NCBI GenBank assembly: GCA_905234715.1 | Contig: CAJOJI010000009.1 | Coordinates: 1 to 39,350 of the forward strand | DNA length: 39,350 bases | Direction: 5' to 3' | Source of the DNA: an uncultured Saccharofermentans sp. | GTDB lineage: Bacteria > Bacillota > Clostridia > Saccharofermentanales > Saccharofermentanaceae | In this document: positions 1-39,350 of the stretch, in pieces | Position numbering within the stretch: the first letter of the stretch is position 1 | Layout of the letters: each line of letters starts with the position of its first letter | The notes under the pieces: generated by a model | Database searches by the model: none | What the model was told of the DNA's origin: nothing | What the model saw: the letters and a program-made list of their open reading frames with translations, nothing else | Position numbers and translations under genes: made by a program

Positions 1-12
1 TATTCCGCCTCT

Positions 13-20
13 TTTTCTTC
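13..20. repeat. 8-bp target-site duplication, left copy
   Basis: TTTTCTTC directly outside the left inverted repeat, identical to 2783-2790. Eight bases is the duplication length known for IS66 elements. Confidence 0.95.
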
Positions 21-42
21 GTAAGCGTCAAACCGTGCGCCT
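21..42 (+). repeat. IS66 left terminal inverted repeat
   Basis: Twenty-two bases, starting GTAAGCGTCAAACC, that are the exact reverse complement of 2761-2782. The match breaks at base 23. This is the tnpC-side end of the element. Confidence 0.97.
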
Positions 43-73
43 AACCTCAATTTAATAGAACCGCTGGTCGAAA

Positions 74-1690
74 TCAACGGTTCTTTTTTCTGCAATCTTC
101 AGGAATCTTGTCAGACCAGGGCATTAAGTCTTCAATCTTGTCTGGATCGATCTTTCCTTTATCGTCACATCTGTATGGTAACTGAGTAAGAATGTATTCA
201 AAGTATTTCAATGGGCGTAGGTTATTCAGCTTTGCCGTCTCAGATATGCTGTAGATGTTCGCGCTTGCCTGAGCACCACGCTCCGTATTGCAGAACAGCC
301 AGTTTTTGCGGCCGATGCAGAACGGTCTTAGTGCACGTTCGGATGCGGAGTTGTCCATCGGAACATCTCCGTTCTCCAGGAATACACGTAGGTATTTTTC
401 CTGATTTATACAATATGCAATGCCTTCTGCTGTCTTACCCTTTGGCAATGTCTGTAAAGCTTGCTCTTTTATCCATGCAAAGAATTCGTCAATTAACGGT
501 GCGATTGACTGTTTACGAGCTTTTAATCTTTCTTCGGACGTAAGTTCCTTCAAGCTTTCTTCAATTTTGTATATTGAACCGATTCTTAACAAAGCTTGAT
601 ATGCTGTGGACCGCTTTGCCGTATCAGGATCACCCCGCGATGCGGCCTTTACCGCATCTGCGAAGAACCGTCGGGCATGTACCCAACAATTTGCATTGGT
701 TACTCCGTCAAGTTTCTTTTCAACAAGGTGATATTGTGACAATCCATCCGTTACGAGTATTCCGTGAAAGTCTTTATAGAACTCTAACGGGAACCTGTGA
801 TCACGTCCCGGCTGGTATTCGAACAACACGATCGGTCTTTCACGATAGAATTCTCCAGAACGATGCACCCACATATAGCTCTTGCTTCCGGGCTTACCGT
901 TTTTATGCAGTACCTGCACGGGTGTTTCGTCAGATTGGTTTACAGAGAATGAAAGCAGTTCTTTCTTGATACATTCACATACAGCATAAAAGTACTTTTC
1001 TGAAAGGAGCATAAGCCAGTTTGACATTGTCTGCTTTGAGATGTTGATCTCATTCCTGTCGAACTCTTTCTCCATCCGATCTAACGGCATTGCGTTTACA
1101 TACTTCGCATTGATCAGTGCTGCAGCAAGTGACGGCGTCAATATACTGTTCTTTAATAAGTCCTTCGGACGGTCACCGCGTACAAACTCATCCTGATGGA
1201 TGCCGTCAGTACCGACAACAACATCAACGTTATGTACTTCCACGATCCATTGTGTCGGTATGCATGCCAATCTCTTATATATCTCATTAGGCAGACGGCG
1301 CCAGTTGCCTTCGCCAAAGAAAGAATCAAGTTCATCGTCCTTTAAGGAATGCGGGATCTCTTTTTCTTCAAATCCTGCGAGATTGATCTCTCGTTGTCCT
1401 TTGAGCTTAGGTTTCTTCTTTCTATCTACGACCTCGTCTATAGAAGGCTCCGGAATATCTTCTTCGTAAACCGCTTCTATATCGTTAAAGAAACCCAGCT
1501 GTCCGTCAATAACATCCAATGTTTCGGAATGTCTGCCGAATCTCTGTTGATTAGCTATTCTCAACTGTTCAATGAGCATCTCCATATTGGAGTTAAGATC
1601 TTTGAGCTGCGCCTGAAGTGTAAGGATGACAAATTTCAGTTCATCCTTGCTCATCGAATCCAATTGTGAATCAGTATATTCAACAGCCAT
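74..1690 (-). CDS. tnpC: IS66 family transposase TnpC
   Basis: The DDE-type transposase of the element, about 538 residues, the usual size. The N-terminus has a leucine-rich helix around residues 20-50, as in the IS66 leader domain. The catalytic triad is visible as D254 (QSDETP), D315 (VTDGLSQY) and E451 (SASERALRP), followed by the conserved RKNWLF and the C-terminal KYFEYIL/LMPW segments. I place the start at 1690 because GAGGTG lies just upstream of this ATG; a longer in-frame GTG start at 1741 has no such site. The usual cysteine-rich zinc finger between the leader and core is not evident. Intact, unlike the neighbouring tnpB. Confidence 0.93.
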   Translation of the reverse strand: MAVEYTDSQLDSMSKDELKFVILTLQAQLKDLNSNMEMLIEQLRIANQQRFGRHSETLDVIDGQLGFFNDIEAVYEEDIPEPSIDEVVDRKKKPKLKGQREINLAGFEEKEIPHSLKDDELDSFFGEGNWRRLPNEIYKRLACIPTQWIVEVHNVDVVVGTDGIHQDEFVRGDRPKDLLKNSILTPSLAAALINAKYVNAMPLDRMEKEFDRNEINISKQTMSNWLMLLSEKYFYAVCECIKKELLSFSVNQSDETPVQVLHKNGKPGSKSYMWVHRSGEFYRERPIVLFEYQPGRDHRFPLEFYKDFHGILVTDGLSQYHLVEKKLDGVTNANCWVHARRFFADAVKAASRGDPDTAKRSTAYQALLRIGSIYKIEESLKELTSEERLKARKQSIAPLIDEFFAWIKEQALQTLPKGKTAEGIAYCINQEKYLRVFLENGDVPMDNSASERALRPFCIGRKNWLFCNTERGAQASANIYSISETAKLNNLRPLKYFEYILTQLPYRCDDKGKIDPDKIEDLMPWSDKIPEDCRKKNR

Positions 1691-1962
1691 TTTATGTGAC
1701 ACCTCAACTATATTAATTATATAGCAAGAGTCAGGATGCACCTAATCCGTGCCGCTGAAGGATTCGTCAAAATGCCAATGTTTACAAGGGCTTCACGGCA
1801 TTTCTGGCAAGCATGGGTATAGGCTGTTTTTATCTGAAAAATATGTCTGCGGATATGGCAGAGGCAACGTGAGTGTGTTTATGTGCGATGTCAATCCTGC
1901 ATTAATCTCAGGTTTTATAAGGCTTTTCCCGTTAAGAATATTTCTATAAAATGCACAATGGG

Positions 1963-2318
1963 TTATATAACTTGCCGTGCTTGTACTTCCGATATCAGCG
2001 GGCGCATGGGGTTTATGCCTTCCATCAGAAGGCGGTATTGTTCTGCGTTTAACTGTGCCGCTTCCTCGGAGTCCCTCGGCCAGCTGAACTTACCGGCTTC
2101 AAGCCGCTTATATAACAGAAGGAAGCCTGTACCTTCCCATACGAGACCTTTATCCTGTCGCTCCTTCTTCCGCAAAACAGGAACAGTACATTCTTTTGAA
2201 ACGGATTGATATTGTATCTGGTTCCTATTTGTTGTGCCAATCCGTCTATGCCATACCTAAGGTCTGTATAACCGCATATCAGGATTATCTTCTCTATGCC
2301 AGAAGCCTCAGCCAGCAT
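1963..2318 (-). pseudogene. tnpB: IS66 accessory protein TnpB, frameshifted
   Basis: IS66 Orf2 (TnpB) is a small protein of about 115 residues needed with TnpA and TnpC for transposition. The first frame, from 2318, gives the family signature YTDLRYGIDGLA and LFLFCGRRSDRIK, then leaves the family sequence. The expected continuation LVWEGTGFLLLYKRLE is in the next frame, ending at 1963. One base appears to be missing between 2146 and 2147 (AAG-G-TCTCG where AAGGCTCTCG would restore the frame). No canonical slippery heptamer is present, so programmed frameshifting is unlikely; a real deletion or a sequence error are both possible. The gene overlaps the end of tnpA by 11 bases. Confidence 0.85.
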
Positions 2319-2688
2319 ATTTAATTGCCCTCATCAGCTTGATCAGAAATTCTTCTGAGGCATTTTCCGATATATCGATACTGAGATTTCCGGAAGATAT
2401 TACTGCAACGGGATGCATGGCCGGTCCTGAACTTGTATTACCGGTTAATGTGATCTCCGCATATGAGACTCTTCTGTCAGAGGTTACTGCCAATTCACCT
2501 GATTGTTCTAACTTCATCTGATCGTAAGCTGCTTGTCTTACTCTGCGGAGCCAATAGTAGTATACCTTCACATTAATCCCGTTCTCGCTGAGCCATTGTT
2601 TTACCGTAACTCCTTCGGGACGCCGATTGCATTCTTCAACAACATGCTCCCAATTTTTCAATCTCATCTCGTGTGTTATCTGATCCAT
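2308..2688 (-). CDS. tnpA: IS66 family accessory protein TnpA
   Basis: First gene of the IS66 operon, about 126 residues. The N-terminal half (residues 8-45: KNWEHVVEECNRRP, then VKQWLSENGINVKVYYYWLRR) is a helix-turn-helix of the transposase-8 kind; the C-terminal part is variable and ends with the SASEEFLIKLMRAIK-like helix typical of TnpA. GGAGG six bases before the ATG at 2688 supports this start over the in-frame TTG upstream. It overlaps tnpB by 11 bases, so the two are probably translationally coupled. Confidence 0.9.
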   Translation of the reverse strand: MDQITHEMRLKNWEHVVEECNRRPEGVTVKQWLSENGINVKVYYYWLRRVRQAAYDQMKLEQSGELAVTSDRRVSYAEITLTGNTSSGPAMHPVAVISSGNLSIDISENASEEFLIKLMRAIKYAG

Positions 2689-2760
2689 TTTAGGTTCCTC
2701 CAAAGAATCTATCTAGTTTTTCTAGTTTCTTTAGCATCGCCTATTCTGTCTATTTATGTA

Positions 2761-2782
2761 AGGCGCACGGTTTGACGCTTAC
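2761..2782 (-). repeat. IS66 right terminal inverted repeat
   Basis: Exact reverse complement of 21-42; it forms the tnpA-side end. The transposase operon reads inward from here, starting about 70 bases away. Confidence 0.97.
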
Positions 2783-2790
2783 TTTTCTTC
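2783..2790. repeat. 8-bp target-site duplication, right copy
   Basis: TTTTCTTC directly outside the right inverted repeat, identical to 13-20. Joining the flanks through one copy restores an open reading frame on the minus strand. Confidence 0.95.
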
Positions 2791-2949
2791 AATCAGGCTG
2801 ACAATGCTATTCTGAGCATCTGCATCTATTCCGGCGACAGACAAAGCCTGCCGAATACCGCACGACGGGCATATGGGTGTTATATTGTCTATCCGGGAAA
2901 TAGCGGGAGGAGATGAATACTCCAGACTGCAAATTGGACATTTTCTCAT
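2783..2949 (-). pseudogene. Small two-CxxC zinc-ribbon protein, interrupted by IS66
   Basis: From an ATG at 2949, behind AAGGAA, the minus strand encodes MRKCPICSLEYSS..., with CPIC at residues 4-7 and CPSC at 27-30, a treble-clef or zinc-ribbon pair. After residue 55 the frame enters the IS66 end and stops at once (AAG TAA), giving 56 residues. Rejoining the flanks through one target duplication continues the frame as EEKEAE out of the window at base 1, so the native protein was longer by an unknown amount. Small proteins with this spacing are common as uncharacterised genes in Clostridia. Function unknown; a metal-binding role is inferred from the cysteines. Confidence 0.75.
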
Positions 2950-3046
2950 GTGATCACGTTCCTTTTTCTTGGTAAATCAGCCTTCTGCAGTAAAATCAGC
3001 ATGCCAATTTATTTTCCCCCGGAGGGCTTATACGGGCCGACCGGTG

Positions 3047-3325
3047 TTATCTCATGTACTTGTCATAGAGATTGCTGATGAGTGTTGTTGCCTCATTCAG
3101 CATCTTCTGTTTGTTTTCGCCAGACTTTTCATAGTCCAGCAGTGTGTTCGGAGTTACCTCTAATGCCCTGCAAATCGCAATAATCACATCCGCCGGAACT
3201 GGCCGGGCATTATTCTCGTAAAGACTGATCGTGCTGTTGCTGATCAGGGTCCTTCTCCCAAGGTCTTCCTGAGTCCAGTTCTTTTGTAACCGATAGAATC
3301 GGATTTGTTCACCAATGGTTTTCAT
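3047..3325 (-). CDS. XRE-family transcriptional regulator
   Basis: A 92-residue protein with one Cro/C1-type helix-turn-helix: WTQEDLGRRTLISNSTIS at residues 17-34, followed by YENNARPVPADVIIAICRAL. The C-terminal third is a short helix, KQKMLNEATTLISNLYDKYM, perhaps for dimerisation. Such stand-alone regulators control nearby promoters in mobile or surface-structure loci. No good ribosome site precedes the ATG; its first bases lie in DNA that also reads as cpsC on the opposite strand, so the 5' regulatory region of this gene was probably replaced when the two were joined. Confidence 0.8.
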   Translation of the reverse strand: MKTIGEQIRFYRLQKNWTQEDLGRRTLISNSTISLYENNARPVPADVIIAICRALEVTPNTLLDYEKSGENKQKMLNEATTLISNLYDKYMR

Positions 3326-3764
3326 CGATAATCTCTATGCGGAGATCTTGCCCGAGAAGATCACTGCCATCGTTAACGGAAGTGACGTCAGAGTCGTCGA
3401 TCATGCTGTTATCGCTTCAAAAAGATCTTCTCCGAGTTATACCAAGAATACTGCAATTGGAGCTCTTATAGGGCTTGTTATAGCTTCTGCGATCATAGTT
3501 ATCAGCTATCTTTTGGATGACATTATCCATTCGGAAGACTACATCACAGAGACTTATCCGGACATTCCTTTGCTTACTGTCGTCCCTGATCTCATCAGTT
3601 CAAGGAATAACGGTTACGGTTATTACGGCGGCTCTGCAAGGAAGCCAGGCGCAGCCGGCCATTCTTCTGGAAGGTCAACATCATCTCTGACAATCGAACC
3701 TAAGAGTCCGTTTGTCGTAGAAAACACTCGCAGATCGGACGGTGATAACAATGGCCGGCAATAA
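3315..3764 (+). pseudogene. cpsC: Truncated Wzz/CpsC-type chain-length protein (C-terminal half)
   Basis: The family is a capsule chain-length and BY-kinase modulator with an N-terminal membrane helix, an extracellular Wzz domain and a second helix near the C-terminus. Here only the back half remains: the conserved YAEILPEKI and VNGSDVRVVDHAVI, a proline/serine step (SSPSYTKNT) and one membrane helix at about residues 47-67, then a cytoplasmic tail with PLLTVVPD. The first helix and most of the Wzz domain are missing. The first in-frame ATG at 3315 has no ribosome site and lies inside the opposing XRE gene, so the gene is broken at about 3322-3332. The cytoplasmic kinase-activating end is still present and overlaps cpsD. 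Confidence 0.8.
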
Positions 3765-4518
3765 CAAGAAATCACATAAATCAGAAGAGAATCTCCGTAA
3801 CGAGCGCAAGTTCATGATCGGACCGCGTCTCAGTTTCGCCGGTGCGGAAGCTTATAAGCTGTTAAGAACCAATATCATGTTCTCTTTCTCTGACCAGAAC
3901 AGCACTGAAGGTAAAGTCATCGGTGTCACTTCTTCCATCCCCGGAGAAGGTAAGAGTATGACGATGATCAATCTCGCTTATACTTTTGCCGAAACAAATA
4001 AGCGCGTCTTGCTGGTAGAAGGTGATATGCGACTCCCTACCATGGCAAACAGATTAAAACTGAAGCCGACTCCCGGTCTTTCTGATCTTATGGTCGGCCT
4101 GAATGCCATAGGGGATGCTATTCAGCACTTCACAACAACCAAAGAAGGTGCTGATCCTGTAACTATCGATATCATGGTTGCCGGCACGATTCCGCCTAAC
4201 CCGTCAGAATTGTTAGGTTCTTCAAGGCTCGGCGCACTGCTTGGCGTACTTCGTAAAAATTATGACTATATTTTTCTTGATCAGCCCCCGGTCACTGCAG
4301 TTACCGATGCTCTTATCACGGCTTCAAGCACCGATGGAACAATAATCGTTGTACGTAATAATCATGCCAGCCGTGGAGCTTTGGCAGATACGATGCGCCA
4401 GCTTAAACTCGTTGACGCTCACATCCTGGGATTCGTATATAACGGTGCTTCTGACGACAGTAGAAAGTATTACAAAAAAGGCTACTACAAAAAGGACTAT
4501 TACTACAAAAAATCTTAA
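3751..4518 (+). CDS. cpsD: CpsD/CapB-type bacterial tyrosine kinase (BY-kinase)
   Basis: A cytoplasmic autokinase of 255 residues that, with a CpsC partner in the membrane, controls capsule or exopolysaccharide polymerisation. Walker A is SSIPGEGKSM (61-70), Walker A' LLVEGDMR (87-94) and Walker B IFLDQP (174-179). The C-terminus carries the tyrosine cluster that is trans-phosphorylated: seven tyrosines between residues 240 and 252 spaced by lysines. EAYKLLRTNI at 33-42 is the oligomer interface motif. I use the ATG at 3751; a GTG at 3742 in frame is possible. It overlaps the truncated cpsC by 14 bases. The kinase itself looks intact although its membrane partner is beheaded. Confidence 0.92.
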   Translation: MAGNNKKSHKSEENLRNERKFMIGPRLSFAGAEAYKLLRTNIMFSFSDQNSTEGKVIGVTSSIPGEGKSMTMINLAYTFAETNKRVLLVEGDMRLPTMANRLKLKPTPGLSDLMVGLNAIGDAIQHFTTTKEGADPVTIDIMVAGTIPPNPSELLGSSRLGALLGVLRKNYDYIFLDQPPVTAVTDALITASSTDGTIIVVRNNHASRGALADTMRQLKLVDAHILGFVYNGASDDSRKYYKKGYYKKDYYYKKS

Positions 4519-4523
4519 GACCT

Positions 4524-5252
4524 ATGATCGACTTTCATTCACATTTTCTTCCCGGTATTGATGACGGATCTGATAGTCTCGAGACTTCGCTTGCAATGCT
4601 GGAAGCATGGAGATCTCAAGGTATTACAGAGATAGTTGCTACTCCGCATTTTTATGCCGATCAGAATGACCCTGAGCGTTTCTTAACAAGACGTGCTGCA
4701 GCTTATGAACTGCTCAGATATGAATATGTTAATAAAGTCAATCCGCAGGGGTTAACATGGCCCGGTATCAGACTTGGTGCAGAAGTACACTTCTTCGACG
4801 GTATCAGCAGGTTTAGCGGTCTTCACGAATTATGTCTCGAGGGCACCGACCTACTCTTGCTTGAAATGCCTTTCCGCACATGGACATCAAGGATGATCGA
4901 CGAAGTAGGTCTTATAGCATCAACCACAGGTATAATGCCCGTTGCAGCGCACATAGAACGTTACCTCGATCAGCCTAATGATCTGGTTAAGAAATTCCTC
5001 AATCTTGATATTTATTTTCAAAGCAATGCCGAGTTCTTTCTGGATGGTGCTACTTCCAGAAAGGCGCTAAAGATGCTCAAGAAAGGCATCATTACCTTCC
5101 TTGGTTCCGATGCACATAACACCACAAGGCGCCCGGTTAATCTCGGTCCCGCATTGAAGGTAATCTCAAAAGCTCTGGGAGATGCTTTTGTAGAGAACTT
5201 AACAAGTCGTCAGTTCGAGATCATTGAAGATTATCTGTCAGATGCTTTCTGA
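4524..5252 (+). CDS. cpsB: CpsB/YwqE-type PHP-fold protein-tyrosine phosphatase
   Basis: A manganese-dependent phosphatase that removes phosphate from the tyrosine cluster of the cognate BY-kinase. The 242-residue length fits the family. Metal ligands are visible at the start (DFHSH, residues 3-7), then ATPHF, an AHIER motif in the middle and GSDAHN near residue 195. It begins five bases after cpsD and is followed 19 bases later by a sortase gene, so kinase and phosphatase are co-transcribed. The normal capsule operon would continue with an initiating sugar transferase; here sortase B follows instead. Confidence 0.92.
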   Translation: MIDFHSHFLPGIDDGSDSLETSLAMLEAWRSQGITEIVATPHFYADQNDPERFLTRRAAAYELLRYEYVNKVNPQGLTWPGIRLGAEVHFFDGISRFSGLHELCLEGTDLLLLEMPFRTWTSRMIDEVGLIASTTGIMPVAAHIERYLDQPNDLVKKFLNLDIYFQSNAEFFLDGATSRKALKMLKKGIITFLGSDAHNTTRRPVNLGPALKVISKALGDAFVENLTSRQFEIIEDYLSDAF

Positions 5253-5271
5253 TTTGGTGAGGTAAGAAAAG

Positions 5272-6117
5272 ATGAAAAGCAGAACTATAAAGATAATATT
5301 GGGTTGCATCTTCACGCTGGCAGCGATTGCCTGTGTAGTCAAGCTTGCTTCCATCCTGTATGAACCTAAAGCAACTCTCACCGCAACGATGGTTGCAACT
5401 ACAGCTTCCCCTACAGAAGCTGCTTATACACATCCTGATGAAAATCAAGCTGTTATTCCTACATATACATCTGTCACCACTAAAGAGACTGAGGATCCTA
5501 ATGCATACGTATGCCCTGTTGATTTCGCTTTTCTTCAGGATATCAACTCCGACATCTATGCCTGGATCTATATTGAAGACACCGATATTGATTATCCGGT
5601 TCTTCAATCACCTGATGATGATGAATACTATCTGACTCATAACAGTGACGGAGATTATTCCTCTGCCGGATCGGTATTCTCTGAAGCCGGTTATAACACA
5701 ACCGATTTCACAGATCCTGTTACTATCCTTTATGGACATCACATGCAGTCAGGTGCGATCTTCGGCAACCTTCAAAATGATGTAACTGATGATTCATTCT
5801 GGGATTCAGATCCCGAGATCGTGATATATCTTCCTGACCGTCTCCTTAAGTACAAGTTATTTGCTGCGGTTCCCTACGACCGTGCACATATCCTGTATTA
5901 TCACAACTTCTACGATGAAGAGACATACGACAATTTCTTCAATAACATTCTGTCGATTAGAAGTATGGACGCTAGATTTCACGAGGAATACGCCCCGGAA
6001 TACGGCGATAGGGTCCTTATGTTATCTACCTGTCTTATAGGAGACAGCTACTATCGATTCATCGTCATGGGAAAGCTCGTCTATGACTCAGCTGACCCGT
6101 CGGTCTCTGCGACGTAA
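5272..6117 (+). CDS. srtB: Class B sortase
   Basis: A membrane-anchored cysteine transpeptidase that cleaves an LPXTG-like motif and joins the protein to the cell wall. Residues 7-29 form the signal anchor; a threonine-rich linker runs to about residue 80. The catalytic residues are H156 (LYGHHM), C254 (LSTC) and R262 (SYYRFIVMG). YAWIYIEDTDIDYPVLQ is the standard sortase B entry to the barrel. The gene follows cpsB closely and precedes a gene ending in a QTG sorting signal, which is a likely substrate. The ribosome site is weak (GAGG). Confidence 0.93.
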   Translation: MKSRTIKIILGCIFTLAAIACVVKLASILYEPKATLTATMVATTASPTEAAYTHPDENQAVIPTYTSVTTKETEDPNAYVCPVDFAFLQDINSDIYAWIYIEDTDIDYPVLQSPDDDEYYLTHNSDGDYSSAGSVFSEAGYNTTDFTDPVTILYGHHMQSGAIFGNLQNDVTDDSFWDSDPEIVIYLPDRLLKYKLFAAVPYDRAHILYYHNFYDEETYDNFFNNILSIRSMDARFHEEYAPEYGDRVLMLSTCLIGDSYYRFIVMGKLVYDSADPSVSAT

Positions 6118-6205
6118 CGTAGAGCAATTACTGCGGTAATAGCAGCTTCGAGATCAACATGGCCTTAATTGCTGGACTCAAGCTGTTGTTATAAAAATAC
6201 TGAAG

Positions 6206-6213
6206 AAAGGAGG
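6206..6213 (+). promoter_or_regulatory. Strong ribosome binding site deciding a GTG start
   Basis: AAAGGAGG seven bases before the GTG at 6221. It fixes a GTG start for the sortase-substrate gene, since the next ATG is inside the signal peptide. Confidence 0.8.
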
Positions 6214-6220
6214 AAGACTA

Positions 6221-6835
6221 GTGAAAAAGCTTATATCTATGGTTGCTGCTCTTGCTATCATCGGTTCTTGCGGTGTAGTTTCTCTTGCTGCTGAAGGCGT
6301 AGAGAGCCCCTCTGCCGGCACTGATGTAGTTAAGGCTGAAGCTGAAGACCCCGGCATCATTGTTCATGTTGAGGAAGTTACACTTACAGACGCTCAGAAG
6401 AGTTCTCTTCAGGAAGCTGCCGGTGATAACTCAACAGAAGCTTATGATGTCTGGCTCGAAGATGGTAGCACAGGAGATGACATTACTAATGACGCTGACG
6501 TATACCCGTTGGAAGTTGCTTTCATGCTTGATGCTGCATCTAATGTTACAGGCATTCTTGTCTGGAACGATGCTGACGCAAAGTGGGACAGCGCTGACTT
6601 TACGATCGTTGACGGCGCAGTAATTGTTACCTTCGAGCACCTCTGCCCTGTAGCTTTCGAGCTCAAGAAGGCAGAAGCACCCGCTAAAGAAGCAGAGTCA
6701 AGCTCTGGCAAGAGTTCAGCACAGACCGGATATAATGGGCTTATTTACATCGTTTCAGCTGTCGCACTTGCAGGTGGAGCAATCGTTTGCTTCAGCACAG
6801 CAGGTAAGAAGAAGGCTAACAAAGAAGTGATGTAA
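6221..6835 (+). CDS. Probable sortase B substrate, surface protein
   Basis: A 204-residue exported protein. A signal peptide covers residues 1-24 (KKLISMVAALAIIGS...LAA). The mature part is acidic, and the C-terminus shows a cell-wall sorting signal: SAQTG at 166-170, a membrane helix from about 173 to 194 and a lysine-rich tail (GKKKANK). The motif fits the relaxed xxQTG/xPKTG patterns known for class B sortases of Clostridia rather than LPXTG. A serine/alanine/glutamate-rich stalk (150-165) precedes it. The location directly behind srtB and the terminator just after support an enzyme-substrate pair. The fold and role of the middle domain are unknown to me. Confidence 0.85.
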   Translation: MKKLISMVAALAIIGSCGVVSLAAEGVESPSAGTDVVKAEAEDPGIIVHVEEVTLTDAQKSSLQEAAGDNSTEAYDVWLEDGSTGDDITNDADVYPLEVAFMLDAASNVTGILVWNDADAKWDSADFTIVDGAVIVTFEHLCPVAFELKKAEAPAKEAESSSGKSSAQTGYNGLIYIVSAVALAGGAIVCFSTAGKKKANKEVM

Positions 6836-6864
6836 TTTTTTGGCCAAAGAATTATTATCCGGTG

Positions 6865-6892
6865 TCGGGAGTACCCTTCGGGGTGCTCCCGA
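6865..6892 (+). terminator. Intrinsic terminator after the sortase substrate
   Basis: A 12-bp stem TCGGGAGTACCC / GGGTGCTCCCGA with one G-T pair and a TTCG tetraloop, followed by an AT-rich stretch. It closes the cps/sortase operon. Only a weak T tract follows. Confidence 0.8.
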
Positions 6893-6962
6893 TTTATATT
6901 TGTTCTGACTTAATCAGCGCGGACTTCATACCTTGGTCCTTACGCATTTTTCTTTGTGTTGA

Positions 6963-8015
6963 TTAATCAGTTTTCTTGTAGAACAGATCTATTACAGTTG
7001 CCCTTAAAGCTTTTTCATCAACATAAAATTCCATGAACTTCTCACCTTCAACGGACTCACCTTCAATTGTTACTATCCTATCAAGTGTATATCCGGAGAA
7101 ACGTTCAATATAGTCACTCAATTCATCGACAGTGCAATCTGTTACCATGTAAGGTGCAAGATCGTCAAATAATTTGATGGCAAAATTGCTGTTGCCGGAA
7201 GTCTTAGCTCCGAGTGCCGGCAAGAGCTCAGAAAGATATGTTCGCTGTCTTACCATTCGGTTAATGTTCGTAGGATCGTTTGCAACGGATCTTCTCCCTC
7301 TGACATAGTGCTCAGCCTGTACGCCATGAAGAGTCACCGTCTCACCCATTACAAGTGTCTCGTCGATCAGAGAGAAATCATCCTCGATCGTTACTGTAAT
7401 GCCTCCTACGGAATCGTTAATTATCGGGATAGAATTCATCGTAAGACAAAAATAGTTCGATATGTCCACGTTATAAAGCAGATTCGATACCGCAAATACC
7501 GTATCCTCACAAGAGTCCTCAAGTCCCGTTCTGTACGTGTGCGACAAAGCAATCTGCTGATTTATCAAGCCCTTGTAATTGCCGAAATAATCGTAGGCCA
7601 TCGTATCAGTCATGGTATCGCGATTGATCTGAAGCAGTGTATACGTCTTGGTCTCATTATCGAAGATCGCAAGGAGCAGAAGATCAGCCTGTGAATGGCT
7701 TCTTCCCGTATCTGAATAATCAGTTACCTCGTAATCGTCAATGCCGATAAACAAAAGCACTTCAAGATCTTCGTTATAGACATAACTGTTACCGTTATAA
7801 GTGACCGTATCCACGGCTTTCGCAGTCTCAAGAACAGAAGACCTTTCCTGTTCAGCAGATTCGATCTCCGTGCGGCTCAAAGCCTTGCCTGCATCGTCAG
7901 GCGTCACAGCAAAAAACTTCTCAATGTTAGAAGCTAAGAAAATGCCGCCACTGATAAGTATCAGCACGCCTGCTGCGATCAAGACAATCTTTATTGTGCG
8001 TTTCCGGTCCGTCAT
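6963..8015 (-). CDS. LCP (LytR-CpsA-Psr) family cell-wall glycopolymer ligase
   Basis: LCP proteins move undecaprenyl-linked glycopolymers such as capsule or teichoic acid to peptidoglycan. This 350-residue protein has one N-terminal membrane helix (residues 8-29) and an extracellular LCP domain from about 85 to 265. Conserved residues are present: INRDTMTD (R132, D133) and the arginine set in YVRGRRS...DPTNINRMVRQR (238-258). The C-terminal 90 residues fit the family's shorter members. It faces the cps/sortase genes and shares their function, but is separately transcribed. No Shine-Dalgarno site is visible: an extended -10 box ends seven bases before the ATG. Confidence 0.9.
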   Translation of the reverse strand: MTDRKRTIKIVLIAAGVLILISGGIFLASNIEKFFAVTPDDAGKALSRTEIESAEQERSSVLETAKAVDTVTYNGNSYVYNEDLEVLLFIGIDDYEVTDYSDTGRSHSQADLLLLAIFDNETKTYTLLQINRDTMTDTMAYDYFGNYKGLINQQIALSHTYRTGLEDSCEDTVFAVSNLLYNVDISNYFCLTMNSIPIINDSVGGITVTIEDDFSLIDETLVMGETVTLHGVQAEHYVRGRRSVANDPTNINRMVRQRTYLSELLPALGAKTSGNSNFAIKLFDDLAPYMVTDCTVDELSDYIERFSGYTLDRIVTIEGESVEGEKFMEFYVDEKALRATVIDLFYKKTD

Positions 8016-8022
8016 AGAAATA

Positions 8023-8031
8023 ATTATAACA
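8023..8031 (-). promoter_or_regulatory. Extended -10 promoter very close to the LCP start codon
   Basis: On the minus strand TGTTATAAT, a perfect extended -10, with no convincing -35. It lies only seven bases before the ATG at 8015, so transcription would begin about at the start codon, giving a leaderless mRNA or pointing to another promoter upstream. Confidence 0.45.
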
Positions 8032-8037
8032 TAGGCT

Positions 8038-8052
8038 CTATGGACACCATAG
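8038..8052. promoter_or_regulatory. Perfect 15-base palindrome, possible operator
   Basis: CTATGG-ACA-CCATAG, two perfect 6-base arms about 9 bases upstream of the LCP -10 box, where a -35 element would lie. It abuts the terminator hairpin of the upstream SPFH gene. Position suggests a regulator site; no binding protein can be named. Confidence 0.4.
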
Positions 8053-8092
8053 AATAACGGCGGAAGGATTTAACTCTCTCCGCCGTTATTCT
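8051..8092 (-). terminator. Intrinsic terminator after the SPFH gene
   Basis: A perfect 14-bp stem (AGAATAACGGCGGA / TCCGCCGTTATTCT) with a 14-base loop, 22 bases beyond the SPFH stop codon on the minus strand. Confidence 0.8.
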
Positions 8093-8113
8093 TTTATCAG
8101 TTAATGCCGTTTG

Positions 8114-9385
8114 TTACTGAACAGGTCTTGCCATTCCGCAGTCAGGGCAGAATCTTGAAGTGATTCCTGTCTTACCGCAGGAAGGACAATTCCATGCGCC
8201 TTCTGCAGCAGGTGCGCCTGTGTTGCCGGCAACAACATTGCCGAAGCCTTCGCCGACCTTCTGGGATTCACCCATGATGGGAGCCATGGCATCCTTTGTC
8301 ATGTTGATAACGCCGCCCATTGCACCGAGTGTAACGCCGAGAGAAGCAACATCACCGATACCGCCTGCAGCTCCGCCGCCGTTGCCGCCGCCTGTGATGC
8401 CGTTCTGCATAGCTTCGAGGCCGACCTGACGTGCTGTCTCGTCTCTGTAGGTGTAGCCCTTCATCTGCATCTCAGCAGCCTCTGCCTCAGCCTTCATCTT
8501 GTAAGCTTCAGCTTCTGCCTGAGCCTTGATGCGGATAGCGTCAGCATCTCCCTGAGCGTTAACTGCCTTGAGCTGTGCTTCAGTCTGAGCTTCAACGATC
8601 CTTCTCTGCTGTGCTGCTTCAGCCTCAGCCTTTCTTACTTCCTCTTCTCTTACCTTAAGAGTCTTGTCAGCAAACTGCTGCTTGAGCTTTACGAAGTTCG
8701 GATCGTCATCGGGAGTAACGATGGATGTTACATAGAACTCGGGCATTGTGAGGCCGTATTCATCAAGTGTCTCGTTGATGTCGATCATGAGCTTGGAGGA
8801 GATAACATCGAGATATGCGTCGATCTCAAGAATGTTGAGGTTCTCTTCCTTGATGATGCGTGCGAGATTTGCCTTGACCTTGTTGATGATCAGGGCCTTG
8901 AACATGCCTGTGCCGTAGGACTTGCCTTCGCCTGAGATGTCGCTCTGGAGAAGTCCGTCAGTTGTTCCGACGAGCTTTAAGATAAGCTTTTTCGCATCGG
9001 TAACTCTCATGTTGTAATTGCCGGAAGCACCGATCTCAACATGAAGGCCTGAAGCGGGATCGAAAAGTCTTACCTTGCTGTCCGTGCCCCATCTGATACC
9101 CATCTGGGTAACCATGTTGATGAAGTAGACTTCGCAGTGGAAAACATTGACTCCGCCTGTGCCGAGCTTCATGTAGTCACGTACCTTCGGAATGTTGTTG
9201 GTAACGAGAGTATGTCTGCCTGCAGTGAACTGATCGAAGATCATGCCGTCACGGAAGAAAAGTGCTTCCTGAGACTCGTGTACGATCAGCTGTGAGCCGA
9301 TGGTAAAGTCTTCTTTTTCGTGCTTGTGGGCAAGAACTTCATTACTGCCTTCGTACTTGATTACGCTAATAGCTTCAACTGCCAT
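8114..9385 (-). CDS. SPFH-domain protein with C-terminal zinc ribbon (YdjI-like)
   Basis: A 423-residue relative of the Bacillus YdjI / 'virion core protein' family. Residues about 20-235 form an SPFH (band 7) domain; 236-315 is a long alanine/glutamate-rich coiled coil (KAEAEAAQQRRIVEAQTEAQ and onward), typical of flotillin-like proteins that oligomerise. A glycine-rich hinge (GGGNGGGAAGG) follows near 335, and the end is a zinc ribbon with CPSCG and CPDCG. No membrane segment or signal is seen, so it probably sits on the inner membrane face. AGGGAG precedes the ATG. The next gene upstream on the same strand also begins with a zinc ribbon. In Bacillus related proteins act with membrane-stress PspA; that link is only an analogy here. 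Confidence 0.88.
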   Translation of the reverse strand: MAVEAISVIKYEGSNEVLAHKHEKEDFTIGSQLIVHESQEALFFRDGMIFDQFTAGRHTLVTNNIPKVRDYMKLGTGGVNVFHCEVYFINMVTQMGIRWGTDSKVRLFDPASGLHVEIGASGNYNMRVTDAKKLILKLVGTTDGLLQSDISGEGKSYGTGMFKALIINKVKANLARIIKEENLNILEIDAYLDVISSKLMIDINETLDEYGLTMPEFYVTSIVTPDDDPNFVKLKQQFADKTLKVREEEVRKAEAEAAQQRRIVEAQTEAQLKAVNAQGDADAIRIKAQAEAEAYKMKAEAEAAEMQMKGYTYRDETARQVGLEAMQNGITGGGNGGGAAGGIGDVASLGVTLGAMGGVINMTKDAMAPIMGESQKVGEGFGNVVAGNTGAPAAEGAWNCPSCGKTGITSRFCPDCGMARPVQ

Positions 9386-9402
9386 TTCTTTAATCTCCCT
9401 TT

Positions 9403-9966
9403 CTATTTATTTTTCTTCGTTATTTGTTCAGTAAATGACGCAAACAGGATAAACAACACTATGGGGCCTGCTATCGCGATTATCACCGAGAGAACGGTCG
9501 GCAGATGAAGTGCATATGCCAGTATCGAATAGATAATGAGCGGTGTCGCCGCAAGGAACGATACGACCTTAAGAATGATCGATACCACTCCTCCCCTGTA
9601 AAATACATATCCAAGTCCGGCTGAGCCCAAAAGGAAGAGGATGATGCAAACAGCCCAGGGACATCCGAACGCTTCTCTAAATAACAATCCGACTGCCGCG
9701 GGAATTATGAGGCTGAATACTACAGCCCATGGGATCTGCTTCTTTCTTTCCTTTTCGATCTCTTCCTTGCAGATCTCGATCATGGCATCGGAATCTCTGT
9801 AGCCTTTACACTTGGAGAGCTCGTTAACCGCGCTGCTGTAGGACTTCTTCTCATAGAAATTCTTTCCCTTTGCGTAGATGGAAAGAAGCTCTGCATTCTT
9901 CTGTCCTTCTTCACAGATCCTGATGAGGTCTGCAGAAACTGCGTCGTTGAACTTTCCGCAGTCCAT
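9403..9966 (-). CDS. Helical-repeat protein with C-terminal membrane segments (perhaps the 3' part of one gene)
   Basis: A 187-residue reading. The first 70 residues are soluble helices (SADLIRICEEGQKNAELLSI, YEKKSYSSAVNELSKCKGYR), which look like a TPR-type pair. Three or four membrane helices follow (about 79-97, 101-123, 128-150, 154-177), and it ends in lysines. Its ATG overlaps the preceding stop as TAATG, which allows translational coupling. However, the reading frame extends sensibly upstream of that ATG (KTAI), and one extra T in the T4 run near 9980 would fuse it to the zinc-ribbon ORF before it. I think one frameshifted gene is the likelier explanation. Function not recognised. Confidence 0.65.
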   Translation of the reverse strand: MDCGKFNDAVSADLIRICEEGQKNAELLSIYAKGKNFYEKKSYSSAVNELSKCKGYRDSDAMIEICKEEIEKERKKQIPWAVVFSLIIPAAVGLLFREAFGCPWAVCIILFLLGSAGLGYVFYRGGVVSIILKVVSFLAATPLIIYSILAYALHLPTVLSVIIAIAGPIVLFILFASFTEQITKKNK

Positions 9967-10205
9967 TATGGCCGTCTTGAAAAGATGCCTGATGCGGCTT
10001 TGGAGTCGCTCTCAACGATGTCATTGGCCTTGTTGATGTTTGCGATGATGCGTGAATACTTGCCGTAATCGGGAATGACGTCTGCTATGTTCCATCTGTT
10101 TCCGCAGTTGGCACACTGAGACAGACCGGCAAGATAGTTATTAACTATATCTCCGCCGCAAACACTGCATTTTAAAGAAACCGGTGTAGCTTTTACATCT
10201 GACAT
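9966..10205 (-). CDS. Zinc-ribbon N-terminal ORF, probably joined to the next gene
   Basis: Starts at the ATG at 10205 with AGGGA upstream; an in-frame ATG at 10238 lacks a site. The protein begins with a zinc ribbon, LKCSVCGG and QCANCGNRW, then a helical stretch (YSRIIANINKANDIVES). It ends abruptly after SGIFSRRP. In the next frame the sequence runs straight on as KTAIMDCGKF into the downstream ORF, so the stop is probably due to a single-base change near 9980-9983. If joined, the product is a zinc ribbon, helical repeats and a membrane tail of about 265 residues. Confidence 0.6.
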   Translation of the reverse strand: MSDVKATPVSLKCSVCGGDIVNNYLAGLSQCANCGNRWNIADVIPDYGKYSRIIANINKANDIVESDSKAASGIFSRRP

Positions 10206-10298
10206 TTCTCTATCCCTACCCTTATTCAACGTGCGCATTAGTTTACGCCCGAAAAATATTATATCAAATATTTTTTCTGTCTGCGATATACATGGAAA

Positions 10299-10327
10299 AC
10301 GGCGGAAAGCCGTAAGCCTTCCGCCGT
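10299..10327 (-). terminator. Intrinsic terminator after the zinc-ribbon membrane gene
   Basis: Nine-base stem ACGGCGGAA / TTCCGCCGT with an 11-base loop, followed on the minus strand by TTTTCC. It lies about 33 bases beyond the stop codon of the gene at 10360-11235. Confidence 0.7.
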
Positions 10328-10359
10328 CTTGTTGTTGTTTTTAAATCCGCTTTAAAGGA

Positions 10360-11235
10360 TCAGAAGTAGTTTGCGATGAAGCCTGTAACTGCAACGCAGA
10401 TTACAAGTACGAAGCCCTTCTTGTTTCCTGTAAGCTTTGTCTCTGCGCCCATACCTTCGAAGAGCATGAGGAGATAGTAAGCATAAGCTGCGATCGTGAA
10501 GATTGAGCCGAATCTTACGTAAGGGATGAGTCCTACGAATGATCCGAGGAAATCGGAAACGATGAATGCAGGAGCTGTAGCCATTGCAGAGATTGCGAGG
10601 AGTCTCGGGAAGGACCACTTTTCCTTGAGGATGAGGCCTGCGAGCATGAATACGCCTGCGCATCCGAATACACGTACTGCATAGTAGATGAACGGGAAGA
10701 AGAAATCCTTAATGATCTCAACTGCGAGATTGTCGAACCAATACTTTCCGTACTGTGCATAGTGAATAAGGTCGATGCACATGGAGGAGAGGAATCCAAC
10801 CATCCAGCAGATAACAACTACGATGCCTGCGATGAAAAGAGCATTGCCGATCTTGTCATACTGGGGAGCAATATCCTTGGGTCCTGTAACAGGATGGATA
10901 GCAGCATGAATAAGGTTCTTGAAATGCTGACCGAAGGGGAGCATTGAAGAAGGCTGCTTGGGCTGTGCCTGAGCCTGAGGCTGGGGCTGTGCCTGGGGTG
11001 CAGGCTGCTGAACCGGCTGGGGCTGGGGCTGTGCTGCTGCAACGGGAGCTGCTGCTACAGGTGCTGCTGCGGGAGCCGGCTGAGGAGCGGGCTGGGGAGC
11101 AGGCTGAGCTACGGGAGCTGCTACGGGCTGAGGTGCAGGCTGTGCCTGAGCTGCGGGAGCACCGAAAGACATTCCGCATCCGCCGCAGAAAGCTACACCA
11201 TCGGGGTTTTCCTTACCGCAATTAGGACAAAACAT
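10360..11235 (-). CDS. Zinc-ribbon protein with Pro/Ala/Gln linker and Yip1-like membrane domain
   Basis: Starts at the ATG at 11235 (MFCPNCGKENPDG) behind AAAGGA. A zinc ribbon (CPNC and CGGC, residues 3-21) is followed by about 75 residues of low-complexity proline, alanine and glutamine, then roughly 180 residues with five membrane helices resembling the Yip1 domain. Yip1-like bacterial proteins are integral membrane proteins of unknown job. The ribbon is expected in the cytoplasm, joined to the membrane by the flexible linker. The repetitive linker DNA makes long spurious frames on the other strand. It is the third zinc-ribbon gene in a row, after the SPFH protein and the 9966 ORF. Confidence 0.8.
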   Translation of the reverse strand: MFCPNCGKENPDGVAFCGGCGMSFGAPAAQAQPAPQPVAAPVAQPAPQPAPQPAPAAAPVAAAPVAAAQPQPQPVQQPAPQAQPQPQAQAQPKQPSSMLPFGQHFKNLIHAAIHPVTGPKDIAPQYDKIGNALFIAGIVVVICWMVGFLSSMCIDLIHYAQYGKYWFDNLAVEIIKDFFFPFIYYAVRVFGCAGVFMLAGLILKEKWSFPRLLAISAMATAPAFIVSDFLGSFVGLIPYVRFGSIFTIAAYAYYLLMLFEGMGAETKLTGNKKGFVLVICVAVTGFIANYF

Positions 11236-11355
11236 ATAAGTATCCTTTCCTCGGGTATGAAGACCCGATAAACATGATACTTCCATAATAACACACAGTT
11301 TTCTTAATTATGCAATGGAATTTACGGGTTTCCCCCGATTTTTAGGCGCTGCCCG

Positions 11356-12351
11356 TCAGACTGCGTCAACGAGTTTCAGGATGACTGCTGCCGGCTGGAT
11401 GTCGGAGAAGACGATCAGGTATGTCTTGCCGTTCTTTACGAAGACAGCGGCATTAACATCTGAAGATGTCTCATCGGCTGCAAGCTCGGTAACATTTCCG
11501 AATGTTACACGGTAAAGCTTAGCCGGAACTCCGAAAGGAGATGTGCCGTCTAGACCTGCTGCAGGAGTCTGGTGGAAGACCTGCTTGATCAAGTCGTCTG
11601 TTCCTTCGGGAGCAGAGCATATGATAACCTTTTCGCCGTTTACACCGAAGAATACTTCTTCAGTAATCGTATCGGAGAACACGCCTGAACCTGATCCCTT
11701 GAGATCGAAAGGAAGTGCTCTTGAGATCCTGTCGAGACGTGCGTCACCCATGACTTCACTCGCGTCAGTATCATCACCTTCCACAGCGTCTTCTGTCGAA
11801 CGGGATGTAATATCAATTTCAACAGTCTTCGTATTTATATCACGATCATCGTCGATCGTAGCAGCGTAGTTTGAAGAACCGCTAAGGAAGCCGTCTGTTG
11901 CAGGTTCTGTATCCTCAGCTTCAACACCGCCGTTGTTTAAGCTTGCAACTGTTTCCTCATAGTTCTCGTTGGCTATTGTGTCCAGAGCAACTGAATCAAC
12001 GTGTGCGTTGTGCTGCTGTATATCAGTTGATGCCGCTTCAGCGCTGTTAAGATACTTCATTACAAACAGTACGCCAGCGATTATGAGCACGCCTGCTGCG
12101 ATGGAAGAGATAATGGCAATTGGCGCCTTCTTTGCTTTCTTCCTTGTTTCAACGGGCTTAACTTCGGCTTTTCTTACGCCGTTCTTATTACCGGATTCGT
12201 GTACCGGCTTTTTATCTTTGGGTATTTCCGTAACTTTGGCACTGTCAGCCTGCTCCTTGATGGCGGCGGACACGGCACCCATGATCCTGCTCTTCATCTC
12301 AGGATCTACAGTTACGTTACTCATGATTTCGTTATACTTATTCAAAATCAT
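11356..12351 (-). CDS. Probable membrane anti-sigma factor
   Basis: A 331-residue single-pass protein directly after an ECF sigma gene, overlapping it by 14 bases. The N-terminal 75 residues are cytoplasmic and basic near the membrane (KPVETRKKAKKAP); a membrane helix spans about 77-99; an acidic linker and an extracellular domain of some 150 residues follow. The cytoplasmic part (MILNKYNEIMSNVTVDPEMKSRIM) has the length expected of a sigma-binding segment but no zinc HXXXCXXC motif, so it is not a classic ZAS anti-sigma. Role assigned mainly from the gene pair. The signal sensed is unknown. Confidence 0.7.
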   Translation of the reverse strand: MILNKYNEIMSNVTVDPEMKSRIMGAVSAAIKEQADSAKVTEIPKDKKPVHESGNKNGVRKAEVKPVETRKKAKKAPIAIISSIAAGVLIIAGVLFVMKYLNSAEAASTDIQQHNAHVDSVALDTIANENYEETVASLNNGGVEAEDTEPATDGFLSGSSNYAATIDDDRDINTKTVEIDITSRSTEDAVEGDDTDASEVMGDARLDRISRALPFDLKGSGSGVFSDTITEEVFFGVNGEKVIICSAPEGTDDLIKQVFHQTPAAGLDGTSPFGVPAKLYRVTFGNVTELAADETSSDVNAAVFVKNGKTYLIVFSDIQPAAVILKLVDAV

Positions 12352-13009
12352 CCGCCTCCTTCAGCAATTCTCTCAGTTTGTCGCGGGCACGCTTCAGATC
12401 TGAACGTACCGTTGCTTCGCGTCGACCCGTGATACGGGCGATCTCAGCAGTCTGATAACCTTCCTGATAGAAAAGGTGGATTGCTTCACGCTGGTGGACC
12501 GGCAGACATCTTACAGCATCCCAGATGGCTTTGTACTCATCGCCGCTGTCAAGATCTTCCTGCACTTCGCCTGCTATCTCTTCATTAAGCTCCATCGTGT
12601 CGCGGACTTTGTTGTAATCAATGCGGTTTTTCGCAAGATTAGAAGCAACTCTCATAAGCCAGGCTTTACGATGTGTTTCGCTCTCGAAGTTGGGCCTTAC
12701 GGTGACGAACTTGATCATCGTCTCCTGCAGGATGTCTTCTGCGTCCTCCTTGTTGTGAAGGTAAGAGAGTGCAAGACGCAGGATGGCATTGCCATGAACG
12801 TCGAGGATCTCTCCCGCTTCCTTTTCTATCTGCTCGTCGGACTTACGGGACGGACCTGTTACGGGTACGTCATCCTCAGACTCATATGCCTGGTCTCTTG
12901 TCAGGGCGGCTTTTTCGGACGGGCGTCCGTCAGCAGTCTTGACGTTGACAGCCAGAAGCATGGCGAGCTTTCTTAAAAGCGGCAGATTGGCTTCGTAAGT
13001 TAATTCCAT
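12338..13009 (-). CDS. ECF-type RNA polymerase sigma factor with N-terminal extension
   Basis: Directs RNA polymerase to a small regulon. Region 2 lies at about residues 66-130 (LALSYLHNKEDAEDILQETM) and region 4 at about 160-215 (LPVHQREAIHLFYQEGY, then the helix-turn-helix with TGRREATVRSDLKRAR). Before region 2 are about 65 extra residues with no match I recognise, including an acidic stretch. The extension is real if the ATG at 13009 is used; AAGGAAA precedes it. Overlap with the next gene indicates coupling to its anti-sigma partner. Confidence 0.9.
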   Translation of the reverse strand: MELTYEANLPLLRKLAMLLAVNVKTADGRPSEKAALTRDQAYESEDDVPVTGPSRKSDEQIEKEAGEILDVHGNAILRLALSYLHNKEDAEDILQETMIKFVTVRPNFESETHRKAWLMRVASNLAKNRIDYNKVRDTMELNEEIAGEVQEDLDSGDEYKAIWDAVRCLPVHQREAIHLFYQEGYQTAEIARITGRREATVRSDLKRARDKLRELLKEADDFE

Positions 13010-13081
13010 CGGTTTCCTTAGCTTGATTTCTCACCGCTTTCAACCTATATACAGATGAGGCGGCGGATTTGTTGCACTCAA

Positions 13082-13110
13082 ATTATACCCATGCTAACAA
13101 ATCAAAGCAA
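13082..13110 (-). promoter_or_regulatory. Promoter of the sigma/anti-sigma operon
   Basis: On the minus strand TTGCTT, 17 bases, TATAAT, ending about 70 bases before the sigma gene. The -10 is perfect and the spacing ideal for the housekeeping sigma factor. No ECF-type motif is obvious, so autoregulation is not shown. Confidence 0.6.
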
Positions 13111-13164
13111 ATTGTCAGTTATATATATTAAAATAGTGGGGAAATAACTGTGGGGTTGTGTAAT

Positions 13165-13854
13165 ATGGATACTCGTTTCGAGAGAGAAGAACTTTTGATA
13201 GGGCAGGAAGACCTGTCCCGTCTTAAGGACTCGAAAATCCTTCTTTTCGGTGTCGGCGGCGTCGGCGGATATACAGCCGAGTGCCTTGCAAGAGCCGGAA
13301 TAGGCCACCTCACCATCGTTGATGCCGACAAGGTGGACATAACAAACATCAACCGCCAGATCCTTGCACTTGATTCCACGATAGGCAGATACAAGGTCGA
13401 CGTCTGCAAAGAACGCATCCTTGATATCAACCCTCAGGCAGAAGTAATAACGAAGAATCTTTTTTATCTTCCTGAGACAAGCGGCGAATTCGATTTTGGT
13501 GAATACGATTACATTGCCGACTGCATCGACACGGTCGCAGCCAAGATCGACATCATCTGCAGAGCTAAGGAAGCAGGCACTCCGGTCATCAGCGCAATGG
13601 GCGCGGCAGGAAAGCTCGACCCCAATAAGTTCACTGTGACGGATATCTCCAAGACATCCTACTGCCCCCTCGCAAAGGTCATGAGAAGAGAATTAAGACA
13701 GCGCGGCATCAATCACCTTAAGGTTGTATATTCGCCGGAAAGCCCCATCCCTCCGAAAGAAGGACGCCGTCCGGGTACGATATCCTTCGTGCCGGCCGCC
13801 TGCGGAATCACTCTTGCCGGAGCCGTGATAAGTGACCTTTTGGACAAGAATTGA
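13165..13854 (+). CDS. tcdA: E1-like tRNA threonylcarbamoyladenosine dehydratase (TcdA/CsdL)
   Basis: TcdA adenylates t6A at tRNA position 37 and closes it to the cyclic form. The 229-residue protein has the ThiF/E1 nucleotide-binding fold: LLFGVGGVGGYTAE at about 27-40, the DADKVDITNINRQ segment with the E1 arginine, and the conserved DCIDTVAAK. The KEGRRPGTISFVPAACG C-terminal signature matches the TcdA branch rather than ThiF or MoeB, and there is no CXXC pair. The start is taken at the ATG at 13165; a GTG five codons earlier is possible. It diverges from the sigma operon. Confidence 0.88.
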   Translation: MDTRFEREELLIGQEDLSRLKDSKILLFGVGGVGGYTAECLARAGIGHLTIVDADKVDITNINRQILALDSTIGRYKVDVCKERILDINPQAEVITKNLFYLPETSGEFDFGEYDYIADCIDTVAAKIDIICRAKEAGTPVISAMGAAGKLDPNKFTVTDISKTSYCPLAKVMRRELRQRGINHLKVVYSPESPIPPKEGRRPGTISFVPAACGITLAGAVISDLLDKN

Positions 13855-13944
13855 CACATTGAGTTCTAAATAACGCAAGAAATTAAAACTAAATTAATAT
13901 GCGTGTAACACAAAACACACCTAAAACATAAGATAATAGGGCGT

Positions 13945-15774
13945 ATGAGACAGAACAACAGCAGATTATTCATAAAGAACGACGCGGCTTATGTGGCCGT
14001 TGTTTTTGTGAGCGTTGTTCTCTTCATCGCTTTCCTTGCGATCCAAATATTTACCGAAATCACAATGACCAGGATCTTCGTAGGCATCGGTCTTATGTTC
14101 CTGGCTTTCCTCATGAACGTTTTCGAAGGCAAGTTCGGATTCTATATCTCCTTCGCATTAAACTTCGTCCAGTTCATGATCTACACTTACGAATACATCG
14201 TCATGAAGAGCGAGTCCGCTCCGGTACTCCTTGCCATGACGTTCGTCACGATGGTCATAGACATGCTCCTGCAGTACTGCATCATCAAGATAGCAAGCAG
14301 GATCCAGGGCATCGAGGCTGAAAAGAGGATCGAGCGCGGCAAGGCCATCCGCAAAGAGCTCGAGGAAGAAATGTTCTCCCGTTCCTCCCTCATCGTTAAC
14401 CACGACGTAATGAGCAGCCACCAGGTATTGAGCGAAGCCATCGGACGCAACCTCACAAATTCCATCGATCCGCTGACGACTCTCCCCGGCCGTGACATGA
14501 TCACAGAGCGTGCCGACAAGTTCATCAGAGAAGACATCGCAAACATGCAGGAGAGCGAGACACCCGATGAGGTATGCCGTCCTTTCACGGTAATCTATCT
14601 CGCACTCGATCATTTCGATAACATCACAAGAACCATAGGCCACAAATCGATGGACCTCTTCATCCAGAATATGGCACACCGTCTCCGTGAGGCGGCAGAT
14701 CCCACCGACATGGTCGCAAGGATCGACGATGCCGACTTCGTGATCCTCTTCAAGAGAGTTCTCTCCAAGGAATCCGAGACCAAGTATGCAGACAAGCTCG
14801 CAAAGGAAGCTTCAAGAGCATTTGCTGCAGGCATCGATTCCATGAACGCAAGCATCCGCTACGGCTTCGCGCACTATCCCTCCGACTCGCGCCATGCAGG
14901 CGAGATCATCGCAATTGCGGAAGAGCGCATGAGCAGGGCAGCTTCTGCAAAGGATGCACCTGTCGAAGAGACTTCAGAACTTCCCGGCGCAGAGGTATTC
15001 AAGGACAAGACAAAAGATGAGATCGTCGCTATTTTCGAGCGCGCAATATCAGACGGAAGCATCCACATGGCATACCAGCCCTGCTTCACTGCAGAGCGCA
15101 GACTCGTAGGCTTCGAAGCTTTCTTAAGATTCGAGAAAGACGGCCTCAACATCTCTCCCCAGGTATTCCTCGCAGCAGCAGAGAATGCCGGTTACATGAG
15201 AAGGATCGGCAGCTATTCAATGGAAAATTCATTGAGCGCGTTGACTGCCATCAACAGGATCGACCCCAAGCTTACGATGAACATCAACATTTCCAACTAT
15301 CAGCTCCGTGAGACCGACTTCATTCAGTCTTTCTCGAACATCGTATCTTCGACGGAGTGCAATGTTGATAACCTTATCCTCGACCTTCAGGAAGAGAGCC
15401 TTATCACGAGCCTTGCGGACATCCGCATGACAATAGAGGAGCTCGCCACGACAGGCGTTAAGATGGCGCTCGATAACTTCGGCAGAGGCTATTCTTCTTT
15501 CAATGCGATCCCTCTCCTCCCTGTCTCGATCTTAAAACTCGACGGCAACTTCACATCCGACCTCGCAACTGATGCGACAGTCAGGATCCTTACACGCTCC
15601 GCGATCTCGCTGATGCACGACATCGATATCTCAGTTACCGCAACGGGTGTAGGTCATGAAGACCAGTTCGACATTCTGGTCGGCAGCGGCTGCGACAAGT
15701 TCCAGGGTCTGTTCATGGGTCCTGCGATCCTCACTGATGATCTTGAGGCATTCGTCCTCAAGACCAACACGTAA
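13945..15774 (+). CDS. Membrane protein with degenerate GGDEF and EAL domains
   Basis: A 609-residue protein with four N-terminal membrane helices (about 14-110), a GGDEF domain (170-325) and an EAL domain (350-600). The GGDEF signature is replaced by DDADF (261-265), so diguanylate cyclase activity is unlikely. In the EAL domain the signature reads E391-A-F, the DDFG motif is D510-N511-F-G, and the position of the glutamate in AEGVE is T567 (TATGVG). Loss of two acidic metal ligands argues against phosphodiesterase activity. The protein is best read as a c-di-GMP-binding or regulatory scaffold; binding is not shown. A stand-alone gene between tcdA and an ABC exporter. Confidence 0.88.
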   Translation: MRQNNSRLFIKNDAAYVAVVFVSVVLFIAFLAIQIFTEITMTRIFVGIGLMFLAFLMNVFEGKFGFYISFALNFVQFMIYTYEYIVMKSESAPVLLAMTFVTMVIDMLLQYCIIKIASRIQGIEAEKRIERGKAIRKELEEEMFSRSSLIVNHDVMSSHQVLSEAIGRNLTNSIDPLTTLPGRDMITERADKFIREDIANMQESETPDEVCRPFTVIYLALDHFDNITRTIGHKSMDLFIQNMAHRLREAADPTDMVARIDDADFVILFKRVLSKESETKYADKLAKEASRAFAAGIDSMNASIRYGFAHYPSDSRHAGEIIAIAEERMSRAASAKDAPVEETSELPGAEVFKDKTKDEIVAIFERAISDGSIHMAYQPCFTAERRLVGFEAFLRFEKDGLNISPQVFLAAAENAGYMRRIGSYSMENSLSALTAINRIDPKLTMNINISNYQLRETDFIQSFSNIVSSTECNVDNLILDLQEESLITSLADIRMTIEELATTGVKMALDNFGRGYSSFNAIPLLPVSILKLDGNFTSDLATDATVRILTRSAISLMHDIDISVTATGVGHEDQFDILVGSGCDKFQGLFMGPAILTDDLEAFVLKTNT

Positions 15775-15805
15775 ATCCCTCTTCAAATAAGTAATACTTC
15801 TCTTA

Positions 15806-15814
15806 TGCTATAAT
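15806..15814 (+). promoter_or_regulatory. Extended -10 promoter of the ABC-2 exporter operon
   Basis: TGCTATAAT, a perfect extended -10, 32 bases before the ABC ATPase start. No good -35 is present, which is usual with extended -10 boxes. Confidence 0.6.
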
Positions 15815-15845
15815 CTCCCTATTGTTAAAGGAGTTAGAGAAAGCC

Positions 15846-16484
15846 ATGGCCGATTCAATTGTTACCGTAGAGAAAGTCTCATTAAAGTATAAAAAGGCCG
15901 TCCTCACCGACGTCTCGATCAGCGCCGAAAAAGGCGAAGTCATCGGTCTTCTGGGCCTTAACGGATCAGGCAAATCGACTCTGCTTTCCGCCATCGCAGG
16001 CCTGCGCAAGCCTTCAGCGGGCTCCATCAAGGTCAACGGCAAAGCAGGCTTCGTTACACAGGAGAACGCGCTCATAGACGAACTCACGGCTATGGACAAC
16101 CTCAAGATGTGGACTCCTTTAAGCAGGCAGGACATCATAAAAGAACTCACCGAGACTGAGCTCTCGATCCTCAAGGTCAACGACTTCATCGACCTCAAGG
16201 TCAAGCGTATGTCAGGCGGTATGAAAAAGCGTCTTGCCATTGCATCTGTCCTTCTTGCCAAGCCCGACATCCTTCTCATGGATGAGCCTCTGGCGGCTTT
16301 GGACATCCCGGCTAAGAACGACATCATCAACTTCATAGATTCATTCAGGAGCAAGGGCGGCACGGTCTTCATCGCGAGCCACAGCGAAGAGCTTTTCAAG
16401 CACTGCTCGAAAATTTACCTTTTAAAGAACGGCGTTTCATCACTTCTCCCTGCAGGCATCTCTCCCGCGGAGGCTCTTGAATGA
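15846..16484 (+). CDS. ABC transporter ATP-binding protein
   Basis: The motor of a three-gene ABC-2 exporter. A 212-residue protein with Walker A GLNGSGKST, Q-loop VTQEN, signature MSGGMKKRLAIA, Walker B ILLMDEPLAALD and the switch histidine in ASHSEE. AGGAG at 15829-15833 precedes the ATG at 15846 by 12 bases, a little long. The stop overlaps the first permease by four bases. The substrate cannot be read from the ATPase. Confidence 0.93.
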   Translation: MADSIVTVEKVSLKYKKAVLTDVSISAEKGEVIGLLGLNGSGKSTLLSAIAGLRKPSAGSIKVNGKAGFVTQENALIDELTAMDNLKMWTPLSRQDIIKELTETELSILKVNDFIDLKVKRMSGGMKKRLAIASVLLAKPDILLMDEPLAALDIPAKNDIINFIDSFRSKGGTVFIASHSEELFKHCSKIYLLKNGVSSLLPAGISPAEALE

Positions 16485-17569
16485 TCAAGGCATACTGCAA
16501 GAGAGTGTTGCTTTTCCTTCCCTATGTCGTGTGCTATTTCCTGGCGCTCGGCGTAGCGCTTTTGGCACTCGTCATGTATGCGTCGGAATTCCTTTTCGAA
16601 GACAACACCGACAGCGTCGTATCTGTTGCGTGCTACGTCCCTGACGATGAAGCCTATTCGCGCCTGGGCATCGATCTCGTTAAGCAGATGGACAGCGTCA
16701 AGCACACGATAGACATCAACCAGGTCAAGACTCAGGAAAAGGTCGTAAAGCTCGTTGAAGAAGGCGATGCGATCGCCGGCATCATCGTTCCCGAAGGCTT
16801 CATGGAGACCATGGGAACACCTGATGCGGTTCAGGTTCAGATCATCTACCGCGATGCCGACACCTTCGAAGAACATATCGTAAACGATCTCCTTTATGCC
16901 ATGAGCAACCTCCTGGGAACTGCACAGTGCACAGTCTTAACAGCAGGTGAATATGCAGAACAGATGGGTCTTGATACTTCACAAGTCTATGCGGTAGAAA
17001 ATGCCGTCACTTCAAACAGCTTCAGTTTTGTAATGGACCGCAAGTCATTGTTCCGCAAGATAAACGTAGACGACCTAGTTGCCAAGTATGCCGTAAGAGA
17101 GCGTCTCACCGCATCTTACACGCTGTACATAATCATGATGTCAGTCTTCGTGATCTCATTCTTCTACAAGGGAAACAGCGACATCTTCAGGGCGCGCGCA
17201 AAACTCTCGGGAATTAAGACATGGAAGATATTCCTTTTGGAATCCGGGTGCGCGGCCGTCATGATATATCTGATATACATACTGATCTTCGTCTGTCTCT
17301 GCTTCGTGTTTGAGTCGATGAAGGTATTGTCTCTGTTAACGGTAATCCCGGTCGTACTCATCGTCGCACTTGCAGGCACGGCTCTCTGCTATCTTGTTAA
17401 GAGCCCTACGACCGTTTCCTATATCACGTTCGGCGCAGGCACAAGCCTCATGTATCTTGCAGGCGGACTGATCCCGCTGGACTACATGCCGCATTTCTTC
17501 CAGAACGCTGCGGTCTTTAACCCTCTGCACTATCTTATTGAATTCTTTATGAGGTCGATGTTCCTATGA
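16481..17569 (+). CDS. ABC-2 type permease 1
   Basis: A 362-residue membrane subunit. One helix near the N-terminus (about 10-34) is followed by an extracytoplasmic domain of about 170 residues, then five helices from about 205 to 360, the ABC-2 permease layout with a large insert (as in YhgE/Pip or YhiH relatives). The C-terminal FNPLHYLIEFFMRSMF motif is common in ABC-2 permeases. It overlaps both the ATPase and the second permease by four bases, so the three are translationally coupled and probably form one complex. Confidence 0.88.
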   Translation: MIKAYCKRVLLFLPYVVCYFLALGVALLALVMYASEFLFEDNTDSVVSVACYVPDDEAYSRLGIDLVKQMDSVKHTIDINQVKTQEKVVKLVEEGDAIAGIIVPEGFMETMGTPDAVQVQIIYRDADTFEEHIVNDLLYAMSNLLGTAQCTVLTAGEYAEQMGLDTSQVYAVENAVTSNSFSFVMDRKSLFRKINVDDLVAKYAVRERLTASYTLYIIMMSVFVISFFYKGNSDIFRARAKLSGIKTWKIFLLESGCAAVMIYLIYILIFVCLCFVFESMKVLSLLTVIPVVLIVALAGTALCYLVKSPTTVSYITFGAGTSLMYLAGGLIPLDYMPHFFQNAAVFNPLHYLIEFFMRSMFL

Positions 17570-18603
17570 GATTATTCTTAAACAGATTATCGGTCCTCGC
17601 AAAGCGAAGCTTCATAAACCCCGCAATGTACGTAATGAGCGGAGTTATCCTCATCATGGCCCTCCTTGTCATCTTCGTGCCCGAGAAGGATACGTCCGTC
17701 TACATCCCGGTTGCGATATTAAATGAGGACAATTCCGACGAGACGGAAGACATCGTTGACCACCTCTGCACGATGAATTCGATCTTCCATTTCTATGAGG
17801 TCGATGACGAGGAAGAGCTCTATAAGGATCTCGCATCCGGAAAAGCAAACACCGCTTACATCTTCCCCAAGAACTTCACCGAGCACCTGACAGACAACGG
17901 AACAAAGTACGACGTTCAGCAGGTATCCACTCCCGCATCGAGCTTCATTTTCCTCTCAAGAGAAGAGGTCTTCGGAAGCTTCTACGAGTACGGTGCACGT
18001 CAGGTCATAAGCGATACGTTTGCAGATTTCGGCTATGAGGTCGATGCTCACGATCCCGAGCTCAAGAAGATCTTCGACAAGTATATCGATGACCAGTACC
18101 TGTTCGCATTAGAGAGCGTCGAGGGCACAGTTTATAATGCGATCACACGCTCCGAGAAGGTGCCGATCCCTCTTTACAAGTTTGCAGGATTCTTCATCTT
18201 CACGGCTGCACTTTTGGGCGCACTTGCGTTCCTTAACGACCAGGACAACCGCATCTATCTGAGGTTCGGACTTTTCGAGAGGATATACTTAGGCCTCATC
18301 CAAGTCGCAGTATTCACATTCCCCGCGCTGATCGTCTCGCTCTTCTGCTTCCTGATCTCACGGACGGAATTCTCGATACTGCACGTGACCGTCTACACCC
18401 TGCTCGTAACGCTTCTCGCATTCGTCGCAGGAACCATAATGACTCTCATCCCGATCCGCACGGCACGCTCAAAGATCTTCTCTTCGATCCTGCCCGTATA
18501 CCTGATCCTCTCATTCCTCTTCTCGGGAATCTTGATGGATCTCACAAACTTCGGTACGGCCCTGAGAACACTGTCCAGACTGTTCCCGCCGTCAATGTTC
18601 TAA
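17566..18603 (+). CDS. ABC-2 type permease 2
   Basis: A 345-residue partner of the preceding permease with the same plan: an N-terminal helix (about 18-37), an extracytoplasmic domain of some 160 residues with many acidic residues, then five helices. The end LSRLFPPSMF differs from the partner. The two permeases are related in layout but not near-identical, which suggests a heterodimer. Followed directly by a terminator. Confidence 0.87.
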   Translation: MRLFLNRLSVLAKRSFINPAMYVMSGVILIMALLVIFVPEKDTSVYIPVAILNEDNSDETEDIVDHLCTMNSIFHFYEVDDEEELYKDLASGKANTAYIFPKNFTEHLTDNGTKYDVQQVSTPASSFIFLSREEVFGSFYEYGARQVISDTFADFGYEVDAHDPELKKIFDKYIDDQYLFALESVEGTVYNAITRSEKVPIPLYKFAGFFIFTAALLGALAFLNDQDNRIYLRFGLFERIYLGLIQVAVFTFPALIVSLFCFLISRTEFSILHVTVYTLLVTLLAFVAGTIMTLIPIRTARSKIFSSILPVYLILSFLFSGILMDLTNFGTALRTLSRLFPPSMF

Positions 18604-18610
18604 GCACAAA

Positions 18611-18638
18611 AAAGAGGACGCCGTCTGACATCCTCTTT
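18611..18638 (+). terminator. Bidirectional terminator between ABC operon and lipoprotein gene
   Basis: Stem AAAGAGGA / TCCTCTTT with a 12-base loop, A-rich on one side and followed by TATAGTTTT on the other, so it can end both converging transcripts. Confidence 0.7.
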
Positions 18639-18666
18639 ATAGTTTTAAATCTACTTACGTTAGTGA

Positions 18667-19566
18667 TCAGATATCCCAATCATCGTAATCGTCTGTCTCA
18701 TACACAGCGCCTGCGCCGAGGAGTCCGCCGTAGTTGTCAACTGTATCTTCAACAACCTGCTCGAGAACTGACTTGTTTGCAGGAACTGATGTCGGGTTTG
18801 CTGCAGCACCGAATGCCTTAGAGAAGGAATTGAGGTTGGATGCCTTTGTGTTGAGACCTACACCTGCAATGATGAATACGTTGTTACCGTTGATCTCGAA
18901 GGAGATAGCAGCGTCACCCTTGAGCTGTGAGAGAACTTCTTCGAAGTCGTCTGTATCATAGAGAACTTCAACCATATCCATGATGTCTTCGTTCTCGAGA
19001 ATGATCTTGGAAAGTACAGCTACGTCAACGTGGAATCTGAAGTAACCGTCCTTCTTGCCGCAATAGTATTCCTTGTTTGAAAGATCCTTAACATCGATGT
19101 CGTACTGATCGAGCATATCCTCAACAAAGTCCATAACGTCGCCTACATAGTCGTCAGCGAGTGTCATCTGAAGAGCGAAAGCACCGTCAACCTGCTGGTC
19201 AGGGAGATCCTCAAAATCGTCAAGTTCTGCGAGATCTTCTGCACCGGAGCACTTAGCTGCAAAAGCAAGAGATGTAACATCGTCAGCGTCGATTACGTCG
19301 CCGAGGCCGAGGTCACCCAAGAATGACTCGATCTCTGCCGGATTATCTTCAATGTAGTCCTCGTCAGCTACTACATAGATACCGTCTTCGAGGTCATCGT
19401 AATCAGGAGAAGCAGAATCCTCAATATCGAATTCCTCGAGCTTTAACTTCTCGCAAGCACTCTGGAACTTAGCTGTTGTAATAGTTGTTGTCTTACTGCA
19501 TCCTGCAAAAACGCCGGCAGCCATAGCTGCTGTAAGGACACATGCCAATACCTTAACCTTTTTCAT
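18667..19566 (-). CDS. Acidic lipoprotein of unknown function
   Basis: Starts at the ATG at 19566 behind AGGAGGG. A lipoprotein signal peptide ends in the lipobox FAGC, so the mature protein is lipidated at C22 on the outer membrane face. The remaining 280 residues are unusually rich in aspartate and glutamate and contain no catalytic motif I recognise; two weakly similar halves each carry a DLADDYV/DLSNKEYY-type stretch. The end DDYDDWDI is strongly acidic. Separately transcribed. A calcium- or peptide-binding surface role is possible, but unsupported. Confidence 0.8.
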   Translation of the reverse strand: MKKVKVLACVLTAAMAAGVFAGCSKTTTITTAKFQSACEKLKLEEFDIEDSASPDYDDLEDGIYVVADEDYIEDNPAEIESFLGDLGLGDVIDADDVTSLAFAAKCSGAEDLAELDDFEDLPDQQVDGAFALQMTLADDYVGDVMDFVEDMLDQYDIDVKDLSNKEYYCGKKDGYFRFHVDVAVLSKIILENEDIMDMVEVLYDTDDFEEVLSQLKGDAAISFEINGNNVFIIAGVGLNTKASNLNSFSKAFGAAANPTSVPANKSVLEQVVEDTVDNYGGLLGAGAVYETDDYDDWDI

Positions 19567-19598
19567 AATATCTAAACCCTCCTTATGGGAATAAGTGA

Positions 19599-19607
19599 AT
19601 TGTATCA
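19599..19607 (-). promoter_or_regulatory. Extended -10 promoter of the lipoprotein gene
   Basis: Minus-strand TGATACAAT about 33 bases before the lipoprotein ATG. No clear -35. Confidence 0.4.
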
Positions 19608-19660
19608 CAAATCAGTATTTCTTGACTATTTGTAATGTGTAAACAAAATGACATGCCGCG

Positions 19661-19669
19661 TGCTATTAT
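19661..19669 (+). promoter_or_regulatory. Possible extended -10 promoter of the NSS transporter
   Basis: TGCTATTAT, 43 bases before the transporter ATG, with no clear -35. Divergent from the lipoprotein promoter in the same spacer. Confidence 0.4.
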
Positions 19670-19711
19670 TGTTCGGTAAAGTGTTATATATCACGAGGGG
19701 GGTTCACATAT

Positions 19712-21250
19712 ATGCGCGAAAAGTGGTCATCAAGATCAGCATTCATCCTGGCAGCGATCGGATCTGCCGTAGGACTCGGAAACGCTTGGAGATTCCCGGG
19801 CCTTGCAGCCAAGTACGGCGGAGGAGCATTCCTGTTCGTTTATCTCATCGCAATGCTTATCATCGGCATCCCTCTCCTCATGATGGAGATCTCCGTTGCA
19901 CGCTACACAAGACAGGGCGCGCCCGGTTCAATGCGTGCTATGAATAAGAAAGCCGAGAGCATCGGCTGGATTGCAGTATCCAACGGTATCGGCATATCGA
20001 TCTACTACGCCGCAGTTTTCGCTTGGGTAATCCTTATGTTCGTAATGAGCTTCAAGTTCATGAACCTTACGGACAACACCGACGCTGCAAGTTCTCTCTG
20101 GGCTGACACGATCAAGACCACGGGAACAACAAGCGGATTTACAACTATCTCATGGCCTGTACTCGGCTGCCTCATCGCCGCATGGGTACTGTGCTATGTC
20201 TGCATCCGCAACGGCACAACCTCAGTAGGAAAGGTAGTTAAGTTCACGGTATCACTCCCTGTCATCTGCCTCGTCATCATGGCAGTCAGAGGTATCATGA
20301 TGCCCGGCGCCATGGCAGGAATGGCAAAACTCTTCATCCCTGACTGGTCTGCTCTTTCCGACTCCAATCTCTGGGTAGACGCCGTAGGCCAGGTATTCTA
20401 TTCGCTCTCAACATCCATGGCGATCATGTTCGCTTACGGATCATTCCTTGATAAGAAATCCAACATCGTCGTAGATACGGTCATCATCGCATTCTCCGAC
20501 ATGTTCATCAGCGTTCTTGCCGGAGTCGTTATGTTCACGACAATGGCAGGCGTAGGCATGCTCGACAACATGTCCGCTTCAGGTATCGCTACGGCATTCA
20601 TCATCTATCCTCAGGCAATCGTAAAGATCTCGAACAGCGGAGTCTTCAACATGATCTTCGCATTCATCTTCTACTTCTGCCTGATCACTCTTGCGATCGA
20701 CTCTTTGTTCTCGATCATTGAAGGTATCTCAACAGCAGTATCCGACAAGTTCAAGCTCGACAAGAAAAAGACAACACTCATTATCTGCATCATCGAGGGC
20801 ATCATCAGCCTTATCTACGTCACAGGCGCAGGCCTTGCAGTACTTGATATCGTTGATTACTTCATCAACAGCTACACGCTCATCATCACAGGCGTTCTCG
20901 AGATGATCGCAGCAGGCTGGCTCTTTAAGACCACCAAGATCCTTGAAGAGCTCAACAAGAACACCAACAAGTTCAAGATGCCCGCATGGTGGTTCCTGCC
21001 TTCCATCAAGTTCGTATCACCTATCGTTCTTTTGGGACTCTTCGTATGGAATCTCTACAACCTCATCAAGGGCGGCGGAATCTACGGTGCAGGTGACGGT
21101 TATTCACTGACCGCCAACATCATCTTCGGCTGGTGCGTTTCCGGACTCATCATCATCTCCGGCCTCATCGTAAGGATCATCGTAAAGATCAAGTCAGCCA
21201 AGGGTTACAAGGAAGACGACAGAACCTGGGATGAGCTGAAGGAATCCTGA
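19712..21250 (+). CDS. Neurotransmitter:sodium symporter (NSS/SNF family)
   Basis: A 512-residue sodium-coupled transporter, probably for an amino acid or related amine. The first helix contains the unwound substrate and sodium site IGSAVGLGNAWRFP followed by KYGGGAFLFVY, the family hallmark. About twelve membrane helices follow, including YYAAVFAWV and the helix-6 region FYSLSTSMAIMFAYGS. A strong G-rich ribosome site precedes the ATG. The substrate cannot be decided from sequence alone. Followed by a terminator that begins at its stop codon. Confidence 0.93.
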   Translation: MREKWSSRSAFILAAIGSAVGLGNAWRFPGLAAKYGGGAFLFVYLIAMLIIGIPLLMMEISVARYTRQGAPGSMRAMNKKAESIGWIAVSNGIGISIYYAAVFAWVILMFVMSFKFMNLTDNTDAASSLWADTIKTTGTTSGFTTISWPVLGCLIAAWVLCYVCIRNGTTSVGKVVKFTVSLPVICLVIMAVRGIMMPGAMAGMAKLFIPDWSALSDSNLWVDAVGQVFYSLSTSMAIMFAYGSFLDKKSNIVVDTVIIAFSDMFISVLAGVVMFTTMAGVGMLDNMSASGIATAFIIYPQAIVKISNSGVFNMIFAFIFYFCLITLAIDSLFSIIEGISTAVSDKFKLDKKKTTLIICIIEGIISLIYVTGAGLAVLDIVDYFINSYTLIITGVLEMIAAGWLFKTTKILEELNKNTNKFKMPAWWFLPSIKFVSPIVLLGLFVWNLYNLIKGGGIYGAGDGYSLTANIIFGWCVSGLIIISGLIVRIIVKIKSAKGYKEDDRTWDELKES

Positions 21251-21292
21251 TCGGGTTGCTTCTCTGCTCAGTCAACCTGTGTTCAGTTTTTT
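21247..21292 (+). terminator. Intrinsic terminator after the NSS gene
   Basis: Outer pairs CTGA/TCAG and inner CGGGTTG/CAACCTG enclose a 14-base loop; six T residues follow at 21287-21292. The stem begins at the transporter's own stop codon. Confidence 0.6.
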
Positions 21293-21353
21293 GTACAGAT
21301 AAAACCGCGAAAAACATAGGCAAAAAACTGGATTTTGGAAGATTCCGAAAAAA

Positions 21354-21383
21354 TGTCGCGTTTTTTCTTTGGATTGCGCGACA
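21354..21383. other. Hairpin in the spacer before the glycosyltransferase
   Basis: TGTCGCG and CGCGACA, seven perfect pairs around a 16-base loop, with A runs on both outer sides. On the minus strand a T run follows it, as in a terminator, though no minus-strand gene lies upstream. The rest of the 294-base spacer (21251-21544) holds only a terminator and a promoter. Confidence 0.4.
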
Positions 21384-21479
21384 AAAATCCGTACATCATT
21401 TTCAATGCACTGCGAAAACTACCCTGCGGCGAGTTTCTGGGCAAATGTTCTATCATTTGCCTATAATCTTTGAGAAATT

Positions 21480-21507
21480 TTGACTTTCAAACATTGTTGG
21501 TTATTAT
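21480..21507 (+). promoter_or_regulatory. Promoter of the glycosyltransferase operon
   Basis: TTGACT, 16 bases, TATTAT. It ends 37 bases before the ATG at 21545. Confidence 0.5.
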
Positions 21508-21544
21508 CTCGTTAGGTCAATTGTTTGAGGGTGAACGGGGAAAT

Positions 21545-22708
21545 ATGAATATCACGATAATATGCGACGTGCTCGGCGAGGCCAATAACGGCACTTCCGT
21601 GGCTGCATATAATCTAATAAACCACTTAAAGTCTCAGGGACATAATGTCACTGTCGTTTGCTGCGATGCAGACAAACAGGGCGAGAGCGGTTACATGATA
21701 GTTCCCACATTAAATCTCGGACCCATAGTAAATGCGGCACTGGCCAGAAACGAAGTCGTACCGGCCAAGGCCGATGAAGCCATCCTCGAAGATGCGATAA
21801 AAGGCGCCGACGTCGTACATCTCCTGATGCCCTTCCCTCTTTCATGGAAAGCAGTAAAGATCTGCGAGAAGTACAGTATCCCCATGACATCCAGTTTCCA
21901 TGTCCAGGCAGAGAATTTCACATGTCATATCGGCATGATGAAGTCCGCTTTTGCGACCAAGGAAGTCTACAAGTATTTCTATAAAAAGATATACAGCCAC
22001 TGCGCGATGACTCACTATCCGACTGAGTTCATCAAGGAGGATTTTGAGGGCAACATAAAAAAGCACGTGCCTTCAAAGGTAATATCCAACGGTGTTTCGG
22101 AATCGTTCTTTGAGCCTGCTCCGATAGAAGCCATCGAAAAGCAGAAGGCAAAAAACAAGGACAAGTTCACCATCGTTGTTGTGGGAAGATACTCCTCCGA
22201 GAAGGCGCAGCAGGTACTCATTAAGGCGGTTGCCAAGTCAAAGTATAAGGACAGGATCCACCTGATCCTTGCAGGCGAAGGCCCGAAGAGAAGACATTAC
22301 AGAAAGCTCGTAAAGAAGAACGGCGTTGACTGCGAGATGAGATTTTTCGAGCACGACGAACTCAAGGAAGTGCTCAATGCTGCCGATCTTTATGTTCATA
22401 CGGCTTATGTCGAGCTCGAGTCTATCGCATGCCTTGAAGCGATAGTAACCGGCCTCGTGCCCATCATCTGCAATTCCAAGAGAAGCGCAGCAAGATTCTT
22501 TGCACAGGACGACAGATGCCTTTACCGCAAGTGGGATTCTGAAGATCTTAAGAACAAGATCGAATACTTCATGGATAATCCGAAGGAGCTTGATGCCTGC
22601 AGAAAGAAATATAAGACACAGGCAAACGTATCAAGACTCGGCGAGTGCATGAACAAGATGGAGCAGATGCTCGAAGAAGCGGCAGGAACACGCCAAAAAG
22701 AGGCCTGA
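21545..22708 (+). CDS. GT4-family glycosyltransferase
   Basis: A 387-residue GT-B enzyme that moves sugar from a nucleotide donor. The N-terminal domain begins ITIICDVLGEANNGTSVAAYN with the glycine-rich acceptor loop; the C-terminal Rossmann domain has VVVGRYSSEKAQQVLIKAV and the donor-binding EX7E motif at ELESIACLEA. AGGGG-type site and ATG at 21545 are chosen over a longer in-frame start. No membrane helix, but such enzymes often bind membranes peripherally. The next gene is a lipid acyltransferase, so a glycolipid product, such as a glycosyl-diacylglycerol, is a reasonable inference. Confidence 0.88.
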   Translation: MNITIICDVLGEANNGTSVAAYNLINHLKSQGHNVTVVCCDADKQGESGYMIVPTLNLGPIVNAALARNEVVPAKADEAILEDAIKGADVVHLLMPFPLSWKAVKICEKYSIPMTSSFHVQAENFTCHIGMMKSAFATKEVYKYFYKKIYSHCAMTHYPTEFIKEDFEGNIKKHVPSKVISNGVSESFFEPAPIEAIEKQKAKNKDKFTIVVVGRYSSEKAQQVLIKAVAKSKYKDRIHLILAGEGPKRRHYRKLVKKNGVDCEMRFFEHDELKEVLNAADLYVHTAYVELESIACLEAIVTGLVPIICNSKRSAARFFAQDDRCLYRKWDSEDLKNKIEYFMDNPKELDACRKKYKTQANVSRLGECMNKMEQMLEEAAGTRQKEA

Positions 22709-22712
22709 TGCC

Positions 22713-23489
22713 ATGAAAGAGCGCACGGTCTACTATTCAGACCTGTTAAACGACGATTTTGCAGGCACGAACATCAATACAAAAGAACTCCCGGCAAACT
22801 ATCAGTATTTCCCGAAAAACCCCATAAGACGCGGCTTTGCGTGCGGTTTTTACCATGCCGCAGGACCTCTGGTCTGGCTTTTGCAGAAGATCGTCTACGG
22901 TGAGAAGGTCGTCGGAAGAGAGAAACTCAAAGCATATCGCAAAGAGGGATTCTTCCTTTACGGCAACCACACGAGAACAATGGGCGACGCATACTGCCCG
23001 GGACTTCTGGCGTGGCCCAAAAAGGCGTACATAGTTGCCAGCATGGACTGCTTTTCGGTACCCGGAACAAGGAGGATCGTCGAAGATCTGGGCGGAATTC
23101 CGCTTCCTTCCGGTGCAAAGGGCTTTAAGAACTTTTCGCAGGCAATGCGCCGTCATTCAGAGCTTTGTCACATTGTTACACTCTATCCTGAGGCCCATAT
23201 CTGGCTCGGATACACGGGTATCCGCCCGTTTAAGTCGCCGGCTTTCCATTACCCGGCCGAGACGGGCAAACCGGTCTTCACCTTCACGACGACCTGGCAG
23301 AAAAGAAAGATCCTTCCGGGCTCAAGAACGGTCGTTTATGTCGACGGACCTTTCATCCCCGACATGGATCTCCCGATGGACAAGCGCAAGGAGCAGCTCC
23401 GCAATCAGGCGCTTGAAGCCATGACCAACAGTGCAAAGAATTCAAATTATGAGAAAATACACTATGTGTACAGACCAAAGGAAGAATAA
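22713..23489 (+). CDS. PlsC-like 1-acyl-glycerol-phosphate acyltransferase
   Basis: A 258-residue acyltransferase that would acylate a lysophospholipid or similar membrane lipid. The active site reads NHTRTMGD, an H-X5-D rather than the classical H-X4-D; I recall the same spacing in related Clostridial proteins. A LYPEAHIW block matches the second family motif (FPEG). One or two hydrophobic segments are at about 40-60. It begins four bases after the GT4 gene and precedes two CmpB-like membrane genes, so the four may form one lipid or envelope unit. Confidence 0.82.
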   Translation: MKERTVYYSDLLNDDFAGTNINTKELPANYQYFPKNPIRRGFACGFYHAAGPLVWLLQKIVYGEKVVGREKLKAYRKEGFFLYGNHTRTMGDAYCPGLLAWPKKAYIVASMDCFSVPGTRRIVEDLGGIPLPSGAKGFKNFSQAMRRHSELCHIVTLYPEAHIWLGYTGIRPFKSPAFHYPAETGKPVFTFTTTWQKRKILPGSRTVVYVDGPFIPDMDLPMDKRKEQLRNQALEAMTNSAKNSNYEKIHYVYRPKEE

Positions 23490-23509
23490 AGCCCCGAAAG
23501 GAGCGTAGT

Positions 23510-24034
23510 TTGAGTAAAGGATCCTTAAAAAAGCTCATCTTCAAACTGATGCTGATATATGTCATCGCAGGCATTATCGGTTTTATATATGAGACCATCT
23601 GCGTCTATATCAACGATGGAGTTTTCTATAAGCGCGGTACGACTTTCGGCCCGTGGATACCTATTTACGGCTTCGGCTGCCTTCTTATCTATTTCCTGAC
23701 GGTAAGATTCAGAAAAAAGCCGTGGCTCGTATTCCTGATAAGCGCGCTTTCGTGCGGTGCTTTGGAGCTCGCAACAGGATTCGTGTTAGACAAAGTGTTC
23801 CATGTAAGGCTCTGGGATTATTCGCTCGTAATACTCAACTGGGGCAATCTGAACGGCTATATCTGCGTAAGGTCAGTCGTGACATGGGGATTGTTCGCTC
23901 TTATCCTCATCTACGCGATACTTCCGCCCGTCGAAAAGTTCCAGGATAAGCACCCCAAGGCATTTAATATCGTCGCAGTATCGCTCTTCTCACTATTTGT
24001 ACTCGACATTATCCTCGGTCTTAGTCTAAAATAA
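23510..24034 (+). CDS. CmpB-like membrane protein, copy 1
   Basis: A 174-residue protein of the 'putative ABC transporter permease' CmpB family (Pfam ABC_trans_CmpB). Signature sequences are KRGTTFGPWIPIYGFG at about 41-56 and LELATGFVLDKVFHVRLWDY; five or so membrane helices. Starts with TTG at 23510, chosen because AAAGGAG lies seven bases upstream. No ATPase gene is adjacent. Similar throughout to the next gene. Confidence 0.82.
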   Translation: MSKGSLKKLIFKLMLIYVIAGIIGFIYETICVYINDGVFYKRGTTFGPWIPIYGFGCLLIYFLTVRFRKKPWLVFLISALSCGALELATGFVLDKVFHVRLWDYSLVILNWGNLNGYICVRSVVTWGLFALILIYAILPPVEKFQDKHPKAFNIVAVSLFSLFVLDIILGLSLK

Positions 24035-24066
24035 TGCCCACTGACTAAAACGACGGAGACCTTCGG

Positions 24067-24612
24067 ATGAATATTGATTACCTTAAGAAAAGATTCCCGC
24101 TTCTCATGCTGATATTCGCATTCGGCGGTATCTTCGGCTTCATTTACGAAGAGATCTTCTACCGTTTCGATCTCGGCGAATGGGTAAAGCGCGGCACAAC
24201 ATTCGGCCCGTGGATCCCCATCTACGGCTTCGGCGCGCTGATAATACTGGGACTCACCTTTAAGATCAGAAAAAAGCCTCTTCTCGTATTCCTCTTTGCC
24301 ACCGTCGCATCAGGCGTTCTTGAACTCGCGACAGGCTGGGTAATACTGACCGTCTGGGGCATCAGGCTCTGGGACTATAACGAAGAGATCTTAAACTTCG
24401 GCAACATCGGCGGTTTTGTCTGCGTCAGATCAGTGCTTTTCTTCGGTATTGCAGGCGTTTTCCTGCAGTTTGTAGTGGTACCGCTTTTCGAGAAGCTCGA
24501 AAAGAAAATGCCAAAGAAAGCTTGGCTTTGCCTGTGTTTCATACCGGCAGGACTCTTTATCCTGGACATCGCAGCAAGCCTAATCTGCAAGGCATTGGGC
24601 ATCACAGCATAA
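24067..24612 (+). CDS. CmpB-like membrane protein, copy 2
   Basis: A 181-residue paralogue of the preceding gene: WVKRGTTFGPWIPIYGFGAL and LELATGWVILTVWGIRLWDY align directly with copy 1, and the N-terminus shares the LMLIFAFGGIFGFIYE pattern. The C-terminus is more basic. The 32-base gap and tandem order indicate a duplication. The function of the family is not established. Confidence 0.82.
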   Translation: MNIDYLKKRFPLLMLIFAFGGIFGFIYEEIFYRFDLGEWVKRGTTFGPWIPIYGFGALIILGLTFKIRKKPLLVFLFATVASGVLELATGWVILTVWGIRLWDYNEEILNFGNIGGFVCVRSVLFFGIAGVFLQFVVVPLFEKLEKKMPKKAWLCLCFIPAGLFILDIAASLICKALGITA

Positions 24613-24762
24613 ATTTTTCCTGATTTTCGGGACTTTCTGTAAATAAATTTTTACATAATGATAATAGAAGTTAACCTGTCAATTTGTTAGGATATATTTA
24701 TTATTTTTGTTATCGTACGGGTTGGCTTAAGGCTTAAACGCCTTGTAGACAGGGAGCCGGAT

Positions 24763-26853
24763 ATGTCGAATATCAACAAAAAACATGAAGATCTTAAGTC
24801 CCTGGGACTCGTTGTCTTTGGACTTCTTCTTAATCTTGTCTGCGGTAAGGTCGTTTCCCTTTTGGGTCTCCCCTTCTATTTTGACTGCATCGGCACCATC
24901 GCGGCTGCCGTTACGGGCGGCTTTATGCCTGCCGTACTGGTCGGCTTCTTCACGAACATCTTAAGCGGTATCACAGATTACACGAATCTCTACTACGGAG
25001 TCCTGAATGTTCTCATAGCCATCATCGCTGCTGCTTTTGCGCAGAAGGACTATTTTAAGAAGATCTCCGTGAAAATGATAATTCCCGTCTTGTGTTTCAT
25101 CCTCGTCGGCGGCGGAATCGGCTCCGTCATCACATGGGGACTTTACGGAAACACTTTAGGCGACGAACTCGCTTCTTCCCTTGCCGGCAAGATCTATACC
25201 AATGTCGTTCAGAACGCTTTCTGGGCACAGATGTATGCCGGACTCATAATGGATATTCCGGATAAGTTCATCAGCACGATTCTCGCTCTCCTGATCTGCC
25301 TTGCATATCCGAAGAAGTTCAAACCTCAAAGAGACAACATCAATCTTGCAACGCTGACAGAAAAGGGTATCTCCCTGAGCGGAAAGATCATCATCTCCGT
25401 AACGCTTATCTTCGGTATCGCTGCAACAGTTGTAACCTATGTAAGCTTCAGACAGTTCAGAGACACCATCATCAATTCCGAAGCACAGTACGCCACCGAT
25501 ACTGCGAAATTCGCAGCAACTCTCATCGACGGCGACAAGGTAGACGAATACCTGGCACGCAAGGACAGTGCAGAAGGTTATTTCCGTATCAAGAGATATT
25601 ACGGTCTCATCTGGAACAGCTCAGACAGGATCCAGTATCTCTACGTTTATCAGATCCGTGAAGACGGATGCCATGTTGTTTTCGATGTTGATACACCTGA
25701 TACACCGGGCTCTGAAACCGGCGAGATTATCCCGTTTGACGAGAGCTTTGAGCCTTACATAGAAGACCTTCTTGCAGGACGCGAGATCGAACCCATCATC
25801 ACCGACGACACATACGGCTGGCTCCTCTCATCTTATGTTCCTGTTTACGACAGCAACAACAGATGCAAGTGCTATGTCTGCGTTGACGTATCGATGCCTA
25901 ACATTACCGACGTCGAGAGAACATTCACGTTCAGGATCACGACGCTTCTCATGGGATTCTTCATCACGATCCTCACGCTGAGCGTATATCTTGCAAAGCG
26001 CTTTATCGTCACTCCGGTCAACAGTCTTGCCAAGCTGGCAGGCGATTTTGCCTACACTAACGACGAGGCGCGTAAGGAGACTCTCGACAGCATCAGAGAG
26101 CTCGAGATCAAGACAGGAGATGAGATCGAACATCTCTATAACGCGATGGCAAAGACCACGCGTGACACCGTCGATTACATCAACCAGTCACAGCGTAAGA
26201 ACGAAGCTATCTCCACCTTCCAGTCCGGCATGATCAACGTTATGGCGGACCTCGTTGAGAGCCGCGACCAGTCAACGGGCGAACACATCAAGAACACCTC
26301 TTCCTATGTTGAGATCATCTGCGACGAGCTCATCAAGGAAGGCAAGTTCTCTGACATTCTTGATGAGGAATTTAAGAACAACATCGTATCTTCCGCACCA
26401 ATGCATGACATCGGAAAGATCAAGGTATCCGACACGATCTTAAACAAGCCCGGCAAGTTCGAAGACTGGGAATATGAGATCATGAAGACCCATGCGGCAG
26501 AAGGCGCAAAGATCATCCGCACGGTTAAGAAGACTGTCGATAACGAGGAGCTCAAAGAGAACTATCTCGGCGAAGCAGAGAACATGGCTCACTACCATCA
26601 CGAGAAGTGGAACGGTAAGGGCTATCCTGACGGACTCAAGGGCGAAGAGATCCCGCTCTCCGCAAGGATCATGGCTGTTGCCGATGTTTTCGATGCGCTT
26701 GTTGCAGTACGTGTTTATAAGCCGGCAATGCCGTTTGAAAAAGCAGTATCAATAATCAAGGAAAGCTCAGGCGAGCATTTCGATCCTGATGTCGTTCAGG
26801 CATTCCTTAATGCAGAAGACAAGATCCGTGCGGTCACGGAAAAACTTCACTGA
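24763..26853 (+). CDS. Membrane sensor with HD-GYP c-di-GMP phosphodiesterase domain
   Basis: A 696-residue protein. Residues about 15-190 are five or six hydrophobic helices that resemble an ECF-transporter substrate-binding subunit (FYFDCIGTIAAAVTGGFMPA). A further helix at about 205-228 leads to a 170-residue extracytoplasmic region, then a helix at 395-415, a HAMP-like linker and the catalytic domain. H548-D549 (HDIGK) and HHEKWNGKGYP (612-622) are intact, so hydrolysis of c-di-GMP to pGpG is expected. A small AAGGC/GCCTT hairpin lies before the GGGAG ribosome site. The ligand for the membrane part is unknown. Confidence 0.88.
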   Translation: MSNINKKHEDLKSLGLVVFGLLLNLVCGKVVSLLGLPFYFDCIGTIAAAVTGGFMPAVLVGFFTNILSGITDYTNLYYGVLNVLIAIIAAAFAQKDYFKKISVKMIIPVLCFILVGGGIGSVITWGLYGNTLGDELASSLAGKIYTNVVQNAFWAQMYAGLIMDIPDKFISTILALLICLAYPKKFKPQRDNINLATLTEKGISLSGKIIISVTLIFGIAATVVTYVSFRQFRDTIINSEAQYATDTAKFAATLIDGDKVDEYLARKDSAEGYFRIKRYYGLIWNSSDRIQYLYVYQIREDGCHVVFDVDTPDTPGSETGEIIPFDESFEPYIEDLLAGREIEPIITDDTYGWLLSSYVPVYDSNNRCKCYVCVDVSMPNITDVERTFTFRITTLLMGFFITILTLSVYLAKRFIVTPVNSLAKLAGDFAYTNDEARKETLDSIRELEIKTGDEIEHLYNAMAKTTRDTVDYINQSQRKNEAISTFQSGMINVMADLVESRDQSTGEHIKNTSSYVEIICDELIKEGKFSDILDEEFKNNIVSSAPMHDIGKIKVSDTILNKPGKFEDWEYEIMKTHAAEGAKIIRTVKKTVDNEELKENYLGEAENMAHYHHEKWNGKGYPDGLKGEEIPLSARIMAVADVFDALVAVRVYKPAMPFEKAVSIIKESSGEHFDPDVVQAFLNAEDKIRAVTEKLH

Positions 26854-26873
26854 TAGAATTAAACGGAAATCAA

Positions 26874-27215
26874 TTACCCGCGTTCGCTGTTAAGCTTCTC
26901 GATGAGATCGAACTGTGAGCTTATCTGGAAACGGATATCGTTCTCCATTGCGGTCACAACATCACCCTCAGCAACTGTCTCACTGCTGTTGGCAACCGCC
27001 TCATAAAAATCGTTCGTGGCCTTCTCTCCGTATGTCTCAACAAAGAGATTCTCGAGCTGCCTTGCGCTTATTACTTCATCAAGATAACGCTTGGTAACGA
27101 GGACAAAAATATCGTAGAGTTCTTCTTTGCTGTATTCATTTTCATTGTCAACGAAAAACTCGACTTCGTCGCGGAATTCCTGCCCGTTTAAGTGCAATAA
27201 ATCTTTAAAATCCAT
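26874..27215 (-). CDS. Small acidic protein, function unknown
   Basis: A 113-residue soluble, mostly helical and acidic protein (KDLLHLNGQEFRDEVEFFVD, EVISARQLENLFVETYG). I recognise no domain. AGGGGG nine bases before the ATG supports translation. It converges on the HD-GYP gene with 20 bases between stops, and diverges from the esterase. Coding quality is good, but no role can be suggested. Confidence 0.65.
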   Translation of the reverse strand: MDFKDLLHLNGQEFRDEVEFFVDNENEYSKEELYDIFVLVTKRYLDEVISARQLENLFVETYGEKATNDFYEAVANSSETVAEGDVVTAMENDIRFQISSQFDLIEKLNSERG

Positions 27216-27347
27216 ATCCTAAAACCCCCTAAAAAATCTCTTGTCTGAATGATAATAAAATGAAATTCAAGTGTCAAAGCCGATGCGGTGAATTATGGGG
27301 TAAAATAGCAATATTATGCAAAAGACTTTCAAAAAGAGGACGCAAAA

Positions 27348-28319
27348 ATGAACAGGATCGAAATTTGGAATGACGGTGAGTACACCTACCCCATGGCTTT
27401 TGATTTCAGGCCGAACTTAAGATCCTATCTCATAGACGACGATAAGACCCGTCCCTGCATGATGGTCCTTCCCGGCGGCGGCTATGCCGTGGTCGTTCCT
27501 CCCGAAGGCGAACTCGTTGCAAAAAGATTCAACGAACTCGGATACAACTGCTTCGTCATGACATACACAACGAACCAGACGATGAAAGCGCCCGTAATGG
27601 ACCAGGCAATGAGAGACCTTGCAAGAGCTATCCGCTTTGTAAGAAAGAATGCTGACGAATACCGCATCGACAAAAACAAAGTTTATGTCTGCGGCTTCTC
27701 TGCAGCAGGCCACGTTTGCGGAAGCGTCTGCGATTACTGGGAAGAGATAGAAGACACTAATCCCGACTACAAAGACATCTCCTGCAAACCTGATGCGGCA
27801 ATCCTCTCATACCCTGTCATAACATCAGGTGAATATGCTCATCAGGATTCATTCCGTTTCCTTTTAGGCGCCGACATTTACAACAGAACAGACGAGGAAG
27901 CGAAAGCACTTCTTAACAGATATTCACTCGAAAAGAACGTTAAGGAAAACAATCCTCCCTGCTTCATCTGGCAGACGGAAACAGATAACCTTGTTCCCGT
28001 TCAGAACAGTTATCTCTACGCAGAAGCACTGAAGGAAAAGGGTGTCAGATACGAGCATAAAACATTCCCGAGAGGCTTTCACGGTCTTTCGATTCCCAAC
28101 GATAACTGGGCAACCGGAAACCACGGTGAACCTTACACCGCAGAGCAGAGCTTCGCGCTTGTAAGAGCGATCAAGGAAGGAAAACTCGAAGATCCCGACA
28201 ACATCTGCGACACGCTTTTGGGCTTCCTTAATCCGCCGCCGGCAGACATGGAAATTCCCAGCTTCCCTGAAGTATGCGTATGGCCCGAAATGGCAGACAA
28301 TTTCATTAAGTCGCTTTAA
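27348..28319 (+). CDS. Alpha/beta-hydrolase esterase, acetylxylan-esterase type
   Basis: A 323-residue cytoplasmic esterase of the BD-FAE/acetyl-hydrolase kind. The oxyanion loop is VLPGGGY (44-50), the nucleophile serine is in CGFSAAGH (GxSxxG-like) near residue 119, the acid is probably D in QTETDNLVP and the histidine is in RGFHGLS. No signal peptide, so it would act on imported oligosaccharides or small esters. AGAGGA precedes the ATG. The last intact gene of the Clostridial half. Confidence 0.85.
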   Translation: MNRIEIWNDGEYTYPMAFDFRPNLRSYLIDDDKTRPCMMVLPGGGYAVVVPPEGELVAKRFNELGYNCFVMTYTTNQTMKAPVMDQAMRDLARAIRFVRKNADEYRIDKNKVYVCGFSAAGHVCGSVCDYWEEIEDTNPDYKDISCKPDAAILSYPVITSGEYAHQDSFRFLLGADIYNRTDEEAKALLNRYSLEKNVKENNPPCFIWQTETDNLVPVQNSYLYAEALKEKGVRYEHKTFPRGFHGLSIPNDNWATGNHGEPYTAEQSFALVRAIKEGKLEDPDNICDTLLGFLNPPPADMEIPSFPEVCVWPEMADNFIKSL

Positions 28320-28363
28320 TCTATAAAAAGCAAAATTGAAGTACTGAAAAGAAGGATATAAAA

Positions 28364-29146
28364 ATGATCGAATATAGAATTGCAACCAGTGATGATATCG
28401 AACTTTTAATGAGCAGCCGTTTGGAAATGCTGCGCGTCGTAAACGATCTTTCTGACGATTACGTTTATTCGGATGAGATCATTCGTGAGAGCCGCGAATA
28501 CTTTCTTCACGGTGACCAGCTGACCGTACTTGCACTGGATGGTGGCAAAGTTATCCTTCATCCTTATCCGAATGAGGCTTTGGAATATGCAGAAGATGCC
28601 GAGCCGATGATGTTCCACTTTGGTACAGATGGAAGTGGGTATGATGCTATTATAATTCCCGATGGTGGATGCAGAAATCAGTTCGCAGAAAGCTCATTTA
28701 AAGAACATGATGTAGAGGGTCACAAACTAAGTAGACTTCAAACGTGGATGAAAGGAATGGATGTGTTCGCATTTGGAATATCAACAGCTCCCAAATCTGT
28801 AAAGAAACTAGCAGAATATTTTGGTTTTGATTATAGCGGTTATGATTATTTAGTATTGCATCAAGCCAATATGAAAATGAACAAAATGATAGCAAAAAAG
28901 CTAAAGTTTGATGAAGAAAGGGTGCCATCTTCAATGTATCGATTTGGTAACACATCTTCTGCATCTATACCATTGACTATAATTACAGAGTTGGGTGAAA
29001 GAGTAAAGAGCCCCACCAAATTATTGTGTTGTGGATTTGGTGTAGGATTATCTTGGGGTACTGTAGCTCTTAACGTAGATAACTTGGTAATATCAGAATT
29101 GGTAAATGTAGATGATAACGAAATAAACGAAAAATATGTCATATAA
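28364..29146 (+). pseudogene. Chimeric ORF: GNAT acetyltransferase start joined to KASIII C-terminal half
   Basis: Residues 1-64 are the start of a GNAT acetyltransferase (MIEYRIATSDDIELLMSS... to DGGKVI, the strand just before the acetyl-CoA site). From about residue 72 (ALEYAEDAEPMMFHFGTDG) the frame is the back half of a ketoacyl-ACP synthase III, with its histidine in LHQAN (H166) and asparagine in FGNTSSAS (N196). The KAS catalytic cysteine and the GNAT P-loop are both absent, so neither activity is expected. The join falls between 28,553 and 28,577, in frame by chance, and coincides with a drop in G+C. The KAS part resembles the complete KASIII at 29891. Overlaps the next SDR gene by 11 bases. 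Confidence 0.85.
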
Positions 29147-29885
29147 TCCATATTCATTAGAGGGGAAAACAATATTGATAACAGGAGCATCTTCTGGGAT
29201 AGGGCAGGCAACAGCCATTGAGTGTTCAAAGCTAGGAGCCAATGTCATAATAATCGGTAGAAATGAAGAGCGCCTAAAGGCTACTATTTCGCAAATGGAA
29301 GGAGAAAGCAATTTCTATCTGAAATGTGATTTCTCTGATCCTTCAAATTTGGATAGTATAATAGATCAATTGCCTAAATTAGATGGGCTAGTGAACAATG
29401 CGGGCGTCGGCCATATGACTCCGATTCCTTTTATTAAAGAAAAGGATCTTGAAGAGATATTTAAAGTTAATACTTTTACACCGATTCTATTATTAAAACT
29501 CCTTTCCAAAAAGAAACTGTTGAAGAAGAATTCTTCAGTTGTTTTTACGAGCTCAGTAGCAGGATTAGGTGCAGCATCAACTGGTAATGGCATATATACG
29601 GCTTCGAAGGGTGCTCTGAGTGCATTTATTAAAGTAGCAGCATTAGAGTTAGCTACTAAGGGAATAAGAGTAAATGCGGTATGTCCGGGAATGACCAAAA
29701 CTCCGTTAATTGAGAACGAATCGGTTCAAGAAGAAGAGTTGCAAAAAGATATGGAACGTTATCCGTTGAAACGATACGCAGATCCTAAAGAAATCGCATG
29801 GGGAATCATATATTTGCTATCTGATGCATCAAGTTTCGTTACTGGTGATAATTTGGTTATCGATGGCGGTCTAAACGTATATTAA
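29136..29885 (+). CDS. Short-chain dehydrogenase/reductase, FabG-like
   Basis: A 249-residue classical SDR. NAD(P)-binding TGASSGIG near residue 17, NNAG at about 87-90, catalytic serine in FTSSVAG and the Y154-x3-K158 pair (YTASK). C-terminal GDNLVIDGG. Likely a ketoacyl or ketose reductase; placed between a KASIII fragment and a full KASIII, a beta-ketoacyl-ACP reductase role fits best. It is the most AT-rich gene here with no Shine-Dalgarno site. Confidence 0.9.
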   Translation: MSYNPYSLEGKTILITGASSGIGQATAIECSKLGANVIIIGRNEERLKATISQMEGESNFYLKCDFSDPSNLDSIIDQLPKLDGLVNNAGVGHMTPIPFIKEKDLEEIFKVNTFTPILLLKLLSKKKLLKKNSSVVFTSSVAGLGAASTGNGIYTASKGALSAFIKVAALELATKGIRVNAVCPGMTKTPLIENESVQEEELQKDMERYPLKRYADPKEIAWGIIYLLSDASSFVTGDNLVIDGGLNVY

Positions 29886-29890
29886 ATAAT

Positions 29891-30943
29891 ATGGCATTTT
29901 TAGAGATAAAACACGTTGCCCTTAGAGGCATGTCTGCCTGTGTACCCCAAAACATAGAAAAGAATATTGACTCCTATCAGAAGTGGGGTGACTATACAAA
30001 AATCAGAAGTCTTATAGGTATAGATCAGCGTCATCTTTTTAATGATGGAAGATGCACCTCTGATTTGTTTTATGGCGCAGCGGAGAAGTTGATTGAAGAG
30101 TTGGGATGGGAGAAAGATGAGATTGATGCAATCGTCTGTGTAACTCAAACCCCCGATTTTATTCAGCCTCCTGTTGCTTGCATCCTTCAAAATCGTTTAG
30201 GCTTAAAAGAAGAATGTTTTGCGACGGATATTCCGCACGGATGTTCTGGCTGGGTGTATGGATTAAGTATACTCAGTTCAATTATGCAAAATGGGTCAAT
30301 CAAGAAGGGACTACTTTTTTCTGGTGATACGGCATCAAAAGTAGCATCTCCTGAAGATAAGACGACGCTTCCTCTGTTTGGTGATGCGGGTACATGTACA
30401 GCCCTTGAATATACGGAAGAAGAATCATCCATCAAATTTGCCCTTTGTACTGATGGCTCTGGAAGTGATAAAATACAGATTCGTGATGGTGGCTATCGAC
30501 ATCCGTTTAATGAACATACCCTTGATATGGTTGACTATGGGGATGGCATTGTGAGAAATAACAATCATATCTTTATGGATGGTATGTCCGTTTTCTCATT
30601 TGCGATTTCGAAAGCGCCCAAACAGATAAAAGATCTGGTGGAAAAATATTCTATCAATCAGGAGGAGATAGATTACTATGTATTGCATCAGGCCAATCTG
30701 TTCATGGATGAAAAAATTCGTAGAAAGATGAAACTTTCCAAAGACAAGGTGCTATACTGTATTGAGGAGTTTGGTAACACCAGTAGTGGTTCCATTCCTC
30801 TGACTTTAGTTTCAAGAGCAAAGGATGATTTGGAGAAAAGACACTTGAAACTCATAGGCAGTGGTTTTGGTGTTGGACTCTCATGGGCTGCAGCCTATTT
30901 TGAGACTGATCATATTGTTTGTCCAGGTGTAATAGAGATTTAA
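29891..30943 (+). CDS. Ketoacyl-ACP synthase III
   Basis: A thiolase-fold enzyme that starts or extends an acyl chain by decarboxylative condensation on a carrier protein. The Cys-His-Asn triad is complete: C118 (HGCSGW), H266 (LHQAN) and N296 (FGNTSSGS). GDAGTCTALEY matches the region at which the preceding chimeric ORF joins its KAS part, showing the two are paralogues. At 350 residues it is slightly longer than FabH. The dedicated ACP at 33886 and AMP ligase at 34135 are likely partners. Starts five bases after the SDR, without a ribosome site. Confidence 0.92.
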   Translation: MAFLEIKHVALRGMSACVPQNIEKNIDSYQKWGDYTKIRSLIGIDQRHLFNDGRCTSDLFYGAAEKLIEELGWEKDEIDAIVCVTQTPDFIQPPVACILQNRLGLKEECFATDIPHGCSGWVYGLSILSSIMQNGSIKKGLLFSGDTASKVASPEDKTTLPLFGDAGTCTALEYTEEESSIKFALCTDGSGSDKIQIRDGGYRHPFNEHTLDMVDYGDGIVRNNNHIFMDGMSVFSFAISKAPKQIKDLVEKYSINQEEIDYYVLHQANLFMDEKIRRKMKLSKDKVLYCIEEFGNTSSGSIPLTLVSRAKDDLEKRHLKLIGSGFGVGLSWAAAYFETDHIVCPGVIEI

Positions 30944-30944
30944 T

Positions 30945-31742
30945 ATGGCAGATCTTAAACAATTAAAACAGGATGTTCTTTGGATGAGAAAGCGGATATT
31001 GGAATTGGCTTTAAAGTCCGGCTCGTCCGGTGCTCACCTTGGAGGCTCCTTATCAATGGTAGAGATTCTGGTAGCTTTATATAGTGTAGCCAACATCTCT
31101 CATGATGATAGCCGTGATAGAGTCATTTTGAGTAAAGGCCATGGTGCATTGGCTCTTTATACCGCATTAGAGTTAAATGGAAAGATGTCGAAAGAATTAG
31201 TTGATACTTTTGAAACTAATGGCACACATCTTTTTGCTCATGCATCAAGAGATGTTGAGCATGGTATTGAATTTTCTGGCGGTAGTCTCGGTCTTGGTAT
31301 ATCCTATGCTGTAGGTGTAGCCATTGCTTGTAAAGAAAAGGGCCTGAATAATCATGTATATGTGATAGTTGGTGATGGCGAATGCAATGAAGGTCTATTT
31401 TGGGAAACTCTAATGACCATCAAACAATTCCAATTGAACAATATGACCATTATTGTTGATAATAATGGATTGCAAGCCGATGGCTTTACCAATGAGATCA
31501 TCGATCTATCTCCCATGACGGACAAACTGCAAGCATTTGGACTAAAAGCTATTGACGTTGCTGGTCACGATATTGAGGCATTGATGAATGTGTTATCATC
31601 AAAGGAAGAAACTCGTCCTGTTGCCATTGTTGCCAATACTATCAAAGGTAAGGGCGTCTCATTCATGGAGAATTCTGCTGCCTGGCATCATGGTGTGCTT
31701 AATCAGAAGAAGTTTGACAAGGCAATGGAAGAACTATCATAG
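30945..31742 (+). CDS. Transketolase-like enzyme, N-terminal (TPP) subunit
   Basis: A 265-residue protein corresponding to the thiamin-pyrophosphate domain of transketolase. The TPP motif runs from G143-D-G to N173-N (GDGECNEGLFWE, then VDNNG). HLGGSLSMVEILVALY and SKGHGALALYTALE are conserved. It pairs with the next gene, the usual split arrangement. Ordinary central transketolases are also split in some bacteria, but the setting among acyl-carrier and SDR genes suggests a dedicated two-carbon transfer or ligation reaction. One base separates it from the KASIII stop. Confidence 0.93.
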   Translation: MADLKQLKQDVLWMRKRILELALKSGSSGAHLGGSLSMVEILVALYSVANISHDDSRDRVILSKGHGALALYTALELNGKMSKELVDTFETNGTHLFAHASRDVEHGIEFSGGSLGLGISYAVGVAIACKEKGLNNHVYVIVGDGECNEGLFWETLMTIKQFQLNNMTIIVDNNGLQADGFTNEIIDLSPMTDKLQAFGLKAIDVAGHDIEALMNVLSSKEETRPVAIVANTIKGKGVSFMENSAAWHHGVLNQKKFDKAMEELS

Positions 31743-31747
31743 GAGTT

Positions 31748-32719
31748 ATGGAAAACAGATTGAAATATAACGCAAAGATGATGTCCATGTTTGGACAGAA
31801 TGGTGTCGTCTTTGGTAGTGCCTTGGAATTCTATCATGACCAATATCAGATTAAAGTGTTGACATCTGATATGGCGTATGGCGCAGGATTGTCGCGCTTT
31901 AAGCAGAAATTTCCCAATGATTTTTATGATGTGGGTATTGCAGAGCAGAATCTGATGGGCATAACAGCCGGATTGGCTTCGGAAGGGTTCAAATGTGTTG
32001 CAACAGCACAAGCCTGTTTTTTAAGTATGCGCAGTTTTGAACCTGTCAGACAATATATGGGTTATATGCAGATTCCGGCAATCTTGATTGGTATTAATAG
32101 TGGTTTTGCCCTGACTTATTTTGGAAATTCCCATTATGCGCTAGAGGATTTGAGTCTTATGCGCACCATTCCGAATATGACCATTCTCTCTCCTGCTGAT
32201 GCCGGAGAGGCTGTCAAGGTATTTGAAGCTGCATTACAAATGAACAGTCCTGTATATATACGTCTTTCCGGAACGACAAATTGTCCTGTAGTATATCCAG
32301 AAGATTTTGAATATGACTATCGCAAGGCACATGTCGTTTATAATCAAGGAAATGATGTCGTACTTTTTGCTACAGGTTCAATGGTCTTTCAAAGCCTGAA
32401 GGCGGCCGAAATGCTTAATAGTGAAGGATTTGGTGTTAAGGTCATAGATATACATTGCCTGAAGCCCATAGATAAAGAAACTATTTTGAAAGAAATAGCC
32501 GGAGCAAAATTGGCTGTTAGTGTAGAAGAACATTTTGTCAATGGTGGACTAGGTAGCGCAGTCGCAGAGGTGATGTCTGCAAAACTTGCAACTTGCCGAC
32601 TGATGCGTTTGGGCGTACAAGATCAATTCTCAGAAGTGGGTGATTATCAGTATCTGTTAGAGCAAAATGGATTAACTCCAGAAAAGATTGTTGCTTCTGT
32701 TAAAGAAAGATTGTCATGA
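31748..32719 (+). CDS. Transketolase-like enzyme, C-terminal (Pyr) subunit
   Basis: A 323-residue partner carrying the pyrimidine-binding domain and C-terminal domain. E66 in VGIAEQNL is the glutamate that activates the TPP ring. YALEDLSLMRTIPNMT is typical. The end of the pyrimidine domain and the transketolase C-terminal fold (VKVIDIHCLKPID, SVEEHFVNGGLGSAV) are present. Overlaps the VOC gene by four bases (ATGA). With the previous gene it should form an alpha2-beta2 enzyme. Confidence 0.93.
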   Translation: MENRLKYNAKMMSMFGQNGVVFGSALEFYHDQYQIKVLTSDMAYGAGLSRFKQKFPNDFYDVGIAEQNLMGITAGLASEGFKCVATAQACFLSMRSFEPVRQYMGYMQIPAILIGINSGFALTYFGNSHYALEDLSLMRTIPNMTILSPADAGEAVKVFEAALQMNSPVYIRLSGTTNCPVVYPEDFEYDYRKAHVVYNQGNDVVLFATGSMVFQSLKAAEMLNSEGFGVKVIDIHCLKPIDKETILKEIAGAKLAVSVEEHFVNGGLGSAVAEVMSAKLATCRLMRLGVQDQFSEVGDYQYLLEQNGLTPEKIVASVKERLS

Positions 32720-33135
32720 AGGCTTATCCATTTATAACCAAGGTTAATCATATTGGTGTTGCCACCAAAAACTATCAGGAAACAGCGGCCTTTTATGAAT
32801 CAATAGGCTATCATGAGATAGTGGGAGGGTATGACCCCAATCAGAATGTATATGGCTATTTCTATGAAGCAGACGGTAAGCCTACCATAGAATTACTAGC
32901 ACCATACGACGAGAAATCTCCTATCAATAAGATACTTGAGAAGAATGGAGTGACACCCTATCATCTGTGCTATGAGATTAACTGTAGCATAGAAGATGCC
33001 ATCAAGGAAATGAAGGGCGACAGATTTATGGTCATCGCCAAACCGACACATTCTGATAATCTAAAGGGACGTGTTTGTTTTTTGTTTCATAAAGATGTAG
33101 GGATTGTAGAGTTACTTGAATATGAGAAGGTTTGA
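32716..33135 (+). CDS. VOC-superfamily protein (glyoxalase/epimerase type)
   Basis: A 139-residue protein with two beta-alpha-beta-beta-beta repeats. Metal ligands expected of methylmalonyl-CoA epimerase and glyoxalase I are visible: H in VNHIGVA (12), E in TIELLAPYD, H in PYHLCYE and E in GIVELLE. The epimerase reading fits better than glyoxalase, because the acyl-thioester enzymes around it could need a stereocentre inverted; substrate unknown. Overlaps the next SDR by 14 bases. Confidence 0.85.
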   Translation: MKAYPFITKVNHIGVATKNYQETAAFYESIGYHEIVGGYDPNQNVYGYFYEADGKPTIELLAPYDEKSPINKILEKNGVTPYHLCYEINCSIEDAIKEMKGDRFMVIAKPTHSDNLKGRVCFLFHKDVGIVELLEYEKV

Positions 33136-33865
33136 AGGAAAAAATGTTGTCATCACTGGCAGCAGTAGAGGCATAGGCTTGGCCATCCTTGAAGAATTTG
33201 CTAAAGAAGGGGCCAATATTGCAGCTTGTAGTAATCATAGAAGCGATTCTGTTATTGAGAACTATAAGAATATAAGCTCCCAATATGGTGTCGATATCTA
33301 TCCTTTCTTTTTCGATATGTCTGATGAAGATGCGGTAATAGAAGGGGCAAAGTCAATTAAGGAAATTGTGCCTCTGGTTGATGTATTGGTCAATAATGCA
33401 GGGATTTCTCACATAGCTCCTTTTATGTTGACTAAATCAGATGATTTACATCGCGTTTTCCAGGTCAACTTTTTCTCACAGATTGTATTTACAAATGGAC
33501 TCTTAGGAGCCTTAAAGAAAGCAAAGGGCGCAGCTATTGTGAATATGACTTCCATTGCAGGCTTAGATGGCGGAATTGGTGTGACTGTTTATGGCTCATC
33601 AAAAGCTGCTGTCGCTTTGACAACAAAGGTGCAGGCACAGGAGTTGGCTGCCTTTAAGATCAGAGTGAATGCGGTGGCTCCTGGGATGGTGGATACTGAT
33701 ATGGCTGTCAAAATGGGAGAGAAGGCTGTAGAGAATACGACTAATGCTACGGCATTAAAAAGATTGGCAAGGGCAGAAGAGGTGGCGCAGTTAGTGACGT
33801 TTTTGGCCTCTGATAATGCTTCATACATAACCGGACAAGTTGTTCGAGTTGATGGTGGAATTTAA
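33122..33865 (+). CDS. Short-chain dehydrogenase/reductase, FabG-like, second copy
   Basis: A 248-residue classical SDR. TGSSRGIG at about 11-18, NNAG near 90, Ser in NMTSIAG and Y157-x3-K161. It shares only the family plan with the SDR at 29136, so two different reduction steps are likely. The start is taken at the ATG at 33122, inside the VOC gene; two codons earlier an alternative start exists. The ACP gene follows after 20 bases. Confidence 0.9.
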   Translation: MRRFEGKNVVITGSSRGIGLAILEEFAKEGANIAACSNHRSDSVIENYKNISSQYGVDIYPFFFDMSDEDAVIEGAKSIKEIVPLVDVLVNNAGISHIAPFMLTKSDDLHRVFQVNFFSQIVFTNGLLGALKKAKGAAIVNMTSIAGLDGGIGVTVYGSSKAAVALTTKVQAQELAAFKIRVNAVAPGMVDTDMAVKMGEKAVENTTNATALKRLARAEEVAQLVTFLASDNASYITGQVVRVDGGI

Positions 33866-33885
33866 TAAATGAAAATTTTTGAAAT

Positions 33886-34116
33886 ATGGAAACATTAGAA
33901 AAAGTAATTGAGATTGTTGCAACCACATGTGAGGTTGACAATAGTGAAGTAACAGGAGACAGTACTGTGGGAGATTTCCCTGCATGGGATTCCATGGGTC
34001 ATCTAAGTATTCTTAGTGCTGTTGAGGAGGCATTTGACATCAGCTTTGAACCAGAAGAAATGATGGAGATCGAAGATGTCAATGACATTGTGAAGGCAGT
34101 GGAGGCTAAGCAGTAA
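33886..34116 (+). CDS. Acyl carrier protein
   Basis: A 76-residue four-helix carrier. S36 in AWDSMGHLSI is the attachment serine for 4'-phosphopantetheine. Acidic helix II and III (EEAFDISFEPEEMMEIED) match ACPs. It is a dedicated carrier rather than the housekeeping one, as it lies between SDR and AMP-ligase genes. The upstream region is AT-rich, with no Shine-Dalgarno sequence, a Bacteroidota trait. Confidence 0.92.
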   Translation: METLEKVIEIVATTCEVDNSEVTGDSTVGDFPAWDSMGHLSILSAVEEAFDISFEPEEMMEIEDVNDIVKAVEAKQ

Positions 34117-34134
34117 TCAAGTAGTTGCTACTGA

Positions 34135-35580
34135 ATGAAATCTATAGAGGAACAGCTATTCGCTATCGTACAGCAGACTCCTGATAAAGTAGCACTTATC
34201 TCAGGTGAAACCGAGGTGGCTTATAGTCTGCTTTGGGATTATTGTCTGCGTGCTGCCTTTAAACTGCAAAACACTTATCATTTGCAGAAGGGAGATCGCG
34301 TGATACTCTCAGCTGCTGGCAATATAGAGTTTGTGTATGTCTATTTTGGCGTGCATCTGGCAGGAGGTATTTGTGTACCGATCGATCCTGATACTAACCA
34401 AACACGCTTTAACCATATTGAGGCATCCACAAAGCCTGTCTGCGTGATGGGTACGTTGCACAATGTTGCGCGTGAGACAATATCCTTCTCCGATGTCATT
34501 GATGGCACGGAGAAAGCTGAATTTATAGCGCCAAAGATGAGCGAGATAGCCGATATCCTCTTTACTACAGGTACGACAGGGGCACCGAAGGGAGTGGCTC
34601 TGTCGTACTTAAATCTTGCAGCTGCAGCTCGGAATATCAATGAGTTTATCGGTAATTCGGCTGATGATGTAGAGTTGTTGGCACTTCCTGTTAGCCATTC
34701 GTTTGGTTTGGGGCGTATGAGATGCGCACTCACCAAAGGCGCAACAGTAGTGATGCTAGGCACTTTTGCCAATGTGAAGAAGTTCTTTAACGAGATGAAA
34801 CGATGTCATGTGACGATGTTTGCCATGGTGCCTGCCAGTTGGGGCTTCATCAAAAAGATGAGTGGCAAATATATTGGCAAGTTTGCTGACCAATTGAAGT
34901 TTATCGAGATTGGTAGTTCGTTTATGCCAAAGGAGGAGAAGGAATTCTTGATGGAACAACTGCCCCATACTCGTATATGTATGCATTATGGATCGACAGA
35001 AGCATCAAGAAGTGCATTTATGGAGTTCCAAGCCTATAAGGATAATTTGCTCTCGGCAGGCAAGGCATCGCCTCATACAGGAATTAAGATTTTTTCTCCA
35101 GAGGGTAAACCATTGCCATTGGGAGAAGAAGGTGAAGTATGCGTAAAAGGCGAGCATGTGACTTGCAGTTATTGGAACGAAACACCAGAGCGCTTTGCCT
35201 CAGATTTCTATGATGGCTATTTCCGTACTGGCGATTGTGCTACGATGGATGCTGATGGCAATATCTATCTAAAGAGTCGTATCAAAGAGATGATTAACGT
35301 GGGTGGGAAGAAGGTTGCCCCCATGGAAGTGGAGGATATACTGAATACGATACCAGGAGTCAAAGAGAGTGCTTGTATTGGTATTCCTGATCCAGGCGTT
35401 GTGCTGGGCGAGGTGGTTAAGGCTTTCGTTGTGGCAGATGAGAGTCTTACGGATGAAGAAATAATGCAGCAGCTTAAACCTCAATTAGAGGTGTATAAGT
35501 TACCTGTTGAGATAGAGAGAATTAGCGAAATACCCAAAACAAGTTCTGGTAAAATCCAAAGATTGATATTAAAGAAGTAA
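34135..35580 (+). CDS. AMP-dependent acid ligase (acyl-CoA/acyl-ACP synthetase type)
   Basis: A 481-residue adenylate-forming enzyme. The phosphate loop FTTGTTGAPKG is at 143-153, the A5-like MHYGSTEAS near 280, the hinge aspartate in YFRTGD, and the C-terminal catalytic lysine is K473 (SSGKIQR). It activates a carboxylic acid with ATP and passes it to a thiol; the ACP 18 bases upstream is the natural acceptor. Shorter than classical acyl-CoA synthetases, like ligases that load carrier proteins. Which acid is used cannot be read. Confidence 0.9.
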   Translation: MKSIEEQLFAIVQQTPDKVALISGETEVAYSLLWDYCLRAAFKLQNTYHLQKGDRVILSAAGNIEFVYVYFGVHLAGGICVPIDPDTNQTRFNHIEASTKPVCVMGTLHNVARETISFSDVIDGTEKAEFIAPKMSEIADILFTTGTTGAPKGVALSYLNLAAAARNINEFIGNSADDVELLALPVSHSFGLGRMRCALTKGATVVMLGTFANVKKFFNEMKRCHVTMFAMVPASWGFIKKMSGKYIGKFADQLKFIEIGSSFMPKEEKEFLMEQLPHTRICMHYGSTEASRSAFMEFQAYKDNLLSAGKASPHTGIKIFSPEGKPLPLGEEGEVCVKGEHVTCSYWNETPERFASDFYDGYFRTGDCATMDADGNIYLKSRIKEMINVGGKKVAPMEVEDILNTIPGVKESACIGIPDPGVVLGEVVKAFVVADESLTDEEIMQQLKPQLEVYKLPVEIERISEIPKTSSGKIQRLILKK

Positions 35581-35581
35581 A

Positions 35582-38053
35582 ATGAGCGAACAGTTTAAGA
35601 CTGATGATTTGTTGGCATTATCAGCCTACGATGGTAGTACTGAGAGCGATCAATTATTTATGGATGCTCTGCAAGAAGAGTTGATCTTCCATTATGAGCA
35701 TAATGATATGTATCGCCAGTTTTGCCAGCGAAAAGGTTTCGATCCTCATCAAGAAATAAAGAATTTGGAGGATATACCACCAGTCGCAGTGAGTGTGTTT
35801 AAGGATTTGGGATTCAAATTGGGCAGTGTACCCAAAGAAGAATTGTCATTGACTTTGCAATCTTCTGCGACCAGTGGTGTTCCTAGTACGGTGGTTCTTG
35901 ATAAGATTACCAGCAAGCGTCAGGCAAAGGCGATGGTGAAGGTAATCAGCGCCTTTATCGGCAATGAGCGCAAGCCATTCCTGATCATGGATATTGATCC
36001 ACGCTCTGCAGACAGACGATTGCTGGGCGCCAGATTTGCTGCTGTCACAGGTTATCTAAAGTTTGCAAGCAAGACGGGCTTTTTCTTGAAAGCTAAGGAT
36101 GGAATCAGCTACTTTGATATTGAAGGTATCAAACAGTTCGTGAGTGAATTGCCTCAGGATCAACCTGTGGTTGTGTTTGGCTTTACCTATATCCTTTATC
36201 AGAATGTGCTGAAGACTATCCAGAAGACTGGTGAGAAGATTTTGTTGCCAAAAGGCTCAAAGATTATCCACATTGGAGGCTGGAAGAAGTTGGAAAGTGA
36301 AAAGGTTGAGAAGAGCCTGTTTAACCAACAACTTTCTGAGGCGTTTGGAATCGAACCTGTAGATGTGATTGATATCTATGGTTTTACCGAGCAGATGGGT
36401 ATTAATTATCCGGATTGCGTTTGTGGATGCAAGCATGAGTCAAGTTATGTTCGTGTGATAGTTCGCGACCCTGTGTCCCGTGAAGTATTACCTGATGGTA
36501 AGGAGGGTATGCTAGAATTCATTACGCCAATTCCTCATAGCTATCCTGGCAATGTGGTATTGACGGATGATATTGGTGTGATTGAACCTGAGTCATCTCC
36601 ATGTGGTAGGTCAGGTAAACGATTCCGCATTGTAGGTCGAATGAAAAAGGCCGAGGTGCGTGGATGCGGAGATATTTTGTCGGCGAAACTAACCTTTAAT
36701 GCCAAGAAGAATACTGAAGAGGTTGAGGATAATCAGCTTGACATTCAGTATTACAAAGACGAGATTCCTGAAGGTGAAGGTGCTGCGCAACTGAAGCAAA
36801 TCATTGATGGGCTGAACGTTCAGGATGAATGGCTTCGCGAACAACCTATCGAGGCTATTATTGGCTTAATTGGTCAGGCAGCAAAAACTTGGTTGGCTGA
36901 TCCTAAGTTCAGATTCCTGAAGGATAAGGGGCTGTTGTTTTTGAGTCAGTGGTGTGATGAGCGTCATTTACGTCAAGTGGCCATAGACGGGCTTCGTGGT
37001 AATCTAAAATATGCAGATACATTCCTACCTTGTCTGGATAGCGATAAGCATCTGATGAAAGCCAACGCAAGGGGATTGTGTTGTCACTGGATGGCAGGCA
37101 ATGTGCAGATTCTTGGTATGTTTGCTGTGGTTCAGTGTATGCTGACGAAGAACACGAACCTGATAAAGGTTGCAGCCAAGGATGGTGGCGTTTTTGCCTC
37201 TTTGATGTCGGCATTTGAGGGCTTGGAATACACTACAGCAGATGGTTATACGATCAAAGGTGATGACCTGGCTAAGACGGTAGGCGTTGTTTATTTCTCA
37301 CGCCATGCTGTCAAACTTGGTGAGCAGATGTCAAAGGCCGCCAAGGTGCGTATTGCATGGGGAGGAAAAGAGGCCGTAGAGACAGTTGCAGGTTATCCTT
37401 CGACGATTGATTGTGAGACGGTTATTTTCGGACCGAAACTCTCATACGCTGTGATCGCCAAGGAGTCACTGGCTTCTGAACAGGATGCCAAGAAACTGGC
37501 TAGAAGAGTGTCTGTGGATGTGTCCGTATTTGATCAGGCAGGATGTGCTTCACCTCATAATCTCTATATTGAGAAAGGTGGAGAAGTATCACCGGAGCGA
37601 TTCTGTGAGATTCTTGCAGAGGCATTCCCCAAGACAGAATTGCAGATACCCAAGCCAACGGTTTCGCCTGAACAGATTAGTGCGATTCATTCTATCCGTG
37701 GTGTCTATGACTTCAAAGGAAAGGTGTGGGGCAGTGAGAACATGAGCTGGAGTATTCTGCTATCAGGAGATACAGATTGTGAGCTATGCAAACCAGTCTA
37801 TAGTCGGGCATTGATGGTTCATGAGGTGGAACATATCAATGACGTACTTGACAATATCGAGGATTATATCCAGACCATCGGAATCGAGGCACCTCTTAAC
37901 AAAGCTATAGACTTTGCGAATAAAGCAACGGCTAAGGGAGTGGCAAGATGCCCTCAGATAGGTAGAATGCTTAATTTTGAGATGCCCTGGGATGGGGTGT
38001 TCCTGATTGATAGATTGGTGAGGTGGAATACATTGTTCGGGCCGATGTGTTGA
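35582..38053 (+). CDS. LuxE-LuxC fusion: acyl-protein synthetase plus acyl reductase
   Basis: An 823-residue fusion. Residues about 1-370 match LuxE-type acyl-protein synthetases (adenylate fold): the loop SATSGVPSTVV near 95 and YGFTEQMGINYP near 275. From about 390 the sequence is LuxC-type fatty-acyl reductase: WMAGNVQILGMF, a nucleotide-binding region with KVAAKDGG, and the catalytic cysteine C655 in DQAGCASPH. LuxE and LuxC work together to reduce an activated acid to an aldehyde with NADPH; fusing them would channel the acyl group. In Vibrio the two are separate genes with LuxD. One base separates it from the ligase gene. The LuxE cysteine that carries the acyl group in Vibrio is not obvious here. 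Confidence 0.88.
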   Translation: MSEQFKTDDLLALSAYDGSTESDQLFMDALQEELIFHYEHNDMYRQFCQRKGFDPHQEIKNLEDIPPVAVSVFKDLGFKLGSVPKEELSLTLQSSATSGVPSTVVLDKITSKRQAKAMVKVISAFIGNERKPFLIMDIDPRSADRRLLGARFAAVTGYLKFASKTGFFLKAKDGISYFDIEGIKQFVSELPQDQPVVVFGFTYILYQNVLKTIQKTGEKILLPKGSKIIHIGGWKKLESEKVEKSLFNQQLSEAFGIEPVDVIDIYGFTEQMGINYPDCVCGCKHESSYVRVIVRDPVSREVLPDGKEGMLEFITPIPHSYPGNVVLTDDIGVIEPESSPCGRSGKRFRIVGRMKKAEVRGCGDILSAKLTFNAKKNTEEVEDNQLDIQYYKDEIPEGEGAAQLKQIIDGLNVQDEWLREQPIEAIIGLIGQAAKTWLADPKFRFLKDKGLLFLSQWCDERHLRQVAIDGLRGNLKYADTFLPCLDSDKHLMKANARGLCCHWMAGNVQILGMFAVVQCMLTKNTNLIKVAAKDGGVFASLMSAFEGLEYTTADGYTIKGDDLAKTVGVVYFSRHAVKLGEQMSKAAKVRIAWGGKEAVETVAGYPSTIDCETVIFGPKLSYAVIAKESLASEQDAKKLARRVSVDVSVFDQAGCASPHNLYIEKGGEVSPERFCEILAEAFPKTELQIPKPTVSPEQISAIHSIRGVYDFKGKVWGSENMSWSILLSGDTDCELCKPVYSRALMVHEVEHINDVLDNIEDYIQTIGIEAPLNKAIDFANKATAKGVARCPQIGRMLNFEMPWDGVFLIDRLVRWNTLFGPMC

Positions 38054-38069
38054 TTTCTTTCTAATAGAA

Positions 38070-38639
38070 ATGTATAAGCATTTTTTTAAACGTTTCTTCG
38101 ACTTTTGGATTTCTCTTATTAGCCTTATTTGTATCAGCCCAGTCTTGTTGATGGTGACGGTATGGTTGCATTTTGCAAATAAGGGTGTTGGCGCTTTTTT
38201 CTATCAAGAAAGGCCTGGGAAGGATGGGAAGATATTTAAGGTGATTAAGTATAAGACCATGACGGATGAACGGGATGCAGAAGGAAATCTGCTCCCTGAT
38301 GAGGCTCGTTTGACGAAAGTGGGTAAGTTCGTCAGATCAACTTCTATAGATGAATTACCGCAACTGATTAATGTCTTGAAGGGGGACATGGCACTGATAG
38401 GGCCAAGGCCTTTGCTGCCTCAGTAAGTTCGCCCGGGCATCTCAGGATGGGCGCAGTGTCATGGGCGTAATGGCATCAGTTGGACGGAGAAATTCAAATT
38501 GGATGTCTGGTATGTGGATCATGTGAGCCTGATGACGGATCTGAAGGTTATCTGGATTACGATAATGAAGGTGCTGAAGCGGGACGGTATCTCGCAGGAG
38601 GGTAATGCCACGATGGAGGCATTTAATGGGCATAACTAA
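38070..38639 (+). pseudogene. Bacterial sugar transferase (PglC/WbaP-type), broken by a stop
   Basis: A polyprenyl-phosphate sugar-1-phosphate transferase that starts glycan assembly. The first 118 codons give the membrane hairpin (WISLISLICISPVLLMVTVW) and the catalytic core up to IDELPQLINVLKGDMALIGP and RPLLPQ. A TAA stop follows at 38424-38426, and the same frame continues with [16 protein letters not shown]... to a natural stop at 38637. The missing piece is about 13 residues (family YLPLY...RRHE), so a deletion has joined TA and A to make TAA in frame. The truncated form lacks the C-terminal part and is probably inactive. The frame is otherwise clean. Confidence 0.85.
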
Positions 38640-38755
38640 TGAGTAAGGATTTGATTTCTATCATTATGCTGGCGCACGGGCGGACTATCCAGTATCTGTG
38701 GCATGGGATGGTGAAGCGCATCAAGTATAGTGAGAAGGTGAAATACTATTTTTGA
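38639..38755 (+). pseudogene. Glycosyltransferase family 2 remnant
   Basis: A 38-codon frame overlapping the previous stop (TAATG). It starts MSKDLISIIMLAHG, as a family-2 glycosyltransferase does, then passes to WHGMVKRIKYSEKVKYYF, which reads like a C-terminal end. The body of the enzyme (some 250 residues) appears to be missing. Identification rests on the first twelve residues, so it is tentative. Confidence 0.5.
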
Positions 38756-38773
38756 GATAAAGGCATAGAAAAT

Positions 38774-39350
38774 ATGCGAGATATTTGGGAACGACATCAT
38801 CAGTTTATAGGTTTTTTAGTTGCAATTATTGTTTGCTTAGTAATAAACTTTGTCGCTTTGATATGTGTGAATCACTCATACAAAAATGGGCAAGAAAGGA
38901 TACTCATATCCTATAAAGAAAGTCTCGCCCTAATCGATTCTCTTCAAAAAAAGAATGAGGATGCCTTAAACAGGGTTCTGAGTGAACGCGAACAAACAAT
39001 TAAGAAGATATTATCTGATACTTTAGTTGATAGTATTCAAGGACTTTGTCCTAAGCAAAAAGATGCTGTGAGAAAATATGTTCGCCCTTACTTAGAGGTG
39101 ACTACTCGTGAGTTGGATGTCAAAGAGAAAATAAAGTCGGATCCTAACCATGAATATAAATTGTTACGTGATGAGATTAGAAGTTTACTTCAACTTGAAT
39201 TTAACAAAATACAGAATGAATATGAGGCTTTGGAAATATGGGCAGCAATACTTACCGTTGTTTTTCTAATTTTTAGTTTCTATTCTTTCTTTAAGACTGA
39301 AAAACTTGAGGAAGATGGACGGCAAAGTATAACTCGAATTAATACGATGG
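38774..39350 (+). CDS. Membrane/coiled-coil protein, partial at window end
   Basis: An open frame from ATG 38774 that runs to the last base, 192 codons without a stop. It begins with a membrane helix (about residues 12-34, FLVAIIVCLVINFVALICV), then a periplasmic or extracellular helical stretch with many K/E/D and a coiled-coil look (ESLALIDSLQKKNEDALNRV), then a second helix near 155-172 (IWAAILTVVFLIFSFYSFF) and a charged tail. No domain recognised; no ribosome site. It follows the polysaccharide genes with the same strand. Confidence 0.65.
   Translation, partial: MRDIWERHHQFIGFLVAIIVCLVINFVALICVNHSYKNGQERILISYKESLALIDSLQKKNEDALNRVLSEREQTIKKILSDTLVDSIQGLCPKQKDAVRKYVRPYLEVTTRELDVKEKIKSDPNHEYKLLRDEIRSLLQLEFNKIQNEYEALEIWAAILTVVFLIFSFYSFFKTEKLEEDGRQSITRINTM

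Follow-up and report, generated by a model that had tools for sequence, protein, structure and literature searches.

Why does a split transketolase (TK) lie among genes for an ACP, an AMP-forming acyl ligase and a LuxE-LuxC fusion? We addressed this question in a 39,350-nucleotide stretch of DNA (hereafter the window, meaning the whole stretch), for which the original prediction had listed an ACP, AMP ligase, KASIII, two SDRs, a VOC protein, a split TK and a LuxE-LuxC fusion on one tight strand. That description was confirmed: all are open, Pfam-supported frames on the + strand, in the order SDR, KASIII, split TK, VOC, SDR, ACP, AMP-ligase and LuxE-LuxC fusion, with neighbours spaced by -20 to +20 nt. 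The proposed cassette start at 29136 fits the genes found there, but a further, truncated KASIII (~28575-29146) precedes it. To the right of the cassette we found nothing but an interrupted sugar-transferase gene and then the contig end. Within the window, there is no acyltransferase gene after the fusion and, by Pfam, no Fe-ADH in the 1-nt gap between ligase and fusion.

Features at the right end of the window, with coordinates and the evidence for each
Feature	Position	Strand	Evidence
Start of GNAT-like gene, cut at contig join	28364..28574	+	Translation by eye; outside match of KASIII relatives
First KASIII, C-terminal part, N-terminus missing	28575..29146	+	Pfam ACP_syn_III_C 3.1e-21; whole relatives of ~355 aa share 94% identity with it
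SDR1, 3-oxoacyl-ACP reductase type	29136..29885	+	Pfam
KASIII, second copy	29891..30943	+	Pfam; Cys-His-Asn motifs by eye
TKN, transketolase N-terminal chain (Transketolase_N)	30945..31742	+	Pfam 2.1e-27; best PDB relative 6yak; cofactor residues kept
TKC, transketolase C-terminal chain (Transket_pyr + Transketolase_C), rebuilt substrate site	31748..32719	+	Pfam; best PDB relative 6yaj; residue comparison
VOC protein (Glyoxalase_4), methylmalonyl-CoA-epimerase / glyoxalase-I type	32716..33135	+	Pfam; PDB 2qh0, 3hdp, 3rmu
SDR2, 3-oxoacyl-ACP reductase type	33116..33865	+	Pfam, NCBIfam
ACP	33886..34116	+	Pfam PP-binding 6.2e-07
AMP-forming acyl ligase (AMP-binding + AMP-binding_C)	34135..35580	+	Pfam 3e-57
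LuxE-LuxC fusion (acyl-protein synthetase + acyl reductase), one 823-aa frame	35582..38053	+	Pfam LuxE 2.7e-110, LuxC 2.3e-73
Sugar-transferase gene, stop-interrupted	38070..38426	+	Match to relatives' sugar transferases (L006), translation

Upstream of the cassette, a GNAT-like N-terminus is joined in frame to KASIII at ~28,575. The best relatives of this fused protein are KASIIIs, mostly of ~355 aa, that match only about its last three quarters. The tetranucleotide correlation between the window's right part and other contigs of the source genome was 0.42, versus 0.61-0.81 for six 10.8-kb pieces of other contigs and 0.60-0.76 for five left slices; for the right part, correlations were 0.32-0.76 against 15 Bacteroidales loci and 0.37-0.61 against 9 Clostridia loci. 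SD-like motifs preceded 12 of 22 left genes, hand-picked from the ORF list, versus 1 of 10 right genes. The in-frame GNAT-KASIII join, together with the shift in composition and ribosome-binding sites, points to a very probable chimera in the contig at ~28,575; the cassette itself is Bacteroidales-type. The cassette can therefore not be interpreted from the polysaccharide genes to the left of the join, and the "polysaccharide locus" of the original prediction is partly a contig artefact.

The cassette recurs in Bacteroidales and a few treponeme relatives. Since two loci (L007 and L023) share the gene order of the window, the grouping is more than chance. TK and LuxE-LuxC co-occur, a link whose absence would have weakened the original prediction by its own terms: the TK pair lies upstream of LuxE-LuxC in 16 of 57 loci (17 including a contig-edge fragment). 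An Fe-ADH directly precedes LuxE-LuxC in 26 of the 57, and none of them has both TK and Fe-ADH at these places. Cassette content varies: L015-L017 contain TK, ACP, ligase and LuxE-LuxC, with KASIII and SDR1 absent, and two Treponemataceae regions contain TK with LuxE and LuxC as separate genes. A gene of the lactate/malate-DH family is present in 6 of the 57 loci, with the malate-DH type in 0 of 26 Fe-ADH loci and only 2 of 16 TK loci. Among TK loci, NeuB was found in L003, L007 and L023. A TKC with 62% identity to that of the cassette occurs in Bacteroides uniformis, and L026 comes from the cultured Prevotella sp. HJM029. On plasmids, 78 records match the LuxE-LuxC fusion, all at <60% identity.

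The cassette TKs, from Bacteroidales and Treponemataceae, form one clade in a TKC tree (support 100/98). The ThDP and catalytic residues H26, H66, H100, D155, N185, H261, E411 and H473 are kept in 20 of 20 TKNs (19 cassette-type plus L153) and 19 of 19 TKCs; two sequences that are not TK by alignment (L149, L152) were left out of the residue counts. In contrast to the cofactor site, the phosphate-binding residues and the acceptor Asp are lost: in all 19 cassette TKCs D469 is replaced by F, M or L and both H461 and R520 are lost, and R358 and S385 are lost in 18 of 19. Exceptions are L161, with Ser at D469, L128, which retains R358 and S385, and 1 of 120 relatives, with Arg at the R520 column. 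All 8 full-length TKs keep R358, H461, D469 and R520. The R91 position is acidic in 21 of 22, in a comparison whose housekeeping set excludes four split TKs outside the clade (L155, L164, L167 and L177), which do figure in the other residue comparison and in the tree. Since three of these four (L155, L164 and L167) have D469 changed to L, the clade cannot be defined by the D469 change on its own.

Could this be an ordinary pentose-phosphate TK that lies beside acyl genes by chance? The nearest solved relative, and the best PDB match for both chains, is a genuine split TK, that of Carboxydothermus hydrogenoformans (6yaj, 6yak), which shares the two-chain build and the catalytic and cofactor residues. 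However, it keeps S385, H461, D469 and R520, which the cassette TKs have lost. Nor is the pair the only housekeeping copy in its genome, a concern raised with the original prediction, as the source genome (G000) carries another Transketolase_N gene on C112. A second TK was read in 6 of 9 other TK-cassette genomes (full-length in G044, G045, G048 and G093; split in G043 and G047; the remaining three are G041, G046 and G051). Given these further TKs, the loss of phosphate-binding residues across the clade and the recurrent linkage to LuxE/LuxC, we rejected a housekeeping role and regard the ordinary enzyme as highly improbable.

The original prediction had further proposed that the aldehyde made by LuxC could be the TK acceptor. 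This proposal is strengthened by the recurrence of TK with LuxE-LuxC in two phyla, the alternation of TK with Fe-ADH and the loss of phosphate-binding and acceptor residues. In a TK-first search of 393 genomes, LuxE and LuxC lay beside 5 of 7 clade TKCs (the search was centred on G046, without which the count is 4 of 6) and 0 of 16 next TKCs, for which some control stretches were <20 kb owing to contig ends. L160 and L027 denote one and the same locus. In the tree, LuxE/LuxC adjoin 21 of 23 clade TKCs, a set collected largely through LuxE. Two clade TKs weigh against the proposal, as no LuxE/LuxC was found within the ~20 kb read around them: L156, with FkbH, ACP, MaoC and MBOAT as neighbours, and L163, with two ligases, two ACPs, GNAT and MBOAT, beside FdtA/DegT. 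Thus, the link between TK and LuxE/LuxC is strong but not obligatory.

These two loci, in which the TK has an ACP nearby, would also fit a TK that ignores the LuxC aldehyde. The acceptor of its two-carbon unit could instead be a keto sugar or some other substrate held on a carrier, with an SDR reducing the LuxE-LuxC aldehyde as in TK-less loci; SDR-only LuxEC loci do occur (7 of the 48 loci whose upstream sequence runs to 4 kb or more). We consider this arrangement unlikely, though deserving of serious weight, in view of the adjacency in the tree and because TK and Fe-ADH, either of which could use up an aldehyde, occupy this place together in none of the 57 loci.

The nature of the aldehyde bears on the product. 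In luminous bacteria, the substrates of LuxE and LuxC are long-chain acyl groups. The fusion, although one chain, shares both domains with the fatty acid reductase of these bacteria (7xc6), and LuxE Cys362 and LuxC Cys655 align with its active-site cysteines. From a long-chain fatty aldehyde, the product would be a lipid-like ketol, such as a liposugar, a sphingoid-like base or a signal, and a liposugar has been proposed, in the accessible parts of the papers, for the flagellin-glycosylation islands of Aeromonas group II and enterobacteria (PMC7874193, PMC4875605). However, both halves of the window's protein fall far under the NCBIfam long-chain equivalog cut-offs (102.1 versus 750 bits; 101.2 versus 550 bits), and the similarly built Vibrio cholerae set has been linked to a C4 hydroxy acid (PMC3441752, PMC12208996). 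We therefore view a long-chain product as quite improbable.

Our preferred reading, for which we see the case as evenly balanced, is that the cassette is a TK-bearing relative of the V. cholerae O1 ACP/AMP-ligase/LuxE-LuxC set, in which a small diacid is converted to an aldehyde that TK lengthens by two carbons to yield a polyhydroxyacyl group. We infer both this product and the substrate, likely malate. The ligase would load the diacid on ACP; LuxE would activate the distal carboxyl and LuxC reduce it to an aldehyde, perhaps while carrier-tethered. TK would then add a glycolaldehyde unit from an unphosphorylated donor such as hydroxypyruvate, which, starting from malate, would give a 2,4,6-trihydroxy-5-oxohexanoyl chain. 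Since positive charges are lost in the TK pocket, the sequences suggest that the acceptor carboxylate is masked, as it would be on ACP. SDR2 may reduce the ketone, VOC may set the stereocentre beside the carbonyl, and KASIII and SDR1 may make or extend a 3-hydroxyacyl chain. From ACP, the acyl group would likely be transferred to a surface glycan, onto one of its amino sugars.

More tentatively, and with rather more doubt than confidence, we propose that the TK clade as a whole has left sugar-phosphate metabolism and now lengthens chains in a carrier-protein pathway. Its members would join a ketol unit of two carbons to an ACP-bound acid semialdehyde supplied by LuxE-LuxC. The resulting C6 polyhydroxyacyl groups, of the 3-deoxyhexonoyl type, would be destined for amino-sugar glycans in Bacteroidales and treponemes, and acyl length would depend on which of two exchangeable finishing modules, Fe-ADH or TK, is in place. 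If true, bacteria already exploit a shift in acceptor that was achieved step by step in engineered Escherichia coli TK, and use it to vary an acyl group on surface sugars that immune systems and phages read. The clade would be a source of natural TKs for non-phosphorylated aldehydes, and glycan acyl groups could be predicted from genes by a modular rule in which LuxE-LuxC is combined with Fe-ADH, an SDR or TK. For LuxE/LuxC glycosylation islands, the liposugar proposal would give way to one about small hydroxy acids that can be tested.

How do these proposals compare with known systems? The Treponema denticola flagellin glycan carries a 2-methoxy-4,5,6-trihydroxyhexanoyl group, related to the proposed C6 chain but O-methylated; our literature search found no paper with that wording. 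In five near-whole chromosomes whose nearness to T. denticola is a guess (G179, G182-G185), LuxE lies beside other genes, with FabA-like and CoA-transferase domains near it in L121, the one locus in which domains were read. The only TK frames in these chromosomes are full-length or DXS-sized. A link between the T. denticola glycan and the cassette is thus unsupported.

In E. coli TK, the positions altered in the clade have been engineered so that the enzyme takes aromatic and non-phosphorylated aldehydes (PMC5073344, PMC7661550). The evolved variant S385Y/D469T/R520Q, changed at the same three positions as the cassette TKs, has its acceptor shifted from phosphorylated to non-phosphorylated aldehydes. 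That enzyme is laboratory-made, whereas the natural clade has additionally lost R358 (18 of 19) and H461 and is mostly acidic at R91.

The original prediction knew of no described pathway with this gene set, but its core is familiar from V. cholerae O1 and from the flagellin islands of Aeromonas and Enterobacteriaceae. As described in the accessible parts of the papers, the islands, like the cassette, place ACP, a 3-oxoacyl-ACP-reductase SDR, AMP-ligase, luxE and luxC together in glycan loci, with luxE and luxC given as two genes rather than the fusion of the window; transketolase is not mentioned in those parts of the Aeromonas paper. The island core genes are present in the window, with flanks lost at the contig join and contig end.

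In V. cholerae O1, the genes rfbKLMNO / wbeKLMNO (VC0248-VC0252) are assigned to O-antigen tetronate synthesis, with 2,4-dihydroxybutanoyl as the acyl product (PMC3441752, PMC12208996, PMC9201469). No V. cholerae proteins were among the 120 matches listed; in the Vibrio genus group 4 of 196 genomes matched, all at at least 76% to the query, and the O1 locus was identified in none. By published annotation, the carrier protein, the ligase RfbL and RfbN (annotated as acyl protein synthase/acyl-CoA reductase) occur in the same order as in the window. V. cholerae O1 also has an Fe-ADH (VC0250), as do the 26 Fe-ADH-type loci, which match its tetronate genes in composition and order, again judged by published annotation. 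The window differs in lacking an acyltransferase right after the fusion, in its extra KASIII, SDRs and VOC, and in its TK. The ACP/ligase/LuxE-LuxC core with Fe-ADH is the known arrangement, and the variant described here carries a split TK in Fe-ADH's stead.

All nine genes of the original prediction, a split transketolase (TK; N-terminal chain TKN, C-terminal chain TKC) and a LuxE-LuxC fusion among them, were found tightly packed on the forward strand, and a truncated tenth gene precedes them. For the VOC, KASIII and SDR genes, only general functions could be assigned.

Features of the window and of related loci (L numbers) in other genomes (G) and contigs (C)
Feature	Location	Strand	Remarks
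Nine-gene cassette	window 29136-38053	+	SDR1, KASIII, TKN, TKC, VOC, SDR2, ACP, AMP-ligase, LuxE-LuxC
KASIII, truncated, tenth gene	just upstream of the nine	+	N-terminal part replaced at ~28,575 by GNAT-like start
GNAT-like start plus KASIII end	window 28364-29146		one in-frame fusion, join ~28575
Sugar-transferase gene	window 38070-38426		directly after LuxE-LuxC; stop inside, short stretch apparently missing
Transposase-like genes	window 74-1741 and 2308-2703		near left contig end, ahead of polysaccharide-type kinase genes; IS66-type by eye
L034-type protein	L034:12499-13554		~350 aa, no Pfam match
L156	G045:C4, 5828-10361		same-clade TK pair, SDR, FkbH, ACP, MaoC, MBOAT
L163	G664:C7, 7881-15981		clade TK, two AMP-ligases, two ACPs, GNAT, MBOAT

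The closest relatives of the fused GNAT/KASIII protein are KASIIIs, mostly of ~355 aa, whose matches span roughly three quarters of its length, and GC content and GC skew (2-kb steps) shift near the join. Past the join, the tetranucleotide profile scored 0.42 against its own genome, below the genome range of 0.61-0.81 (six test pieces); scores were 0.32-0.76 against Bacteroidales (15 loci) and 0.37-0.61 against Clostridia (nine loci), and the profile is closer to some Bacteroidales loci. Shine-Dalgarno-like motifs accompany 1 of 10 genes right of the join versus 12 of 22 left of it. LuxE matches in same-genus genomes are distant only (best E 9.9e-58 versus 2.5e-111), and full-length LuxE-LuxC fusions occur in Bacteroidales, at up to 80% identity to that of the window. 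The simplest reading is that this is very probably a mis-joined metagenome contig, chimeric at the join; a very recent transfer of the cassette could, if less simply, have left the same boundary. Under mis-join or transfer alike, Bacteroidales relatives are the best yardstick for the cassette.

A scan with the fusion gave 59 loci, many of them metagenome contigs with missing ends; the 57 with a called LuxE-LuxC gene were used for counting. Two (L007 and L023) keep the window's order of KASIII, SDR, KASIII, TKN, TKC, VOC, SDR, ACP, ligase and LuxE-LuxC, with an extra small ACP-like gene ahead of it (a weak Pfam match in L007). Three others (L015-L017) carry TKN, TKC, ACP, ligase and LuxE-LuxC, with no SDR or KASIII among six upstream genes. 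TK lies within six forward-strand genes upstream of LuxE-LuxC in 16 of 57 loci (17 counting a contig-edge fragment in L014), and an iron-containing alcohol dehydrogenase (Fe-ADH; family read on L034) lies directly before it in 26. The two never occur together at these positions (0/57); 15 loci, several shortened by contig ends, have neither. When only the 48 loci reaching 4 kb or more upstream are counted, 25 have Fe-ADH, 14 TK and 9 neither. One TK locus (L009) has an Fe-ADH as well, at a greater distance upstream and within a group of three genes; the families of this group are also found in L042.

The link was also approached from TK. Searching the window's TKC against 393 genomes of the taxonomic order to which G046, the search centre, belongs gave seven matches in six genomes at E ≤ 4.4e-73, the next match falling only at 4.9e-60. 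LuxE and LuxC adjoin 5/7 top matches versus 0/16 of the next ones (Fisher p = 6e-4), or 4/6 when G046 is left out; three of the five positive loci (L011, L012 and L027) were already known from the LuxE-side scan. Of 274 genomes from the Treponema family, 11 carry a match to the fusion at E ≤ 1e-20; in two of the 11 regions read (L127 and L128), TK clusters with separate LuxE and LuxC genes. All 23 cassette-type TKCs form one clade in a 45-row tree (support 100/98), and LuxE/LuxC adjoin 21 of them, in a set mostly gathered through LuxE. The co-occurrence sought for the original prediction recurs, but two clade TKs, in L156 and L163, lack LuxE/LuxC nearby and are exceptions that matter to the link. 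The L156 set is a combination of TK with glyceryl-carrier-type genes; that of L163 sits in a sugar locus alongside FdtA and one DegT-like gene.

The cofactor half of TKN is intact, with its His residues, GDG motif and Asn in 20/20 cassette-type chains, and the catalytic Glu and H473 (E. coli numbering) are retained in 19/19 cassette TKCs. In the same 19, the substrate half is altered: D469 is replaced by F, M or L and both H461 and R520 are lost, as are R358 and S385 in all except L128. For comparison, eight full-length TKs were taken from genomes that are related or themselves bear a cassette; all eight have R358, H461, D469, H473 and R520, and six have S385. Across a wider set of 23 TKCs, the D469 column holds M, F, L or, once, S. 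Of the 6,888 sequences above threshold in a search with the window's TKC, the 120 listed all have F at D469 and have lost R358 and S385, and one has R at the R520 column. R91, the salt-bridge partner of D469, is E/D in 21/22 cassette TKNs and R/K in 14/14 other split TKs.

In E. coli TK, passages of PMC7661550 report that mutations at R358, S385, D469 and R520 improved activity on aromatic aldehydes; those of PMC5073344 trace S385Y/D469T/R520Q to stepwise changes that moved acceptor use from phosphorylated substrates to non-phosphorylated, aliphatic and aromatic ones. The original prediction had the LuxC aldehyde as TK acceptor, giving a two-carbon-extended ketol. From these residues we infer that the acceptor would be non-phosphorylated and without the usual alpha-hydroxyl, for example a LuxC aldehyde whose adjacent carbon is a methylene, and that the donor would also be non-phosphorylated. 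Since several positive charges are lost, the pocket speaks for an acceptor whose carboxylate may be masked, as it would be, for example, in an ACP thioester.

Loci of cassette relatives contain NeuB, cytidylyltransferase, DegT, sugar-transferase, flippase-type, GNAT and hexapeptide acyltransferase genes; of the 16 TK loci, three (L003, L007 and L023) include NeuB. The L034-type protein (eight loci) recurs in LuxE-LuxC loci with nonulosonate genes, adjoins a polysaccharide-deacetylase-family gene in several, and is possibly an acyl-exchanging partner. A metallo-beta-lactamase (MBL)-fold gene (family read on L006) follows LuxE-LuxC directly or nearly so in L001, L006, L008-L011 and L025. Five treponeme-family loci (L121-L125) have LuxE with an MBL-fold-like neighbour, L121 also having LuxC, FabA-like and CoA-transferase genes; these are a different use of LuxE/LuxC.

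The substrate and product of the cassette are predictions. For the V. cholerae-type pathway we read malate as the predicted precursor, because reduction of malate semialdehyde by an alcohol dehydrogenase would give 2,4-dihydroxybutanoate. Lactate/malate-dehydrogenase-family genes in the loci (6/57 overall, 2/16 TK loci, 0/26 Fe-ADH loci), whose specificity motif has an Arg by eye, help this reading. In the TK form, malate semialdehyde plus a ketol unit would yield a C6 acyl chain.

The view that a pathway with this gene set was undescribed is too wide, as the core is known. A limited search of open-licence literature found no paper putting LuxE/LuxC and TK in one pathway; one semiochemical review among its matches (PMC6955855) contains the words for all three enzymes. 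In the V. cholerae O1 antigen, the perosamine amino group bears 3-deoxy-L-glycero-tetronate, and a table in PMC9201469 gives VC0250 as an iron-containing alcohol dehydrogenase, VC0251 as the acyl protein synthase/acyl-CoA reductase RfbN and VC0252 as an acetyltransferase. Judged from published annotation and gene order, the Fe-ADH form of the cassette matches this set in composition and order. Aeromonas and enterobacterial flagellin islands have core genes as in the cassette, for which passages of PMC7874193 and PMC4875605 suggest a liposugar.
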